This document shows positions 1-64,000 of a DNA stretch of 64,000 nucleotides, piece after piece. Numbering within the stretch: position 1 is the stretch's first letter; each line of letters begins with the position of its first letter. Source of the DNA: Mycolicibacterium flavescens (lineage in GTDB: Bacteria; Actinomycetota; Actinomycetes; Mycobacteriales; Mycobacteriaceae). The notes beneath the pieces were generated by a model that saw only the letters and a program-made list of their open reading frames with translations, did no database searches and was not told where the DNA came from. The stretch lies in NCBI RefSeq assembly GCF_001722335.1, contig NZ_MIHA01000001.1, positions 248,001 through 312,000 on the forward strand. Reading direction: 5' to 3'. The translations under genes and the position numbers were made by a program.

Positions 1-71
1 CTGCATAACCGTCGACGGTAGCCTCCGCACTGGTCACAGGTCAAATTGCCCTCCGATGCAAAGATGGCGGT

Positions 72-467
72 GTGAGTTCTGAGGCCGCCCCCGCCCCCGT
101 CGTCATCCGCATCTCGCCGATGGCTCACTTCGCCGTCGCGTTTCTGGCGCTCAGCCTGCTCACGCTGGTGCTGGCGGGTCTGCCGTGGGTGCTGGCACTG
201 CTGGTCATCCCGGTCGGGCTGTCGGCGTACGTCGTGCGCAACCGCACCGTGGCCGACCGCGACACCGTCACCGCCCGCACGCTGCTGGGCAGCGAGACCC
301 TGCGGTGGGACGACGTCGACGGTCTGCGCTTCGGGAAAGGGTCGGCGGCCTACGCCCACCTCAAGGACGGCCGCGATGTGCGCCTGCCCGCGGTGACCTT
401 CGCGACGCTGCCGTTGTTGACCGAGGCCAGCGGCGGGCGCGTACCGAATCCGTACTCGACGGATTAG
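72..467 (+). CDS. cfp6: PH-domain membrane protein, CFP6-like (Rv3004 type)
   Basis: 131-aa protein starting at GTG 72. A hydrophobic stretch at about residues 17-50 gives two closely spaced membrane segments; the rest (about 52-125) is a small beta-rich domain with RTLLGSETLRWDDVDGLRF, as in the bacterial PH-like domain of low-molecular-weight antigen 6. It is in the Rv3004 position, just before a DoxX gene and lppZ, and its stop overlaps the stop of the convergent DoxX gene by 4 bp. Function in the envelope is unknown; family call is by sequence appearance and synteny. Confidence 0.8.
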   Translation: MSSEAAPAPVVIRISPMAHFAVAFLALSLLTLVLAGLPWVLALLVIPVGLSAYVVRNRTVADRDTVTARTLLGSETLRWDDVDGLRFGKGSAAYAHLKDGRDVRLPAVTFATLPLLTEASGGRVPNPYSTD

Positions 468-1303
468 GCGAACGGGTTGCCGCCGTTGAGCACGACCCAG
501 ATCGCCACACCGGCGCCCACGCCGAGCACCAACGCGACGAACGATCCGACGAACGGCCGGCGGGCCCACCCGCGGCCCGCGTCGAATCCATAGCGGCCGG
601 GTCCGGTCAGCACCAACACCGCGACCGCGCAGGCCAGGAACACCTGATATTCGTGGCCGTCGGTCAGGAAGTCCGACAGCCGGGCCTCTTCGTGGGCGAC
701 CATCGCCTGCGCCAGCACGCCGGTGACCAGATAGGCCAGCGCGCCCGCGGCGGCCACCGGGGTGAACAGGCCGAGGATCAGCAGCACGCCGGCAGCGATC
801 TGCCCGCCGGTCGCGACGTAGGTCAAAATGTCGGCGTAGCGGAAGCCCATGTCGGACAGTTCGGTTTCCCAGCCGTTGAGCCCGGGTCCGCCCCACAGCC
901 CGAACGCCTTCTGCAGGCCGTGGCCGATGAACAGCACACCGATCGCCACCCGCAGCAGCAGCAGGCCCAGGTCCAGGGTGCCGCGACGGTCCGCGCCGCG
1001 CGCCATCGGATCGGGTTCGATCTCGGCCGGTTCGGCACCATAACCGCCCATCGCGTGCCGCCCGCCCGGCTGGACGTACGGCAGCGGTTCGGGCTCGTGC
1101 AGCAGCCCGAAGGCGGGCGCCGCGGGCTGCGCCGGGGCCGCGGCGCCGGCGTCGTAGTGCGGGATCGCGGTGGTCTCGAAGTCGCCGCCGTAATTGGCGA
1201 CCGGAAGGTCGTCCTCGGGATCGACCAGGCTCGCCGACACCGGTCGCCCGGCCGCGTCGTCGGGCCGCTGCCAGGTGCGTGGGTCATTGCTATGACTGGT
1301 CAC
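464..1303 (-). CDS. DoxX family membrane protein (Rv3005c type)
   Basis: 279-aa protein with a Pro/Ala-rich cytosolic N-terminus (about 1-105) followed by four hydrophobic segments of the DoxX fold, beginning LGLLLLRVAIGVLFIGHG, and a last helix AIWVVLNGG at the C-terminus. GTG 1303 is preferred over a longer open frame because VTSHSNDPRTWQRPDD is the natural mycobacterial N-terminus and the extra upstream codons run towards the divergent lppZ promoter. DoxX proteins in mycobacteria have been linked to membrane oxidoreductase/thiol homeostasis complexes; the substrate is not evident here. Confidence 0.8.
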   Translation of the reverse strand: MTSHSNDPRTWQRPDDAAGRPVSASLVDPEDDLPVANYGGDFETTAIPHYDAGAAAPAQPAAPAFGLLHEPEPLPYVQPGGRHAMGGYGAEPAEIEPDPMARGADRRGTLDLGLLLLRVAIGVLFIGHGLQKAFGLWGGPGLNGWETELSDMGFRYADILTYVATGGQIAAGVLLILGLFTPVAAAGALAYLVTGVLAQAMVAHEEARLSDFLTDGHEYQVFLACAVAVLVLTGPGRYGFDAGRGWARRPFVGSFVALVLGVGAGVAIWVVLNGGNPFA

Positions 1304-1440
1304 ATGGCCAGAGTAAGTGCACATCACCCGGTAGCCGGGTATTGGCGCGGCGCTTCGGCACGCCAATTCGCGTGCTCACCGGGGGCGCGGGCGCGGGTGC
1401 GCGTGGCGCGTCCGGCGGATTGATCCGTAACCTGGCTCGC

Positions 1441-2562
1441 ATGAGTGTGCGCCGGCCGCTGCGGGGTGTGTTCGCTGTGCTGTGTGCGGCGCTGCTCGTG
1501 GGATCCGGGTGCGCGCGGTTCGACGACGCCCAGTCCCAGCCCTTCACCACCGAACCCGAGCTGGCGCCGGGGCCGACGTCGACGCCGCCGCCGCCACCGC
1601 CGCTGCCGCCGACCCCGTTCCCCAAGGAGTGCCCGGCGCCCGGCGTCATGCAGGGCTGCCTGGACAGCACCAGCGGGCTGATCATGCTGCCGGACAGCCA
1701 GTCCGCGTTGGTCGCCGAGCGCACCACGGGTGTGGTGAAGGAGATCTCGGTGCGGGCCGAGCCGAAGGTCAAGACGACGCTTCCGGTCGACGGTTCCGGT
1801 GACGGCGGGCTGATGGACATCGCGATGTCGCCGACCTACCAGCAGGACCGGTTGATGTACGCCTACGTCAGCACCCCCACCGACAACCGGGTGATCCGCA
1901 TCGCCGACGGCGACATCCCCAAGCCGATCCTGACCGGTATCCCGAAGGGGGCCGACGGCAACACGGGGTCGTTGATCTTCACCAGCCCGACGACGCTGCT
2001 CGTGCAGACCGGGGATGCGGGCAACCCGGCCGACGCCGCCAACCCCGGGTCGCTGGCGGGCAAGGTGCTGCGCATCGAGCAGCCCACCACCGTCGATCAG
2101 GCCCCGACGACGACGGCGCTGTCGGGTCTGGGCGCCGGCGGCGGGATGTGCCGCGACGGGTCGGACGGGTCGCTGTACATCACCGACCGGACCCCGACCG
2201 GTGACCGCCTGCAGCGGATCACCAAGGACTCCAAGACCTCGACGGTGTGGACCTGGCCCGACCGTCCCGGGGTGGCCGGCTGCGCGGCGCTCGACGGCAC
2301 CGTGCTGGTGAACCTGGTCAACACCAAGCAGACCGTCGCGGTGCGGATGGCGCCCGAAACCGGTGCGGTCACCGGCGATCCCGAGGTGGTGCGCCAGGAT
2401 CAGCACGGCCACGCCTGGGCGCTGGCGATGTCGCCCGACGGCAACATCTGGGGCGGCACGGTGAACAAGACCGCAGGCGACGCGCAGAAGCTCGACGACG
2501 TGGTGTTCCCGTTGTTCCCGCAGGGCGGCGGCTTCCCGCGCAAGAACGAAGACGCCACCTGA
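1441..2562 (+). CDS. lppZ: Lipoprotein LppZ, glucose/sorbosone-dehydrogenase-like beta-propeller
   Basis: 373 aa, the usual length of LppZ (Rv3006). The N-terminus has a positively charged start, hydrophobic core and lipobox LLVGSGC (Cys about residue 26), so it is lipidated and exported. A Pro-rich linker (PPPPPPLPPTPFP) precedes a propeller domain of the soluble PQQ glucose/sorbosone dehydrogenase type (about 65-370) with GSGDGGLMDIAMSPTY and GDAGNPADAANPGSLAGKV. ATG 1441 is chosen because it places the signal peptide correctly. Divergent from the DoxX gene. Whether it has a sugar dehydrogenase activity is unknown. Confidence 0.88.
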   Translation: MSVRRPLRGVFAVLCAALLVGSGCARFDDAQSQPFTTEPELAPGPTSTPPPPPPLPPTPFPKECPAPGVMQGCLDSTSGLIMLPDSQSALVAERTTGVVKEISVRAEPKVKTTLPVDGSGDGGLMDIAMSPTYQQDRLMYAYVSTPTDNRVIRIADGDIPKPILTGIPKGADGNTGSLIFTSPTTLLVQTGDAGNPADAANPGSLAGKVLRIEQPTTVDQAPTTTALSGLGAGGGMCRDGSDGSLYITDRTPTGDRLQRITKDSKTSTVWTWPDRPGVAGCAALDGTVLVNLVNTKQTVAVRMAPETGAVTGDPEVVRQDQHGHAWALAMSPDGNIWGGTVNKTAGDAQKLDDVVFPLFPQGGGFPRKNEDAT

Positions 2563-2712
2563 TTTGATTGCGCGCCAATAAAACTCAGCCGTCGACCATT
2601 CGCAGGCCGACGCGCGACGCTGGCGCATTCCCCGAGCGTGCCCGCCACCGCGACGCCGACCGCGCCGAAGCTCTCGGCGATCGCCGCCTGGGATGTGCTG
2701 GTGTCGGCCCGA

Positions 2713-3615
2713 TCAGGCGTGTGCGATCAACCGCTCCCGCGCCTCGGCCGGGGTGACGGTGTGCGCATTGGTTGGCGCCCCAGAGGTCAGGTGAGCTTCG
2801 AGCACGTCGGCGGTCGCGGGGGCGATGCGACGGGCGACCGCCAGCATCGGCCGGCGGTCGAGGGCCGACAGCGCCCGGATCCAGGCCCGCGCGATCGGGG
2901 TGACCGCCGCGTCGACGGCCGCGGGCTGATCGAACCTGCCCATCTGCCGCATCCATCGGGGCAGTGTCGCGATGGCCGCGGGTGCCAGCAGGCGACTACC
3001 CGCCCACAGCTGCACGCCGCGGTCGCGTGGCGTGTACAGCAGATAGTGCATTGCGCGGTCGGCGTGTTCTGAAGTGCACAACCTCCCGCGGACCTCGGAG
3101 AAGTACTGCCGCACCTCATCTCGTGACGCCGGCACGTCGGCGGGTTTGCACGTCTGCAGTTCGGCGGCGATCCGCGCTTCGGCCCAGAATCGGGATTCCT
3201 CGGCCGGCGACAACGGGCCGGGCCCATACCGTTCGTAGCACTTGAGCACCGAATGCCATCCGGTGATGTGGATCCACAGCTGTGAGTCCGGGTGGTTGGC
3301 GCTGTAGCGCGCGCCGGTGATCGGCTCGATGCCCTTGGCGTGGGCGTGCACCCGCATCAGGGCGTCGGCCACCCCGACGGCGGTGCGGCCGTCGGCCACC
3401 GCGACGGTCAGGAAATAGGCCAGGGTGCGGTCGAGTCGACCGCGCGGATCGTCGTATATGCCCGCGCTGTCCGCGACCGCGGCGGCCAGGAACGGATCGA
3501 AGTGTTCGAGCACCACCGCGCGCTGGAAACCGATCAGCGCGGTCGGCGCGGCCCAGACCTTCCAACTCGGCGAGTCCGGTCCGAAGAACCCGTAGTCGTC
3601 GCGCCTGATCTCCAT
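2713..3615 (-). CDS. Oxygenase MpaB family protein (DUF2236)
   Basis: 300 aa. It has the hallmarks of the DUF2236 / MpaB / rubber-oxygenase catalytic domain: an N-terminal GFQRAVVLEHFDPFLAA region, the conserved Arg-rich helix DDPRGRLDRTLAYFL and HAHAKGIEPITGARYSAN, then SQLWIHITGW; the conserved histidines are compatible with haem binding known for the family. ATG 3615 is preferred to an in-frame GTG 9 bp upstream because AGGAGG lies 8 bp before the ATG. Divergent from a TetR gene with a repeat-rich 85-bp gap. It occupies the place of Rv3007c/Rv3008 in H37Rv and is not orthologous to them. Substrate unknown. Confidence 0.82.
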   Translation of the reverse strand: MEIRRDDYGFFGPDSPSWKVWAAPTALIGFQRAVVLEHFDPFLAAAVADSAGIYDDPRGRLDRTLAYFLTVAVADGRTAVGVADALMRVHAHAKGIEPITGARYSANHPDSQLWIHITGWHSVLKCYERYGPGPLSPAEESRFWAEARIAAELQTCKPADVPASRDEVRQYFSEVRGRLCTSEHADRAMHYLLYTPRDRGVQLWAGSRLLAPAAIATLPRWMRQMGRFDQPAAVDAAVTPIARAWIRALSALDRRPMLAVARRIAPATADVLEAHLTSGAPTNAHTVTPAEARERLIAHA

Positions 3616-3637
3616 CGCGTCCACCTCCTGTCACCCC

Positions 3638-3689
3638 GCGAATAGAACGCCACCGTAGCAATTGACCGCAGCGAATACAACGGTGGCGT
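3638..3689. promoter_or_regulatory. Divergent promoter region with inverted and direct repeats, probable TetR operator
   Basis: Between the MpaB and TetR genes, ACGCCACCGT (3647-3656) is repeated exactly in inverted orientation as ACGGTGGCGT (3680-3689), 23 bp apart. A direct repeat GCGAATAgAACG / GCGAATAcAACG (3638-3649 and 3671-3682) is offset by 33 bp, about three helical turns. The arrangement fits binding of the adjacent TetR protein to control both genes; this is inferred from position only. Confidence 0.6.
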
Positions 3690-3700
3690 AACATTGGCGC

Positions 3701-4324
3701 ATGGCCCAGGCCCGTCGTAAGTACGCACCGCGGTTACCACCCGAACAGCGGCGCGAGCAGTTGCTCGACGCTGCCATGACCGTGCTCGCCGACAACCCGT
3801 TGCACGAGCTCAGCATGGAATCGGTGGCCGAAGCCGCTGGTGTCGGAAAACCGGTGCTGTACACAGTTTTTCGCACGCGCAGCGAACTGGTGTCGGCACT
3901 GCTGAGCCGCGAACACGAACGCGGGGTCACTCAGGTCCGCGACGCGATGCCCGACGACCTGTCCGTACGGGGGCCGACCGGCGCGTACGTCGCGACCATC
4001 TCTACGTTTCTCGGCGTGGTGCTGGCGAACCCGACCCGGTGGCGGCTCATCCTGACCCTTCCTGACAGCGCGCCGCGCGAGTACCGCGGCGCGCTACGGC
4101 GGGCGCGGTCGTCGATCCTGTCCCAGGCTGAGCAACTCGCCAAGGCGGGCGCGGCGCTCGACCCGCGACTGGCCGACCTGGATCCGACCCTGCTGGGTCA
4201 CACCATGTTGTCGTTCGCCGAGATGCTGGGCCGGCTGGCGGTCAGCGAACCGCAGACGTATCCACGCGAACGGCTCGAACAGTTCGCGGCGGCGGCGCTG
4301 GGCCTGGCGCGACGGCGGCCCTAG
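3701..4324 (+). CDS. TetR/AcrR family transcriptional regulator
   Basis: 207 aa. The N-terminal helix-turn-helix domain (about 15-65) reads [17 protein letters not shown], then [19 protein letters not shown], typical of TetR regulators; the remaining helical part is a ligand/dimer domain. The gene is divergent from the MpaB oxygenase and most likely controls it and itself through the repeats at 3638-3689. Its end overlaps the stop of gatB by 4 bp. Ligand unknown. Confidence 0.88.
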
Positions 4325-5823
4325 CCGCAGGCCGCGAGCACCAGTTCGCGCACCCGGGCCGCGTCGGCCTGACCCTTGGTCGCCTTCATCACCGCGCCGA
4401 CGATCGCGCCCGCGGCCTGCACCTTGCCGCCGCGGATCTTCTCGACGACGTCGGGGTTGGCGGCCAGCGCCTCGTCGACGGCCGACTGCAGCGCGGAGTC
4501 GTCGCGCACGACCTCCAGGCCGCGGTCCTTCATCACCTGTTCGGGCTCGCCTTCACCGGCGAGCACGCCTTCGACGACCTGACGGGCCAGCTTGTTCGAC
4601 AGCTTGCCGTCGTCGACCAGCTTGACCACCGCGGCCACCTGCGACGGCGAGATCGGTAGCGCATCGAGTTCGACCCCCGCCTCGTTGGCCTTCTGCACCA
4701 GGAAGTTTCCCCACCAGGCGCGGGCCGCGTCGCTGGAGGCGCCCTGTTCGACGGTGGCGGCGATGAGGTCGAGCGCGCCGATGTTGACCAGGTCGCGCAT
4801 CACCTCGTCGGAGATGCCCCAATCGTCCTGAATTCGCTTGCGCAGCACCCACGGCAGCTCGGGGATGGTCTTGCGCAGGCGCTCCACCCACTCGGCGTCG
4901 GGGGCGACCGGTTCGAGGTCGGGTTCGGGGAAATACCGGTAGTCCTCGGCGGTTTCCTTGCTGCGGCCCGGCGAGGTGTAGCCGTCCTCGTGGAAGTGCC
5001 GGGTCTCCTGGGTGACTCGGCCACCGGAGTCGAGAACCGCGGCCTGACGGCGCATCTCGTAGCGGACCGCAACCTCCACGCTCTTGAGCGAGTTGACGTT
5101 CTTGGTCTCGGTGCGGGTGCCGAATTCCTTCTGGCCGACCGGCTTCAGCGAGACGTTCGAGTCGCAGCGCATCGAGCCCTGGTCCATCCGGACGTCCGAT
5201 ACTCCCAAGCCGCGCAACAGGTCTCGCAGCGCGGTCACATAGGCTCGGGCGATCTCTGGGGCCCGCGCGCCGGTGTTCTCGATCGGCTTGGTGACGATCT
5301 CGATCAGCGGCACCCCGGAGCGGTTGTAGTCGATCAGCGACGTGGTGGCGCCCTCGATGCGGCCGGTGTCGCTGCCGAGGTGGGTCAGCTTGCCGGTGTC
5401 CTCCTCCATGTGGGCGCGCTCGATCTCGACCCGCCAGGTGGTGCCGTCGTCGAGCGGCACTTCCAGGTAGCCGTTGATCGCGATCGGCTCGTCGTACTGG
5501 CTGATCTGGTAGTTCTTCGGCATGTCCGGGTAGAAGTAGTTCTTGCGCGCGAACCGGCACCACGGCACGATCTCGCAGTTGAGCGCCAGCCCGATCCGGA
5601 TCGCCGACTCGACGGCCTGCTGGTTGAGCACCGGCAGCGACCCCGGCAGTCCCAGGCACACCGGGCACACCTGCGTGTTGGGCTCGGCGCCGAACCGGTT
5701 GGCGCACCCGCAGAACATCTTGGTCGCGGTGGACAGTTCCACGTGGACTTCCAGTCCCAGCACCGGCTCGTAACGCGCAACGACGTCGTCGTAGTCGATC
5801 AGATCGGCGGTCGCAGCAGTCAT
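4321..5823 (-). CDS. gatB: Aspartyl/glutamyl-tRNA amidotransferase subunit B
   Basis: 500 aa, full length. GatB is the kinase/transamidase subunit of GatCAB, which converts misacylated Glu-tRNA(Gln) or Asp-tRNA(Asn) to the amidated form. The cradle domain carries the signature [20 protein letters not shown] and the zinc-binding cysteines CGC...CPVC (about 38-56), followed by [15 protein letters not shown]; the C-terminal helical YqeY/tail domain begins near residue 350. ATG 5823. It is separated from pfkA by a 99-bp gap containing a palindromic repeat. gatA and gatC lie beyond pfkA, the usual mycobacterial split arrangement. Confidence 0.97.
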
Positions 5824-5855
5824 ACCCCTGATCCTAGTGGGTCACCTTTTCCCGG

Positions 5856-5913
5856 CGAGCAGACGCAAAGTGCCCTCAAACAGCCGCGAAACGGGTCACT
5901 TTGCGTCTGTTCG
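5856..5913. repeat. Intergenic palindromic repeat, subfamily A copy 1
   Basis: A 58-bp hairpin-forming element between gatB and pfkA. The arms CGAGCAGACGCAAAGTG and CACTTTGCGTCTGTTCG pair at 16 of 17 positions (the odd one allows G-U in RNA); the loop contains CCGCGAAA. A near-identical element is at 43600-43657. There is no T-run after the stem, so it is not a standard intrinsic terminator. Confidence 0.8.
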
Positions 5914-5922
5914 CCGAAATAA

Positions 5923-6954
5923 TCAGCCGAAGAACTCCGCGGCGTCGTCGTAGCGGCTCTGCGGGACCAGCTTGAGCTGGCGCACCGCATCGGCCAGCGG
6001 CACCCGGCCGATCTCCTGGCCGCGCAGCGACACCATCATCCCGTACTCCCCCGCATGCGCGGCGTCGGCGGCGTTGACACCGAAGCGGGTGGCCAGCACC
6101 CGATCGAACGGGGTCGGGGTGCCGCCGCGCTGCACGTGACCCAGCACGGTGACCCGGACCTCCTTGTTGATCCGCTTCTCCACCTCGAGCGCAAGTTGCT
6201 GCGCGACGCCGGTGAACCGCTCGTGGCCGAACTCGTCGATGCCGCCCTGGCGCAACTGCATCGACCCCTCGGCGGGTTTGGCGCCCTCGGCCACCACGCA
6301 GATGAAGTGCGAATCACCGCGCACGAAGCGCTGTTTGATCAACCGGCAGACCTCTTCGACGTCGAAGGGCTGCTCGGGGATCAGGGTCATGTGCGCGCCG
6401 GACGCCAGCCCGGCGTTCAGCGCGATCCAGCCGGCGTGGCGGCCCATCACCTCGACGAGCATCACCCGCTGATGCGATTCGGCGGTGCTGTGCAGCCGGT
6501 CGATCGCCTCGCTGGCCACGCCCAGCGCGGTGTCGTGGCCGAACGTCACGTCGGTGCAGTCGATGTCGTTGTCGATGGTCTTGGGCACCCCGACCACCGG
6601 CACGTTCTCCTCGGACAGCCAGTGCGCGGCGGTCAGCGTGCCCTCACCGCCGATCGGGATCAGCACGTCGATGCCGTTGTCGTCGAGCGTCTGCTTGATC
6701 TGCTCCAGCCCGGCGCGCAGCTTCTCCGGATGCACCCGCGCGGTGCCGAGCACCGTGCCGCCCTTGGCGAGCAGCCGGTCGTTGCGGTCGTCGTTGGCCA
6801 GCTGGATGCGACGGTTCTCCAGCAGCCCGCGCCACCCGTCGAGGAATCCGACCACCGACGAGCCGTACCGCACGTCGCAGGTGCGCACCACGGCTCTGAT
6901 CACCGCGTTCAGTCCTGGACAGTCACCGCCGCCGGTGAGCACTCCGATCCGCAT
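5923..6954 (-). CDS. pfkA: 6-phosphofructokinase
   Basis: 343 aa, same length as M. tuberculosis PfkA. It phosphorylates fructose 6-phosphate in glycolysis. Motifs: [20 protein letters not shown] at the N-terminus, IGGEGTL (about 102-108), [12 protein letters not shown] (catalytic Asp), and [11 protein letters not shown]. The Gly in GGEGT matches ATP-dependent enzymes, where PPi enzymes have Asp, while PKTIDND has the Lys typical of the PPi/actinobacterial lineage. ATG 6954 is chosen because the protein family starts at MRIGVLTGG; an ATG 27 bp upstream adds only MRALGEDED. Confidence 0.96.
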
Positions 6955-7032
6955 GTCCTCATCCTCCCCGAGCGCACGCATGTTCGCGCCCTCTGTCGAC
7001 GTTTGTGCGCAACGACCGCGCGCCCGACGGCC

Positions 7033-8520
7033 TCAGAGCGCGGTGGGCAGCGGTCCGCGGGCGGCCTCGTAGGCGGCGCCGACGCGGTACAGCCGGTCGT
7101 CGGCCATGGCGGGCGCCATGATCTGCAACCCGACGGGCAGGTTGTCGTCCGACGACAGCCCCGACGGCACCGACATGCCGCAGTGCCCGGCCAGGTTCAG
7201 CGGCAGCGTGCACAGGTCGAACAGGTACATCGCCAGCGGATCGTCGACCTTCTCGCCCAACCCGAAGGCCGTCGTCGGTGTGGTCGGGGTGACCAATACG
7301 TCGACCCTCTGGTACGCCTCGTCGAGGTCACGCGCGATCAGCGTACGGACCTTCTGCGCCTGGTTGTAGTAGGCGTCGTAGTAGCCCGCCGACAACGCAT
7401 AGGTGCCGATCATGATGCGCCGCTTGACTTCCGGGCCGAATCCGGCGGCCCGCGTCATCGCCATCACCTCTTCGGCGCTGTGGGTGCCGTCGTCGCCGAC
7501 CCGCATCCCGAAGCGCATCGCGTCGAAGCGGGCGAGGTTGCTCGACACCTCCGACGGCAGGATCAGGTAATAGGCGGGAAGCGAGTAGTCGATGTGCGGG
7601 CAGTCGACCTCGGTGACCTCGGCGCCCAGCGCGGTCAGCTGTTCGACCGCGGCGTCGAACGACGCCAGCACACCGGCCTGGTAGCCGTCGCCGCGCAGCT
7701 GCTTGACCACGCCGACGCGCACACCCTTCAGGTTCCCGGACGCCCCGGCCCTGGCGGCGGCCACCACATCGGGCACCGCGGCGTCGACCGACGTCGAGTC
7801 CCGCGGGTCATGGCCGGCGATCACCTCGTGCAGCAGCGCGGTGTCGAGCACGGTGCGCGCGCACGGACCACCCTGATCCAGCGACGACGCGCAGGCGATC
7901 AGCCCGTACCGCGACACCGTGCCGTAGGTCGGCTTGACTCCGACCGTCGACGTCAGCGCCGCCGGCTGGCGGATCGAGCCGCCGGTGTCGGTCCCGATGG
8001 CCAGCGGGGCCTGAAATGCCGCCAGCGCGGCCGCGCTGCCGCCGCCCGAGCCGCCGGGGACGCGGTCGACGTCCCACGGGTTGCGGGTGGGCCCGTACGC
8101 CGAGTTCTCGGTCGACGAACCCATCGCGAACTCGTCCATGTTGGTCTTGCCCAGGATCGGGATCCCGGCCGCGCGCAACCGGATCGTCACCGTCGCGTCG
8201 TAGGGCGACGTCCAGCCCTCGAGGATCTTGGACCCACACGTGGTCGGCATGTCGGTGGTGGTGAACACGTCCTTGAGCGCCAACGGCACCCCGCTCAGCG
8301 CCGAGGGCAGCGTCTCACCGGCGGACACCGCGGCGTCGACGGTGGCGGCGGCGGCCAGCGCCTCCTCCTCGGCGACGTGCAGGAACGCGTGGTACTTCTC
8401 GTCGGTCGCCGCGATCTGATCCAGGCAGGCCCGGGTGACCTCGGTCGACGACACCTCCTTGGCGGCGATCTTGGTGGCCAGTGTCGCCGCGTCCATCCGG
8501 GTCAGCTCCGAGGCGCTCAT
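7033..8520 (-). CDS. gatA: Aspartyl/glutamyl-tRNA amidotransferase subunit A
   Basis: 495 aa amidase-signature enzyme that frees ammonia from glutamine for GatB. The Ser-cisSer-Lys triad is complete: Lys83 (LKDVF), Ser158 (GGSGGGSA) and Ser182 ([12 protein letters not shown]), with spacing identical to characterised GatA proteins. ATG 8520 overlaps the gatC stop as ATGA, so the two are translationally coupled. The 78-bp gap to pfkA contains no clear terminator, so gatC-gatA-pfkA-gatB may be one transcript. Confidence 0.97.
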
Positions 8521-8816
8521 TCGGCCTCCCCCAGAATCCGCGGCACCGCGAACCGACCCTCGGCGGCCTTGGGCGCCTGGTCGAGCGCTTCGTCCTGCGA
8601 CAGGCTGGGCAGCACCACGTCGGGGCGGAACACGTTGACATCGGTGAGCGGATTGTCAGTGGGGTCGACGCCTGCGACGTCGACGGATTGGATCTGGCTG
8701 ACGTGGTCGATGATCGCGCCCAACTGCCCGGCGTAGCTGTCCAACTCGTCCTCGGTCAAAGCGAGGCGGGCCAGCCGCGCCAGGTGGGCGACCTCGTCTC
8801 GGGAGATTTGCGACAC
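8517..8816 (-). CDS. gatC: Aspartyl/glutamyl-tRNA amidotransferase subunit C
   Basis: 99 aa, the usual mycobacterial length from GTG 8816. GatC is a small clamp that holds GatA and GatB together. Seen: [20 protein letters not shown] (N-terminal helix) and the C-terminal NVFRPDVV...[18 protein letters not shown] that wraps around GatA. A longer frame with MTRLLV exists but the family starts at the chosen GTG. Overlaps gatA by 4 bp. Divergent from the ACT-domain gene 69 bp away. Confidence 0.95.
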
Positions 8817-8885
8817 GACAAGCAGCCTAGTCACCGCCGTTGAGGCCGGAATGCTCAGCGTCGGGTGCTGTGAAACAGTGTGCGC

Positions 8886-9542
8886 GTGCGTTCGTACCTA
8901 CTGCGCGTCCAGCTCGAGGACCGACCGGGCAGTCTCGGCTCGCTGGCCGTGGCGCTCGGTTCGGTGGGCGCCGACATCCTCTCGCTCGACGTCGTGGAGC
9001 GCGCCGCCGGATACGCGGTCGACGACCTCGTCGTCGAACTGCCCGCGGGTGCGATGCCCGACATGCTGATCACCGCCGCCGAGCAGCTCAAGGGCGTCTA
9101 CGTCGACAGCATCCGGCCGCACACCGGGCTGCTCGAGGCGCACCGCGAACTCGAACTGATCGACCACATCGCCGCCGCGCCGCGCGACCGGAAGCTGCAG
9201 GTCCTCGTCGACGAGGCACCGCGCGTGCTGCGGGTCGGCTGGGCCACCGTGATCCGGTTGACCGACGCGGGACCCGAACGGCTCGTCGGCAGCCCCAGCG
9301 CACCGGAGACGCAGACCGCCGCCACGCCGTGGCTGCCGCTCGAACACGCCGAGGCCCTCGACGCCGACGCCGACTGGGTGCCGCAGCCGTGGCGCGACAT
9401 GGACACCACGCTGGCCGCCGCCCCGCTCCGCGATCCGCGGACCGCGCTGGTGCTGGGCCGTCCCGGCGGCCCGCTGTTCCGGCCGTCCGAGGTCGCGCGC
9501 CTGGGGTATCTGGCCGGCGTCGTCGCGACGATCCTGCGCTGA
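8886..9542 (+). CDS. ACT-domain-containing amino-acid-binding protein (Rv3013 type)
   Basis: 218 aa. The N-terminal ACT domain (about 1-70) reads [20 protein letters not shown] and [12 protein letters not shown], a fold that binds amino acids allosterically. The C-terminal half (about 95-215) has a GAF/acetyltransferase-like look but no assignable catalytic motif. GTG 8886 is used because relatives start at SYLLRV; GTG 8880 is equally possible and adds two residues. Conserved next to gatC in mycobacteria; role unknown. Confidence 0.85.
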
Positions 9543-9623
9543 AATCGCGCCCCGGGCGCCCACCGGAGTGACTGTTACCGTGGGTTCCGACCGTCCCGCT
9601 CACCGTCGAACGGAAGGTTCCGG

Positions 9624-10235
9624 GTGGACACGCTGCTGATCCTGCTCGCCGCCGTGCTACTCATCGCGGCAGTCATCGTTCTGGTGATGGCGTTGCAGCG
9701 GCCCAAGAAGAAAGCCCGCCCCCAGGAGCGCGAGGACCCGCTGAAGTTCGCGGCCACCATGCCGCAGTTCGGCCCGCGCCAGCTCGGGCCCGGCGCCATC
9801 GTCGCCCACGGCGGGATCGACTACGTCGTCCGCGGCTCGGTCACCCTGCGCCAGGGCCCGTTCGTCTGGTGGGAGCACCTGCTCGAAGGCGGGCCGGAAC
9901 CGCTGTGGTTCGGCGTCGAAGAGGACGAGGGGCGCCTCGAGTTGGTGATGTGGAAGCGACGGAAGGATCTGGCGCTGCAGCCGGGTGGAGACCTCGTCGT
10001 CGACGGGGTGACGTGTCGCGAAATCGAGCGCGGCAGTGCATCTTTCACCACGGAAGGCACCACGGGGCTGCCTGCAGGCGGTGAGATGGACTTCGTCGAC
10101 TACGCCGACGCCGACGAGGGTGTGCTGCTCGGTTTCGAGCGGTGGGCACCCGACATGCCGTGGGAGATCTCGACCGGCAGGTCGGTGCGCCCCGGTGAGC
10201 TCACGGTGTACCCGGCGCCGTCGCCCGGCACCTAG
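9624..10235 (+). CDS. DUF4178 membrane-anchored protein
   Basis: 203 aa from GTG 9624. One N-terminal membrane helix (MDTLLILLAAVLLIAAVIVL) is followed by a basic stop-transfer QRPKKKARP, giving a cytosolic soluble domain. The domain (about 55-195) shows DYVVRGSVTLRQGPFVWWEH and LWFGVEEDEGRLELVMWKR, typical of DUF4178. First gene of a five-gene cluster (DUF4178-DUF2617-DUF4247-DUF350-speE) transcribed together. Biochemical role unknown; the constant company of a spermidine-synthase-like protein suggests one membrane-associated pathway. Confidence 0.85.
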   Translation: MDTLLILLAAVLLIAAVIVLVMALQRPKKKARPQEREDPLKFAATMPQFGPRQLGPGAIVAHGGIDYVVRGSVTLRQGPFVWWEHLLEGGPEPLWFGVEEDEGRLELVMWKRRKDLALQPGGDLVVDGVTCREIERGSASFTTEGTTGLPAGGEMDFVDYADADEGVLLGFERWAPDMPWEISTGRSVRPGELTVYPAPSPGT

Positions 10236-10245
10236 GAATTCTGAA

Positions 10246-10743
10246 TTGCCCTTTCATCGGCTCGCTGTGGAACCGGTCGACGTGTCCGGTACGACACTGC
10301 GACTCGCGCTCAACGCGCCTCCGCCGGAAACACTGGCGACGAGTGTGTTGTCCAGCGACACCAGCACACTGGCGCTCGGCGTGCTCGGCGCATCACATCT
10401 GATCACCATCGAAGGCACCAAAACCGTTTTCTCCGAAGAAGTTTCCTGCACAGCCCGGACCGACACCGCGCTGCCCGGGGCGGCAACCGCGCCGGGCTAC
10501 CGCATCGAGTCGCGCACCGAGTTCTGTGACCCGACAGAGTTCCGGCGTCTGGCGCACCGGTTGCGCGTCAGCTGCGAACGCGACGACGGTTGGCTCGGCG
10601 GCGCCTTCCCCGGCGACGACGCCGCGCTGACCGCGCTGTCCGCCGAACCGGACCGTGACGGATGGCGGTGGCAGACCTGGCATCTGTACCCGGGCGAGGC
10701 CGGCGGCACAGTCGTCTACACGCAGAGCCGGTGGCAGCCGTGA
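10246..10743 (+). CDS. DUF2617 family protein
   Basis: 165 aa from a TTG start at 10246: AGGA lies 8 bp upstream, and the protein then begins with the family pattern FHRLAVEPVDVSGTTLRLAL. GTG 10267 is the only other reasonable start and lacks a ribosome site. Seen: a beta-rich domain ending WRWQTWHLYPGE and TVVYTQSRW. Eight bases after the DUF4178 gene and overlapping the next gene (GTGA). No known activity. DUF2617 proteins co-occur with DUF4178/DUF4247/DUF350/SpeE in actinobacteria. Confidence 0.82.
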   Translation: MPFHRLAVEPVDVSGTTLRLALNAPPPETLATSVLSSDTSTLALGVLGASHLITIEGTKTVFSEEVSCTARTDTALPGAATAPGYRIESRTEFCDPTEFRRLAHRLRVSCERDDGWLGGAFPGDDAALTALSAEPDRDGWRWQTWHLYPGEAGGTVVYTQSRWQP

Positions 10744-11174
10744 GCCGCAATGGTCTTTTCCTGCTGGCCGCCGGGCTCGCGGTGGCCGGGATCGCCTGCC
10801 TGATCATGGGCGTCTCCCTGCAGAACCGCGACATCCGCACCCACGTCGCCGAGAACTACGCCGCGTACTCGCGATCGGGCGAGGCCACCAGCTACGAATG
10901 CGACGGATCACCGACCGAGGTGGCCGACCGGCTCGCCGACTATCAGAGCCCCGAGGCCCGCGCCACCGACCGCGGCACCGAATACCTGCGCTACCAAGAC
11001 GACATCGTGATCGTCGGACCCGACGGGGACCGGCCGTGCACGATCCGCGTCGAGGACGTCCGCGGCAGCAGATACATGGGCGGCGGTTTCATCTTCCTCG
11101 GGCCGGGCTTTTTCCCCGGCGCGCCCGCGGGCGGTTCCGGCGGCAGTTCAGGCGGGCCGGGTGGGTCGAAATGA
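10740..11174 (+). CDS. DUF4247 membrane/secreted protein
   Basis: 144 aa from GTG 10740, overlapping the preceding stop by 4 bp. An N-terminal hydrophobic segment (GLFLLAAGLAVAGIACLIMG) precedes an extracytoplasmic domain containing the cysteine pair YECDGSP and DRPCTIRVED, and then a short hydrophobic and Gly/Ser-rich tail (GGGFIFLGPGFFPG). The two cysteines may form a disulfide outside the cell. H37Rv Rv2599 is the likely counterpart. Function unknown. Confidence 0.82.
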   Translation: MSRNGLFLLAAGLAVAGIACLIMGVSLQNRDIRTHVAENYAAYSRSGEATSYECDGSPTEVADRLADYQSPEARATDRGTEYLRYQDDIVIVGPDGDRPCTIRVEDVRGSRYMGGGFIFLGPGFFPGAPAGGSGGSSGGPGGSK

Positions 11175-11208
11175 CATGCGCAACAGGCCGATCAGGTAAG
11201 GAGAACCC

Positions 11209-11667
11209 ATGAATCTGGCCCTGGTTGAATTCGGGACCGTCAGCGGCGAGAGCCTCATCCAGAACGTCGTCGCCGCGATCCTCTACTTCATCATCGGCGT
11301 CGCCGTGCTCGCCGCCGGCTTCGTGATGGCCGACGTGTTGACGCCGGGAAACCTGCGCCATTTGGTGTTCGTCGAACGACGGCCAAACGCCGTCGCGGTC
11401 GCCTCGGGCATGTACGTCGCACTGGCGATCGTGGTGAGTTCGGCGATCGTGGCCAGTTCGGCCGAACTCGGCCAGGGCCTCGTCGACGCGGCGGTGTACG
11501 GACTGGTCGGGGTCGCGCTGCAAGGCCTGGCGCTGGTGGTGCTGGAACTCGCCGTCCCGGGACGGTTCCGCGACCTGATCACCGAGGAACGGCTTCATCC
11601 GGCCGCGATCGCCACCGCGGTGGCCCTGCTGGCTGTGGGAGGGGTGAACGCCGCGGCGCTGTCATGA
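11209..11667 (+). CDS. DUF350 membrane protein
   Basis: 152 aa with four hydrophobic segments (about 18-42, 65-85, 92-118, 130-150), the DUF350 layout, including [25 protein letters not shown] and an AT-rich start (AAGGAGAACCC before ATG 11209) make the start clear. It overlaps speE by 4 bp (ATGA). DUF350 proteins often sit next to speE-like and DUF4178 genes; transport or scaffold roles have been guessed but not shown. Confidence 0.85.
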
Positions 11668-13235
11668 CGGCGCCCGAGGACGAAACCGTCCACGCCGCAC
11701 CGCGATTGGGCGGGTCGGCGACGCGGTGGCGGGCGGTGCTGTTCGCGGCCGTGGCGACGTGCGCGGCGTGCGGCATCGTCTACGAACTGGCGCTGCTGAC
11801 CCTGTCGACCAGCCTGCACGGCGGCGGGGTGACCGCGATGTCGTTGATCGTCGCCGGCTACGTCGCCGCGCTGGGCGTGGGGGCGCTGCTGGTCAAACCG
11901 CTGCTGCACCGCGCCGCGTTGACGTTCATCGCGGTGGAGACCGCGCTGGCGATCATCGGCGGGCTGTCGGCCGCGGCGCTCTACGTCGCGTTCGCGTTCA
12001 TCGGCGGATCGCTGTGGGTGCTCGTGGTCGGCACCGCGCTGATCGGCTGCCTGGTCGGCGCCGAGGTCCCGCTGCTGATGACGTTGCTGCAGCGCGGCCG
12101 GGTCGCGGCGGCCACCGACACCGGTCGTGTGCTGGCCAACCTGAACGCCGCCGACTACCTGGGCGCCCTGGTCGGTGGCCTGCTCTGGCCGTTCCTGCTG
12201 CTGCCGCAGCTGGGCATGATCCGCGGCGCCGCGGCCACCGGGATCATCAACCTGGTCGCCGCGGGCGTCGTCGCGCTGTTCCTGTTGCGCCGCATCGTCA
12301 GCGGGCGCGAACTGGCCGCGGCGCTGACAGCGCTGACCGCCGCGCTGGTCCTGCTGGTCACGCTGCTGGTCAATGCTGACGGGATCCAGACCTCGACGCG
12401 CCAACGGCTTTACGCGGACCCGATCATCGCCTATCAGCAGTCGCCGTATCAGGAGATCGTCGTCACCCGCCGTGGTGACGACACCCGGCTCTATCTCGAT
12501 GGCGGGCTGCAGTTCTCGACGCGCGACGAGTACCGCTACACCGAGAGCCTGGTCTACCCGGCGCTGGCCAACCACCCGCGTTCGGTGCTGGTGCTCGGCG
12601 GCGGCGACGGCCTGGTGGCGCGGGAATTGCTGCGGCAGAACGGCATCGAGAATATCGTGCAGGTGGAGCTGGATCCCGCCGTGATCGAGATGGGACGCAC
12701 GACGCTGCGCGACGCCAATGCCGGTGCACTGGACGACCCGCGGGTGCACGTCGTGATCGACGACGCCATGCGCTGGTTGCGCGAACACCCGGACCGGAGT
12801 TTCGGCGCGGTGATCGTCGACCTGCCCGACCCGGACACTCCCGCGCTGGGCCGGTTGTACTCAGTGGAGTTCTACGCGTTGATCTCTCGCGTGCTGACCC
12901 CTGACGGTCTGGTCACGGTGCAGGCGGGCAGCCCGTTCTCCACACCGGCCGCATACTGGCGCACGGTGTCGACGGTCGAGGCGGCCGGGTTCGCGGTGAC
13001 GCCGTACCACGTGCACGTGCCCACGTTCGGGGACTGGGGTTTCGTGCTGGCCCGCCGCGGTCCGACCCCGCCGACGCCGAGACTGCCGGGCGAGGTGCCG
13101 CCGCTGCGGTATCTCGATCAGCGCGCGCTGGACGCCGCGACGGTGTTCGGCGCCGACACCGCGCCGCAGAACCTGACGCCGTCGACGCTGGACCACCCCC
13201 GGGTCGTCGATGACGTCCGGCGCGGGTACCGCTGA
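11664..13235 (+). CDS. speE: Spermidine synthase-like protein with N-terminal membrane domain
   Basis: 523 aa, exactly the size of M. tuberculosis Rv2601. The first about 235 residues contain roughly seven membrane helices; the C-terminal domain (about 265-480) is a class I propylamine/methyltransferase fold with [36 protein letters not shown] and [18 protein letters not shown], matching spermidine synthase. It would transfer aminopropyl groups from decarboxylated SAM if active, but the fused membrane domain and its DUF partners leave the real substrate open. Last gene of the cluster starting at 9624; its stop is 3 bp from the stop of the convergent Cys-rich gene. Confidence 0.85.
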
Positions 13236-13238
13236 AGC

Positions 13239-13493
13239 TCAGCCGCCCGCGGGCACCGGCCAGCGGTCGTTGACGTCGGCATTGCTGTCCTTGCGTGCGC
13301 AGTGCGCGCAGCAGAACATCGCCTCTTCGGTCTCGATGCCGTGGCCCAGGATGCGGCAGCCGCAGTGCGCACACTCGGGCGCCAACTGCATCGCCGCACA
13401 CTCCACGCTGTCGAACGTCGCGCTGCGGCCGTCGGGCCAGGACACGGTGAACGCCTTGTCGTAGTCGTTGCCGCAGGTATCGCAGATCGCCAT
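13239..13493 (-). CDS. Small cysteine-rich zinc-ribbon/metallothionein-like protein
   Basis: 84 aa starting MAICDTCGNDYDKAF at ATG 13493, with an Asn/Gly-rich end. It has three metal-type Cys/His groups: CDTC (4-7), CAHCGCRILGH and FCCAHCARKD. The arrangement suggests structural zinc rather than catalysis. A longer frame upstream lacks a convincing ribosome site. It is 63 bp upstream of nothing on its own strand except ligA behind it (ligA ends at 13557 on the same strand, coming from the right). Function unknown. Confidence 0.75.
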   Translation of the reverse strand: MAICDTCGNDYDKAFTVSWPDGRSATFDSVECAAMQLAPECAHCGCRILGHGIETEEAMFCCAHCARKDSNADVNDRWPVPAGG

Positions 13494-13556
13494 CACCACT
13501 CCTTGGTCGCTTCGCCCAACCGTGTGCCCCGTGAACACGGCGGACAAACGCGCGCC

Positions 13557-15674
<2,118 letters not shown>

Positions 15675-15759
15675 CTAACCGAGGGGGCCGACACGGCTCG
15701 ACGAACCCGACACCGTCGGATGCCCGGACGCGTCTGCGCATCCGGCTACCCTGACCGCC

Positions 15760-16164
15760 ATGCCGCATCCGGTCATGTTCCGCGACGACGACTTCGGTCT
15801 GGCCGAGGTGCGCGAGATCGCGCTCGGCTTCCCCGAGGCCTTCGAGAAGATCTCCTGGGGTCGGCCGGTGTTCTGCGCGCCGAAGATGTTCGCGTTGTAC
15901 GGCGGCAGCGTCAAGCCCGCGGCCAAGGGCGACGACTACATCCAGTACCGGCACTCCGTCCTGGTCAAGGTCGACGAGTCCGACCGCCAGGCCCTCGAGC
16001 AGGACGACCGGTTCTTCTTCCCCGCCTACATGGGTCCGTTCGGCTGGCTCGGACTCGACCTGACGGCCGGCAGGACCGACTGGGACGAGGTGCGCGAACT
16101 GATCGACGCCTCGTTCCGGTTGACCGCTTCCAAGAAACTCGTCCGGTTGCTCGACGAAGGTTGA
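15760..16164 (+). CDS. MmcQ/YjbR family protein
   Basis: 134 aa of the MmcQ/YjbR double-wing fold (DNA-binding-like, CyaY-like topology). Seen: EVREIALGFPEAFEKISWGR, FALYGGSVK, FFFPAYMGPFGWLGLDL and a final helix with RLTASKKLVRLLDE. ATG 15760. 34 bp before the CoA-ligase gene on the same strand, so possibly co-transcribed. Biochemical role of the family is not established. Confidence 0.82.
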   Translation: MPHPVMFRDDDFGLAEVREIALGFPEAFEKISWGRPVFCAPKMFALYGGSVKPAAKGDDYIQYRHSVLVKVDESDRQALEQDDRFFFPAYMGPFGWLGLDLTAGRTDWDEVRELIDASFRLTASKKLVRLLDEG

Positions 16165-16198
16165 CGGGGCGGCGGTCGGCCATGGTTCGATCGGAGCC

Positions 16199-17803
16199 AT
16201 GAGCTTCGCCAGCCCCTTCCCCGAGGTCGAAATCCCCTCCAGCAGCGTCTACGACTACCTGTTCGGCGATATCGGAGACGCCGACCTCGACCGCATCGCG
16301 CTCGTCGACGCGAAATCGGGTCGGGAGACCAGCTACCGCGAGCTCATCGGCCGCGTGGACGCCTTCGCCGGCGCGCTGGCCGCCCGCGGCATCGGCGTCG
16401 GCGACGTCGTCGGCCTGCTGTCGCCGAACAGTTCGGGATTCGCCGTCGCCTTCCACGGCATCTTGCGCGCCGGCGCCACCGCCACCACGGTCAACGCGTT
16501 GTTCACCGCTTCCGACATCGCCAAACAGCTCACCGACTCCAAGGCCCGCATGCTGGTGACCGTCAGCGCACTGCTGCCCCAGGCCAAGGAGGCCGCGGCC
16601 GCGGCGGGCATCGGCGACGACAACCTCGTGGTCCTCGACGGCGACGGCCGGCAGTCCGGCGGCCACCCCAACGCCGAAGACCTGATGGGGCCCGGGCAGC
16701 CGCCCCCGGATGTCAGTTTCGCGCCGTCGTCGCACCTGGCGGCGCTGCCCTACAGCTCCGGGACGACGGGAAACCCGAAGGGCGTGATGCTCACCCACCG
16801 CAACCTGGTCGCCAACGTCGCGCAGATCCGGCCGTTGCACGGAATGGAGCCCGACGACACCGTGCTCGCGGTGCTGCCGTTCTTCCACATCTACGGGATG
16901 ACGGTGCTGCTCAACGCCGCACTGCATGCCCGCGCCCGACTGGTGATCATGCCGGGTTTCGACCTCGCCGACTTCCTGGGCAACATCCAGAACCACAAGT
17001 GCACAATCGCGTTCATCGCACCGCCGGTCGCCGTCGCGCTGGCCAAACACCCGCTCATCGACGACTACGACCTGTCTTCGCTCAAGGTGGTGATGTCCGG
17101 GGCCGCGCCGCTGGACGCCGACCTCGGCCATGCCGTCGCAGAACGGCTCGGCTGCAGCGTGGTTCAGGGCTACGGCATGAGCGAGCTGAGCCCGGTCAGC
17201 CACATCACCCCGTTCGACGGCGGCAAACTCGACATGACGGTGCAGGCGCCGTTGAGCTCGGTCGGCTGGACGGTGTCCAACGCCGCGTCCAAGATCGTGG
17301 ACACCGATACCGGTGACGAAATCAACCCTCCCACCGAGGGTTTGAGCAAGACCGGCGAGCTGTGGTTCAAGGGGCCCAACGTGATGGCCGGGTATCTCAA
17401 CAACGAGGAGGCCACGAAGCAGACCATCGACGACGACGGCTGGCTGCACACGGGCGATCTGGCTCAGGTCGACGCCGACGGCTGCGTGTACATCGTCGAC
17501 CGGCTCAAGGAGCTGATCAAGTACAAGGGCTACCAGGTGCCGCCTGCCGAGCTCGAGGCGGTGCTGTTGGCGCACCCGCAGATCGCCGACGCCGCGGTGA
17601 TCGGTGTCAACGACGCCGACGGCGAGGAGATCCCGAAAGCGTTCGTGGTCAAGCAATCCGGGGCCCAGTTGACCGAGGACGAGGTGATGGAGTTCGTCGC
17701 CGCACAGGTGGCGCCCTACAAGAAGGTGCGTCAGGTGGCGTTCATCGACGCGGTGCCGAAGTCGGCGTCGGGCAAGATCCTGCGCAAGGATCTGCGGGGC
17801 TGA
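16199..17803 (+). CDS. AMP-dependent acyl/4-coumarate-type CoA ligase
   Basis: 534 aa ANL-superfamily enzyme; it adenylates a carboxylic acid and transfers it to CoA. Motifs: the P-loop-like YSSGTTGNPKGVMLTHRN (about 182-199), the A5 motif QGYGMSELSPVSH, the A8 motif GWLHTGDLAQVDADGCVYIVDRLKE split over residues about 415-440, and the C-terminal catalytic Lys in PKSASGKILRKDL. Overall closest to plant-type 4-coumarate:CoA ligases and mycobacterial FadD-like 4CL enzymes. Substrate cannot be read from sequence. Its stop abuts the stop of the convergent secreted protein. Confidence 0.88.
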   Translation: MSFASPFPEVEIPSSSVYDYLFGDIGDADLDRIALVDAKSGRETSYRELIGRVDAFAGALAARGIGVGDVVGLLSPNSSGFAVAFHGILRAGATATTVNALFTASDIAKQLTDSKARMLVTVSALLPQAKEAAAAAGIGDDNLVVLDGDGRQSGGHPNAEDLMGPGQPPPDVSFAPSSHLAALPYSSGTTGNPKGVMLTHRNLVANVAQIRPLHGMEPDDTVLAVLPFFHIYGMTVLLNAALHARARLVIMPGFDLADFLGNIQNHKCTIAFIAPPVAVALAKHPLIDDYDLSSLKVVMSGAAPLDADLGHAVAERLGCSVVQGYGMSELSPVSHITPFDGGKLDMTVQAPLSSVGWTVSNAASKIVDTDTGDEINPPTEGLSKTGELWFKGPNVMAGYLNNEEATKQTIDDDGWLHTGDLAQVDADGCVYIVDRLKELIKYKGYQVPPAELEAVLLAHPQIADAAVIGVNDADGEEIPKAFVVKQSGAQLTEDEVMEFVAAQVAPYKKVRQVAFIDAVPKSASGKILRKDLRG

Positions 17804-18685
17804 TCAGACCCGGCGCAACCGCTCGGCGGCCTGCGCGGCGCGGGCCTGCCGATAGCCGAGCGCGGCGCCCGCGGCGGGGATCAGCAGCAGCCCGGCGATG
17901 CCCCAGAGCGCGCCACCGGGTTCGGCGGCCGGGGCGCCGACGAACTGGCGTGCGATCGCCGACGACGTCGCGACCCGATCCCCGAACGACGGTGCCGGCG
18001 GCGGCGCCGGCGCGGGCGGCGGCGCCGGTTCGGCGACGGGCGCCGGAACCGACGGTTGCCATTGTGTCGGCGGCGCATCTTCCCCGCCGAACACCGGTGT
18101 CCGGCCGTTACCGAACGTCACCTGCGGGGTTTCGAACGCCGACGCCGGTGCGCCCGCCTGGTCGGTTCCCGCCGATGAGACGGCGCCGCCTTCGGTCGCC
18201 TGCACCGATCCGCTGCTGACCACCGGGCCGGGGTCGGGGGCCGGTCGCGCCGGGGCGCTGGCGCTCGGCACGCTCGCCGACGACCGCGCGGCCGGGCTGT
18301 TGGCGGTGGCGGACCGGTTGCTCGACGGTGCCGGGGTCTCGCTGCGACCGCTGCCGACCCGTGATGACGGCGCGCCACCGGACTTACCTGCCGAGGCGTC
18401 GCGGTTGTTGCTGTCGTTCTTGTTGCTCCGGCCGCTGTCGCCCCTGGCGTCACCCCGGTCGTAGTCGCCCCGGCCGTTGTTGAAGTCGCGGCGGTCGCCA
18501 CCGGATCTGCCGTGGTCGGACCCGCGGCCCTGGCTTCCGCCCCGATCGGAGCCGTGCCCGCGGTCAGAACCGTGTGAATGCCCGGGATGCGCGATGGCCA
18601 CGGCCGCGCCGGATCCGCTCATCAGCAGAAATGCTGAGAGCACGCCAGCACCTGCCGCGAGACGCGGGTTCACTCCTGGCACCAT
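17804..18685 (-). CDS. Secreted Arg/Gly/Ser/Asp-rich protein with C-terminal membrane anchor
   Basis: 293 aa. A signal peptide (about 1-33, LLMSGSGAAVAIAHPG) is followed by a low-complexity tract of HG/DRG/GRSD repeats (about 33-110), a Ser/Ala/Pro-rich stretch, a Pro-Ala run (PAPVAEPAPPPAPAPPPAP) and a C-terminal hydrophobic helix WGIAGLLLIPAAGAALGY ending with a basic tail RQARAAQAAERLRRV, i.e. a wall-spanning stalk with a membrane anchor but no LPXTG. ATG 18685 is chosen to give a signal peptide; the frame stays open far upstream across the ArsR gene. No recognisable domain; unknown function. Confidence 0.7.
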   Translation of the reverse strand: MVPGVNPRLAAGAGVLSAFLLMSGSGAAVAIAHPGHSHGSDRGHGSDRGGSQGRGSDHGRSGGDRRDFNNGRGDYDRGDARGDSGRSNKNDSNNRDASAGKSGGAPSSRVGSGRSETPAPSSNRSATANSPAARSSASVPSASAPARPAPDPGPVVSSGSVQATEGGAVSSAGTDQAGAPASAFETPQVTFGNGRTPVFGGEDAPPTQWQPSVPAPVAEPAPPPAPAPPPAPSFGDRVATSSAIARQFVGAPAAEPGGALWGIAGLLLIPAAGAALGYRQARAAQAAERLRRV

Positions 18686-18798
18686 TCCTCGTTCGGGGGC
18701 AAAGACAATCCCTGTCCAGTGCAAGCATTCTTGCACGCCCGACGAACCCCTATCCGCGTCTCTTGCGAAAACAGCGCAAATCGAGCAGCGAACGCCGC

Positions 18799-19131
18799 TC
18801 AGTCGTCCTCGACGTAGGCCCGCAACCGGTCGATGGCGCGGTCCCAGCGCTGTGAGAGCCGGGTCAGATACTCGCTGGCGTCGGCCAGGGGCGCCGGCTC
18901 CATCCGCCAGATCCGCTCCCGGCCGCTGCGTTGACTGTGCACCAATCCGGCCGATTCGAGCAGCAGCAGATGTTTGGTCGCGGCCTGCCGGCTCACCGGC
19001 ACGACCTCGGTGAGCTCGGTCGTCGAACACGGTCCGCCGTCGCACAACCGGGTCACGATGCGCAGCCGGTTGGGATCGCCGAGCGCGTTGAAGAACGACG
19101 ACAGCGGCGCCTCGGCGGCCGCCGCGCTCAC
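18799..19131 (-). CDS. ArsR family transcriptional regulator
   Basis: 110 aa winged-helix protein: PLSSFFNALGDPNRLRIVTRL, CSTTELTEVVPVSRQAATKH and VHSQRSGRERIWRM are the classical ArsR/SdpR-type HTH and wing. No metal-binding ELCVC motif is present, so it likely belongs to the SdpR/AHSA1-linked branch. It starts at GTG 19131 within the stop codon of the upstream SRPBCC gene (GTGA overlap), so the two form an operon, a pairing widespread in bacteria. Expected to repress its own operon through the palindromes at 19625-19687. Confidence 0.9.
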   Translation of the reverse strand: MSAAAAEAPLSSFFNALGDPNRLRIVTRLCDGGPCSTTELTEVVPVSRQAATKHLLLLESAGLVHSQRSGRERIWRMEPAPLADASEYLTRLSQRWDRAIDRLRAYVEDD

Positions 19132-19622
19132 ACTCTCTCGCTGAGCTCGAGGTATTTGCGGACCAGGTTGGTCTGTGCGGCCCAGCCCTCGCTGTTGCCC
19201 TCGAACGCGGGCCCACGGCGCTCGGCTGGCAGCGCGTCGAACCCGGACTCGACGATGCGCAGCAGCACCCCGTCGGCGGTGTCCTCGAGCGTGAACTCCA
19301 CGAGCGTGGTCGGTTCGTCGGTGAGATCGAGCCCCTCTTCGGCCCCGTACGGGTGCCAGCGGTAGGCCAACCGTCGCTGAGGCTCGACGGCCTCGATGTG
19401 CCACACGTCGGCCAGACCCGCGTACGGTTCCTGCGCCTTGGCGACGTCGGCATCGACCGCGGTCGGCGTCATCACGCCGGTCACCGCGACCCCGGCCCGG
19501 AACGGCCCGTCGAAGCGCACCCCGAACCAGCGGCCGAACTCCTCGGCGTCGCTGATCGCCCGCCAGACGCGCTCCAGCGGCGCCTTCAGCAGAACTTCCT
19601 TCTCGATACGATCGGTACTCAT
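19128..19622 (-). CDS. SRPBCC (AHSA1/START-like) domain protein
   Basis: 164 aa. The helix-grip fold shows VLLKAPLERVWRAISDAEEF, WFGVRFDGPFRAG, VEPQRRLAYRWHPY, TTLVEFTLEDTADGVLL and a C-terminal long helix GWAAQTNLVRKYLEL, as in AHSA1-type ligand-binding proteins. ATG 19622 follows an ideal AGGAGG. It precedes and overlaps the ArsR gene. Ligand unknown; the family binds hydrophobic molecules in a central cavity. Confidence 0.9.
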   Translation of the reverse strand: MSTDRIEKEVLLKAPLERVWRAISDAEEFGRWFGVRFDGPFRAGVAVTGVMTPTAVDADVAKAQEPYAGLADVWHIEAVEPQRRLAYRWHPYGAEEGLDLTDEPTTLVEFTLEDTADGVLLRIVESGFDALPAERRGPAFEGNSEGWAAQTNLVRKYLELSERV

Positions 19623-19624
19623 AT

Positions 19625-19687
19625 GCAACCTCCTGGTTGCGCATGAACGTACCCCTCCACGACGTGCATGCGCAACCCTTTGGTTGC
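19625..19687. promoter_or_regulatory. Two identical GCAACC-N4-GGTTGC palindromes, ArsR operator overlapping the Shine-Dalgarno
   Basis: GCAACCtcctGGTTGC (19625-19640) and GCAACCctttGGTTGC (19672-19687) are perfect 6+6 palindromes 47 bp apart upstream of the SRPBCC-ArsR operon. On the coding (minus) strand the spacer of the proximal site is AGGA and, with the next bases, forms the AGGAGG ribosome site of the SRPBCC gene, so bound regulator would cover the leader itself. Assignment to ArsR is inferred from position and symmetry. Confidence 0.7.
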
Positions 19688-19909
19688 GTTTTATCGTCCG
19701 TCTCCGCCGAGTTCTGCCCGAGGGTCGCGATCGGAGCCGCGATGACAACCCTGGCGTCGATCTCGGCGAAGTTAGGTGAGCGGACGACGGGCATCGAGTG
19801 GCGCAATCGCGCGCGAGCGCTGAACCGCCTCCTCCGAACCCCTGCGCTTCGCAGTATGCGCCCCGCGAGCGGTGGCTGTACGCGCTTTTCGGCTACTTGA
19901 ACGAGTCCA

Positions 19910-20920
19910 CTAAACCGCGTCGGGATCGTCGGCGAACGCATCGGCCGCCTTCTGCGCCAGCTCGATCGCGCGCCGCGCCCATGCCGAGGTGGCACCGGCC
20001 AGACCGCAGCCCGGGGTGATGCCGATCCGCTCGGAGAGCACGCCGCGCGCGAACCCGAGCCGGTCGGTCACCGTGGCGGCGGCCTTGGCGATCTCCTCGG
20101 CCGACGGGCGTGAGTCCGGAGCCGTCGCGGGAACCACCCCGAGCAGAACGGTCCGACCGGTTTCGACGAACTCACCGATTCCGTCGAGATCAGCGGCGAC
20201 GAGTGTGGACACATCGACCGACACTGCCGCAACTGTACTGCGCTGCAACGCCTTCCAAGGCAGTCCGGATGCGCAGATGTGTACTGCCACGTCGACGCCG
20301 GCGGCCGCGACGCAGTCGTCGAGCAGGCTCATCGCGACCGGTTCGTCCACCGGGTGCACCGGCGTGAGGCTGGTGACGCCGGTGAGCCGACCGGCCAGCG
20401 CCGCGGGCAGAAGCGGCTCGTCGAACTGCACCACCACGGGGGCGTCCACCCGGCGGGCCAGCTGCGCGCGGTGCGCGGCCACGCCCTCGGCCAGCGAGGC
20501 CGACAGGTCGCGCAGGGCGCCGGCGTCGGTGATCGCGCGGTGGCCGCCGGGCAACTCCAGCTCCGCGGCCAACGTGACCGGGCCGGGCGCCTGCACCTTG
20601 ACGGTGCGGTCGCTGCCGCGCAGACCGGCCTTCTCCCACGCCTCCTCGAACGCGTCGAGGTCCTCGTCGAGCAGGCTGGTCGCGCGCCTGCCGGCGGCGG
20701 TGCGCCCGTTGGCGATCCGGTAGCCGCGCGGCACGGTGTCGATGGCGATGTCGACCAGCAGTGCTGCGCCGCGCCCGATCATGTCGGCCCCGACGCCGCG
20801 AGCCGGCAGTTCGACCAGGTGCGGCAGGGTGTGCAGTTCGCCGATGACGACTTCGGCGGCCTCGCGCACCGACGTTCCTGGCCACGATCCGATTCCGGTC
20901 GCTGCGGCGAATGCACTCAC
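19910..20920 (-). CDS. MetE/UROD-like cobalamin-independent methionine synthase family protein (Rv3015c type)
   Basis: 336 aa from GTG 20920. Resembles the C-terminal catalytic half of MetE: GIGSWPGTSVREAAEVV, FDEPLLPA, a His-X-Cys like VAVHICASG and the ending GITPGCGLAGAT (zinc-ligand-type Cys). It is about half the length of true MetE, so it is a single-domain relative whose methyl donor and acceptor are unknown. Same position as Rv3015c. Divergent from lpqA (58-bp gap). The about 290 bp to its right-hand neighbour's operator (19688-19909) shows no gene. Confidence 0.78.
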   Translation of the reverse strand: MSAFAAATGIGSWPGTSVREAAEVVIGELHTLPHLVELPARGVGADMIGRGAALLVDIAIDTVPRGYRIANGRTAAGRRATSLLDEDLDAFEEAWEKAGLRGSDRTVKVQAPGPVTLAAELELPGGHRAITDAGALRDLSASLAEGVAAHRAQLARRVDAPVVVQFDEPLLPAALAGRLTGVTSLTPVHPVDEPVAMSLLDDCVAAAGVDVAVHICASGLPWKALQRSTVAAVSVDVSTLVAADLDGIGEFVETGRTVLLGVVPATAPDSRPSAEEIAKAAATVTDRLGFARGVLSERIGITPGCGLAGATSAWARRAIELAQKAADAFADDPDAV

Positions 20921-20978
20921 TCGTTTGACAGTATTCGATCGGGCTAATCTCGGTCGGTAAGGGTCGGGAGGTACAGCC

Positions 20979-21623
20979 ATGCCCGTGGCGCCGCGACAGA
21001 TGCTGCTGTGGGGTGCGGTCGCGGCGGTGGCGACCGGCTGCTCGGTGACCGTCGACGGGCACGCGATGCGCGCGGTTCCGGGGATCGACGACGACTCGCT
21101 CTCACCGGTCGACGTGGAGATGATCATTCTCGACCAGGCGCAGATGCGGGCGATCACCGGCGCGGGCGAGGGTCTGACGATCATCCCGAGCATGGACGGC
21201 AAGATCCCCGTCGACATCGATGCGCTCGCCGAAACCACTCCCCCGCAATGCCGGTGGGTCTTCGCCGAGACCCAGACGTTCGGGCCTGAGGTCGAGGAGT
21301 TCCACAAGACCACATTCCAGAATCCTCCCGAGGGCGGGTTGATCTCCGAGGGCGCGGCCGCCTACCGTGACGCCCCGACGGCACGGCGGGCGTTCGACGA
21401 CCTCGTCGCGAATGTAGACCGTTGCGCGGCAACACCTCTGGGTCCGATGTTCGTCGGCGACTGGACGGTGGGTGCCGACGCGTTGCAGACCCGCCAGGCC
21501 GGAGGGTGCGGCCGGGACTATCGGGTGAAGTCGGTTGTGCTGGTTGAGGTCACGGCCTGTCAGTTCCCGGATTCGGTGCCCGACATCATCATGACGAACA
21601 TCCTCGCCAAGGTGCCGGGCTAG
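20979..21623 (+). CDS. lpqA: Lipoprotein LpqA, PknH-type sensor domain
   Basis: 214 aa. Signal peptide with lipobox VAAVATGC (Cys about 21), then a PknH C-terminal-like sensor domain (about 45-212) with [27 protein letters not shown] and [20 protein letters not shown]; its conserved cysteines probably form two disulfides as in the PknH ectodomain. Corresponds to Rv3016c-region lpqA. Its stop TAG is shared (4-bp CTAG overlap) with the stop of mnmA, so no PE/PPE/esx genes intervene as they do in M. tuberculosis. Confidence 0.82.
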
Positions 21624-22687
21624 CGGGTGATCGTCGCGCTGCCCAGCACCTCGTCGCCGGCGGGGTCGGGACGGTAGAGCACGAGCGTCTGGCCCGGGGC
21701 CACACCGCGCAGCGGTGTACGCAACTCGACGACGACGCGGCCGTCGCGCAGTTCTGCCACCCCGTCGCCGAGGCCGCCGTGCGCGCGGACCTGCACCTGA
21801 CATTCGACGGGCCCGTCCGGCGCGGTACCCGACGTGAAGTTCGGCCGCTCCCCGACCAGCGTCCAGACGTCGAGGTCATCGGCGGCGCCGACCCGCACGG
21901 TCGCGGTGTCGGGGTCGATGCCGGTGACGTACCGAGGCCGGCCGTCGGGCCCCGGTCCGGCGATGCCGAGACCTTTGCGCTGGCCGATGGTGAAGCCGTG
22001 CACACCGTCGTGGTCGGCCAGTTTGGTTCCGGTCGCGTCGACGACGGCACCGCGCCGGACCCCGATCCGGGCGCCCAGGAACGCGCGGGTGTCACCCGAC
22101 GGAATGAAGCAGATGTCGTGGCTGTCGGGTTTGTCGGCCACCGCCAGCCCACGCTGTGCGGCCTCCTCGCGGATCTGCGGCTTGGGAGTGTCGCCGATCG
22201 GAAACACCGCGTGCCGCAACTGGTCTGCGGTCAGCACCGCCAACACGTAGGACTGGTCCTTGTCGGCGTCGACGGCGCGGCGCAGCCGGCCGCCGGACAG
22301 CCGCGCGTAGTGACCCGTGGCCACCGCGTCGAAACCCAGCGCCATGGCGCGGGCGGCCAGCGCGGAGAACTTGATCCGCTCATTGCACCGCACGCACGGG
22401 TTGGGTGTCTCCCCGCGGGCGTAGGAGGACACGAAGTCGTCGATCACGTCTTCTTTGAAGCGGTCAGCGAAATCCCATACATAGAACGGGATTCCGAGCA
22501 CATCGGCGACACGCCGGGCGTCGCCCGCGTCTTCCTTCGAACAGCAGCCGCGCGACCCGGTCCGCAGCGTGCCCGGCGCGCTCGACAGCGCGAGGTGCAC
22601 TCCCACCACGTCGTGGCCGGCGTCGACCATTCTCGCGGCGGCGACCGACGAGTCCACGCCACCGCTCATCGCGACCAGGACGCGCAT
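21620..22687 (-). CDS. mnmA: tRNA-specific 2-thiouridylase MnmA
   Basis: 355 aa. It thiolates U34 of Lys/Glu/Gln tRNAs using sulfur relayed from a cysteine desulfurase. The PP-loop [11 protein letters not shown] starts at residue 7; the two catalytic cysteines are in [16 protein letters not shown] and [11 protein letters not shown]; the C-terminal beta-barrel follows. Start ATG 22687 overlaps the iscS stop (TGATG), so iscS-mnmA are coupled, which fits the sulfur relay. Confidence 0.96.
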
Positions 22688-23883
22688 CAGTCGACGACCC
22701 CCGAACTGGCCAGCGCCGCCTGGCGGGCGCGTTCGACCACGGCGGGCAACACCTCGAGCGCGGCGTCGACGTCGTCCTCGGTGCTGTTGTGCCCCAGCGA
22801 GAGACGCAGCGAACCGCGGGCGTTCGCGGGGTCGGCACCCATCGCGATCAGCACGTGCGACGGCTGCGCCACACCCGCTGTGCACGCCGAGCCGGTGGAG
22901 CACTCGATGCCCCTGGCGTCGAGCAGCATCAGCAGCGAATCACCCTCACAGCCGCGGAACGTGAAGTGCGAGTTGCCGGGAAGCCGTGCCGCACCGGTTG
23001 CGCCGTTGACGTCGACGTCGTCGATGGCGGCCAGGACCCCGTCGATGAGACGGTCGCGCAGCGCGGCGACCCGCGCACTGTAGGCCTCGAGGTTCTCGAC
23101 AGCGACCTCGGCGGCCGCGGCCATCGCGACCGCGCCGGCGACGTTCGGCGTGCCCGAACGGACGTCGCGTTCCTGGCCACCGCCATGCAGCAGCGGAACA
23201 CACGCGGTGTCGCGCCGCAGCAACAGCGCACCGATCCCGGTGGGCCCGCCGAACTTGTGGGCGGTGACGCTCATCGCCGACAGCCCGCTGGCGGCGAAGT
23301 CCACTGCAACCTGACCGACGGCCTGCACCGCGTCGCTGTGCATCGGGACATCGAATTCTGCTGCCACCGCCGCCATTTCGGCGATCGGCATGATGGTACC
23401 GACTTCGTTGTTGGCCCACATGACCGTGACGAGGGCCACGTCGTCGTGCGCCTGCAGCACGTCGCGCAACGCGGCCGCCGACACCGAACCGTCGGCGGCG
23501 ACCGGCAGCCAGGTCACCTCGGCGCCCTCGTGTTCGACGAGCCACTCGACCGAGTCCAGCACCGCGTGATGCTCGACCGGAGTGGTCACGATGCGGACGC
23601 GGCGCGGGTCGGCGTCGCGGCGGGCCCAGTAGATGCCCTTGACGGCGAGGTTGTCGCTCTCGGTGCCGCCGCCGGTGAAGAGCACCTCGGACGGGCGGGC
23701 GCCGAGCAGGCGGGCCAGCGTCTCGCGCGATTCCTCCATCCGACGGCGCGCGGTGCGGCCGGTGCCGTGTAGCGAGGAGGCGTTGCCGACGGTCGCCAGG
23801 GCAGCCGTCATCGCCTCGATCGCGGCGGGGTGCATCGGGGTGGTGGCGGCATGGTCGAGGTAGACCGGCCTGTGCGAGGTCAT
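22687..23883 (-). CDS. iscS: Cysteine desulfurase IscS/NifS-type
   Basis: 398 aa PLP enzyme that removes sulfur from cysteine for tRNA thiolation and Fe-S clusters. Substrate/PLP residues: [20 protein letters not shown] (PLP phosphate), [10 protein letters not shown] with PLP Lys210, and the mobile loop [11 protein letters not shown] with persulfide Cys334, the short IscS-type loop. Immediately upstream of mnmA in one operon. ATG 23883. Confidence 0.95.
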
Positions 23884-23927
23884 AACCAGTCCAGAATAGC
23901 CGCCGGACCGGTGACCCCCGGATCCGC

Positions 23928-24746
23928 TCAGGCGGCGAGCAGGTGGCCGCTCGACAGTGGTGCGGAATCGCCGCGCACGACGTTCTCGCAGCGGGCGGCC
24001 AGCTCGCGGCGGTCGGCCCCGGGCAGCTGCAGCGATTCGACCCGCACCCGGACCTCCGTGCGCCGCGCCACGATCAGGCGGCGGATCGAGTCCACCAGCG
24101 TGTCATCGCCGACGTAGGCGGCCACCGTCGACGGTCGCCCGTCGGGGCGGTGATAGCTCAGGCGCAGCGGCTGGACCGGTCGGCCCGCGTCGACGGCCGC
24201 CTGGAACATCGCCGGCCGGAATCGGCCGTAGGCGAGCCCGCAGTACGTCGTGCCTTCGGGGAAGGCGATGATCGTCTGCCCGGCCCGGAGACCACGCGTC
24301 ACGGCGCCCACCACCGCGGGCAGGCGCCGCAGGTTGGCCCGCTCGATCGGGATCACCTTCATCAGCCGGGCGAGCAGGCCCAGTCCCGGCCAGCTGACCA
24401 GGTCGGACTTGGCGACGAACCGGCCGGGCTGCACCGCGCCGATGACGAAGATGTCGACCCACGAGACGTGTCTGCTGACCACCAGGACACCGCTGAGGTT
24501 GCGGACCGGGCCACCCGTCACCGTGATGCGGATCCCGAGGGCCCGCAGCATGAGCCGGCAGTAGCGGCGTTGCAGCCGTCCGCGGCCCGGGGCGGGCACG
24601 GCCAGGATCGGCGCCATGGCCAGCAGCAGCAGCGCGGCGCTCACCCGCAGCGCGGCGCGCGTCGCGGTCACCAGGCGCCGGCCGGCGTCCTCGACTGTGA
24701 CACAACTCTCGTCGCACGCCGCCGTGGGGACCCACGGGGTGGTCAT
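23928..24746 (-). CDS. 1-acyl-glycerol-3-phosphate acyltransferase family (PlsC/OlsA-like, Rv3026c type)
   Basis: 272 aa. After a hydrophobic anchor (about 33-53) the PlsC domain shows the acyltransferase box as [13 protein letters not shown] (Hx4D), then FVAKSDL, the P-loop-like [10 protein letters not shown] and FPEGTTYCG. These are the four motifs of lysophospholipid acyltransferases. It overlaps the upstream GNAT-type acyltransferase gene (ATGA), a pairing also seen for OlsA (this protein) with OlsB in ornithine-lipid synthesis. Confidence 0.87.
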
Positions 24747-25567
24747 GCCTGCTCCATCGCTGCGGCCGCGCCGACCGACCGGAGCCGGCGAAGGTAGCGG
24801 ATGTCGGCGCGACGTTTGTCGAGCAGGGCGGGAAAGTCCCCGACCCCGAAGTCGGGGTCGTGCGCGGGGTCCCCGCACACCTGCGCGCCCAGCCGCAGAT
24901 AGCCCCGCATCAGCGGCGGGACGGTGATGCGGGCCGGCGGCGCGATGTCGTCGAGGCCGCGGCCGTCGACGGTGACGGGCCGGTAGGGGTGCACCGTGTA
25001 CTGGTTGGGCGCGGGGTGCCGTCGGCGCACGAAGTCGCGCACGCCGCGGATCTGCACTCCGGCGGTCAGGTCGCCGGGTGCCTGCAGCGGCACCGACACG
25101 CAACCGGTCACGTAGTCGTAGCCGCTGCGGTCGAGGTAGGCCAGGATGCCGGCCCACATCAGCAGCACCACGGCGCCGTTGCGGTGCTCGGCGCGCACCA
25201 CCGCCCGGCCCATCTCGACCAGGCCGGGCCGCAACGGATCCAGCCCGCGCACGTCGAATTCGGTGGCCATGTACAGACCGCCGGCGGCGATCGCACCGGG
25301 CGGCGGCAGCATGCGGTAGCAGCCGACCAGTTCGCCCGAGTTGTCCTCGCGGACCAGGAGGTGGTCACAGTGCTCGTCGAACCGGTCGGCGTCGCGTCCA
25401 TCGGGCGATCCGGTCAGCGCGTAGCCGGGCTCGGAGGTGAACACGTCGTGGCGGAGTCGTTGGGCCGCCTCGATCAGGCTGGCGTCGCCGGACAGCAGCA
25501 GCGTGTAGCGCGGCGTCGTGCTGGTCGGCGTGTCGTCGGGGGCGATGAGTACAGAAGCAGTGCTCAT
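24743..25567 (-). CDS. GNAT-fold acyltransferase of the OlsB/hemolysin-like type (Rv3027c type)
   Basis: 274 aa. The region about 25-235 matches OlsB-like N-acyltransferases that move a fatty acyl group from ACP to an alpha-amino group: YTLLLSGDASLIEAAQRLRH, DRFDEHCDHLLV, LVGCYRMLPP, EFDVRGLDPLRPGLVEMGRA and MWAGILAYLDRSGYDYVTGC. Coupled to the PlsC-type gene downstream. Together they could make an aminoacyl lipid; no product has been read from the sequence. ATG 25567; 90 bp from the nitroreductase stop. Confidence 0.82.
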   Translation of the reverse strand: MSTASVLIAPDDTPTSTTPRYTLLLSGDASLIEAAQRLRHDVFTSEPGYALTGSPDGRDADRFDEHCDHLLVREDNSGELVGCYRMLPPPGAIAAGGLYMATEFDVRGLDPLRPGLVEMGRAVVRAEHRNGAVVLLMWAGILAYLDRSGYDYVTGCVSVPLQAPGDLTAGVQIRGVRDFVRRRHPAPNQYTVHPYRPVTVDGRGLDDIAPPARITVPPLMRGYLRLGAQVCGDPAHDPDFGVGDFPALLDKRRADIRYLRRLRSVGAAAAMEQA

Positions 25568-25657
25568 GGCGCCACCGTCGCCCAGTCGCCTCTCCGGGCG
25601 GCATCGCGCGCGTGACGTGTCCGTGAGCGCCAGATGACGAGTTGGCTCCCGTGGCGG

Positions 25658-26323
25658 TCAGTCGTCGAGCAGCACGACGTTCGCGGCCACCGGGTTGCGC
25701 GGGATCCGCAGGTGGTTGGTCGGAAAGTCCGGATCGGCGTACCCGATCCCGAGACCGCACAGCACCCGCAACTCGTCCGGGATCTCGAGCCCGTCGCGCA
25801 GCACGTCTGGAAAGTGAGCGACCGACACCTGTACGCAGGTGGCCAGGCCGCGCTCGGTCGGCGCGAGCAGCAAGGTCTGCAAGAACATCCCGACAGCGAG
25901 GCTGTCGGCGTGACCGAGGTCGCGATGCATACAGATCGCCCCGGCGGTCGGCGCGCCGAAAAAGTCGAAATTGCGCAACTGGGCCAGGCGCCTGGCCTCC
26001 GCGTCGTCGCGGGCCACGCCCATCGATCCGTACACCACCGCCCCCAGCTCCCGACGCAACGCCGCGAAACTCTCCGGAATGCCCGCTGTGGCCGGAAAAC
26101 CCGCCGACGCCCGGCGCATGAGCTCCTCGCCGAGGCGCTTCCGCCGCGCGCCAGTGGCCAGGAAGAGCCGCCACGGCTGGATGTTGGAGTTCGACGGCGC
26201 CCGCATGGCCAGTTCCAGCGCCTCGTCGAGAAGGTCACGCGGTACCGGCCTGTCCGGCAGGAACATTCGCGTGGTGCGACGCTCACGGATGACCGTGCTC
26301 AACGCGCTGACCCGCACCGGCAT
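25658..26323 (-). CDS. Nitroreductase family protein
   Basis: 221 aa FMN-dependent oxidoreductase fold. Seen: IRERRTTRMFLPDRPVPRDL, AMRAPSNSNIQPWRLF (FMN-binding signature), SLAVGMFLQTLLLAPTERG and GIGYADPD. ATG 26323 is used; a longer frame adds a basic segment not found in the family. Electron acceptor unknown. Not part of the H37Rv order at this place, as far as I can tell. Confidence 0.85.
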   Translation of the reverse strand: MPVRVSALSTVIRERRTTRMFLPDRPVPRDLLDEALELAMRAPSNSNIQPWRLFLATGARRKRLGEELMRRASAGFPATAGIPESFAALRRELGAVVYGSMGVARDDAEARRLAQLRNFDFFGAPTAGAICMHRDLGHADSLAVGMFLQTLLLAPTERGLATCVQVSVAHFPDVLRDGLEIPDELRVLCGLGIGYADPDFPTNHLRIPRNPVAANVVLLDD

Positions 26324-26452
26324 GTCCCTCACCCGCCTTCCGACCGCCAAGCACCCGATTTTTCGCGCTCTTACTCGACGTTCACGCACAAGCGTGCGCC
26401 AAGCGCCCGCACCGTCGCGCCCTTGACAGTCCGTAGTTGTGCCCGGAAGGCA

Positions 26453-26485
26453 CGAAACCCCGGTGCGCAGTGCACCGGGGTTTCG
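26453..26485 (-). terminator. Strong hairpin after etfA
   Basis: CGAAACCCCGGTGC (26453-26466) and GCACCGGGGTTTCG (26472-26485) form a perfect 14-bp stem with a 5-base loop, 13 bp beyond the etfA stop. No T-run follows, which is common for mycobacterial terminators. It most likely ends the etfB-etfA transcript. Confidence 0.75.
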
Positions 26486-26498
26486 CGTCAGAGCAGGA

Positions 26499-27455
26499 TC
26501 AGCCCTTGCGAGCCTTGACCGCGTCGGTCAACTGCGGGGTGACCTTGAACAGGTCACCGACGATGCCGAGGTCGGCGATCTCGAAGATCGGCGCCTCCTC
26601 GTCCTTGTTCACCGCGATGATCGTCTTCGAGGTCTGCATGCCGGCGCGGTGCTGGATCGCACCGGAAATGCCCAGCGCGATGTACAGCTGCGGCGACACC
26701 GTCTTGCCGGTCTGACCGACCTGGAACTGGCCCGGGTAGTAACCCGAGTCGACCGCGGCGCGCGACGCACCGACAGCACCACCGAGCGAGTCGGCCAGAT
26801 CCTCGACGACCTTGAAGTTCTCGGCGCTGCCGACACCGCGACCACCCGAAACCACCACGGTGGCCTCGGTGAGCTCGGGACGGTCACCCGCGACGGCGGG
26901 CTCACGCTTGGTGATCTTCGTCGCATTCTCCGCCTGCGCGGGCACCTCGACGTTGACGACCTCACCGGCACCGTCGGCAGGGTCGGCGTCGACCGAACCG
27001 GCACGCAGCGTGATCACCGGCACCTCACCGGTCGACTCGGCCTCGACGGTGAACGCGCCACCGAAGATCGAGTGGATGGCCTTGCCGCCCTCTTTGACCT
27101 CGACCACGTCGGTCAGCACACCGCTGCCGATGCGCGCGGCCAACCGGCCGGCGATCTCCTTGCCGTCGGCGTTGGCCGACAGCAGAACTGCGGCCGGCGA
27201 CGCGGACTCGACCAGCGAGGCCAACACGTCGACCTGCGGGGTGATCAGGTAGCTCGCCGCCTCGTCGGACTCCGCGACGTACACCTTGGCCGCACCGGCG
27301 GCCTTCAGGCCCTCGATGAGCGGCTCGGCGGTGCCCGGCGCGTCGACCACGACGGCCGAAGGCTCGCCCAACTTGCGAGCCGCGGTGATCAGTTCCGAGG
27401 TGACCTTCTTCAGCGCACCTTCGGCGTGCTCCACGAGCACGAGTACTTCAGCCAT
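26499..27455 (-). CDS. etfA: Electron transfer flavoprotein alpha subunit
   Basis: 318 aa. Binds FAD and passes electrons from acyl-CoA dehydrogenases toward the respiratory chain. The C-terminal FAD domain (about 195-318) contains [57 protein letters not shown], and [27 protein letters not shown] precedes ATG 27455. 31 bp after etfB on the same transcript. Confidence 0.95.
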
Positions 27456-27486
27456 GCTTCTTCCTCGTCCTTAGTCTTGGGCAGTC

Positions 27487-28278
27487 TTAGATGATCTTTT
27501 GGGCGACCAGGTACTCGGCGATCTTCGTGCCGCCGTCGCCTTCATCGGTGACCTTCTCGCCGGCGGTCTTCGGCGGCTTCGGCGTCGACGACAGCACTTT
27601 GGAACCGGCGTTGGCGCCGCCGACCTCGTCGGCCTCCACACCGATCTCGGCGAGCGTGAGCTTGGTGACTTCCTTCTTCTTCGCGGCCATGATGCCCTTG
27701 AAGGACGGGAAGCGGGGCTCGTTGATCTTCTCGTTCACGCTGATCACGGCGGGCAGCGATGCCTCGACGGTGAACACGCCGTCGTCGGTCTCACGCTCGC
27801 CGGTGACCTTGCCGCCCTCGACGGTGACCTTGCGCAGGTGCGTCAGCTGCGGCAGGCCCAGGTACTCGGCGATGATCGCGGGAACCGCGCCGCCGGTGCC
27901 GTCGGTGGCCTCGTTACCGGCGATGACCAGTTCGGTGCCCTCGATGGTGCCCAGCGCACGGGCCAGGGCCCAGCCGGTCTGCACCATGTCCGAGCCGTGC
28001 ATGCCGTCGTCGACCAGGTGGACGGCCTTGTCGGCACCCATCGACAGCGCCTTGCGGATCGCTTCGGTGGCGCGCTCGGGCCCGGCTGTGAGCACTGTCA
28101 CAGTGCTCTCGCCGCCTTCCTTTTCCTTGATCAGCAGCGCCTCTTCGACGGCGCGCTCGTTGATTTCGTCGAGCACGGCGTCGGCGGCCTCCCGGTCCAG
28201 GGTGTAGTCGCCGTCGGACAGCTTGCGCTCCGACCAGGTGTCTGGGACCTGTTTGATCAGGACCACGATGTTCGTCAT
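27487..28278 (-). CDS. etfB: Electron transfer flavoprotein beta subunit
   Basis: 263 aa. Typical EtfB N-terminus TNIVVLIKQVPDTW, ITER-type helix INERAVEEAL, and AMP-binding motif VIAGNEATDGTGGAVPAIIAEY spread over about residues 121-142, with LPAVISVNEKINEPRFPSFK in the C-terminal half. ATG 28278 fits the family; an upstream in-frame ATG would add basic residues. First gene of etfB-etfA, with a palindrome 70-95 bp upstream. Confidence 0.95.
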   Translation of the reverse strand: MTNIVVLIKQVPDTWSERKLSDGDYTLDREAADAVLDEINERAVEEALLIKEKEGGESTVTVLTAGPERATEAIRKALSMGADKAVHLVDDGMHGSDMVQTGWALARALGTIEGTELVIAGNEATDGTGGAVPAIIAEYLGLPQLTHLRKVTVEGGKVTGERETDDGVFTVEASLPAVISVNEKINEPRFPSFKGIMAAKKKEVTKLTLAEIGVEADEVGGANAGSKVLSSTPKPPKTAGEKVTDEGDGGTKIAEYLVAQKII

Positions 28279-28342
28279 GAGTCTGGTTCGTCCTCCTCGG
28301 AAGGCCGGGCGGCCGGCCTGCTTACCACGTTTCAAGCAACAA

Positions 28343-28374
28343 CCACCATGTTACTCGCGGGTAACTTTTGGTGG
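28343..28374. promoter_or_regulatory. Nested dyad upstream of etfB
   Basis: TTACTCG-CGGGTAA (28351-28364, one mismatch) is nested within CCACCA (28343-28348) and TGGTGG (28369-28374). It lies between the divergent etfB and methyltransferase genes, 70-95 bp from the etfB start. The form suits a TetR-type operator; no cognate regulator is in the vicinity. Confidence 0.45.
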
Positions 28375-28472
28375 ATCGCAGAAACACCATAGCGGGTCGA
28401 TGTTTGCGTTCTAGCAGCACGTAGGCGGTGAACCGTTCGCCTGTGGGCCGATTCACGTTAGCCTGCCTTGCA

Positions 28473-29255
28473 ATGAGCGCATTTGTGACCGGTGCGGCGG
28501 ACAGCCGGCCGGAGTTGCCGTTGACCGGGGAACGCACCGTTCCCGGGCTGACGGAGGAGAACTACTGGTTCCGCCGACACGAGGTGGTCTACCAGCGGCT
28601 GGCCGACCGCTGCGCAGACCGCGACGTCCTCGAAGCCGGATGCGGCGAGGGTTACGGCGCCGATCTGATCGCCGACGTGGCGCGACGGGTCATCGGCCTG
28701 GACTACGACGAGTCCGCGGTCGCGCACGTGCGGGCCCGCTACCCGCGGGTCGAGATGCGCCACGGCAACCTCGCGGAGTTGCCGCTCGACGACGGCGAGG
28801 TCGATGTCGTCGTCAACTTCCAGGTCATCGAACACCTGTGGGATCAGGCACATTTCGTGCGCGAGTGCCTGCGGGTGCTGCGCCCGGGTGGGACGCTGCT
28901 GATGTCGACGCCGAACCGGATCACCTTCTCCCCCGGCCGCGACACCCCGATCAACCCGTTCCACACCCGCGAACTCAACGCCGCCGAACTCACCGAGCTG
29001 CTGACCGACGCCGGCTTCGCCGTCGAGAGCATGCTCGGGGTGTTCCACGGTGCGCGGCTGGTCGAAATGGATGCCCGCCACGGCGGTTCGCTCATCGATG
29101 CGCAGATCGAGCGCGCGCTGGCCGACGCGCCGTGGGGTGAGCAACTGCTCGCCGATGTCGCGGCGGTGCGCACCGATGACTTCGACCTGGTCGACGCCGC
29201 CGAACGCGACATCGACGACAGCCTCGACCTGGTGGCGATCGCGGTGCGGCCGTGA
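28473..29255 (+). CDS. SAM-dependent methyltransferase of the MGLP locus (Rv3030 type)
   Basis: 260 aa class I methyltransferase: motif I DVLEAGCGEGYGADLIAD (about 49-66), VIGLDYDESAV, post-I VVVNFQVIEHLWD and LRVLRPGGTLLMSTPN. ATG 28473 begins MSAFVTGAADSRPELPLTGER, the natural start. It overlaps the GH57 gene (GTGA). In mycobacteria the Rv3030-Rv3032 block is assigned to 6-O-methylglucose lipopolysaccharide synthesis; this enzyme would methylate glucose residues. Confidence 0.87.
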   Translation: MSAFVTGAADSRPELPLTGERTVPGLTEENYWFRRHEVVYQRLADRCADRDVLEAGCGEGYGADLIADVARRVIGLDYDESAVAHVRARYPRVEMRHGNLAELPLDDGEVDVVVNFQVIEHLWDQAHFVRECLRVLRPGGTLLMSTPNRITFSPGRDTPINPFHTRELNAAELTELLTDAGFAVESMLGVFHGARLVEMDARHGGSLIDAQIERALADAPWGEQLLADVAAVRTDDFDLVDAAERDIDDSLDLVAIAVRP

Positions 29256-30790
29256 GTCCGTCTGCCCCGGCGCGGGATCGGCAGACCCCCGGCCTGTTCA
29301 CGTTCGTCCTGCACACCCACCTCCCCTGGCTCGCCCATCACGGTCGCTGGCCGGTCGGCGAGGAATGGCTCTACCAGTCGTGGTCGGCGGCCTACCTCCC
29401 GCTGATGCGGGTGCTGCGGACACTGGCCGACGAGGGCCGTCAGCACCTGCTGACGCTGGGGATCACTCCGGTCGTCGCGGCCCAACTCGACGACCCGTAC
29501 TGCCTGACCGGTATGCACCACTGGCTGGCCAACTGGCAGCTGCGCGCCATGGAGGCGACGACGCTGGCCGACCCGTTGCGGCAGTTCGGCGTTCGTGAGC
29601 ACGCCGCAGCACAGGAGGCCATCGAGGACTTCGAGGACCGGTGGGCGCACGGCGGCAGCCCGGTGCTGCGCGCGCTGGTCGACGCCGACGCCGTCGAACT
29701 GCTCGGCGGTCCGCTCGCGCACCCGTTCCAGCCGCTGCTGAACCCGCGGCTGCGCGAGTTCGCGCTTCGCGAGGGCCTGGCCGACGCCCGCCTACGGTTC
29801 GCACACCGACCCGTCGGCATCTGGGCGCCCGAGTGCGCGTATGCGCCGGGGATGGAAACCGGTTATGCCGCAGCGGGTGTCGGGCACTTCATGGTCGACG
29901 GACCGTCACTGCACGGCGACACCGCGCTCGGCCGACCGGTCGGCACCTCCGACGTCATCGCTTTCGGCCGGGACCTGCAGGTGAGCTACCGCGTGTGGTC
30001 CCCCAAATCGGGCTACCCCGGCCACGCCGCCTACCGCGACTTCCACACCTACGACCACAGCACCGGGCTCAAGCCCTCGCGGGTGACCGGACGCAACGTG
30101 CCGTCGGAGGAGAAGGCGCCCTACGACCCCGAGCGTGCGGAACGCGCGATCGACGCGCACGTCGCCGATTTCGTCGGCGTGGTGCGGCAGCGTCTGCTCG
30201 ACGAGAGCGACCGCATCGGCAGGCCCGCGCACGTCATCGCGGCGTTCGACACCGAACTGTTCGGCCACTGGTGGTACGAGGGTCCGCGGTGGCTGGAGAA
30301 GGTGCTGCGCGCGCTGCCCGAGGCCGGCGTTCGGGTCGGCACCCTGGCCGACGCCAAGGCCGAGGGTTACGTCGGGTCGCCCGTCGAATTGCCGCCCAGC
30401 TCATGGGGTTCGGGTAAGGACTGGCAGGTGTGGGCCGGTGACCAGGTCGCCGATCTGGTGCGGCTCAACAACGAGGTGGTCGATACCGCTCTCACCGCCG
30501 TCGACAAGGCGCTCAGCGAGATCGGCTCCCCGCCGGCGCGCAACGCCGTCGCCGACCAGATCCTGCGCGAGACGCTGCTGACGGTTTCGAGTGACTGGCC
30601 GTTCATGGTGAGCAAGGATTCCGCCGCCGACTACGCGCGCTACCGTGCCCATCTGCACGCGCACGCGACCCGCGAGATCGCCGACGCGCTGGCGGCCGGG
30701 CGCCACGAGCATGCCCACCGGCTCGCCGAGGGCTGGAACCGCGCCGACGGACTGTTCGGCGCCCTGGATGCGAGGCGACTCCCGCGATGA
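29252..30790 (+). CDS. GH57 family 1,4-alpha-glucan branching enzyme (Rv3031 type)
   Basis: 512 aa from GTG 29252, coupled to the methyltransferase. GH57 features: TFVLHTHLPWLAHHGRWPVGE near the N-terminus (about 15-35), the nucleophile Glu in GIWAPECAYAPGM and the acid/base Asp in AAFDTELFGHWWYEGPRW, plus a C-terminal helical domain (DUF1957 type) with SSDWPFMVSKDSAADYAR. It introduces alpha-1,6 branches in the methylglucose polysaccharide. Stop 30790. Confidence 0.92.
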   Translation: MSPSAPARDRQTPGLFTFVLHTHLPWLAHHGRWPVGEEWLYQSWSAAYLPLMRVLRTLADEGRQHLLTLGITPVVAAQLDDPYCLTGMHHWLANWQLRAMEATTLADPLRQFGVREHAAAQEAIEDFEDRWAHGGSPVLRALVDADAVELLGGPLAHPFQPLLNPRLREFALREGLADARLRFAHRPVGIWAPECAYAPGMETGYAAAGVGHFMVDGPSLHGDTALGRPVGTSDVIAFGRDLQVSYRVWSPKSGYPGHAAYRDFHTYDHSTGLKPSRVTGRNVPSEEKAPYDPERAERAIDAHVADFVGVVRQRLLDESDRIGRPAHVIAAFDTELFGHWWYEGPRWLEKVLRALPEAGVRVGTLADAKAEGYVGSPVELPPSSWGSGKDWQVWAGDQVADLVRLNNEVVDTALTAVDKALSEIGSPPARNAVADQILRETLLTVSSDWPFMVSKDSAADYARYRAHLHAHATREIADALAAGRHEHAHRLAEGWNRADGLFGALDARRLPR

Positions 30791-30810
30791 CTGACCCCAC
30801 CCCCGTTTGC

Positions 30811-30871
30811 GCGAGCGTGCATGTCTGCACCCCGACACGCCGCGAATCGACGGCAGTTTGCGCACAGTCGC
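30811..30871. repeat. Intergenic palindromic repeat, subfamily B copy 1
   Basis: 61-bp element filling most of the gap between the GH57 and GT4 genes. Outer arms GCGAGCGTGC and GCACAGTCGC pair at 8 of 10 positions; the core contains CCCGACACGCCGCGAA and CAGTTTGCGCAC. About 50 of 61 positions match the reverse complement of the element at 32153-32214, on the other side of the GT4 gene. Confidence 0.75.
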
Positions 30872-30887
30872 ACCGAGATGAGCGTTC

Positions 30888-32129
30888 ATGAAAATCCTGA
30901 TGGTGTCGTGGGAGTATCCGCCGGTCGTCATCGGCGGACTCGGCAGGCACGTCCATCATCTGGCCACTGCGCTCGCCGAGGCCGGCCACGAGGTCGTCGT
31001 GTTGAGCCGCCGGCCCAGCGGCACCGACCCGAGCACCCACCCGTCGACCGACGAGGTGGCCGAGGGCGTCCGCGTCGTCGCCGCCGCGCAGGACCCGCAC
31101 GAGTTCGAATTCGGCGACGACATGATGGCATGGACGCTGGCGATGGGCCACGCGATGGTCCGCGCCGGTCTCGCACTGAAATCCGACCGCGGTCGGCCCT
31201 GGCGTCCCGACGTGGTCCACGCCCACGACTGGCTGGTCGCTCACCCGGCGATCGCGCTGGCCGAATTCTTCGATGTGCCACTGGTTTCCACCATCCACGC
31301 CACCGAGGCCGGCAGGCATTCGGGGTGGGTGTCGGGCCGTATCAGCCGCCAGGTGCACGCCGTCGAGTCCTGGCTGGTGCACGAATCCGACTCGCTGATC
31401 ACGTGTTCGACGGCGATGAGCGACGAGATCACCGAGCTGTTCGGCCCGGGACTGGTCGAGACCCGGGTCATCCGCAACGGAATCGACTGTGCCAGTTGGC
31501 CGTTCGCCGAGCGTGAGCCGCGGACCGGGCCCGCGAAGCTGCTGTACCTCGGTCGGCTCGAGTACGAGAAGGGTGTGCACGACGCCATCGCGGCACTCCC
31601 CCGGATCAGGCGGACGCACCCGGGCACCACGCTGACCGTCGCGGGCGAAGGCACCCAGCTGGGCTGGCTTGTCGAGCAGGCGCGAAAGCACAAGGTGCTC
31701 AAGGCCACCGCGTTCGTCGGGCACCTCGACCACGCGGCGCTGGTCGAGATGCTGCACGGCGCCGACGCGGCCGTGCTGCCCAGCCACTACGAGCCGTTCG
31801 GCATCGTCGCGCTCGAGGCCGCCGCGACCGGGACGCCGCTGGTGACGTCGAATGTCGGCGGTCTCGGCGAAGCCGTCATCAACGGTACGACCGGAATTTC
31901 GCATCCGCCCCGCGACGTCGCCGCGCTGGCGGCGGCGGTGCGTACGGTCCTCGACGACCCTGGGGCCGCGCAGCAGCGCGCGCTCGCCGCGCGTGAGCGG
32001 CTCACCTCGGATTTCGAATGGCACTCGATCGCCGACGAGACCTCGCAGGTGTATCTGGCCGCGAAACGGCGTGAGCGCGAACCACACCGGCGCCGGCCGA
32101 TCGTCGAACACGCGCTGCCGGACCGCTGA
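30888..32129 (+). CDS. GT4 alpha-glucosyltransferase (Rv3032 type)
   Basis: 413 aa. GT-B glycogen-synthase-like enzyme: WEYPPVVIGGLGRHVHHLA at the N-terminus, VVHAHDWLVAHPA, and the C-terminal donor site with LLYLGRLEYEKGVHDAIAAL and the E-x7-E motif SHYEPFGIVALEAAATGTP. It elongates the alpha-1,4-glucan of methylglucose lipopolysaccharide. Flanked on both sides by inverted copies of the same short repeat. ATG 30888. Confidence 0.92.
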   Translation: MKILMVSWEYPPVVIGGLGRHVHHLATALAEAGHEVVVLSRRPSGTDPSTHPSTDEVAEGVRVVAAAQDPHEFEFGDDMMAWTLAMGHAMVRAGLALKSDRGRPWRPDVVHAHDWLVAHPAIALAEFFDVPLVSTIHATEAGRHSGWVSGRISRQVHAVESWLVHESDSLITCSTAMSDEITELFGPGLVETRVIRNGIDCASWPFAEREPRTGPAKLLYLGRLEYEKGVHDAIAALPRIRRTHPGTTLTVAGEGTQLGWLVEQARKHKVLKATAFVGHLDHAALVEMLHGADAAVLPSHYEPFGIVALEAAATGTPLVTSNVGGLGEAVINGTTGISHPPRDVAALAAAVRTVLDDPGAAQQRALAARERLTSDFEWHSIADETSQVYLAAKRREREPHRRRPIVEHALPDR

Positions 32130-32155
32130 CGTCTTGTGCACGGTCGCGGCGGCGT

Positions 32156-32214
32156 GAGCGTGCGCAAACTGTCGGAGTTTCGCGGCGTGTCGGGCAGCAG
32201 ACGCGCACGCTCGC
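32156..32214. repeat. Intergenic palindromic repeat, subfamily B copy 2 (inverted)
   Basis: Between the convergent GT4 and hexapeptide-transferase genes. Arms GAGCGTGCGC (32156-32165) and GCGCACGCTC (32203-32212) are a perfect 10-bp stem; the loop includes TTTCGCGGCGTGTCGGG. It is the reverse complement of the element at 30811. It sits where a bidirectional terminator would be expected, but there is no T-run. Confidence 0.78.
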
Positions 32215-32234
32215 CAAGAAGGGGCGGGCCCCGG

Positions 32235-32972
32235 TTAGCGGGAGGCCTTCTTCCGTTCGATGTCGGCCAGCGCGGCCGCCAACTCCGCCCGCTGGGCCGC
32301 TGACGTCTCCCACGCCAACTGGCGGTTCTTGACCACCTTCGCCGGCGCGCCGACCGCGATCGAGAAGTCCGGGATCTCCCCGCGCACCACCGCGTGCGAA
32401 CCCAGCACGCAGCCACGCCCGATCGCGGTGTTGCGCAGCACCGTGACCTTCACCCCGACCCAGGTGTCCGGGCCGATGCGTACCGGACCCTTGATGATGC
32501 CCTGGTCTTTGATCGGGATGTTGATGTCGTCCATGCGGTGGTCGAAATCGCAGATGTAGCACCAGTCGGCCATCAGCACCGAGTCCCCCAACTCGATGTC
32601 GAGGTAGGTGTTGATCACGTTGTCGCGGCCCAGCACCACCTTGTCGCCGATGCGCAGCGAACCCTCATGACAGCGGATCGTGTTCTTGTCGCCGATGTGC
32701 ACCCAGCGACCGATCTCCATCGTCGACAGCTCCGGCGTCGCCTCGATCTCGACCCCCTTGCCGAGGAAGACCATGCCGCGGGTGATGATGTGCGGGTTGC
32801 GCAGTTTGAACTGCAGCAGCCGCCAGTAACGCACCAGGTACCACGGGGTGTAGGCGCGGTTGGCGATCACCCATTTCAGTGAGGCTCTGGTCAGGAATCT
32901 CGCCTGCCGCGGGTCGCGCAGCCGCGACCCCCGCCAGCGCTTGTGCAACGGTGCGCCCCACATCGTCGTCAT
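32235..32972 (-). CDS. Hexapeptide-repeat (LbH) acyltransferase (Rv3034c type)
   Basis: 245 aa. Left-handed beta-helix repeats occupy about 80-220: IRCHEGSLRIGDKVVLGRDN, IELGDSVLMADWCYICDFDH, GPVRIGPDTWVGVKVTVLRN, AIGRGCVLGSHAVVRGEIPD and the closing SIAVGAPAKVVKNRQLAW. Family members transfer acetyl or other short acyl groups. In mycobacteria the gene belongs to the MGLP region and is a candidate for acylating the polysaccharide. ATG 32972 (an in-frame ATG 9 bp later is possible). Divergent from the PQQ-like lipoprotein gene. Confidence 0.87.
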   Translation of the reverse strand: MTTMWGAPLHKRWRGSRLRDPRQARFLTRASLKWVIANRAYTPWYLVRYWRLLQFKLRNPHIITRGMVFLGKGVEIEATPELSTMEIGRWVHIGDKNTIRCHEGSLRIGDKVVLGRDNVINTYLDIELGDSVLMADWCYICDFDHRMDDINIPIKDQGIIKGPVRIGPDTWVGVKVTVLRNTAIGRGCVLGSHAVVRGEIPDFSIAVGAPAKVVKNRQLAWETSAAQRAELAAALADIERKKASR

Positions 32973-33053
32973 GGCCGCAAAGCCTACGCGAGCATCACAA
33001 CCCCGAGCGGTTACCCTCACGTGGACCGAAAACGAGGAACGAGAAGGGTTCGA

Positions 33054-34340
33054 GTGTTCCGGCGACTGACCGTGCTCGCTGTTGCGGTACTGACAGCGCT
33101 GATCGCACCGGCCTTGACGGCCTGCCAGAACACCGACTCGTGGGTGCTGGCCAAGGCCGCCGACGGTTGGGCCGCGCAGTACGCCGACGCGGCCAACACC
33201 AGCTACGAGCCCACCGCCGGCGCGGACACGCTGCGGCTCGAGTGGATGCGCTCGGTCAAGGGCGAGATGGCCGCGTCGGTGGCGCTGGGTTCGGGCGACT
33301 ACCTGGCCGCCAACGCGCAGACCTCCGCCGGCTGCTCACTGATGGTGTGGGAGACCGACAACAAGGCCCGGCAACGCTGGTGCACGCGGCTGGTGCAGGG
33401 CGGCGGCATGTCCAGCCCGCTGTTCGACGGCGTCGACAACCTCTACATCGGCCAGCCCGGCGCCATGCTGTCGTTCCCGGTGACGCAGTGGATCCGCTGG
33501 CGCAAGCCGGTGATCGGGATGCCGACCACCCCGCGGATCCTCGAGCCCGGGCAGCTGCTGGTCGTCACCCATCTCGGCCAGGTGCTGGTGTTCGACGCCC
33601 ACCGCGGCAACGTGGTGGGCGCGCCGCTGGACCTGGTGTCCGGCGTGGACCCCAAGGACTCCGAACGCGGGCTGACCGACTGCGGGCCCGCGCGGCCCCG
33701 GTGCCCGGTCGCTGCGGCGCCGGCGTTCTCGGCGGCGACGAACGTCGTCGTGCTGAGCCTGTGGGAGCCCGGCGCCGACGCGCCCGTGCTGGTCGGCCTC
33801 CGGTACCGGCCCGGGCAGTCGCCGCTGCTGACCCGCGAGTGGACCAGCGACGAGGTCGGCGGCGGCCCGATCGCCAGCCCGGTGCTCTCCGAAGACGGCG
33901 CGACGGTGTACGTCAACGGCCGCGACGACCGGCTGTGGGCCCTGGACACCGCCGACGGAACGGCCAAATGGTCCGTGCCGCTGGACTTCCTGGCCCAGAC
34001 CCCGCCGTCGGTGTCGGCCGACGGGTTGATCGTCGCGGGCGGCGGTCCCGGCGCCAAGCTGACCGGCATCAAAGACGACGGCAAAGTGCAATGGGTGCGC
34101 GACGACGTCACCCCGCTGACCACGTCGAGCCAGTCCGGATCCGAGGTCGCCTACACCGTCGCGCGCGACGGCGACGACGGTCAGACCCTGCTGGTGTTCG
34201 ACCCCGCCGACGGCCGCACCGTCAACACCTACCCGCTACCGCGGGCGTCGGGTTGGCCGGTCGGCGTCTCGATCGGCCATGACCGCCGCGTCGTGACGGC
34301 CACCAGCGACGGGATGGTCTACGGCTTCGCGCCGGCCTGA
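33054..34340 (+). CDS. PQQ-like beta-propeller lipoprotein (Rv3035 type)
   Basis: 428 aa from GTG 33054, preceded by GAAGGG. Signal peptide VLAVAVLTALIAPALTAC with lipidation Cys about residue 24. The rest is a WD/PQQ-type propeller: LYIGQPGAMLSFPVTQWIRW, GATVYVNGRDDRLWALDTADG and TAKWSVPLDF are characteristic blades. No quinone-binding triad is obvious, so a structural or binding role on the outer membrane leaflet is likely. It is in the Rv3035 position, next to the MGLP genes. Confidence 0.87.
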   Translation: MFRRLTVLAVAVLTALIAPALTACQNTDSWVLAKAADGWAAQYADAANTSYEPTAGADTLRLEWMRSVKGEMAASVALGSGDYLAANAQTSAGCSLMVWETDNKARQRWCTRLVQGGGMSSPLFDGVDNLYIGQPGAMLSFPVTQWIRWRKPVIGMPTTPRILEPGQLLVVTHLGQVLVFDAHRGNVVGAPLDLVSGVDPKDSERGLTDCGPARPRCPVAAAPAFSAATNVVVLSLWEPGADAPVLVGLRYRPGQSPLLTREWTSDEVGGGPIASPVLSEDGATVYVNGRDDRLWALDTADGTAKWSVPLDFLAQTPPSVSADGLIVAGGGPGAKLTGIKDDGKVQWVRDDVTPLTTSSQSGSEVAYTVARDGDDGQTLLVFDPADGRTVNTYPLPRASGWPVGVSIGHDRRVVTATSDGMVYGFAPA

Positions 34341-34391
34341 CCGCACCGTTCGTCGCGGAAAATCGACCGTCCGGCGGGGCCTGACACCGAT

Positions 34392-34407
34392 GTGACGGCT
34401 TCGAAAC
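34392..34407. promoter_or_regulatory. GlnR-type binding site
   Basis: GTGAC-N6-GAAAC (34392-34396 and 34403-34407) matches the actinobacterial GlnR half-site pattern gTnAc-n6-GaAAc exactly. It is 91 bp upstream of the AGCS symporter start, in a 157-bp gap with no gene. Nitrogen control of an amino-acid/glutamine symporter would be sensible. One a-b unit only; no second unit was seen. Confidence 0.6.
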
Positions 34408-34497
34408 ACCTGAAGTTCACCGACGTGTCACCATGCACCGGGCTCAAATCGAACCGTCGAACCGGGCCGGCATCGCAGAACGTCGCAAGGAGGTCAC

Positions 34498-36042
34498 TTG
34501 TCCGAATTCCTCGACGCAGTCAACGGATACGTGTGGAGCAACGCACTGGTCTATCTCTGCTTGGCCGCGGGGGTTTACTTCTCGTTGCGGTCGCGGTTCG
34601 TCCAGGTCCGTCAGGTCCGGGAGATGGTGCGGCTGATGCTCAAGGGCGAGAAGTCGCCGTCGGGGGTGTCGTCGTTTCAGGCGTTGACGATGTCGCTGGC
34701 CGGGCGGATCGGCACCGGCAACATCGCCGGCGTCGCGACCGCGATCGCGTTCGGCGGTCCCGGCGCGCTGTTCTGGATGTGGGCGATGGCCTTCCTCGGA
34801 GCGTCCACCTCGTTCGTCGAGTGCACGCTCGGGCAGATCTACAAGACCCGCGACGCACTGACCGGTGAGTACCGCGGCGGGCCGGCCTACTACCTGAGCC
34901 GCGCGATGGCCCACACCCGCGCCGCCGGCGCCTTCAAGGTCTACGGCCTGATCTTCGCCGCGGTCACCGTGCTGGCGTGCGGACTGCTGCTGCCCAGTGT
35001 GCAGTCCAATTCGATGGCGTCGGCGATGGAATCGGCGTGGGGCTTCGAGAAGTGGTGGGTCGGTGCCGGCACCGTCATCGTGCTGGCCTTCGTCATCATC
35101 GGCGGCGTCAAGCGCATCGCGGCGTTCGCGTCGATCGTCGTGCCGTTCATGGCGGTCGTCTACATCGCCCTGGCGCTCGTCGTCGTGATCGTCAACGGCG
35201 AGCGGATCCCCGAGGTGCTGCAGTTGGTGTTCGCCAGCGCGTTCGGCCTGGACTCGGCGTTCGGTGCGATCGTCGGCTCGGCGGTGATGTGGGGCGTCAA
35301 GCGCGGCATCTACTCCAACGAGGCCGGCCAGGGCACCGGCCCGCACGCGGCAGCGGCCGCGGAGGTCTCACATCCGGCCAAACAGGGTCTGGTGCAGGCG
35401 TTCGCGGTCTACGTCGACACCCTGTTCGTCTGCTCGGCGACCGGCTTCCTGATCCTGTCGACGGGCGCCTACCGGGTCTTCGAGGGCGAGAGCGAAAGCG
35501 GCCCGGTCCTCGCCGAGGGTGGCCTGCTCGCCACCACCGTCGAGGTGGGTCCCGCCTACGCCCAGGTGGGCTTCGACACCCTCTGGAGCGGGGCCGGGTC
35601 GACTTTCATCGCGGTGTCGCTGGCGTTCTTCTGCTTCACGACGATCGTCGCGTACTACTACATGGCCGAGACCAACCTGCGATTCCTGCTCGGCCGCTTC
35701 TCGACGGCGTCGATGCCGGTGATCCGCGGGACCGTGGGATCGAACCTCACCATGGCGCTGCAGGCGCTGATCCTGGTGTCGGTCATCCTCGGCGCGGTGT
35801 CGACCGCGACCGAGGCGTGGGTGCTCGGCGACATCGGCGTCGGGTTGATGGCCTGGTTGAACATCGTCGGCATCCTGATCCTGCAGCAACCGGCCTACCG
35901 TGCGCTGTGGGACTACGAGAAGCAGAAGAAGGCCGGCCTGGATCCGGTGTTCGACCCGCACGCGCTCGACATCGTCGGCGCGACGTTCTGGGAGAACTAC
36001 GACCCGAACAAGACCGAGGAGCCGCAGCGGGCCAGGACGTGA
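34498..36042 (+). CDS. Sodium:alanine (AGCS) symporter family protein, AlsT-like
   Basis: 514 aa with about ten to eleven membrane helices. The AGCS signature MSLAGRIGTGNIAGVATAIA (about 62-81) and GGPGALFWMWAMAFLGAS, then SNEAGQGTGPHAAAAAE (substrate/Na+ site) and FFCFTTIVAYYYMAETNLRF are present. The start is TTG 34498, 6 bp after AAGGAGGT, since no ATG/GTG in frame fits. Transports alanine, glycine or glutamine with Na+. Possibly GlnR-regulated. Stop is 5 bp from the stop of the convergent TB22.2-like gene. Confidence 0.9.
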   Translation: MSEFLDAVNGYVWSNALVYLCLAAGVYFSLRSRFVQVRQVREMVRLMLKGEKSPSGVSSFQALTMSLAGRIGTGNIAGVATAIAFGGPGALFWMWAMAFLGASTSFVECTLGQIYKTRDALTGEYRGGPAYYLSRAMAHTRAAGAFKVYGLIFAAVTVLACGLLLPSVQSNSMASAMESAWGFEKWWVGAGTVIVLAFVIIGGVKRIAAFASIVVPFMAVVYIALALVVVIVNGERIPEVLQLVFASAFGLDSAFGAIVGSAVMWGVKRGIYSNEAGQGTGPHAAAAAEVSHPAKQGLVQAFAVYVDTLFVCSATGFLILSTGAYRVFEGESESGPVLAEGGLLATTVEVGPAYAQVGFDTLWSGAGSTFIAVSLAFFCFTTIVAYYYMAETNLRFLLGRFSTASMPVIRGTVGSNLTMALQALILVSVILGAVSTATEAWVLGDIGVGLMAWLNIVGILILQQPAYRALWDYEKQKKAGLDPVFDPHALDIVGATFWENYDPNKTEEPQRART

Positions 36043-36046
36043 GCGC

Positions 36047-36739
36047 TCACACCGCGAGCAGGGACGCCACCGCGGCGCGCGGCACCGTCGCCTGCACCGG
36101 GCCCGCGGACTCCGGGTACACCTCGCCCTGACTGAAGAAGAACAGCAGCGAGTCGTCGGTCAGCGCGAAGTTCTGGTATCTGGCCGGGTCCATGCCGTCC
36201 TCGGGCGGCACCGGCCGGATCATCCCCTGGTGCTGCAGGAACCGGTTCACCTCGGGATAGATGACGTCCAGCGGTCGAGTGCCGGGTTTGAACAGCGTGT
36301 CGAAGGTGATGGGTGCGCGTTTGGCGACGTCCCAGTTGAAGGTTTCGTAGAACGTCTGCGGATGCATGCCGCCGAGGTTCTGCCACATGGTGAGCACCAC
36401 GCTGCGGGTGCCGCCACCCGGCGGACCCGACCGGTAGCCGACACCGTCGGCGTCGAGTTCGTACGGCGGGTTGTAGGCGTCGGGATCCTCGGCGACGTTG
36501 AGGAACCCGTCACGCGCCTGCGTCAGGTAGGCCACCACCGGCGCCTGGTCGGGGTAGTCGGTGGGAAAGCTCAGGTCCAGGGTGTAGGCCGGCTTCTCGA
36601 CGAGCACGCGGCAGATCTGGTCCGGCCCGACGGTGCCCTGCAACTGCGCGCACCCGGACTGTGCGCCGGCGGCCGGGACCGCGATCGAGCCCGCGACGAT
36701 CAGCGTCGCCAGCGGTACACCGAGGTTGCGCATGCGCAT
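36047..36739 (-). CDS. Secreted TB22.2-like protein, DUF3298/RsiV-like (Rv3036c type)
   Basis: 230 aa. Signal peptide ending SIAVPAAGAQS (cleavage about 25). The mature protein shows VEKPAYTLDLSFPTDYPDQ, VVLTMWQNLGGMHPQTFYETF and a C-terminal DUF3298-type stretch RYQNFALTDDSLLFFFSQGE. The M. tuberculosis counterpart TB22.2 is a secreted protein described as an esterase; catalytic residues cannot be assigned by eye here. ATG 36739; the ATG two codons on would serve equally. Confidence 0.85.
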   Translation of the reverse strand: MRMRNLGVPLATLIVAGSIAVPAAGAQSGCAQLQGTVGPDQICRVLVEKPAYTLDLSFPTDYPDQAPVVAYLTQARDGFLNVAEDPDAYNPPYELDADGVGYRSGPPGGGTRSVVLTMWQNLGGMHPQTFYETFNWDVAKRAPITFDTLFKPGTRPLDVIYPEVNRFLQHQGMIRPVPPEDGMDPARYQNFALTDDSLLFFFSQGEVYPESAGPVQATVPRAAVASLLAV

Positions 36740-36806
36740 CGTGTGGTCGTCCTCGCAGCCGGCACCGGTTCGGCCACCGGTGCATCACTGCCAGCGTACG
36801 TAAAGG

Positions 36807-37976
36807 TCATCGGGAGGGACGACAAATGAATGCCGTTGCCCGGCTTGCCACCCCAGCCCCGATACGAGCGATCACCACCGATGCTTGCCCGCTGCCGCGC
36901 AGGCGAAGCCGCGACCGCAGGGCGTCGGGGTCCACGTCGACACCGCGCACGAGGATCTCGACCGCACCGATATCGCGGGCCGAAAGCGCCTGCCGCAGCC
37001 GCCGTTCGCTGAACGCGAGTTCCTCGAGGACCTCGAATCCGCGGACCCCGTCGGGCAGCCGGTCGGTCGACAGGTAGGCGATCGCCGCGTCGAGTTGCCA
37101 CATGCCGTGCCGAGCGGCGTAGTGGCGCACCAGGCCCGCCCGCACCACCGCGCCGTCCGGGTCGACGATCCACCGGCCCGCCGGTCCGACGGCGCTGTCG
37201 TCGGGATCGGCGTCGGTGATCTCCTCACCGGTGTCGAGCACCGAGGCGCGTCGCCGTACCCCGGGTTGCGTCAACTCGCCCGTCCACAGGCACGCTTCGC
37301 GCACGCTGCCCGTCAGCGATGTCACCTCGATCTCGCCGGTGAAGCCCAGACCGGTCAACGCGTCGAAATCGATTCCCGGCGCGCACTTCACCGCGGTGTC
37401 GCGGTCGCGGTAGACGTCCAGCACGGCGTCGAGGGCGGGCGCGTACCCGCGCGGGTCGAACCGGCGCCGGCCGCCGCTGCGGCGCGCGGGGTCCAGTACG
37501 ACGACGGTGTCGCGGGTCACCGGTCTCAACGCGTCGGCGCGGCACACGTCGACGCCGGCGACGTTGTGGCGCGCCATCGCCAGGCGCACCGGGTCGAGGT
37601 CGCTGCCGACGAGCGCCGCGGCGGTATCCCGAAGCGCCGCAAGCTCGGCGCCGATCGAGCACGTCGCGTCGTGAACCCGCGCACCGGCCAGTCGACGTGC
37701 GCGGTGACGGGCCACCGGCTCGGCGGTGGCCTGCTGCAGCGCTTCGTCGGTGAACAGCCACCGCTGGGCGTCGGAGAACTTGGCGGCCGCCTTGCGGCGC
37801 AGCACCGTCGTCTCCACCAGCACCGCCGAACGATCACCGAAACGCGAACGCGCCGAAGCGATGTCGGCGACGAGCGTGGCCTTGCTCAGGGGCAGGGCGC
37901 CGACTTCGGCCAGGGCGCGCACCCCGGCTTCGCTGCGCAGGTAGGCGACGGCGTCGACGTCGAAGGCGACGCTCAC
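36807..37976 (-). CDS. Class I SAM-dependent methyltransferase with THUMP-like C-terminal domain (Rv3037c type)
   Basis: 389 aa from GTG 37976, overlapping the stop of the upstream methyltransferase (GTGA). The N-terminal part (about 60-100) is helical; the Rossmann domain shows HDATCSIGAELAAL (motif I, about 122-135), LVGSDLDPVRLAMARHN and VVLDPARRSGGRRRFDPRGY (motif IV-like DPAR). The C-terminal part has a THUMP-like fold, RGFEVLEELAFSERRLRQAL. DPAR plus THUMP suggests nucleic-acid methylation, whereas synteny places it beside MGLP genes, so its substrate is open. Confidence 0.82.
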   Translation of the reverse strand: MSVAFDVDAVAYLRSEAGVRALAEVGALPLSKATLVADIASARSRFGDRSAVLVETTVLRRKAAAKFSDAQRWLFTDEALQQATAEPVARHRARRLAGARVHDATCSIGAELAALRDTAAALVGSDLDPVRLAMARHNVAGVDVCRADALRPVTRDTVVVLDPARRSGGRRRFDPRGYAPALDAVLDVYRDRDTAVKCAPGIDFDALTGLGFTGEIEVTSLTGSVREACLWTGELTQPGVRRRASVLDTGEEITDADPDDSAVGPAGRWIVDPDGAVVRAGLVRHYAARHGMWQLDAAIAYLSTDRLPDGVRGFEVLEELAFSERRLRQALSARDIGAVEILVRGVDVDPDALRSRLRLRGSGQASVVIARIGAGVASRATAFICRPSR

Positions 37977-38959
37977 TGCGCGGTCGGCTTGACCCCCGTG
38001 ATCATCACGTTGTAGTACCAGGACTTGGGAACCACACGGCTCCACAGGTTCTCGTCAACCCAGCTCAGCGCGATCCAGCTGTTGAACGCGAACTTCGCGT
38101 AGTTCCAGCCCAACCGGCCCGGCGGGACCGCAGCCTCCAGCGTGCGCAGCGGCCAGCCCAGCATCGCCGCGGTGAATTCGGTTGTCGCAGTCGATACCTC
38201 GACGGCGCCGGCGTTACCGGCCATGCGCTCGAGGTCGGCGGGCGAGAACGTGTGCAGGTCGACGATGGCCTCCAGCGCGGCGGCCCGCGACGACTCATCG
38301 AGTTCGGTCTGCGGCCGGCGCCACCCCGACAGGCCGGGCAGCCGCGTCACGTTGGTGACAGCCTTCCAGGTCAGCGTGGACAGCGGCCGCGCGTAGTTCT
38401 CCCCCGCGTTGGTCGGCTCGCCGGCGAACACGAACCGCCCGCCCGGCTTGAGGACGCGCACCACCTCGCGCAGCGAAAGTTCGACGTCGGGGATGTGGTG
38501 CAGCACCGCGTGGCCGACCACCAGGTCGAAGGTGTCGTCCTCGTAGGGGATGCCCTCGGCGTCGGCGACCCGGCCGTCGACCTCCAGTCCGAGGTTCTCG
38601 CCGTTGCGCACCGCCACCTTGACCATCCCCGGCGACAGGTCGGTGACCGAACCGCGGCGCGCAACACCGGCCTGCATCAGGTTCAGCAGGAAGAAGCCGC
38701 TGCCGCAGCCGAGCTCCAGCGCCCGGTCGTAGGGCAGCTTGCGCTGTTCGGAGTAGGGCACGGTGACGTCGAACAGGTCGCGCGCGTAGTCCACGCAGCG
38801 CTTGTCGTAGGAGATCGACCACTTCTCGTCGTAGGTCTCGGCTTCCCAGTCGTGGTACAGCACCTGCGCCAGCTTGGAGTCGTGGCGGGCGGCTTCGACC
38901 TGTTCCGCGGTGGCGTGCGGGTTCGGGGCGGCATCGGAGCGGGCGTCGGTACTCGTCAT
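37973..38959 (-). CDS. SAM-dependent methyltransferase (Rv3038c type)
   Basis: 328 aa. Class I methyltransferase with motif I YDRALELGCGSGFFLLNL (about 78-95), TDLSPGMVKVAVRNGE, PYEDDTFDLVVGHAVLHHIP and REVVRVLKPGGRFVFAGEP; the C-terminal about 110 residues (WKAVTNVTRLPGLSGWRRP on) are specific to this group. Second of a five-gene minus-strand run reading echA17-like, this gene and the THUMP-like enzyme. Acceptor unknown; the MGLP region context suggests polysaccharide or lipid. Confidence 0.85.
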   Translation of the reverse strand: MTSTDARSDAAPNPHATAEQVEAARHDSKLAQVLYHDWEAETYDEKWSISYDKRCVDYARDLFDVTVPYSEQRKLPYDRALELGCGSGFFLLNLMQAGVARRGSVTDLSPGMVKVAVRNGENLGLEVDGRVADAEGIPYEDDTFDLVVGHAVLHHIPDVELSLREVVRVLKPGGRFVFAGEPTNAGENYARPLSTLTWKAVTNVTRLPGLSGWRRPQTELDESSRAAALEAIVDLHTFSPADLERMAGNAGAVEVSTATTEFTAAMLGWPLRTLEAAVPPGRLGWNYAKFAFNSWIALSWVDENLWSRVVPKSWYYNVMITGVKPTAQ

Positions 38960-38968
38960 GAGGGCAGC

Positions 38969-39616
38969 CTAATTGGCGAAGGTGGCCTTGGCGGCAGCCA
39001 GTGCCTGCGGCGGATGCTCGACGAACCGTTCGGCCCAGGCCAGCGCCGCGTCGTACACGCCGTCGGGCGCGACCATCTGGTCGATCAGACCCAGCGCCGA
39101 TGCCTCCTTCGCGTCGATGAACCGGCCGCTGAAGACCAGGTCCTTGGCCTTGCTCACCCCCGTCGCGCGCGCCAACCGGTCGGTCCCGCCGGCCGGGGCG
39201 CGGCCCGCGAGGATCTCGGTGGCGGCGAACTTGACGTTGTCGCCGGAGACCCGCCAGTCAGCGGCCAACGCCAGGGTCAGCCCGCCGCCCAGCGCGTACC
39301 CGGTGATCGCGGCGACCACCGGTTTGGGGATCGCCGCGACGGCGTCGAGCGCCTCACGGCAGAGCACCGCCGCCGCGGCGGTCTCGTCGGCGTTCAGCGT
39401 CTGCAGTTCGGCGGCGTCGTCGCCGGCGGAGAAGATCTCGTGGCCTCCGAACAGGATCACCGCGTGCACGTCGTCGCGCCCGGCCAGATCGGCCGCGGCG
39501 TGCGCGACTTCGCGGTACACCTGCCGGGTCAGCGCGTTGGACGGCGCCCGGGCGATCAGCAGCGTGGCCACGCCGGGATGCGCGTCGGCGGTGTGGACGG
39601 AGACGAACTCGCTCAT
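38969..39616 (-). CDS. echA17: Enoyl-CoA hydratase/isomerase family protein, EchA17-like, short C-terminus
   Basis: 215 aa crotonase-fold protein. It keeps the oxyanion-hole regions [15 protein letters not shown] and [20 protein letters not shown], and the loop [21 protein letters not shown]. tuberculosis EchA17 is 254 aa; here the protein stops right after [16 protein letters not shown], lacking about 40 C-terminal residues that form the trimer-swapped helix in many crotonases. The next gene starts 10 bp later, so the tail is absent and not merely frameshifted. ATG 39616 overlaps the Nudix stop (ATGA). Confidence 0.83.
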
Positions 39617-40446
39617 TTGGTGCGCGCGCCGGACCCGTAACCGTCCGGCGACCGGCGGTTGCGGGCGGCGTTGTACCGGTCGCTGTTGAAGAACTCGATC
39701 TCCCAGTTGCCGGTGTCCTCGTCGGCCGTCAGGTGCGGTTCGACCGCGACGATCTTCCGGTCCAGCGCAAGCACTTCGGCGACCGTGCGCCCGTTCAGTG
39801 AGTCCAACTGAGTCCACGTCGGGGGCAGCAGGAAGCTGCGGCCCTCGGCGAAGTCGTCGAGCCCCTGCTGCGGGGTGATCCAGTCGGCGCCCTCGGATTC
39901 GGTGTTGTCGTCGTCGGCGCGCTGCCCCTCCGGGAGGGCGCCGACGAAGAAGTAGGTGTCGTAGCGACGGGTGCGCTCCTCCTTCGGCGTGACCCAGTTC
40001 GCCCACGGCCGAAGCAGGTCGGCCCGCAGCACCAGGTTCTCGCGGCGCAGGAAGTCGGCGAACGACAGCGACCGGTCGACGAGCGCGGCGCGCGCCTCGC
40101 GGTACACCGACGCGTCGTCGACGAGCACGTCGCTGTCGTCGGCCGCGCCGGCGAACAGCACGCCCGACTCCTCGAACGTCTCGCGGGCCGCCGCGCACAC
40201 CAGCGCCTGCGCCAGGTCGGGTTCGACGCCGAATCGTTCTGCCCACCAGGCCGGTTCGGGCCCGAACCACGCGATGTCGGCGTTGCGGTCGCGGTCGTCG
40301 ACACCGCCGCCGGGAAAGACCATCACCCCGGCGACGAAGTCCATCGCCGAGTGCCGCCGCATCAGGAAGACCTTGATCCCCTCGTCGGTGTCCTTGATCA
40401 GCATCACGGTCGCGGCCGGCCGCGGGGTCAATGGCTCGTCAGTCAC
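39613..40446 (-). CDS. Nudix hydrolase family protein (Rv3040c type)
   Basis: 277 aa from GTG 40446, in a GTGA overlap with the ABC ATPase gene. Nudix box: [10 protein letters not shown] at about 42-51, and then, after an insertion of about 45 residues, [17 protein letters not shown] giving the REx2EExG helix. The insertion between the glycine and helix parts is typical of the NUDT8/NUDT19-like acyl-CoA diphosphatase-type branch. [20 protein letters not shown] is the conserved block after it. CoA-ester clean-up would fit the neighbouring echA17-like gene. Confidence 0.87.
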
Positions 40447-41285
40447 GCTTTCCTCCTGTGTGCGGCGCGGCTCCTCGCCCGGCGCGCGAAATACCGTCCG
40501 TCGGAAACCTCGAGGGTGATCGCCTGACCGAACGCCTTCGACAGGTTCTCGCCTGTCAGCACGTCGGACAGCAGACCGGACGCGACGATCTCGCCCTCCG
40601 ACAGGATCAGGCAGTGCGAGAACGCCCGCGGGATCTCCTCGACGTGGTGGGTGACCAGCACCATCGCCGGCGAGTCCGGGTCGGCGGCCAGATCCTCCAG
40701 CCGCGCCAGCAGTTCCTCGCGGCCGCCGAGGTCCAGACCGGCGGCGGGTTCGTCGAGCAGCAGCAGTTCGGGGTCGGTCATCATCGACCGGGCGATCAGC
40801 ACCCGCTTGCGCTCGCCCTCGGACAACGTGCCGTAGGTGCGTTCGGCGAGGTGTTCGGCACCAACGCTCTCGAGCATGTCGATGGCCTGGTGGTAGTCGA
40901 CCTCGTCGTACTGCTCGCGCCACCGGCCCATCACCGCGTAGCCCGCCGAGACCACGAGATCGCGCACCACCTCGTCGTCGGGGATCCGCTGCGACAGCGC
41001 CGAGCTGCTCAGGCCGACCCGCGACCGCAGCTCCGACATGTCGGTGCGGCCGAGCCGCTCACCGAGTACGTAGGCCGTTCCCGACGACGGATGCTCCAGC
41101 GCGGCGGCGATGCGCAGCAGCGAGGTCTTGCCCGCGCCGTTGGGGCCGATGACGACCCAGCGCTCGTCGAGTTCGACGGCCCAGGTCAGCGGGCCGACGA
41201 GGACCCGACCGCCCCGTCGCAGCGACACCTTCGCGAAGTCGATCAGCAGGTCCGGGTCGGCTGAGTCTCCTTCGGGGGTGGGCAC
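40443..41285 (-). CDS. ABC transporter ATP-binding protein (Rv3041c type)
   Basis: 280 aa from GTG 41285. Walker A GPNGAGKTSLLRIA (about 45-58), Q-loop region SSALSQRIPDDEVV, signature YGTLSEGERKRVLIARSM, Walker B LLLLDEPAAGLDLGG and H-loop VLVTHHVEEI. The signature is LSEGE instead of LSGGQ, seen in this group. No permease gene adjoins, so its partner is elsewhere or it acts alone. The start overlaps the end of yczE. Confidence 0.87.
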   Translation of the reverse strand: MPTPEGDSADPDLLIDFAKVSLRRGGRVLVGPLTWAVELDERWVVIGPNGAGKTSLLRIAAALEHPSSGTAYVLGERLGRTDMSELRSRVGLSSSALSQRIPDDEVVRDLVVSAGYAVMGRWREQYDEVDYHQAIDMLESVGAEHLAERTYGTLSEGERKRVLIARSMMTDPELLLLDEPAAGLDLGGREELLARLEDLAADPDSPAMVLVTHHVEEIPRAFSHCLILSEGEIVASGLLSDVLTGENLSKAFGQAITLEVSDGRYFARRARSRAAHRRKA

Positions 41286-41923
41286 TCGCTCATCGTAGTC
41301 AGGCGGGTCGCGGCCACCCCACGCCAGCCACTGACCGCCAGCACCCGCGTCGGCGTCATCCGGACGAACATCTGTACCAGCGGACCGATGCCGAGCGCAT
41401 ACGCCACGGTGCCGACGCCGACCGTGCCGCCGAGCAGCCATCCCGCGGCCAGCACCGTCACCTCGATCGCGGTGCGGATCAGGCGCACCGACAGCCCGGT
41501 GCGCTGCACCAGACCGGTCATCAGGCCGTCGCGCGGGCCCGGCCCGAGCCCGGCACCCACGTAGAGCACGGTGCTGAACGCGTTGAGCACGACGGCGGCG
41601 ACCATCATCGCGATCCGCGCCGGCAGCGACGTCGGCGCCGACAGCAGCCACAGCCCGGCGTCGACGGTCACCGCGATGACGATGACGTTGGCGACGGTCC
41701 CGATGCCGGGCCGGTTCCGCAGCGGGATCCAGGCCAGCAGCACCGCGACGCCCACCACCGCCGACGCCATGCCGATCGACATCGGGGTGTGGATGGCCAG
41801 GCCCTGGTGAAAGACGTCCCACGGGTCCAGTCCGAGCCCGGCGCGCACCATCATCGCCATCGACAGGCCGTAGCCCGTCAACCCGGTCAGCAGCGCCGCA
41901 CCGCGCAGGACACCCTCACGCAT
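41243..41923 (-). CDS. yczE: YczE/YitT-like membrane protein
   Basis: 226 aa with about five or six hydrophobic helices. It starts MREGVLRGAALLTGLTGYGL and contains GLGLDPWDVFHQGLA and VGAGLGPGPRDGLMTGL, the two repeat signatures of YczE proteins. Family members are found next to MocR-type regulators that control them, and here a MocR gene is divergent 212 bp away. Its C-terminal tail overlaps the ABC ATPase start by 43 bp. Substrate unknown. Confidence 0.87.
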   Translation of the reverse strand: MREGVLRGAALLTGLTGYGLSMAMMVRAGLGLDPWDVFHQGLAIHTPMSIGMASAVVGVAVLLAWIPLRNRPGIGTVANVIVIAVTVDAGLWLLSAPTSLPARIAMMVAAVVLNAFSTVLYVGAGLGPGPRDGLMTGLVQRTGLSVRLIRTAIEVTVLAAGWLLGGTVGVGTVAYALGIGPLVQMFVRMTPTRVLAVSGWRGVAATRLTTMSECPPPKETQPTRTC

Positions 41924-42071
41924 GGTGGGGAAAGCGCAACTTGATCGCCTCCAATTCCCTGGCCATGCGTTCGGCGTCCCGGTCGACGTAGTCGGTGTAG
42001 GCGACCGGGGGCTGCCAGGCGAAGAGCCGCGCGAGCCGCCGAGCCAGCCGAGAGATCCAGTTTCCGTTCAT
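41916..42071 (-). CDS. Small basic protein (51 aa) coupled to yczE
   Basis: 51 residues from ATG 42071: MNGNWISRLARRLARLFAW is a basic amphipathic helix, then QPPVAYTDYVDRDAERMAR and a His-rich end. Its stop overlaps the yczE start by 8 bp (ATGCGTGA), so the two are translationally linked. An upstream ATG would extend it by 12 residues into the operator region. No family recognised; the helix could sit on the membrane surface. Reality supported by the overlap and a coherent composition. Confidence 0.55.
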   Translation of the reverse strand: MNGNWISRLARRLARLFAWQPPVAYTDYVDRDAERMARELEAIKLRFPHHA

Positions 42072-42085
42072 TACCGCATGATTTC

Positions 42086-42129
42086 GGCGAACTGGCTTGC
42101 TATTCAATAGCCAGTTGGCGAATACTGGC
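42086..42129. promoter_or_regulatory. MocR-type operator between yczE and its regulator
   Basis: Three copies of ACTGGC lie in 40 bp: direct at 42091-42096 and 42124-42129, inverted as GCCAGT at 42110-42115. The direct copies extend to GGCGAActggc and GGCGAAtactggc. A 13-bp palindrome GCTATT-C-AATAGC (42099-42111) is nested between. MocR regulators usually bind repeated 7-9 bp sites overlapping the divergent promoters. The last copy ends 5 bp before the regulator's start codon. Confidence 0.6.
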
Positions 42130-42134
42130 CTCTA

Positions 42135-43577
42135 ATGACCATCGATATGCCCGCTCGTGCGCTGAATGTGGATCTTCTGGCTCGCGAATTGGGCAACTGG
42201 CGTACGTCCAGTCGGACCGGTCCGGCCTACCAGGGGCTCGCGGACGCCATCCGGTTGCTGATCGTCGACGGCCGGGTGCCAGTCGGCGCGCGACTGCCCA
42301 GTGAACGCGCGCTGGCCGACGCGCTGCGGGTGTCGCGGACCACGGTCACCGCCGCGTACACGCAACTGCGCGACGACGGCTATCTCAACGCCCGCCGCGG
42401 CGCCCGCAGCACCACCGCGCTGCCGCTGGCCCCGGCCGCGCCGGTCGAGGCCGCACCACCGACGGTGAGCCTGGCCGCGGCGGCGCTGTCGGCCCCGGCC
42501 GCCGCGGTGATGGAGGCGTTCTCCGAAGCCACCGGTGACGTGACGCCGTATCTGCACGCCCCCGGCCACGAACTCGTCGGTGTCGCACCGCTTCGCCAGG
42601 CGATCGCCGAAAGGTATTGCGAGCGGGGGCTTCCCACCGAGCCGGACGAGGTCATGGTGACCACCGGCGCGCTGCACGCGATCGGCCTGATCCTGACCAC
42701 CTACGTGCAGCCCGGCGACCGTGTGCTCGTCGAACAACCCACCTATCACGGTGCGCTGAGTTCGATCGCGACGACCGGGGCGCGCGCTGTCCCGTTCGCG
42801 CTGACCGACGACGGCTGGGATCTCGAGGCGCTGGCGGCCGTCATCCATCAGATGACGCCCACCCTGGCCTATCTGATCCCCGACAACCAGAACCCGACCG
42901 GGATGACGATGCCGGCCGAGGGCCGAAAACACCTGGCGCGCCTGATCTCCGAGACACGGACCCGAACGATCATCGACGAGACCATCCTCGACATGTGGCT
43001 CGACGACCCGATGCCGGCGCCGATGGCCGCCGCGATGTCCGCGCGGCGAGACCTGGTGCTGACGGTCGGCTCGATGTCCAAGTCGTTCTGGGGCGGGCTG
43101 CGGGTCGGCTGGATCCGCGCCGAGCGCGCGACCATCGCCACGATCGCCGCGCTGCGGCCGTCAGTCGACATGGGGACCGCGGTGCTCGAACAGTACGCTG
43201 CGGCAAGGCTTCTCGGACGGCACACCGAGCTGCTTCCGGAGCGACGTGAGATCCTGCGCAGCCGCCGCGCCCATCTTCAGGCGCTGCTGAGTCGCCACCT
43301 CCCCGACTGGGAACCGGGTCCGGGTGTCGGCGGGATGTCGTTGTGGGTGCGGCTGCCCGCGCCGATGAGCACCGCCCTGTCGGCGGCCGCGTCCCGGCTG
43401 GGGCTGGAGCTGCCCGCCGGCCCGAGGTTCGGTGTCGACGGGACGCTCGAGCGGTTCGTGCGGGTGCCCTACGCGCTACCCGAGCCGCAGCTCGACGAGG
43501 CGGTGGAGTTGCTCGCGCGGGCGTGGCACAGCATCACCGGGCTGTCGGCCCCCGAACCCGCGACCGTGGTCGTCTGA
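42135..43577 (+). CDS. MocR/PdxR-type PLP-dependent transcriptional regulator
   Basis: 480 aa fusion of a GntR winged helix (about 25-95: AYQGLADAIRLLIVDGRVPV, ARLPSERALADALRVSRTTV) with an aminotransferase class I domain (about 130-470: VMVTTGALHAIGLILTTY, LIPDNQNPTGM, and the PLP Lys region VGSMSKSFWGGLRVGWIR). The paired yczE gene is divergent, with repeats between them. The aminotransferase part is expected to bind an aldimine and act as the effector sensor. ATG 42135. Confidence 0.9.
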   Translation: MTIDMPARALNVDLLARELGNWRTSSRTGPAYQGLADAIRLLIVDGRVPVGARLPSERALADALRVSRTTVTAAYTQLRDDGYLNARRGARSTTALPLAPAAPVEAAPPTVSLAAAALSAPAAAVMEAFSEATGDVTPYLHAPGHELVGVAPLRQAIAERYCERGLPTEPDEVMVTTGALHAIGLILTTYVQPGDRVLVEQPTYHGALSSIATTGARAVPFALTDDGWDLEALAAVIHQMTPTLAYLIPDNQNPTGMTMPAEGRKHLARLISETRTRTIIDETILDMWLDDPMPAPMAAAMSARRDLVLTVGSMSKSFWGGLRVGWIRAERATIATIAALRPSVDMGTAVLEQYAAARLLGRHTELLPERREILRSRRAHLQALLSRHLPDWEPGPGVGGMSLWVRLPAPMSTALSAAASRLGLELPAGPRFGVDGTLERFVRVPYALPEPQLDEAVELLARAWHSITGLSAPEPATVVV

Positions 43578-43599
43578 CTACTGCCGAGCAGCGCCACGC

Positions 43600-43657
43600 C
43601 GAGCAGACGCAAAGTGCCCCGAAAACCCGCGAAAATAGGGCATTTTGCGTCTGCTCG
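43600..43657. repeat. Intergenic palindromic repeat, subfamily A copy 2
   Basis: 58-bp element between the convergent MocR and serB2 genes. Arms pair at 19 of 20 positions: CGAGCAGACGCAAAGTGCCC and GGGCATTTTGCGTCTGCTCG, with CCGCGAAA in the loop. It is nearly identical to 5856-5913. By placement it could stop transcription from both sides, although there is no T-run. Confidence 0.82.
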
Positions 43658-43674
43658 CGCAAGAAAACCGGGCG

Positions 43675-44934
<1,260 letters not shown>

Positions 44935-44959
44935 TTACCTCCCCCGACGGCGCCCGCCG

Positions 44960-46834
<1,875 letters not shown>

Positions 46835-46875
46835 TTACCGTCGGCGACGTGCTGATCAGCGGACCGCAGTGGGGT

Positions 46876-47964
46876 ATGGCGGCCAGGGCGCTGGGTCTGA
46901 CGGCAGTCGCCGCGGCGGTCGCCGTCACCGCGGTGAGCGGATGCGGCGGCTCCCTCGGCGGGGCGCCCCCCGAGGGTGCGGCTTCGCAGTCGGTGATCAC
47001 CAGCACCACCCGGATTGCGGGCGCCGGCGTGCTGGGCAACGATCGCAGGCCCGACGAGTCCTGCGCACCCGAGCCCGCTGCGGTCGATCCGGGCCCCCCT
47101 GAGCGCAGTGTCCGGCACGCCGCGGGTGAGACCGTGGTGCGCGCCGACCCGCAGCGCATCGTGGTGCTGTCCGGCGACCAGCTCGACGCGCTGTGCGCGC
47201 TGGGCCTGCAGTCGCGGATCGTCGGGGCCGCGTTGCCCGACGGGTCGCCCGACCAGCCGTCGTATCTGGGGCAGGTCATTCACGACGTCCCCGGCGTGGG
47301 CACCAGCAGCGCGCCCGATCTGGACGCGATCCGGGCGGCCACCCCCGACCTCATCCTGGGATCGGAGGCCTTGACCCCGCAGGCGTACGGCGCGCTGTCG
47401 GACATCGCGCCGACCGTCTTCACCGGCGCACCCGGGCCGGCGTGGCAGGACAACCTGCGCACCGTCGGCGCCGCGACCGGACGCGCGGACGCGGCCGGCG
47501 GGCTGATCGAGGGTTTCGACCGCGAGGCCGACCGCGTCGGCTCCGAGAACGACGCGACGCATTTCCAGGCCTCGGTGGTGCAGTTCACCGATACGACGAT
47601 GCGGGTGTTCGGCCCCGACACCTTCCCCGGGCGGGTGCTTGCCGAGGTCGGTGTGGATCGTCCTGCGGCGCAACGGTTCACCGACAAGCCCTATGTCGAG
47701 GTCGGGGTCACCGACGCCGACCTGGCCGACTCCCCGGACCTGTCGGCCGCCGAGGGCGACATCGTCTACGTGTCGTTCGCGTCGGGGGAAGCCAAGGACC
47801 ACGCGTCGACGGTGATGGGCAGCGACGCGTGGAAGAAGTTGAGCGCCACCCGCGACAACCGCGTCTATGCGGTCAACAACGAGGTGTGGCACACCGGTGA
47901 GGGCATCGTCGCGGCGCGCGGGATCCTGGCCGACCTACGGTGGATCAACGCCCCGATCAACTGA
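46876..47964 (+). CDS. fecB: Fe(III)-siderophore/haem-binding lipoprotein FecB
   Basis: 362 aa. Signal peptide with lipobox AVTAVSGC (Cys about 23) then a class III periplasmic-binding fold: QRIVVLSGDQLDALCALGLQ, PDLDAIRAATPDLILGS, GAPGPAWQDNLRTVGAATGR, ASVVQFTDTTMRVFG and SATRDNRVYAVNNEVWHTGEG. ATG 46876 matches the length of M. tuberculosis FecB; GTG 46849 would add nine residues. It binds siderophore or haem in the envelope for uptake. Divergent from ctaD. Confidence 0.88.
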   Translation: MAARALGLTAVAAAVAVTAVSGCGGSLGGAPPEGAASQSVITSTTRIAGAGVLGNDRRPDESCAPEPAAVDPGPPERSVRHAAGETVVRADPQRIVVLSGDQLDALCALGLQSRIVGAALPDGSPDQPSYLGQVIHDVPGVGTSSAPDLDAIRAATPDLILGSEALTPQAYGALSDIAPTVFTGAPGPAWQDNLRTVGAATGRADAAGGLIEGFDREADRVGSENDATHFQASVVQFTDTTMRVFGPDTFPGRVLAEVGVDRPAAQRFTDKPYVEVGVTDADLADSPDLSAAEGDIVYVSFASGEAKDHASTVMGSDAWKKLSATRDNRVYAVNNEVWHTGEGIVAARGILADLRWINAPIN

Positions 47965-48000
47965 CGCGCCGATCTGTCGCCGCGACGGTGATCCGATAGC

Positions 48001-48285
48001 GTGGCAGCCGTGTTCCACGTGCTGAAGTCGACCTATCTGCAGCCGCCCGAGGTCGTCGACCAGACCCGCCCCGCGCATCTGGAATTCCTCAAAGGTGAGG
48101 TCGCCGCCGGGCGCATCGTGCTGGCCGGCCGGCTGGACGACGAGACCGGTGCGGTGCTGGTCACCGGTGACATCAGCGCCGAGGAGGCGCAGGACATCGT
48201 CGACCGTGACCCGTACACGCCGGCCGGCGCGGCGCGCTACGAACGGGTTTCGTTCAACGGCGCGTTCCGCGCCGCGGGACTTTAG
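48001..48285 (+). CDS. YciI family protein
   Basis: 94 aa from GTG 48001 (GTG 48010 is the alternative). The ferredoxin-like YciI fold is seen in VLKSTYLQPPEVVDQTRPAH, FLKGEVAAGRIVLAGRLDD and EEAQDIVDRDPYTPAGAARY, with the conserved His-Asp pair. Function of the family is not settled. 36 bp after fecB; may share its transcript. Not a usual neighbour at this place in H37Rv. Confidence 0.82.
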   Translation: MAAVFHVLKSTYLQPPEVVDQTRPAHLEFLKGEVAAGRIVLAGRLDDETGAVLVTGDISAEEAQDIVDRDPYTPAGAARYERVSFNGAFRAAGL

Positions 48286-48403
48286 GAGCGAATTCACAGG
48301 CTCGCACGGGATTGCTGAGCGCTCGTGGTTCGTTGGGGCTTACAGGTGGCCGCACTGTCGCGGTGAGTTCGTGTTGTCAATCTGCAAATAGAGAAGGTCG
48401 CTA

Positions 48404-49453
48404 ATGAGCACTGTTACCGCCTACGCCGCACCGTCGGCGTCCGCACCGCTGGAAAAGACCACGATCACCCGCCGCGAGGTCGGGCCGCACGATGTGGCGT
48501 TCGACATCCACTTCTCGGGCATCTGTCACTCCGACATCCACACCGTGCGCGACGAGTGGGGCCGGGCCAGGTATCCGGTGGTGCCGGGACACGAGATCGC
48601 CGGTGTCGTCACCGCGGTCGGCGCGGAGGTGACCAAGTTCGCCGTCGGTGACCGCGTCGGCGTCGGCTGCTTCGTCGACTCGTGCCGCGAGTGCGAGCAG
48701 TGCCGCGCCGGTGAGGAGCAGTACTGCACCGGTGGCGGGATGGTCGGCACCTACAACGCCGTCGGCCGCGACGGGCAACAGACCCAGGGCGGCTACAGCG
48801 GCGCGATCGTCGTCGACGAGAACTACGTGCTGCGCATCCCCGAGGGCCTGCCGCTCGACGCCGCCGCTCCCCTGCTGTGCGCGGGGATCACGCTGTATTC
48901 GCCGTTGCGGCACTGGAACGTCGGCGACGGCACCCGAGTCGCGATCATCGGTCTGGGCGGGCTGGGGCACATGGGCGTCAAGCTCGCCGACGCGATGGGC
49001 GCGCACGTCACGGTGCTGTCGCAGTCGCTGAAGAAGATGGAGGACGGGCTGCGCCTGGGCGCCGACGAGTACTACGCCACCGCCGACCGCGACACCTTCA
49101 AGAAGTTGCGCGGCTCCTTCGACGTCATCCTCAACACCGTGTCGGCCAACCTCGACATGGGCGGCTACCTCGGCCTGCTCAAGGTCGACGGCACCCTGGT
49201 CGAGCTGGGCATGCCGGAGAAGCCGATGTCGGTGCCCGCTCATCCGCTCGCCGGCGGCCGGCGAAGCCTGTCGGGTTCGATGATCGGCGGGATCGCCGAA
49301 ACCCAGGAGATGCTCGACTTCTGCGCCGAGCACGGTGTGCTGCCCGAGATCGAGGTCATCACACCGGATTACATCAACGAGGCCTACGACCGGGTGGTCG
49401 CCAGCGATGTGCGCTACCGCTTCGTGATCGACACCGCGACGCTGCGCGGCTGA
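48404..49453 (+). CDS. adhC: NAD(P)-dependent zinc alcohol dehydrogenase AdhC
   Basis: 349 aa medium-chain dehydrogenase of the cinnamyl/YahK class. Catalytic zinc Cys in [16 protein letters not shown] and His in [11 protein letters not shown]; structural zinc cysteines in [20 protein letters not shown]-binding [26 protein letters not shown] precedes ATG 48404. Same position as Rv3045. Reduces aldehydes with NADPH. Confidence 0.93.
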
Positions 49454-49456
49454 GGC

Positions 49457-49909
49457 TCAGTAGCCGCGGACTTCGACGGCGTTGACGAACAGGCCGTGGC
49501 CGGTGGAGTCATAGGTGATGCGGGTGCGCAGGCCGTCGGGCTCGATGGTCCAGCCGTTGACCTTGTAGGCGCCGGTGTCGACGGACACCGGCGCGGTCGG
49601 CAGCTGGGCGGCGTCGGGCAGAAGGCCGCGGTCCCAGTTGAACTCGCCGGTGCCGCGAATCACGGCGAGGTTCAGCCGCTGGTTCCATTTGGACGTCTCG
49701 AACGGCGCCATCCCCCACGGCTGGCCGTTGGTCAACGCGCAGACCGTCATGGGCCCGCCACCGAAAGCACGGTCGTCGGCGTTGACGAGGCACCGCACCG
49801 TCCCGGATTGCAGGAGCACGATCTGGCCCGTGTAGTCCGCCCCGGCCGGCGGCGCCAACGCCACGAGTCCGAGGCCCACGCCCAGAGCCACCGCTGTCCG
49901 CCGCACCAT
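49457..49909 (-). CDS. Secreted protein of unknown function
   Basis: 150 aa. Signal peptide RRTAVALGVGLGLVALAPPAGA, then a small mature protein with TVRCLVNADDRAFGGGPMTVC (Cys pair), NGQPWGMAPFETSKWNQ and a C-terminal YDSTGHGLFVNAVEVRGY. ATG 49909 has GGAGA upstream; a GTG/ATG 10-11 codons earlier is possible. It resembles conserved exported mycobacterial proteins but no domain is recognised. Its stop is 3 bp from that of adhC. Confidence 0.72.
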   Translation of the reverse strand: MVRRTAVALGVGLGLVALAPPAGADYTGQIVLLQSGTVRCLVNADDRAFGGGPMTVCALTNGQPWGMAPFETSKWNQRLNLAVIRGTGEFNWDRGLLPDAAQLPTAPVSVDTGAYKVNGWTIEPDGLRTRITYDSTGHGLFVNAVEVRGY

Positions 49910-50007
49910 GCTTCGTCTCCACACTCTTCGCGTCATCACCTTCAGCGTGGAATGTTCTCACGCCCGGTGACCGGCGGTGGCGGGTTTCCCGGGGAAGCCG
50001 CCGGCGA

Positions 50008-50994
<987 letters not shown>

Positions 50995-51042
50995 TCACCA
51001 GGCTGTTTGTCTTGTGTCGCAAATCTCTCCGCGACGCCTCCA

Positions 51043-51090
51043 ACACTACAACTGGGGTCCGTCATCCCAGCGCTATACGAGATGTTGTGT
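51043..51090. promoter_or_regulatory. Two NrdR boxes upstream of nrdF2
   Basis: Box 1 ACACTACAACTGGGGT (51043-51058) and box 2 ATACGAGATGTTGTGT (51075-51090) match the NrdR consensus acaCwAtATaTwGtgt at about 11 and 12 of 16 positions. They are 32 bp apart start to start (three helical turns, 16-bp gap), the standard NrdR arrangement. They lie 61-108 bp upstream of nrdF2. Repression by NrdR when dNTPs are plentiful is inferred. Confidence 0.65.
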
Positions 51091-51143
51091 CTGGCGTGTC
51101 GCCCCCGAACTCGCAAATCCGGCAGCGTCGCGGGTGCAGGTCC

Positions 51144-52652
51144 TCAGGCCGCCGCAGCGCGCCGCCCGCCGAGAAACCGGTACTCGGACGCGTCGAACTT
51201 GCGGGTCGCCAACCAGTACTGCCAGGTCATCCCGCTCCACAGCGTGCGGTTGACCCCGTGCTCGTCGAGGTACCAGCTGCGACAACCGCCGGTGCTCCAC
51301 ACCGTGCCGGCCAGGTCGGCCTGCAACTGCTCGTTGTAGTTGTCCTGCGCCTCGCGGGTCGGCGCCAGCGCCTGCGCGCCGGCCCGGTCGACCGCGGCGA
51401 TCGCCTGCGCGGCGTAGCGGATCTGCGACTCGATCATGAACACCACCGAGTTGTGCCCCAGCGCGGTGTTCGGCCCCAGCAGGAAGAACAGGTTCGGCAT
51501 GTCGGCGACGGTGATGCCGCGCAACGCCGCGATGCCCTCGCGGTTCCACCGGTCCACCAGGTCCTCGCCGCGCGGGCCCTTGATGTTGACGTAGGTGTAC
51601 GAGTCGGTGACGTGGAAGCCGGTGGCGAACACCACGACGTCGACCTCGTGTTCGACACCGTCGGCGGTCACGATCCCGGTCGGCGTGAACCGGGTGATCG
51701 CCTCGGTGATCACATCCGTGCGGGGGTCGGCGATCCCGCGGTAGTACGTGTCGGAGTTCAGGATCCGCTTGCAGCCGGCCCGGTAGTCCGGGGTGAGCTT
51801 GCGGCGCAGCTGCGGATCCTTGATCGACTTGCGGATGTTCCACTTACCCAGCAGCTCACCGATTTTCAGCAGCTTCGGCTGCTGCGTCATCGCGAACCCG
51901 ACACCCTCGTGGATCCAGTAGATGCCCGCGCGCATCAACTGCCGGGTGCCGGGAACCGTGCCGAACATGTTGCGCATCCACTGCGGGATCGGGTTGTTGG
52001 GCCGCGGCATCACCCACGCCGGAGTGCGCTGATACAGCTGCAACTCGGCGACGTCCCTGACGATCTCCGGCACGATCTGGATGGCACTGGCCCCGGTGCC
52101 GATCACCGCGACCCGCTTGCCGGTCAACTCGACGCTGTGATCCCATTCGGCGGAATGGAAAGTGGCACCGCCGAATTCGTCGAGGCCGGGGAACTCCGGC
52201 ACCAGCGGGATGTGCAGGCCGCCGGCGCCCGAGACGACGAACTGTGCGACGAACTCGCGGCCGTCCTTGGTGAAAACGTGCCAACGGTGCTCATCGTCGT
52301 CCCAGTGCGCGCGGTCGACGTGCGAGCCGAACCGGATGTAGCGCCGCAGCCCGTACTTGTCCGTCACGCCCTTGAGGTAGTCGAAGATCTCCGGCTGAAA
52401 CGACCACATGTGGCTCCAGTCGGCCTTTGGCTCGAACGAGAACGAGTACATGTGCGACGGGATGTCACACGCGCAGCCGGGATAGGTGTTGTCCCGCCAC
52501 GTACCGCCGATCTCGTCGGCCTTCTCCAGGATCAGGAACTCCACGTTGCGCCGCTGCAACTCGATCGCCATGCCCAGCCCGGAGAAACCGGTGCCGATGA
52601 TCAGTGTGCGGGTGTGCACGGGTTGATTGCTCGTCTGCGCGGCAACCGTCAT
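51144..52652 (-). CDS. Baeyer-Villiger-type flavin monooxygenase (Rv3049c type)
   Basis: 502 aa. Two Rossmann motifs (GTGFSGLGMAIELQRR near the N-terminus for FAD and GTGASAIQIVPEIV for NADPH) flank the BVMO fingerprint FGGATFHSAEWDHS (FxGxxxHxxxW[PD]). Also seen: GGTWRDNTYPGCACDIPSHM and ATGFHVTDSYTY. It uses NADPH and O2 to convert ketones to esters or to oxidise heteroatoms. Same position as Rv3049c, followed by its TetR gene on the same strand. Confidence 0.9.
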   Translation of the reverse strand: MTVAAQTSNQPVHTRTLIIGTGFSGLGMAIELQRRNVEFLILEKADEIGGTWRDNTYPGCACDIPSHMYSFSFEPKADWSHMWSFQPEIFDYLKGVTDKYGLRRYIRFGSHVDRAHWDDDEHRWHVFTKDGREFVAQFVVSGAGGLHIPLVPEFPGLDEFGGATFHSAEWDHSVELTGKRVAVIGTGASAIQIVPEIVRDVAELQLYQRTPAWVMPRPNNPIPQWMRNMFGTVPGTRQLMRAGIYWIHEGVGFAMTQQPKLLKIGELLGKWNIRKSIKDPQLRRKLTPDYRAGCKRILNSDTYYRGIADPRTDVITEAITRFTPTGIVTADGVEHEVDVVVFATGFHVTDSYTYVNIKGPRGEDLVDRWNREGIAALRGITVADMPNLFFLLGPNTALGHNSVVFMIESQIRYAAQAIAAVDRAGAQALAPTREAQDNYNEQLQADLAGTVWSTGGCRSWYLDEHGVNRTLWSGMTWQYWLATRKFDASEYRFLGGRRAAAA

Positions 52653-52745
52653 GGTGGGCCCTTCCTGGGAACGCCGGTACCGGGTACTTCAGGCAAGTCT
52701 CCGGAACGGGACCGACGGTGTCAACGCGCCGTCACGCGCTGTCAG

Positions 52746-53486
52746 TCACGCGACGGGCTGCTGCTTGCGGACCGCGGTGTTGATGGGCTGGTCAGCGTCG
52801 ATCTTGATGCCGAGCAGTTCTGCGGTGCCGTTGATCGCCCCGACCATGATCGTCGTCATGTGCGCGATGAACTGGTCGGCGGGCATGCGGCGGGGCTGGT
52901 CGTCGTCGGCGCCGAGCCACCAGTCGGTCGCCGAGGCCGCGGTGCCGAAGATCGCGAACGCCGCCAACTCGAACGCGGCCGGATCCGAGGCGAGGTCCTT
53001 GAGTTGCGCGCTGATCATGTCGGCCACCGCCAGGGTGATCTCGCTGCCCTTGTTCACCGTCGTCATCGCGGCGGCGGACTGATCGGCGAAGCGGCCCTGC
53101 AGCAGGAACCGCACCACGTTCGGATGCTGCTCGACCAGCTCGACGTAATGCCCCACCCCGCGGGCGACGATCTGGCGCGCCGAGTCGTGCTCGACATCGA
53201 TGCTCGGGATGATCGCCGCCCACAACATGTCCCGCATGCGCTGGCCGATCTCGCTGAACATGTCCGACTTGTCGGTGAAGTGCCGGTAGATCTTCGGCTT
53301 GGCGGTCCCGGCCTCTTCGGCGATCTCGCGCACGCTGACGTTGGGGCCCAGGTTGTCGATGGCGCGGAACGCAGCGTCGACGATCTCGGCGCGCACCTTT
53401 TTGCGGTGCTCGCGCCAGCGTTCACTGCGGGCGTCCACCTTGACGCCCGACTCGCCGCTGGGGCGTGGCTTGGACCCTCGTCGCAC
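52746..53486 (-). CDS. TetR/AcrR family regulator (Rv3050c type)
   Basis: 246 aa from GTG 53486. The N-terminal HTH (about 25-72) reads VRAEIVDAAFRAIDNLGPN then VSVREIAEEAGTAKPKIYRH, the TetR pattern; the C-terminal domain has SARQIVARGVGHYVELVEQH. It is 93 bp upstream of the monooxygenase, so it may regulate it. Divergent from the geranylgeranyl-reductase-like gene (151-bp gap). Confidence 0.87.
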   Translation of the reverse strand: MRRGSKPRPSGESGVKVDARSERWREHRKKVRAEIVDAAFRAIDNLGPNVSVREIAEEAGTAKPKIYRHFTDKSDMFSEIGQRMRDMLWAAIIPSIDVEHDSARQIVARGVGHYVELVEQHPNVVRFLLQGRFADQSAAAMTTVNKGSEITLAVADMISAQLKDLASDPAAFELAAFAIFGTAASATDWWLGADDDQPRRMPADQFIAHMTTIMVGAINGTAELLGIKIDADQPINTAVRKQQPVA

Positions 53487-53637
53487 CCGGTCACTGTACC
53501 GCTCCGGCGCTGCTGACCTGCTCAGACCATGCTGGGGCGTGTTACGTGTGACGCTCGCCGGGCAACGCCGTCCGACGAGAAACACGCTCGCGGCGCGAGT
53601 AATATCGCTTCGACAGCCGAACGACGAGACGAGTTTC

Positions 53638-54822
53638 ATGACGCAGCGATACGACCTGGTCATCGCAGGTGGCGGGCCTTCCGGCTCGGCAGCAGCGTGG
53701 CAGGCCGCGCAGACCGGCGCCAAGGTAGTGGTCCTGGACAAGGCCGAATTCCCCCGGGCCAAGCCCTGCGGCGACGGGCTGACCGCCCGCGCGGTCAGCT
53801 ATCTGCAGAAGATGGGGCTGGCCGACGAGGTCGCCACCTACCACCGGGTGAATCGCGTGACGGTCTTCAGCCCGAGCGAGTGGGAACTGTCGTTCCCGAA
53901 GCGCCCCGGCATGCCTGATCACGGGCACACCGTCAGCCGCGAACGCCTTGACACCACCCTCCTCAAGCACGCCGAGTCCGCCGGCGCCGAGGTGCGTCAG
54001 GGCGCCGAGGTGTCCGGGCCGATCCTGGAGAACGGCCGCGTCGTGGGGGTCACGCTCAAGAGCGGCGAGAAGGTCTACGGCGATGCGGTGATCGCCGCCG
54101 ACGGCGCCTACTCCCCCATCAAGCGCGCGCTGAAGATCGACTCGGAATACAACGGCTACTCGGCGATCGCGATCCGCTCGGAGATGGCGGCCAACCGGCC
54201 GGACTCCGACAGCCTCGACATCTATCTCAAGCTCGTCTTCGAAGGTGACCAGTTGCCGGGCTACGGCTGGGTGTTCCCGATGGGCGACGGCATCTTCAAC
54301 ATCGGGCTCGGCTACGTCAACAGCTACAAGAATTGGCAGTCGATCAACGCCACCCAGTTCCTCGGCGACTTCCTGCGCACACTGCCGCGCGAGTGGAACC
54401 TGCCGCCGATCGAGGAACTGAAGAAGAACAAGAGTGTGCGCGCCTGGCGGCTGCCGATGGGCTTCACCGCCTGGCCGCCGTGGCGTCCGGGCGTGCTGTT
54501 CACCGGCGACTCGCTGGGCGCCGGCAAGCCGGCCTCCGGGGCGGGCATCTCCAAGGCGCTCGAATCCGGTTTGGCCGCAGGCGAATGCGCGATCGCGGCG
54601 CTGCAGAACGGCGGCCCCGACGACTTCACCAACTACGCCCAGCGCATGGAGGCGGCGTGGGGCCGGGAGTATCGGCGCGGCCGCTACATGCACAAGTTGA
54701 TCGGTCAGCCCAAGCTCGCCAACGCCGGTGTCAAGCTGATCGACAACGCCGCGTTCCGCGACCGGATGCTCAAGGCGCTCTACAAGAAGGCCCAGGGCCC
54801 GCAGCACACCATCAAGAAGTAG
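53638..54822 (+). CDS. Geranylgeranyl reductase family FAD oxidoreductase
   Basis: 394 aa. FAD Rossmann VIAGGGPSGSAAAWQAAQ, the CGDG motif PRAKPCGDGLTARAVSYLQK, the DG motif VIAADGAYSPIKRALK and the family block YGWVFPMGDGIFNIGLGYVN identify a GGR/MenJ-type enzyme that saturates isoprenoid chains. The third FAD motif, normally GDAA-x-NPxxGEGI, is GDSLGAGKPASGAGIS, unlike MenJ (Rv0561c). Good start at ATG 53638. Not in H37Rv at this place; likely a second reductase with another isoprenoid substrate. Confidence 0.87.
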   Translation: MTQRYDLVIAGGGPSGSAAAWQAAQTGAKVVVLDKAEFPRAKPCGDGLTARAVSYLQKMGLADEVATYHRVNRVTVFSPSEWELSFPKRPGMPDHGHTVSRERLDTTLLKHAESAGAEVRQGAEVSGPILENGRVVGVTLKSGEKVYGDAVIAADGAYSPIKRALKIDSEYNGYSAIAIRSEMAANRPDSDSLDIYLKLVFEGDQLPGYGWVFPMGDGIFNIGLGYVNSYKNWQSINATQFLGDFLRTLPREWNLPPIEELKKNKSVRAWRLPMGFTAWPPWRPGVLFTGDSLGAGKPASGAGISKALESGLAAGECAIAALQNGGPDDFTNYAQRMEAAWGREYRRGRYMHKLIGQPKLANAGVKLIDNAAFRDRMLKALYKKAQGPQHTIKK

Positions 54823-54836
54823 CTCGGCGGCCGAAG

Positions 54837-54867
54837 GGCCACTTATCCCGCGGTTGACTAAGTGGCC
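54837..54867. terminator. Hairpin between convergent genes
   Basis: GGCCACTTA (54837-54845) and TAAGTGGCC (54859-54867) pair perfectly over 9 bp around a 13-base loop. It is between the stops of the reductase (54822) and the cupin gene (54880), suiting a bidirectional terminator. No T-run on either side. Confidence 0.65.
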
Positions 54868-54879
54868 ACTCAGCGCGGG

Positions 54880-55218
54880 CTACTTGGCGACGACCGTCAG
54901 CAACACCGCCGAATCCTCGAGCGCAGCAAGGCTGTGCCGCTCCTCGGGGATCGGCAGGTAGTCGCCGGCCGCCCCTTCGACCGCCCCACTGGGCGCGTCG
55001 AGGCGCACGCGGCCCCGCAGCACCAACAGCGTTGCCTCGCCGGGGCTTTCGTGATCATCGAGGCCGTGGTCGGCGGCCAGCGCCAGCACGGTCTGGCGCA
55101 GCGTCTTGCCGCTGCCGCCGAACACGCTGCGCGCCGACCGGCCCGCCGAGGCGGCCTTGGCGGCGGTGATCAGCTCGTCGGCCAGCTGGTGCAGCGACAA
55201 TGCGGTGGACGTGGTCAT
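54880..55218 (-). CDS. Small cupin-domain protein
   Basis: 112 aa. N-terminal helix (about 1-50, LSLHQLADELITAAKAASAG) and a single cupin barrel: LAADHGLDDHESPGEATLLV (motif 1, with His-Asp-His-Glu) and GAAGDYLPIPEERHSLAALE (motif 2 His). It likely binds a metal. Last gene of the operon starting at 58666, 25 bp after the winged-helix regulator; small cupins beside such regulators often bind small anions or metal. Function not assignable. Confidence 0.82.
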   Translation of the reverse strand: MTTSTALSLHQLADELITAAKAASAGRSARSVFGGSGKTLRQTVLALAADHGLDDHESPGEATLLVLRGRVRLDAPSGAVEGAAGDYLPIPEERHSLAALEDSAVLLTVVAK

Positions 55219-55243
55219 GAAATCTCCTTTTCTGCCCCGACGG

Positions 55244-55918
55244 TCAACGTTCGGGGCGCAATACCAATCCGACCTCGCACGAACCGCCGTGCGGGTCCGG
55301 CGTCACCGACGCCTGATACTTCGCGCCGACCGCGTCGGCGTTGCAGTCGATCACTTCCTGGATCAGCCCCTGCTGGATCCCCCGCACGACCTCCGGCGCC
55401 GACGCCGCGACCTGCGCCAGCGGGCAGGTGCAGATCTGCACCGTCACCTCGCCGAACGAGTTGAACACCGAGCGCACCTGGAAGCCGAGTTCGTTGAGCG
55501 TGGCCACCACCATGTCGGCGATCGTCGGCTCGGAACGCGGCCGCGCCAGCCGGACCCGGCGCGCCAGATCCGCACCGATACGCACCGCGCGCTGCTCCCG
55601 CTCCTGCGGTGTGCCGCCCAGATGCGTCGCGAACAGCGCGACGATGTCGGCGTAGTCGAGCCGCGGCGCGACCTCATAAGTCACCCGCGGCCGGCCCGCG
55701 CGACCGGCCCTGGCCGTGTGGCCGCGCCGCACCACGCCCTGCTCCTCGAGCGTGGCCAGGTGGAACCGCGCCGTCGTGATGTGGATCTGCAGCGCGTCGG
55801 CGACCTGTTGGGCGTCGACGGCGGCCGTCGCGTTCTGCAGCAGGTTCAGCACTTTCCGGCGCTGCTGGCCGACGGCCCGCTCCGAGGGCGCGTCGACGTC
55901 ATGTCGCGGCACTGACAT
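55244..55918 (-). CDS. Winged-helix regulator with four-cysteine C-terminal domain (SufR/ArsR-like)
   Basis: 224 aa. HTH about 18-85: RRKVLNLLQNATAAVDAQQV, TTARFHLATLEEQGVVRR and a basic wing GRAGRPRVTYEV. The C-terminal part has four cysteines at 163, 165, 192 and 214 (ICTCPLAQVA, IDCNADAVG, GGSCEVGLV), reminiscent of Fe-S-binding SufR-type regulators but with its own spacing (C-x1-C-x26-C-x21-C). I infer a metal- or cluster-based redox/NO sensor. ATG 55918, 12 bp after the methyltransferase. The natural target is the palindrome at 58680-58705. Confidence 0.82.
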   Translation of the reverse strand: MSVPRHDVDAPSERAVGQQRRKVLNLLQNATAAVDAQQVADALQIHITTARFHLATLEEQGVVRRGHTARAGRAGRPRVTYEVAPRLDYADIVALFATHLGGTPQEREQRAVRIGADLARRVRLARPRSEPTIADMVVATLNELGFQVRSVFNSFGEVTVQICTCPLAQVAASAPEVVRGIQQGLIQEVIDCNADAVGAKYQASVTPDPHGGSCEVGLVLRPER

Positions 55919-55930
55919 GACCCGAGTCTG

Positions 55931-56734
55931 TCACGACTCCGGCACGACGCCGACCAGCGCGACCGCGGTCAGCGTGTGCCGATACCGGTGGAACGTCTTG
56001 CGCATCCCGATGACCCGTTTGCGCGCGGCCGGTCGGCGGATCAGGTTTCCGACGATCCGCAACGCGCCGAGCGGTCCCTCGTCGGCCAACACGCGCGCCG
56101 GGTTGAGCAGCGCCATCTTCGCGTGGTCGACGGTGTCCACGGTGAACCCGGCGTCGGTCAGCAGCGCCGCCCACTCCGCTGTGGTCAGCGGCCGGGCGTT
56201 GACCTTGATCGCACGCGACATGTCGCGGCGGATTTCATCCTTGGTGTCCTGCGCAATGTCGTCGGGCGCGAGGCCCAGCTCGTGGATCGCGTAGCGCCCG
56301 CCCGGCCGCAGCACCCGGAACGCCTCGGCGACGATCGCGCGTTTGTCCTTGTCGCCTTGCATGGTCAGCATCGCCTCGCCGATCACCACGTCGGCGCTGT
56401 CCGACGCCAGCCCGGTCTCGGCGGCGTTGGCGACCACGACTTTCCCGTTCACGGGTGCGACGATCTTGCGCACCGCCTCACCGGCCGCCGCGGTGTCGTC
56501 GACACCGACGTAGGAACGCGGATGCTGCGCGACGATGTCGGTCGCGGTGCGGCCCAGGCCGGGGCCGAGTTCGACGACGTCGGCACCGGTGATCCCGGCC
56601 GCACCGAGCAGTCGGCTGGTCAGTTCGAGTCCGCCGGGGCGCAGCACCCGCTTGCCCAGCCGGGCCAGCAGCCAGTGTCCGGGAAGATCTGCGTCGGGCC
56701 GCTGCGCCAGCGGAAGTGCCTCTCTATCAGTCAT
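55931..56734 (-). CDS. Class I SAM-dependent methyltransferase
   Basis: 267 aa. Motif I VVELGPGLGRTATDIVA (about 54-70), AAETGLASDSADVVIGEAML (motif II/post) and FRVLRPGGRYAIHELGL (motif III). The C-terminal part (AEWAALLTDAGFTVDTVDH on) is family-typical, with a basic hydrophobic tail RKTFHRYRHTLTAVALVGVV. ATG 56734 overlaps the permease stop (ATGA). Fourth gene of the operon. It could methylate a small molecule or quinone; no substrate motif is visible. Confidence 0.85.
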   Translation of the reverse strand: MTDREALPLAQRPDADLPGHWLLARLGKRVLRPGGLELTSRLLGAAGITGADVVELGPGLGRTATDIVAQHPRSYVGVDDTAAAGEAVRKIVAPVNGKVVVANAAETGLASDSADVVIGEAMLTMQGDKDKRAIVAEAFRVLRPGGRYAIHELGLAPDDIAQDTKDEIRRDMSRAIKVNARPLTTAEWAALLTDAGFTVDTVDHAKMALLNPARVLADEGPLGALRIVGNLIRRPAARKRVIGMRKTFHRYRHTLTAVALVGVVPES

Positions 56735-57510
56735 TTTCGAACCGTCCTTTCGACAGCGGCGATCGCGATGATCGCCGTGAACACTGAGCATGCGTACACC
56801 AGCGCGGCGTTGGGACCCCACGGCGGAGTCAGCACGCTGTCCTGACCGGTGCCGTACACCGCGTTCAGGAGCGGCAGAAAGCGTTGCAGCGTCGCCCCGC
56901 TGGGCAGATAACCGGCCGCGCTCTCCACCACGAACGCCCACAACAGGATCGCGCCCACCGCGCCGAGCGGCGACCGGACCAGCGCGCCCACCCCGACACC
57001 GGCCCCGGCGGCGAAGAACGCCAGCAGCGGGACCGACCACAACAGTCGCACACCGACGTCGTCGCCGATCGACACCGGTCCATAGACCGTAGGTGCGATG
57101 ACCGGCAGACCGATGAGCACGACGGCCACGGTGGCCGCGGCGACGGCGGCGCCCACCACGCCGTAGAACAGCCACCGACCGGTCAGCACAGGCCAGGGCC
57201 GCGGCATCGCCAACCGGACGTACTCACCTGCGTGGTAACGGTTTTCGGCTGTCTGACCGTCTGCGCCTGCGACGGCGACCATCGCAACGGTGATCGTGAT
57301 GACCCAGTAGGCGGCATTCGAGGTGGTCACCTGCAGCACCGAGATCTGGCCCGGGATGCGCGCAAACGACTCCGCGATGAGCGCGACGGCGAACGTGATC
57401 GCCACCGGGATCCCAGCGGCGGCGGGGATCTCGACGGTCCACAGCCTGCTGCACCCGCCGGTGCGGATCTGTTCGGCGCGTACGTTGCGCGCTACGGCGC
57501 CGGCGATCAT
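56731..57510 (-). CDS. ABC-2-type permease
   Basis: 259 aa with about six hydrophobic helices: IPVAITFAVALIAESFARIP, NAAYWVITITVAMVAVAGAD, FYGVVGAAVAAATVAVVLIG, LLWSVPLLAFFAAGAGVGVG, and GAVGAILLWAFVVESAAGYL among them. ATG 57510 overlaps the ATPase stop, so the two form one transporter. The layout is that of NosY/CcmB-like ABC-2 permeases. Substrate unknown. Confidence 0.82.
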   Translation of the reverse strand: MIAGAVARNVRAEQIRTGGCSRLWTVEIPAAAGIPVAITFAVALIAESFARIPGQISVLQVTTSNAAYWVITITVAMVAVAGADGQTAENRYHAGEYVRLAMPRPWPVLTGRWLFYGVVGAAVAAATVAVVLIGLPVIAPTVYGPVSIGDDVGVRLLWSVPLLAFFAAGAGVGVGALVRSPLGAVGAILLWAFVVESAAGYLPSGATLQRFLPLLNAVYGTGQDSVLTPPWGPNAALVYACSVFTAIIAIAAVERTVRK

Positions 57511-58202
57511 GCGCACTCCAGCAGCGTCGACTCGAGCCATTCGCGGGTGTCGGCACCTGCCGGGGTGAGTTGTCCGAGGTCGCCGGTGGCGTGCACGCGC
57601 CCGTCGCGCAACAACACGATGTGGTCGGCGGTCAGCGCCACTTCGCCGAGCAGATGGGTGGCGACGACGACGGTGCGGCCACGGTCGGCGAGCTCGCGGA
57701 CCAGCGACCGGAACCAGACGATGCCGGGCACGTCGAGACCGTTGAGCGGTTCGTCGAACAGCACCGTGGGCGGGTCGGCCAGCAGTGTGCCCGCGACGGC
57801 CACCCGCTGACGCAGACCCAGCGAGAGCCCGGCGATGCGCTGGGCCCGGTGGTCGTTGAGACCGGTCTCGGCGAGCACCTCGTCGATGCGGGCGTCGCCG
57901 ATCCCGGAAAGCGCTGCGAGCCAGCGCAGATGGCGGTGCACCGTGTGACCCGGGTTCATGGCGGCCGGTCCCAGATGGAAGCCCGACAGCAGCGGGTCCG
58001 CACCGGCCGGCGTCCCGCACACCGTGACCGTCCCCGTGTCGGGCCGGGTCAGTCCGCCGAGGATCCGCAGCAGCGTGGTCTTGCCCGCGCCGTTGAGACC
58101 GAGCAGCGCGGTCACCGCCCCGGCCGGGAAACTCACCGTGACGCCGTCGACGGCGCGGCGGCGACCGAAGGACTTGGTCACCCCGACGGCGTCGATCGTC
58201 AT
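57507..58202 (-). CDS. ABC transporter ATP-binding protein
   Basis: 231 aa. Walker A LLGLNGAGKTTLLRILGG (about 33-50), signature IAGLSLGLRQRVAVAGTL (LSLG instead of LSGG, as in drug/Cu ABC-2 exporters), Walker B TVLFDEPLNGLDVPG, H-loop VVVATHLLGE. ATG 58202 overlaps the stop of the secreted-protein gene (ATGA). Partner of the permease at 56731. Confidence 0.9.
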   Translation of the reverse strand: MTIDAVGVTKSFGRRRAVDGVTVSFPAGAVTALLGLNGAGKTTLLRILGGLTRPDTGTVTVCGTPAGADPLLSGFHLGPAAMNPGHTVHRHLRWLAALSGIGDARIDEVLAETGLNDHRAQRIAGLSLGLRQRVAVAGTLLADPPTVLFDEPLNGLDVPGIVWFRSLVRELADRGRTVVVATHLLGEVALTADHIVLLRDGRVHATGDLGQLTPAGADTREWLESTLLECA

Positions 58203-58666
58203 TGGAAGTTGCACGGGATCGGCAGGCCGAGGGTCTTGATGCCGTTGCACAGCGACTTGCTCGCCAGCTTCCACCGGCCGTCGATGCGGCGCCACTCGGC
58301 CTCGACCTGGACGGTCGGGGCGCCCTGCCGGCTGGCGTTGATGACCGCGGTGTGCCGGTCGCCGTCGTGGGTCTCCGGGCCGGTCACCACGCTGGATCCG
58401 CGGGGCGGCCGGAAGAACCCGATCCGGTAGACCATCTTCGGCACGACGACCGCGCGGCTGCCGCCCTCGAGCTGAGCGGCCTTGACCGAATCCGGGGCCG
58501 GCGTGCCGACCAGCAGCCGGATCTGCGCGTCGAGTTCGGCCAGCGACGGCACCTCCGAAGTGATGGCGAACTCCTGGACCGGATCGGGTTGGGCCTGCGC
58601 CGCGGGCGCAAAACCGGAGGATGCCACGGCGATTGTCGCCATCACTACGCACAGACGCCTGAACAT
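58199..58666 (-). CDS. Secreted MTB12/CFP-2-like protein
   Basis: 155 aa. Signal peptide VVMATIAVASSGFAPAAQAQ, then a domain resembling low-molecular-weight antigen MTB12 (NTF2-like): PSLAELDAQIRLLVGTPAPD, SVKAAQLEGGSRAVVVPKM, VEAEWRRIDGRWKLASKS. Two C-terminal cysteines (SLCNGIK, PIPCNFQ) may bond. First gene of the operon; AGGAG lies 9 bp upstream of ATG 58666 and the palindromic promoter is directly behind it. As the exported member it could present or collect what the ABC system moves. Confidence 0.78.
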   Translation of the reverse strand: MFRRLCVVMATIAVASSGFAPAAQAQPDPVQEFAITSEVPSLAELDAQIRLLVGTPAPDSVKAAQLEGGSRAVVVPKMVYRIGFFRPPRGSSVVTGPETHDGDRHTAVINASRQGAPTVQVEAEWRRIDGRWKLASKSLCNGIKTLGLPIPCNFQ

Positions 58667-58679
58667 GACCCGGTCTCCT

Positions 58680-58731
58680 ATTTAGAGGAAATCTTTCCGC
58701 TAAATGTAGACCGCCCGACCGAGTGAGGCAA
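58680..58731 (-). promoter_or_regulatory. Promoter of the 58.7-54.9 kb operon with a 26-bp operator palindrome
   Basis: Reading the minus strand: -35 TTGCCT (58731-58726), 17-bp spacer, -10 TACATT (58708-58703). Over the -10 and start lies a palindrome (58680-58705) with arms ATTTAG-n-GGAAA and TTTCC-n-CTAAAT around a 2-bp centre; all 22 arm bases match, and the one unmatched pair lies between them. A partly IdeR-like sequence (58724-58742, 13 of 19) overlaps the -35. The operator would be for the operon's own winged-helix regulator; inferred. Confidence 0.6.
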
Positions 58732-58800
58732 GGCTTACCTCTGATAGCAAGCGTGCAGTTGGCGCCGCAGAAAACGGGCTCTGCTGTCTAGACTCCGCGT

Positions 58801-61176
58801 ATGGGTGGCGCGGTCAGGGGGGCGACGGTCGCGCGCACGTCGGTCACCGCGGTGACCTTCCTGCTCCTCATCTACCTCGCCGTGATCGCCCTCTATCCGG
58901 AACTGCGTCAACGTGTTCCGAGCGCGGTGCGGTGGTTCGGCGAACCGGTCCCCGTGTCGGTGCCCTCGATCGCGGTCGTCGTGCTGCTGTTGCTGATCGT
59001 CGGGATCGGGATCTTTCGCGCGCACGGCAACCGGGAGACCGGCGCGCCGCTCGCCGTGGTCGCCGGGCTGGCGACCATCAGCCTGGTGCTGAGCCTGGCC
59101 TCGTTCTGGCGGTGCCACGACTCGTCGCACCCGTTCTTTTTCGCGCCGCTGATCGGCGCCGTGGGAGTCGTCAAGGGCGGCACCGGCGCGCTCGAAACCG
59201 AGGCGGGCGCATGTCCGTCGCCGGTGCCGGTGGCGCTGGAGATCGCCCGCCTGTCCGCGCTCGCCGCGATCTTCCTCAGCGTGATCGGCGTGGCCGCCGC
59301 ACTGTTCCGCAGCCGGGTGGACCGGTTGCGCGTCCGCTTCGCCCGGGCCGTGACGGTGGCGGTGGGCCTCGACGACGACAGCCTGTCGATGGTCGAGGCC
59401 GTCGCCGACACCCTCGGACGTCGCAGCACCCTGGTCGTGGTCACCTCGATACCGGACCGGCACTGTGTGCACGCCGCGCGCACCCGCGGCGCCCGCGTGC
59501 TCACCGCCGACCTCAGCCACCCCGAGACTCTGCCGGCGCTGCAGTTGTGGCGCCGACTCGACCGGCTCTACCTGCTGTCGGCCGACCCGTCGACCAACCT
59601 GCGGCGCCTCACGGCGATCAGCAGTGCGATCCCGGAAACGCATGGGCGTCAACGGATTCCCCTCATCATGCGGATCGACGACCCGTGGCAGGCCATGGCG
59701 TGGCGGGCCCAGCACTTCGGCGGCACCGACACCCGGTGGGCCGCCGACGCGGTCGGCAAGTACGAGGTGACCGCACGGCGCCTGCTCGACCGGATCGTCG
59801 CCGACCGCAGCTCCCGGCTGCTGGTGTGCGGATCGTCGGCGCTGACGCTGGCGTTGTGCGCGGACCTGGCACAGCGTCGCCTGGAGCGCGACTACCACGC
59901 CGGCGAGACCGAAGCCTCGCTCCCCCAGCTGATTCTGGTCGCTGTCAACGCCGACGAATACCGCCGCGACCACGAGCACTGCCTACGACAGGCCGGCTTT
60001 CCGCCGGACCGCCTCACCGTCGAGGTCGTCGCCGCCGAGCCCTCGGTCGCGACGGTGCTGGATCTCGTCGAGGGCGGTGACCCGGCCACGACGGCGGTGA
60101 TCCTGGTCGACTCGGCCGCACTCGATCCGACCACCGCGACACGCCTGGCCGCGCGGCTGCCTGCGACCAGCATCTGGGCGTGGGACCCGAAGGCTGTCGG
60201 CTCCGACGAGCGCGCCGCGCTGGTCGGCAGGTTGCGCACGTTCCGGCTCAGCATGGATCTGCCGCAGGGCCAGGCGCACGACGCGTGGGAGCGCGCCGCT
60301 CGGCTCATCCACGAGCGCTACGCCTCCGCCGTCGGGCATCGCACCGCCGCGAGCGCGCCGTGGCAGGACCTCGACGAGTTCTACCGCGGGTCCAACCGGC
60401 GGCAGGTCGAGACGACCCTGTGGATCGTCGAGGCGATCGGCGGGCACACCTGGAACACGTTCGGCGCCGAGTCCGACGAAGTATCGATCGCCGAGCTGCG
60501 GGGACTGGAACCGCTGGAACAGTTGCGCCGGCTGGGTTTCGACCGCGACCGGGCGCTCGCCATGGCGCGCGCCGAGCACGAGGACTGGTGCCGCTACTAC
60601 CGCAAGCACGGATGGCGGCACGGAAAGGTGCGCGACGACGCCCGCAAGATCCACGACAAGTTGGTCGACTGGAGCGTCGTCGAATCCGAACCGGCGCTGC
60701 TGTCGAAGTCACTGAGCAGTCTGGCGGCATCCCTGACGGCCATGCGCGAGCTCGGTTACCGGTCTCGACCGGTCACCGATGCCGCGTCGAACGGCATTCC
60801 GTGGCAACGCTTTCGACGCACCGGGACCGTGATAGCCGAAAAGCGTGACGAGCCGTGGACGTGGACCGCGTCGTCCGGGGATTCGATGAAGGCCAGTGCG
60901 GGCGACTGGGCGGTGCGCGACCCCGACGGCGGACAATGGTGGTCGGTGCGCGACGACATTTTCCGGTCGCGCTACGAACACCTGGGCGGCGACCGGTGGC
61001 GCCGGTCCGGTTTCGCCGCGGCCCGCCCCGCCCGCGACGGTGAGGTGATCGACACGCTCGAGGGTCCGGTAACCGCGTCGGCCGGCGACTGGGTGGTCCG
61101 CGGTGAGCACGACGAACAGTGGCCGGTGCCTGCCGATCAGTTCGAACGTCGCTACCAGGGCCCGGTTTCGGATTGA
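58801..61176 (+). CDS. Membrane protein with nucleotide-binding-like domains, RyR domain and C-terminal repeats
   Basis: 791 aa, unlike any standard mycobacterial family I know. Four hydrophobic helices (about 12-32, 51-72, 80-105, 140-168) are followed by two Rossmann/RCK-like regions (about 180-290, VAVGLDDDSLSMVEAVADTL; about 340-470, LLVCGSSALTLALCADLAQR). At about 588-660 is a RyR-type domain: HEDWCRYYRKHGWRHGKVRD, then ARKIHDKLVDW and AMRELGYRS. The end has two copies of an AGDWAV/AGDWVV-type repeat (about 697-727 and 758-788). It looks like a ligand-gated channel or sensor. ATG 58801, divergent from the ABC operon. Neighbouring remnant at 61178. Confidence 0.8.
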   Translation: MGGAVRGATVARTSVTAVTFLLLIYLAVIALYPELRQRVPSAVRWFGEPVPVSVPSIAVVVLLLLIVGIGIFRAHGNRETGAPLAVVAGLATISLVLSLASFWRCHDSSHPFFFAPLIGAVGVVKGGTGALETEAGACPSPVPVALEIARLSALAAIFLSVIGVAAALFRSRVDRLRVRFARAVTVAVGLDDDSLSMVEAVADTLGRRSTLVVVTSIPDRHCVHAARTRGARVLTADLSHPETLPALQLWRRLDRLYLLSADPSTNLRRLTAISSAIPETHGRQRIPLIMRIDDPWQAMAWRAQHFGGTDTRWAADAVGKYEVTARRLLDRIVADRSSRLLVCGSSALTLALCADLAQRRLERDYHAGETEASLPQLILVAVNADEYRRDHEHCLRQAGFPPDRLTVEVVAAEPSVATVLDLVEGGDPATTAVILVDSAALDPTTATRLAARLPATSIWAWDPKAVGSDERAALVGRLRTFRLSMDLPQGQAHDAWERAARLIHERYASAVGHRTAASAPWQDLDEFYRGSNRRQVETTLWIVEAIGGHTWNTFGAESDEVSIAELRGLEPLEQLRRLGFDRDRALAMARAEHEDWCRYYRKHGWRHGKVRDDARKIHDKLVDWSVVESEPALLSKSLSSLAASLTAMRELGYRSRPVTDAASNGIPWQRFRRTGTVIAEKRDEPWTWTASSGDSMKASAGDWAVRDPDGGQWWSVRDDIFRSRYEHLGGDRWRRSGFAAARPARDGEVIDTLEGPVTASAGDWVVRGEHDEQWPVPADQFERRYQGPVSD

Positions 61177-61177
61177 C

Positions 61178-61326
61178 TCAATCCGGCGCGATCGGTAGCT
61201 CCGGACACGTCTTGATGTAGTCGATGTCCGGGGAGACCCATTCGTCCCACTGCTTTTCGCTCATGTTCGCGGTGAGTTTGGCGCACAGGTCGTCGGGCTC
61301 CGAGCGACCAACCCGGCCGGGGCTCA
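61178..61326 (-). pseudogene. Remnant of the C-terminal tail of a WD40/STAND-type signalling protein
   Basis: Minus-strand frame reading DDLCAKLTANMSEKQW, then EWVSPDIDYIKTCPELPIAP before a stop. This Cys-Trp-rich tail is recognisable from the very end of actinobacterial WD40/nSTAND proteins. Here no start codon or other part of such a protein precedes it; the frame collides with the DUF6636 gene. It is probably a fragment left by a deletion. The only in-frame ATG gives 28 residues. Confidence 0.5.
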
Positions 61327-61749
61327 GAAGAGCCGGTAGCCCTGCCGCGAGATCGTGAAGCCGTGGCCGTCTTCGACGTCGAGGCACGTCACGCCCGACT
61401 CGGCGCTGTCACAGCGCAGCACCCCGGCCGAGGCGGATCGGCCGTAGGCGAGCGGTGCGCCGGCGGCGAGCGCGGTGTCGCCGGCGCAGACGAACCAGGC
61501 CCCGCGGCCGGGTTGGAGAACGATGCCCTGGCCGTAGTCGAGATGGCAGTCGGCGGGTGGCGGCGGCGGAGCCCAGTCACGTTCGCGGATATCGCACCTG
61601 ACGTGATCGACGTCGAGGACGCAGCCGATGTTGCCCGATGGCGACGTGAAGCCGGTGATCTCCGCATGGGCGGTCGGTGCGGCGCCCAACGCGACGGCCA
61701 TGAGGGCACCTGCGAGCAGGTATGCGATCCGCGAGTGTGCCATGGCCAT
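61324..61749 (-). CDS. Secreted DUF6636 domain protein
   Basis: 141 aa. Signal peptide IAYLLAGALMAVALGAAPTAHA, then the DUF6636 pattern: GFTSPSGNIGCVLDVDHVRC, RDWAPPPPPADCHLDYGQG, WFVCAGDTALAAGAPLAYG, GVLRCDSAESGVTCLDVEDG and GHGFTISRQGYRLF. Six cysteines suit three disulfides. ATG 61749 (or the ATG two codons on). Function unknown; common in mycobacterial secretomes. Confidence 0.83.
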   Translation of the reverse strand: MAMAHSRIAYLLAGALMAVALGAAPTAHAEITGFTSPSGNIGCVLDVDHVRCDIRERDWAPPPPPADCHLDYGQGIVLQPGRGAWFVCAGDTALAAGAPLAYGRSASAGVLRCDSAESGVTCLDVEDGHGFTISRQGYRLF

Positions 61750-61828
61750 TCCCCCGTCTGCCTCGAGTTCTGACAGAACTCGTTGCACGGTCTTACCACA
61801 CTGGCGACGGTGATGCCCGCCGACCGAG

Positions 61829-61978
61829 TCAGCCGGTGACGAAGAGCGCTTTGACCTTGATCAGCAACTCGTAGACCCCGTAGGCGAACGGCACGCCGAC
61901 CCACACCCACGCCAGCGCGATGTACATCTTCGGCACGGTTTCCTGGTACTCGTGCAATTCGGCGGACTGTTCGGTCAT
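61829..61978 (-). CDS. MFS transporter small subunit (49 aa)
   Basis: 49 aa: MTEQSAELHEYQETVPKMY, then the single membrane helix IALAWVWVGVPFAYGVYEL and a basic end LIKVKALFVTG. It begins within the MFS stop codon (ATGA), so it is coupled to the transporter. Small partners of this length are annotated with oxalate/formate-type MFS carriers in many bacteria. Easily missed because of its length. Confidence 0.78.
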   Translation of the reverse strand: MTEQSAELHEYQETVPKMYIALAWVWVGVPFAYGVYELLIKVKALFVTG

Positions 61979-63360
61979 CGCTTCGCCTCCTGCAGTTGGT
62001 CTTTGACGTCCGCGGCTTCATGCCATTTGTCGTTGACGGGACGGATCAGCTCGTTGCAGACGAAGCCGACGACGAGCAACCCGATCATGATCGAGAACGA
62101 CATCGTGTACAGGCCGGGGCCGGACTTGCCCGCGGCCTCCTGGCTGTCGGCGACCGCGTTCACCAGGATCGGCCCGAGGATGCCGGCCGCCGACCACGCG
62201 GTGAGCAGTCGGCCGTGGATGGCGCCGACCTGGTAGGTGCCGAACAGGTCGCGAAGGTAGGCGGGCACGGTTGCGAAACCCGCACCGTAGAAAGACAGAA
62301 TCAGCATGGTGGAGACCAGGAACACGACCTTGTTCGAGTTCTCCATCAGCGTGATCGTCAGGTAGAGCAGCGCCCCGACGCCCAGGTACATCCGATAGGC
62401 GTTCTTGCGGCCGATCTTGTCCGACAGGCTGGACCAACCGATGCGCCCCAGCATGTTCGACAACGACAGCAGCGCCACATACCCTGCCGCAGCCGCGGCC
62501 AGTGCGGTGGCCGCAGCCCCCGCGGCGGGGAAGAAGTCCTGGTAGATCGGTGACGCCTTCTCCAGGATGCCGATACCGGCGGTCACGTTGAAGCACAAGA
62601 CAACCCACAGCAGCCAGAACTGGGGCGTCTTGACCGCGTTGTTCGCCGAGACCTGTCCTCCGGTGACAATCGAGTCGGCCTCCGACGGCGCCGGTGGCGT
62701 CCAGCCGTGCGGTTTCCAGTCAGAACGCGGGACGCGCACCAGAAGCCAGCCGAGCGACATGAACACCGCGTACGCGAGGCCGTGTACGAGAAAGGTTTTG
62801 GCGATGCCCGAGGACTCGGTGCCGAAGACGTCGAGCATTGCCGTCGACCACGGGGAGGCAATCAGCGCGCCGCCGCCGAAGCCCATGATCGCCAGGCCCG
62901 TCGCCATCCCGGGCCGGTCGGGGAACCATTTGATCAACGTGGAGACCGGCGAGATGTAGCCGATGCCCCACCCGATGCCGCCGACCAGCCCGTAGCCCAG
63001 AAGCACCAGCCGCCAGTACTGTCCGATCGCCAGGCCCGCTGAGCCGATCAACCAGCCGCCGCAGAAGCAACACATCGCAACGAACATCGCGGCACGTGGG
63101 CCGTTGCGGTCCACCCAGGTGCCGAAGATCGCCGCGGAGACACCGAGCACGACGATGCCGACGGTGAAGGGCAGCGCGCTGAGCGTGCCGGAGATCCCCA
63201 GCGCACCCTCCAGCGGGTTCTTGAACACGCTCCAGGAGTAGGCGGCGCCGATCGACAGGTGGATCGACAGTGCCGCGGGAGGCACCAGCCAGCGGCTCCA
63301 GCCCGGCGAGGCGATGATCCGGTCGCGGCTGAAGAAGGGCGGCTTGGTCGCTGCGGTCAT
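61975..63360 (-). CDS. OFA (oxalate/formate antiporter) family MFS transporter
   Basis: 461 aa with twelve membrane helices. OFA features: WLVPPAALSIHLSIGAAYSW at the N-terminus, FKNPLEGALGISGTLSALPF, GGIGWGIGYISPVSTLIKWF, SNMLGRIGWSSLSDKIGRKN and LRDLFGTYQVGAIHGRLLTA. Moves a small dicarboxylate or monocarboxylate; the substrate cannot be fixed. The small subunit follows directly. ATG 63360; the 287-bp gap upstream holds the palindromes listed separately. Confidence 0.9.
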   Translation of the reverse strand: MTAATKPPFFSRDRIIASPGWSRWLVPPAALSIHLSIGAAYSWSVFKNPLEGALGISGTLSALPFTVGIVVLGVSAAIFGTWVDRNGPRAAMFVAMCCFCGGWLIGSAGLAIGQYWRLVLLGYGLVGGIGWGIGYISPVSTLIKWFPDRPGMATGLAIMGFGGGALIASPWSTAMLDVFGTESSGIAKTFLVHGLAYAVFMSLGWLLVRVPRSDWKPHGWTPPAPSEADSIVTGGQVSANNAVKTPQFWLLWVVLCFNVTAGIGILEKASPIYQDFFPAAGAAATALAAAAAGYVALLSLSNMLGRIGWSSLSDKIGRKNAYRMYLGVGALLYLTITLMENSNKVVFLVSTMLILSFYGAGFATVPAYLRDLFGTYQVGAIHGRLLTAWSAAGILGPILVNAVADSQEAAGKSGPGLYTMSFSIMIGLLVVGFVCNELIRPVNDKWHEAADVKDQLQEAKR

Positions 63361-63480
63361 CCCCTCGCCTTTCGTTTTCGGTGGTCACACGGAGTGGGCG
63401 CACGTCACTGGCGGCACGTGGTGTGGCCGAGCGCACACTCGTGCGTACCCGCGACGACGATAGCGAAACGGCGCCGATCT

Positions 63481-63628
63481 TGAAACGTTTCATGGAGATT
63501 GATGATCGCAGCAAACGACGACCTCACCCAGCCTGTGAAAATGCTGGTAACCAGCTGAAAACCGTTGGAGTCCACGCGGTTCTGCCGCCGAGATTGAGTA
63601 ACCGTTGAATGGGTAGATAACAGTTACT
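63481..63628. promoter_or_regulatory. Cluster of palindromes between the MFS and GNAT genes
   Basis: TGAAACGTTTCA (63481-63492) is a perfect 12-bp palindrome of the LacI-operator kind. GCTGGTAACCAGC (63543-63555) is a perfect 13-bp palindrome. AGTAAC / GTTACT (63597-63602 / 63623-63628) is a dyad enclosing a TAGATA that could be a -10. The first is 121 bp upstream of the MFS start, the last 20 bp before the GNAT start. No regulator is encoded nearby; functions are inferred. Confidence 0.45.
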
Positions 63629-63647
63629 TGATCTAGAGAGGTGCATC

Positions 63648-64000
63648 ATGACGGGGCTGACGACTCGAGAGCTGACCAGCGGCACGTGGGACGACTTCGT
63701 CGGCGTCCTCGGCTCCAACGGCGGCGCCAGGGGCTGCTGGTGCATGCACTGGCGACTGTCGATCGCCGAGTGGACGGACGGCAGAGGTGACGGCAACAAG
63801 CGGGCGATGAAAAGCCTCGCCCGACGAAAGAGGGCACCCGGTGTCGTCGTCTACCGGGACTCGACTGCGGTCGCGTGGTGTTCGCTCGGGCCGCGCGACG
63901 AGTTCCCGCGCCTTGTCCGGTCGCCGCTGCTGAAACCCGTTGACGATGAGGATGTTTGCGCCATCGCCTGCGTGCTGGTGGCGCGCGCACACCGGCGAAG
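63648..64000 (+). CDS. GNAT family N-acetyltransferase (5' part, cut by the window end)
   Basis: First 117 codons from ATG 63648. Seen: GGARGCWCMHWR, the motif of a GNAT branch with a Cys-Trp-Cys near the N-terminus, GNKRAMKSLARRKRAPGVVV and AVAWCSLGPRDEFPRLVRS. The acetyl-CoA pyrophosphate loop would start just where the window ends (VLVARAHRR). Substrate unknown. Preceded by the AT-rich dyad at 63597-63628. Confidence 0.72.
   Translation, partial: MTGLTTRELTSGTWDDFVGVLGSNGGARGCWCMHWRLSIAEWTDGRGDGNKRAMKSLARRKRAPGVVVYRDSTAVAWCSLGPRDEFPRLVRSPLLKPVDDEDVCAIACVLVARAHRR

What the first reader, a model, noticed from the sequence alone, without database searches (positions are those of the whole stretch)
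54880..58666. Compact operon of secreted protein, ABC exporter, methyltransferase, four-Cys regulator and cupin
Six same-strand genes are stacked with 4-bp overlaps for four of the joints and gaps of 12 and 25 bp for the rest, so they act together. None of the six is in the H37Rv order here. The combination (MTB12-like secreted protein, ABC-2 transporter, small-molecule-type methyltransferase, SufR-like regulator with C163, C165, C192, C214, cupin) suggests a redox- or NO-responsive export/modification system. No described system with this content comes to mind.
Basis: partly seen in the sequence, partly recalled or inferred. Interest (0 to 1): 0.72.

Follow-up and report, generated by a model that had tools for sequence, protein, structure and literature searches.

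The report
Iron-starvation export operon in mycobacteria
A six-gene mycobacterial operon, probably switched on when iron runs short and guarded by an unusual cysteine-based sensor, looks like an undescribed system that chemically modifies a small molecule and carries it out of the cell.

Summary
The six genes are real, co-directional and conserved together. Corrections: three joints overlap by 4 bp, not four, and the regulator has three conserved cysteines (C163, C165, C214), not four; C192 is not conserved. A DtxR/IdeR-type box covers the -35 element and is the best match in the 64-kb window to a profile of published Corynebacterium DtxR motifs. In 36 loci scanned, all 22 strong box matches lie at the start of this system's methyltransferase or secreted-protein gene. 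The methyltransferase is homologous to C. glutamicum cg2311, reported as raised in a dtxR mutant. Secreted protein, ATPase and permease travel together in 30 of 30 loci fetched. The secreted protein has the MTB12/NTF2-like fold. The regulator has the fold told for ArnR, a [4Fe-4S], NO-sensitive regulator, but one ligand cysteine has moved: the middle one is gone and a new one sits two residues before the first; one relative has all four. A private palindrome between -10 and the ribosome-binding site is its likely operator. Best reading: iron- and Fe-S-gated modification and export of a small molecule, substrate unknown. No regulation or metal binding has been tested in mycobacteria.

The parts
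58199..58666 (-). Secreted MTB12-like protein (155 aa), NTF2-like fold; signal peptide about residues 1-25 (my reading, no tool)
   Evidence: PF26580 in 120 of 120 listed relatives; AlphaFold model pLDDT 78.6, top PDB match 8z9b MTB12
57507..58202 (-). ABC transporter ATPase (231 aa)
   Evidence: PF00005 79.4 bits; 4-bp overlap with the previous gene
56731..57510 (-). ABC-2-type permease (259 aa)
   Evidence: PF12698 13.2 bits, below the 31.6 cut-off; beside ATPase and secreted gene in 30 of 30 loci fetched
55931..56734 (-). Class I SAM-dependent methyltransferase (267 aa), homologue of C. glutamicum cg2311
   Evidence: PF08241 46.4 bits; 51% identity over 261 of 267 residues to the gene at the published cg2311 DtxR motif
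55244..55918 (-). wHTH regulator with C-terminal TRAPPC3-like domain and conserved C163, C165, C214 (224 aa)
54880..55218 (-). Small cupin (112 aa)
   Evidence: Cupin_2 15.7 bits, below cut-off; relatives recur beside other regulators of this family
58724..58742 (-). DtxR/IdeR-type iron box (below 14 of 19 to the consensus; 13 by my count), overlapping the -35 element
   Evidence: rank 1 of the 64-kb window with a profile of published DtxR motifs (14.8 bits, next 10.2; 14.7, next 10.6 with cg2311's own motif left out)
58726..58731 (-). -35-like TTGCCT
   Evidence: 17 bp to the -10 hexamer in 13 of 13 promoter rows chosen for carrying the exact box, 12 distinct loci; not called by the strict consensus scan
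58703..58708 (-). -10-like TACATT
58680..58705 (-). Element B: 26-bp imperfect palindrome (85% symmetric), candidate operator of the operon's own regulator
   Evidence: 7 hits in 13 genomes, all at this promoter, 0 hits of the reversed control
58675..58679 (-). Ribosome-binding site AGGAG before the first gene
   Evidence: sequence

Best explanation
The operon is an iron-repressed unit for modifying and exporting a small molecule. SHOWN BY COMPUTATION HERE: conservation of the gene set; an IdeR/DtxR-like box across the -35 element; a second, private palindrome between -10 and the ribosome-binding site; constant grouping of secreted protein, ATPase and permease in the loci fetched; a regulator with the ArnR-type fold but a rearranged cysteine set. 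REPORTED BY OTHERS: the homologous methyltransferase gene cg2311 of C. glutamicum is raised in a dtxR mutant and carries a DtxR motif. INFERRED: when iron is plentiful IdeR blocks the promoter; when iron falls IdeR leaves. The operon's own regulator, probably holding an Fe-S cluster on C163/C165/C214, sits on the palindrome and gives a second check that tracks Fe-S status or NO. Once both release, the methyltransferase (with the cupin) modifies a small, probably hydrophobic molecule, the ABC-2 pump moves it across the membrane, and the NTF2-like secreted protein receives or carries it outside. The substrate is unknown.
Against: No experiment here or in the passages I read shows regulation in a mycobacterium. 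The window's own box is below 14/19 to the consensus. 8 of 33 loci with the methyltransferase lack a 10-bit box, among them L048 of the close-regulator group and the three loci with the more distant mycobacterial methyltransferase (L040, L041, L096); exporter-only loci L119-L123 show none >=14/19 in the roughly 300 bp visible. In 5 of 13 close-regulator genomes the exporter is not beside the pair, and 5 of 38 permease genomes lack the methyltransferase, so the parts are separable. No biosynthetic core enzyme is in the operon. L077's regulator has only two of the three cysteines. Cysteine distances were not measured (no coordinates). Most loci compared are related, so the counts are not independent.
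Confidence: 0.55

Rival explanations
1. One reading: a redox- or NO-responsive export/modification system whose main signal is read by the operon's own Fe-S regulator, with iron secondary or irrelevant.
For: Regulator fold like that told for NO-sensitive ArnR; other regulators of the family lie beside truncated-haemoglobin-like genes (L052, L054, L093; weak, see full report), ferredoxins and near a hemerythrin gene; private palindrome at the promoter.
Against: The iron box is kept in Corynebacterium-type loci where no regulator gene is found beside the operon (L084, L085), and the methyltransferase homologue cg2311 is reported as DtxR-controlled.
Confidence: 0.2
2. The box at -35 belongs to the operon's own regulator, not to IdeR; the resemblance to the DtxR consensus is incidental.
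For: AGGTAAGSCTTGCCT occurs only 12 times in 78 genomes, 8 of them at this operon, which is rather private for a global regulator.
Against: Four orthologous promoters replace it by a TTAGGCTAACC-type box, closer to the DtxR consensus; lineages without an adjacent regulator keep a box; published DtxR motifs such as that of cg1930 carry a similar GGTAA...CTTGCCT pattern; a second distinct private element exists for the local regulator.
Confidence: 0.12
3. The pump is a generic stress or drug efflux system that happens to lie next to a methyltransferase and regulator.
For: The ATPase matches 192 NCBIfam families; none of the 25 shown reaches its cut-off. Exporter and methyltransferase are apart in 12 of 38 permease genomes: 7 on other contigs or far away, 5 without the methyltransferase.
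Against: Secreted partner beside it in 30 of 30 loci fetched; adjacency to the methyltransferase in 26 of 38 across the family; iron box.
Confidence: 0.1
4. The cysteine set binds zinc or senses thiol oxidation directly rather than holding an Fe-S cluster.
For: TRAPPC3 structures 7YH2/7YH3 are told to be zinc-bound (PMC12343034 passage); only three Cys and no identified fourth ligand.
Against: ArnR (same fold by its AlphaFold 3 model) and Rv1460, each with three key Cys, are reported to bind Fe-S clusters.
Confidence: 0.2

Closest known systems
ArnR of Corynebacterium ([4Fe-4S], NO-sensitive repressor of nar/hmp; PMC12343034, passages)
   Same: N-terminal wHTH plus C-terminal TRAPPC3-like sensory domain; three conserved Cys near the C-terminus; first-to-middle spacing of 14 fits C165 and position 179
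   Different: Where ArnR has C193 this family has R179 (119 of 120); a new Cys, C163, two residues before the first; last Cys 49 rather than 44 residues after the first; ArnR itself was not aligned here; different targets
SufR / Rv1460 (PMC6034842, passages)
   Same: wHTH regulator with three functionally needed C-terminal Cys; Fe-S repressor
   Different: Rv1460 needs C203, C216, C244; the middle one is lost here. 19.5 bits against the 178.8-bit cut-off of TIGR02702. I did not search the neighbourhood for suf genes
DtxR regulon: C. glutamicum cg2311 (PMC1382209) and C. diphtheriae DIP0762-DIP0761 methyltransferase-cupin pair (PMC13001254)
   Same: Homologous methyltransferase with a DtxR motif on its start (cg2311, tested here); a methyltransferase plus cupin pair repressed by iron and DtxR (DIP0762/0761, homology not tested)
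   Different: The mycobacterial operon adds exporter, secreted protein and regulator; no function is given for these genes in the passages I read
MTB12 secreted antigen family, PF26580, PDB 8z9b
   Same: PF26580 domain and NTF2-like fold
   Different: 21% identity to 8z9b; here it is a constant neighbour of an ABC exporter

Membership tests
ArnR/SufR-type Fe-S regulators | N-terminal winged helix-turn-helix | tested here: met
   wHTH matches over about residues 14-87; HTH_IclR above its cut-off, HTH_20 just below
ArnR/SufR-type Fe-S regulators | C-terminal TRAPPC3/Bet3-like domain | tested here: met
ArnR/SufR-type Fe-S regulators | Three Cys in the order C-x12/13-C-x27/29-C | tested here: not met
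   Window has C163-x1-C165-x48-C214; the middle Cys is R179
ArnR/SufR-type Fe-S regulators | Binds an Fe-S cluster | not testable with these tools
   needs purified protein
SufR (TIGR02702) | Score above curated cut-off | tested here: not met
   19.5 against 178.8 bits
DtxR/IdeR regulon | DtxR-type box at the promoter | tested here: met
   rank 1 in 64 kb with profiles of published motifs; kept in most orthologues
DtxR/IdeR regulon | Iron- and IdeR-dependent expression of this operon | not testable with these tools
   only the homologue cg2311 has reported data
MTB12 family | PF26580 domain and NTF2-like fold | tested here: met
   PF26580 precomputed for the window's own protein P0241 and its relatives; not found by my own Pfam scan; fold
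MTB12 equivalog (NF053528) | Score above curated cut-off | tested here: not met
   no match listed for the window protein; a relative in L077 scores 19.9 against 125
DVU_1556 methyltransferase (NF045667) | Score above curated cut-off | tested here: not met
   76.5 against 155 bits
ABC-2 exporter | ABC ATPase plus ABC-2 membrane subunit | tested here: inconclusive
   ATPase met (PF00005); permease PF12698 13.2 bits, below the 31.6 cut-off

The most novel reading that the evidence does not exclude
A new class of Fe-S regulator in which the cluster ligand set has been rebuilt by moving one cysteine (C-x13-C-x29-C to C-x1-C-x48-C) through a four-cysteine intermediate (still seen in L093). Together with IdeR it gates an undescribed iron-starvation pathway that methylates a small metabolite and exports it through an ABC pump with a dedicated MTB12-type carrier, kept in several lineages of the mycobacterial family.
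Probability: 0.4. Interest if true: 0.78.

Novelty: new variant of a known kind. Interest (0 to 1): 0.62.

Why it matters
It turns an unannotated gene cluster, and a DtxR target for which the passages I read give no function (cg2311), into a testable iron-starvation pathway. It offers a natural example of a metal-cluster ligand set apparently being rebuilt while fold and gene linkage persist. It also gives the MTB12-like secreted proteins, whose family includes a tuberculosis antigen, a concrete partner: an ABC exporter.

Tried and rejected
Four-Cys cluster in the window: rejected, C192 is variable. SufR, DVU_1556 and MTB12 equivalog membership by curated cut-offs: not met. Arsenite methylation (weak ArsM hits): the window's methyltransferase contains no cysteine (sequence), so I dropped it. 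A link to the convergent geranylgeranyl-reductase-like gene: it is near the operon in L001-L005 too, but nothing ties it to the operon. Strict sigma-70 scan: no promoter found; the -35/-10 pair rests on comparison alone. Sequence search of solved structures: nothing useful for regulator, cupin or secreted protein, one weak hit for the methyltransferase. Truncated haemoglobins: I named these genes at sight; Pfam and NCBIfam list nothing for them, and L052's protein matches truncated haemoglobins only weakly in solved structures (8 of 8 hits, best E 6e-4; L093's protein none), so the label is tentative and 'group III' is recalled. Phylum-wide methyltransferase search: 9 of 296 genomes at E<=1e-50, two of them (G001, G086) already in the family set; two of the nine loci have a site >=14/19, one inside the gene and one about 100 bp upstream, so the iron link is not shown outside the family. 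Paper searches listed no description of this operon in open-licence PubMed Central; subscription papers are mostly not held. What I saw of papers: found passages of PMC9491836, PMC12327846, PMC13001254, PMC6173762, PMC6034842, PMC12343034, PMC524172 and PMC2170428; passages and the whole of section 7 of PMC1382209; a find without result in PMC6701010; the rest as search listings. The DtxR consensus was typed from recall and later found printed in PMC1382209. The profile used 26 of the 40 motifs of that table, cg2311's included; one search repeats it without that one. The first count (19 of 29 loci against 6 of 293) left out L001 and the methyltransferases of L040, L041 and L096, and used starts from my own simple gene caller, which sets some starts wrong; one search uses starts placed by homology and all 33 loci with the methyltransferase. 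In the 'either gene' count a locus may take the better of two upstream regions, a control only one; by single genes it is 17 of 33 (methyltransferase) and 10 of 14 (secreted). The four-Cys intermediate rests on one sequence.
Full report
WHAT IS THERE. Six minus-strand genes run from 58666 to 54880: secreted protein, ABC ATPase, ABC-2-type permease, methyltransferase, regulator, cupin. Pfam supports the ATPase and methyltransferase clearly, the cupin and permease only weakly. The secreted protein has no hit in my Pfam scan, but PF26580 is precomputed for all 120 listed relatives (136 found), and its AlphaFold model (pLDDT 78.6) matches crystal structure 8z9b, MTB12, best (TM 0.67 by target length, 0.52 by query, E 2e-3), followed by weaker matches that include several NTF2-like and ketosteroid-isomerase folds.

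CONSERVATION. A scan with the regulator found 5 loci in named mycobacteria; all 5 carry all six genes in the same order, the cupin of L003 in two reading frames. In 78 Mycobacterium genomes drawn by the tool, the close regulator (60% identity or more) occurs in 13; the methyltransferase lies within 2 kb in 13 of 13, the permease beside them in 8 of 13, and the cupin beside the regulator in 7 of 13. Of 39 genomes with a methyltransferase match at E<=1e-30, 13 have the close regulator beside it and 19 of the other 26 have another regulator of the same family within 4.5 kb; 7 have neither. In the wider family (251 genomes) the methyltransferase occurs in 71 and the permease in 47 at E<=1e-15, 38 at E<=1e-39; of these 38, 26 have it within 6 kb of the methyltransferase (farthest 3.4 kb), 7 elsewhere in the genome, and 5 lack the methyltransferase. 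In 30 of 30 permease loci fetched (the 30 best of 61 matches), secreted protein, ATPase and permease are neighbours. A second lineage (L077-L081) carries an AhpD-like protein, a second methyltransferase, methyltransferase, cupin, regulator, secreted protein, ATPase and permease; the Corynebacterium-type loci L084 and L085 carry methyltransferase, secreted protein, ATPase and permease, with no regulator match in the 11 kb. Ten other methyltransferase loci of that fetch (L082, L083, L086-L092 without L090, L094, L095) show no exporter match of this kind beside it.

IRON BOX. Upstream of the first gene the sequence AGGTAAGSCTTGCCT overlaps a -35-like TTGCCT, with 17 bp to a -10-like hexamer in 13 of 13 promoter rows that have the exact box (12 distinct loci, since L005 and L063 are the same place). 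The exact box occurs 12 times in 78 genomes, 8 of them at this operon and 4 elsewhere; the reversed control occurs twice. Four further promoters (L045, L046, L047, L049) carry a TTAGGCTAACC-type box instead, and L048 has none, so 12 of 13 close-regulator genomes have a box. Scanning 36 loci (507,738 bases) for the DtxR consensus at 14 of 19 or better gave 22 sites in 20 loci. With gene starts placed by homology, 21 lie 0-172 bp upstream of the methyltransferase or the secreted-protein gene and one (L082) overlaps the inferred start by 6 bases; in L046 the site also lies before a divergent gene. Three rounds of base shuffles gave a mean of 3.0 sites for the whole set. The window's own box is below 14 of 19 and so not among the 22. 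A profile of motifs from PMC1382209 makes the window's box the best site of 64 kb: 14.8 bits, next 10.2 (26 motifs), or 14.7, next 10.6 with cg2311's own motif left out. In one search, 25 of 33 loci with the methyltransferase have a site of 10 bits or more before the methyltransferase or the secreted gene, against 8 of 335 other upstream regions; by single genes, 17 of 33 methyltransferases and 10 of 14 secreted genes. Relatedness is not corrected for. The eight without are L040, L041, L048, L086, L087, L090, L092 and L096. The cg2311 motif occurs in 1 of 242 genomes of the Corynebacterium-type genus, on the start of a gene 51% identical to the window's methyltransferase over 261 of 267 residues. 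Table 1 of that paper gives cg2311 a microarray value of +3.0 and a real-time RT-PCR relative expression of +37 in the dtxR mutant. In C. diphtheriae a methyltransferase-cupin pair, DIP0762-DIP0761, is listed as iron- and DtxR-repressed (PMC13001254, table passages); I did not test its homology.

SECOND ELEMENT. Between -10 and the ribosome-binding site lies a 26-bp imperfect palindrome (85% symmetric). A pattern for it with up to 3 mismatches hits 7 times in the 13 close-regulator genomes, each time at this promoter, with no control hits; the other six promoters show a more diverged version by eye, including L048, which has no iron box. It tracks the close regulator and is private to the operon, as expected of a local operator; binding is untested.

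HOW IT MOST LIKELY WORKS. IdeR with iron blocks the -35. The local sensor, probably with an Fe-S cluster, sits over the start site. Iron loss, and probably cluster damage, release both. The methyltransferase and cupin act on a small molecule; the pump and the NTF2-like protein export and carry it. The promoter logic is supported by comparison, the cluster by fold and cysteine conservation only, and the substrate and direction of transport are inference.

WHAT IS NEW. Each protein belongs to a known kind, and iron control of the methyltransferase's homologue is in print. I found no description of the exporter-methyltransferase-regulator unit in the searches named under Tried and rejected, and the moved cysteine is a variant not told for ArnR or SufR in the passages I read.

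Noticed in passing
L041 6088-7885, L042 6332-8181, L043 7415-9254, L096 3964-5761: A second recurring mycobacterial module: Fer4 ferredoxin, regulator of the same family with canonical cysteines, a small membrane protein without Pfam hit (FLEAPLKF motif), and a cupin 51-58% identical to the window's, with a nitronate-monooxygenase-like gene next to it in L042, L043 and L096. The methyltransferase is divergent nearby in L040 and L096 and convergent in L041.
   Followed up: partly
L052 7408-8560; L054 6621-7976; L093 3562-4720: Regulators of this family beside (in L054 one gene away from) truncated-haemoglobin-like genes; weak match to solved truncated haemoglobins for L052 (best E 6e-4), none in Pfam or NCBIfam. 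It may mark an NO-linked branch.
   Followed up: partly
L044 2622-4355; L052 8562-10358: Cytochrome oxidase subunit I genes lie next to a ferredoxin-regulator-cupin module (L044, PF00115) and a regulator-haemoglobin-like pair (L052, same cluster).
   Followed up: no
L050 (G022) about 1240-1368: A 43-residue match to the window-type regulator (58% identity, residues 180-222) with no methyltransferase match in that genome at E<=1e-30, between two genes that flank intact methyltransferase-regulator pairs in L045 and L049: the pair appears to decay in some lineages.
   Followed up: no
L077-L081: In this lineage the operon starts with an AhpD-like protein and a second, UbiE-like methyltransferase, and the secreted-protein gene has its own iron box in L079 and L080.
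   Followed up: partly
window 53638-54822 (+): A geranylgeranyl-reductase-like gene (PF22578) converges on the operon and lies near it in L001-L005 too, 92-98% identical.
   Followed up: no
window 58801-61176 (+): Divergent 791-aa protein with a RyR domain (PF02026); found next to the operon in L002 but not in L003-L005 (L001 starts too close to tell).
   Followed up: no
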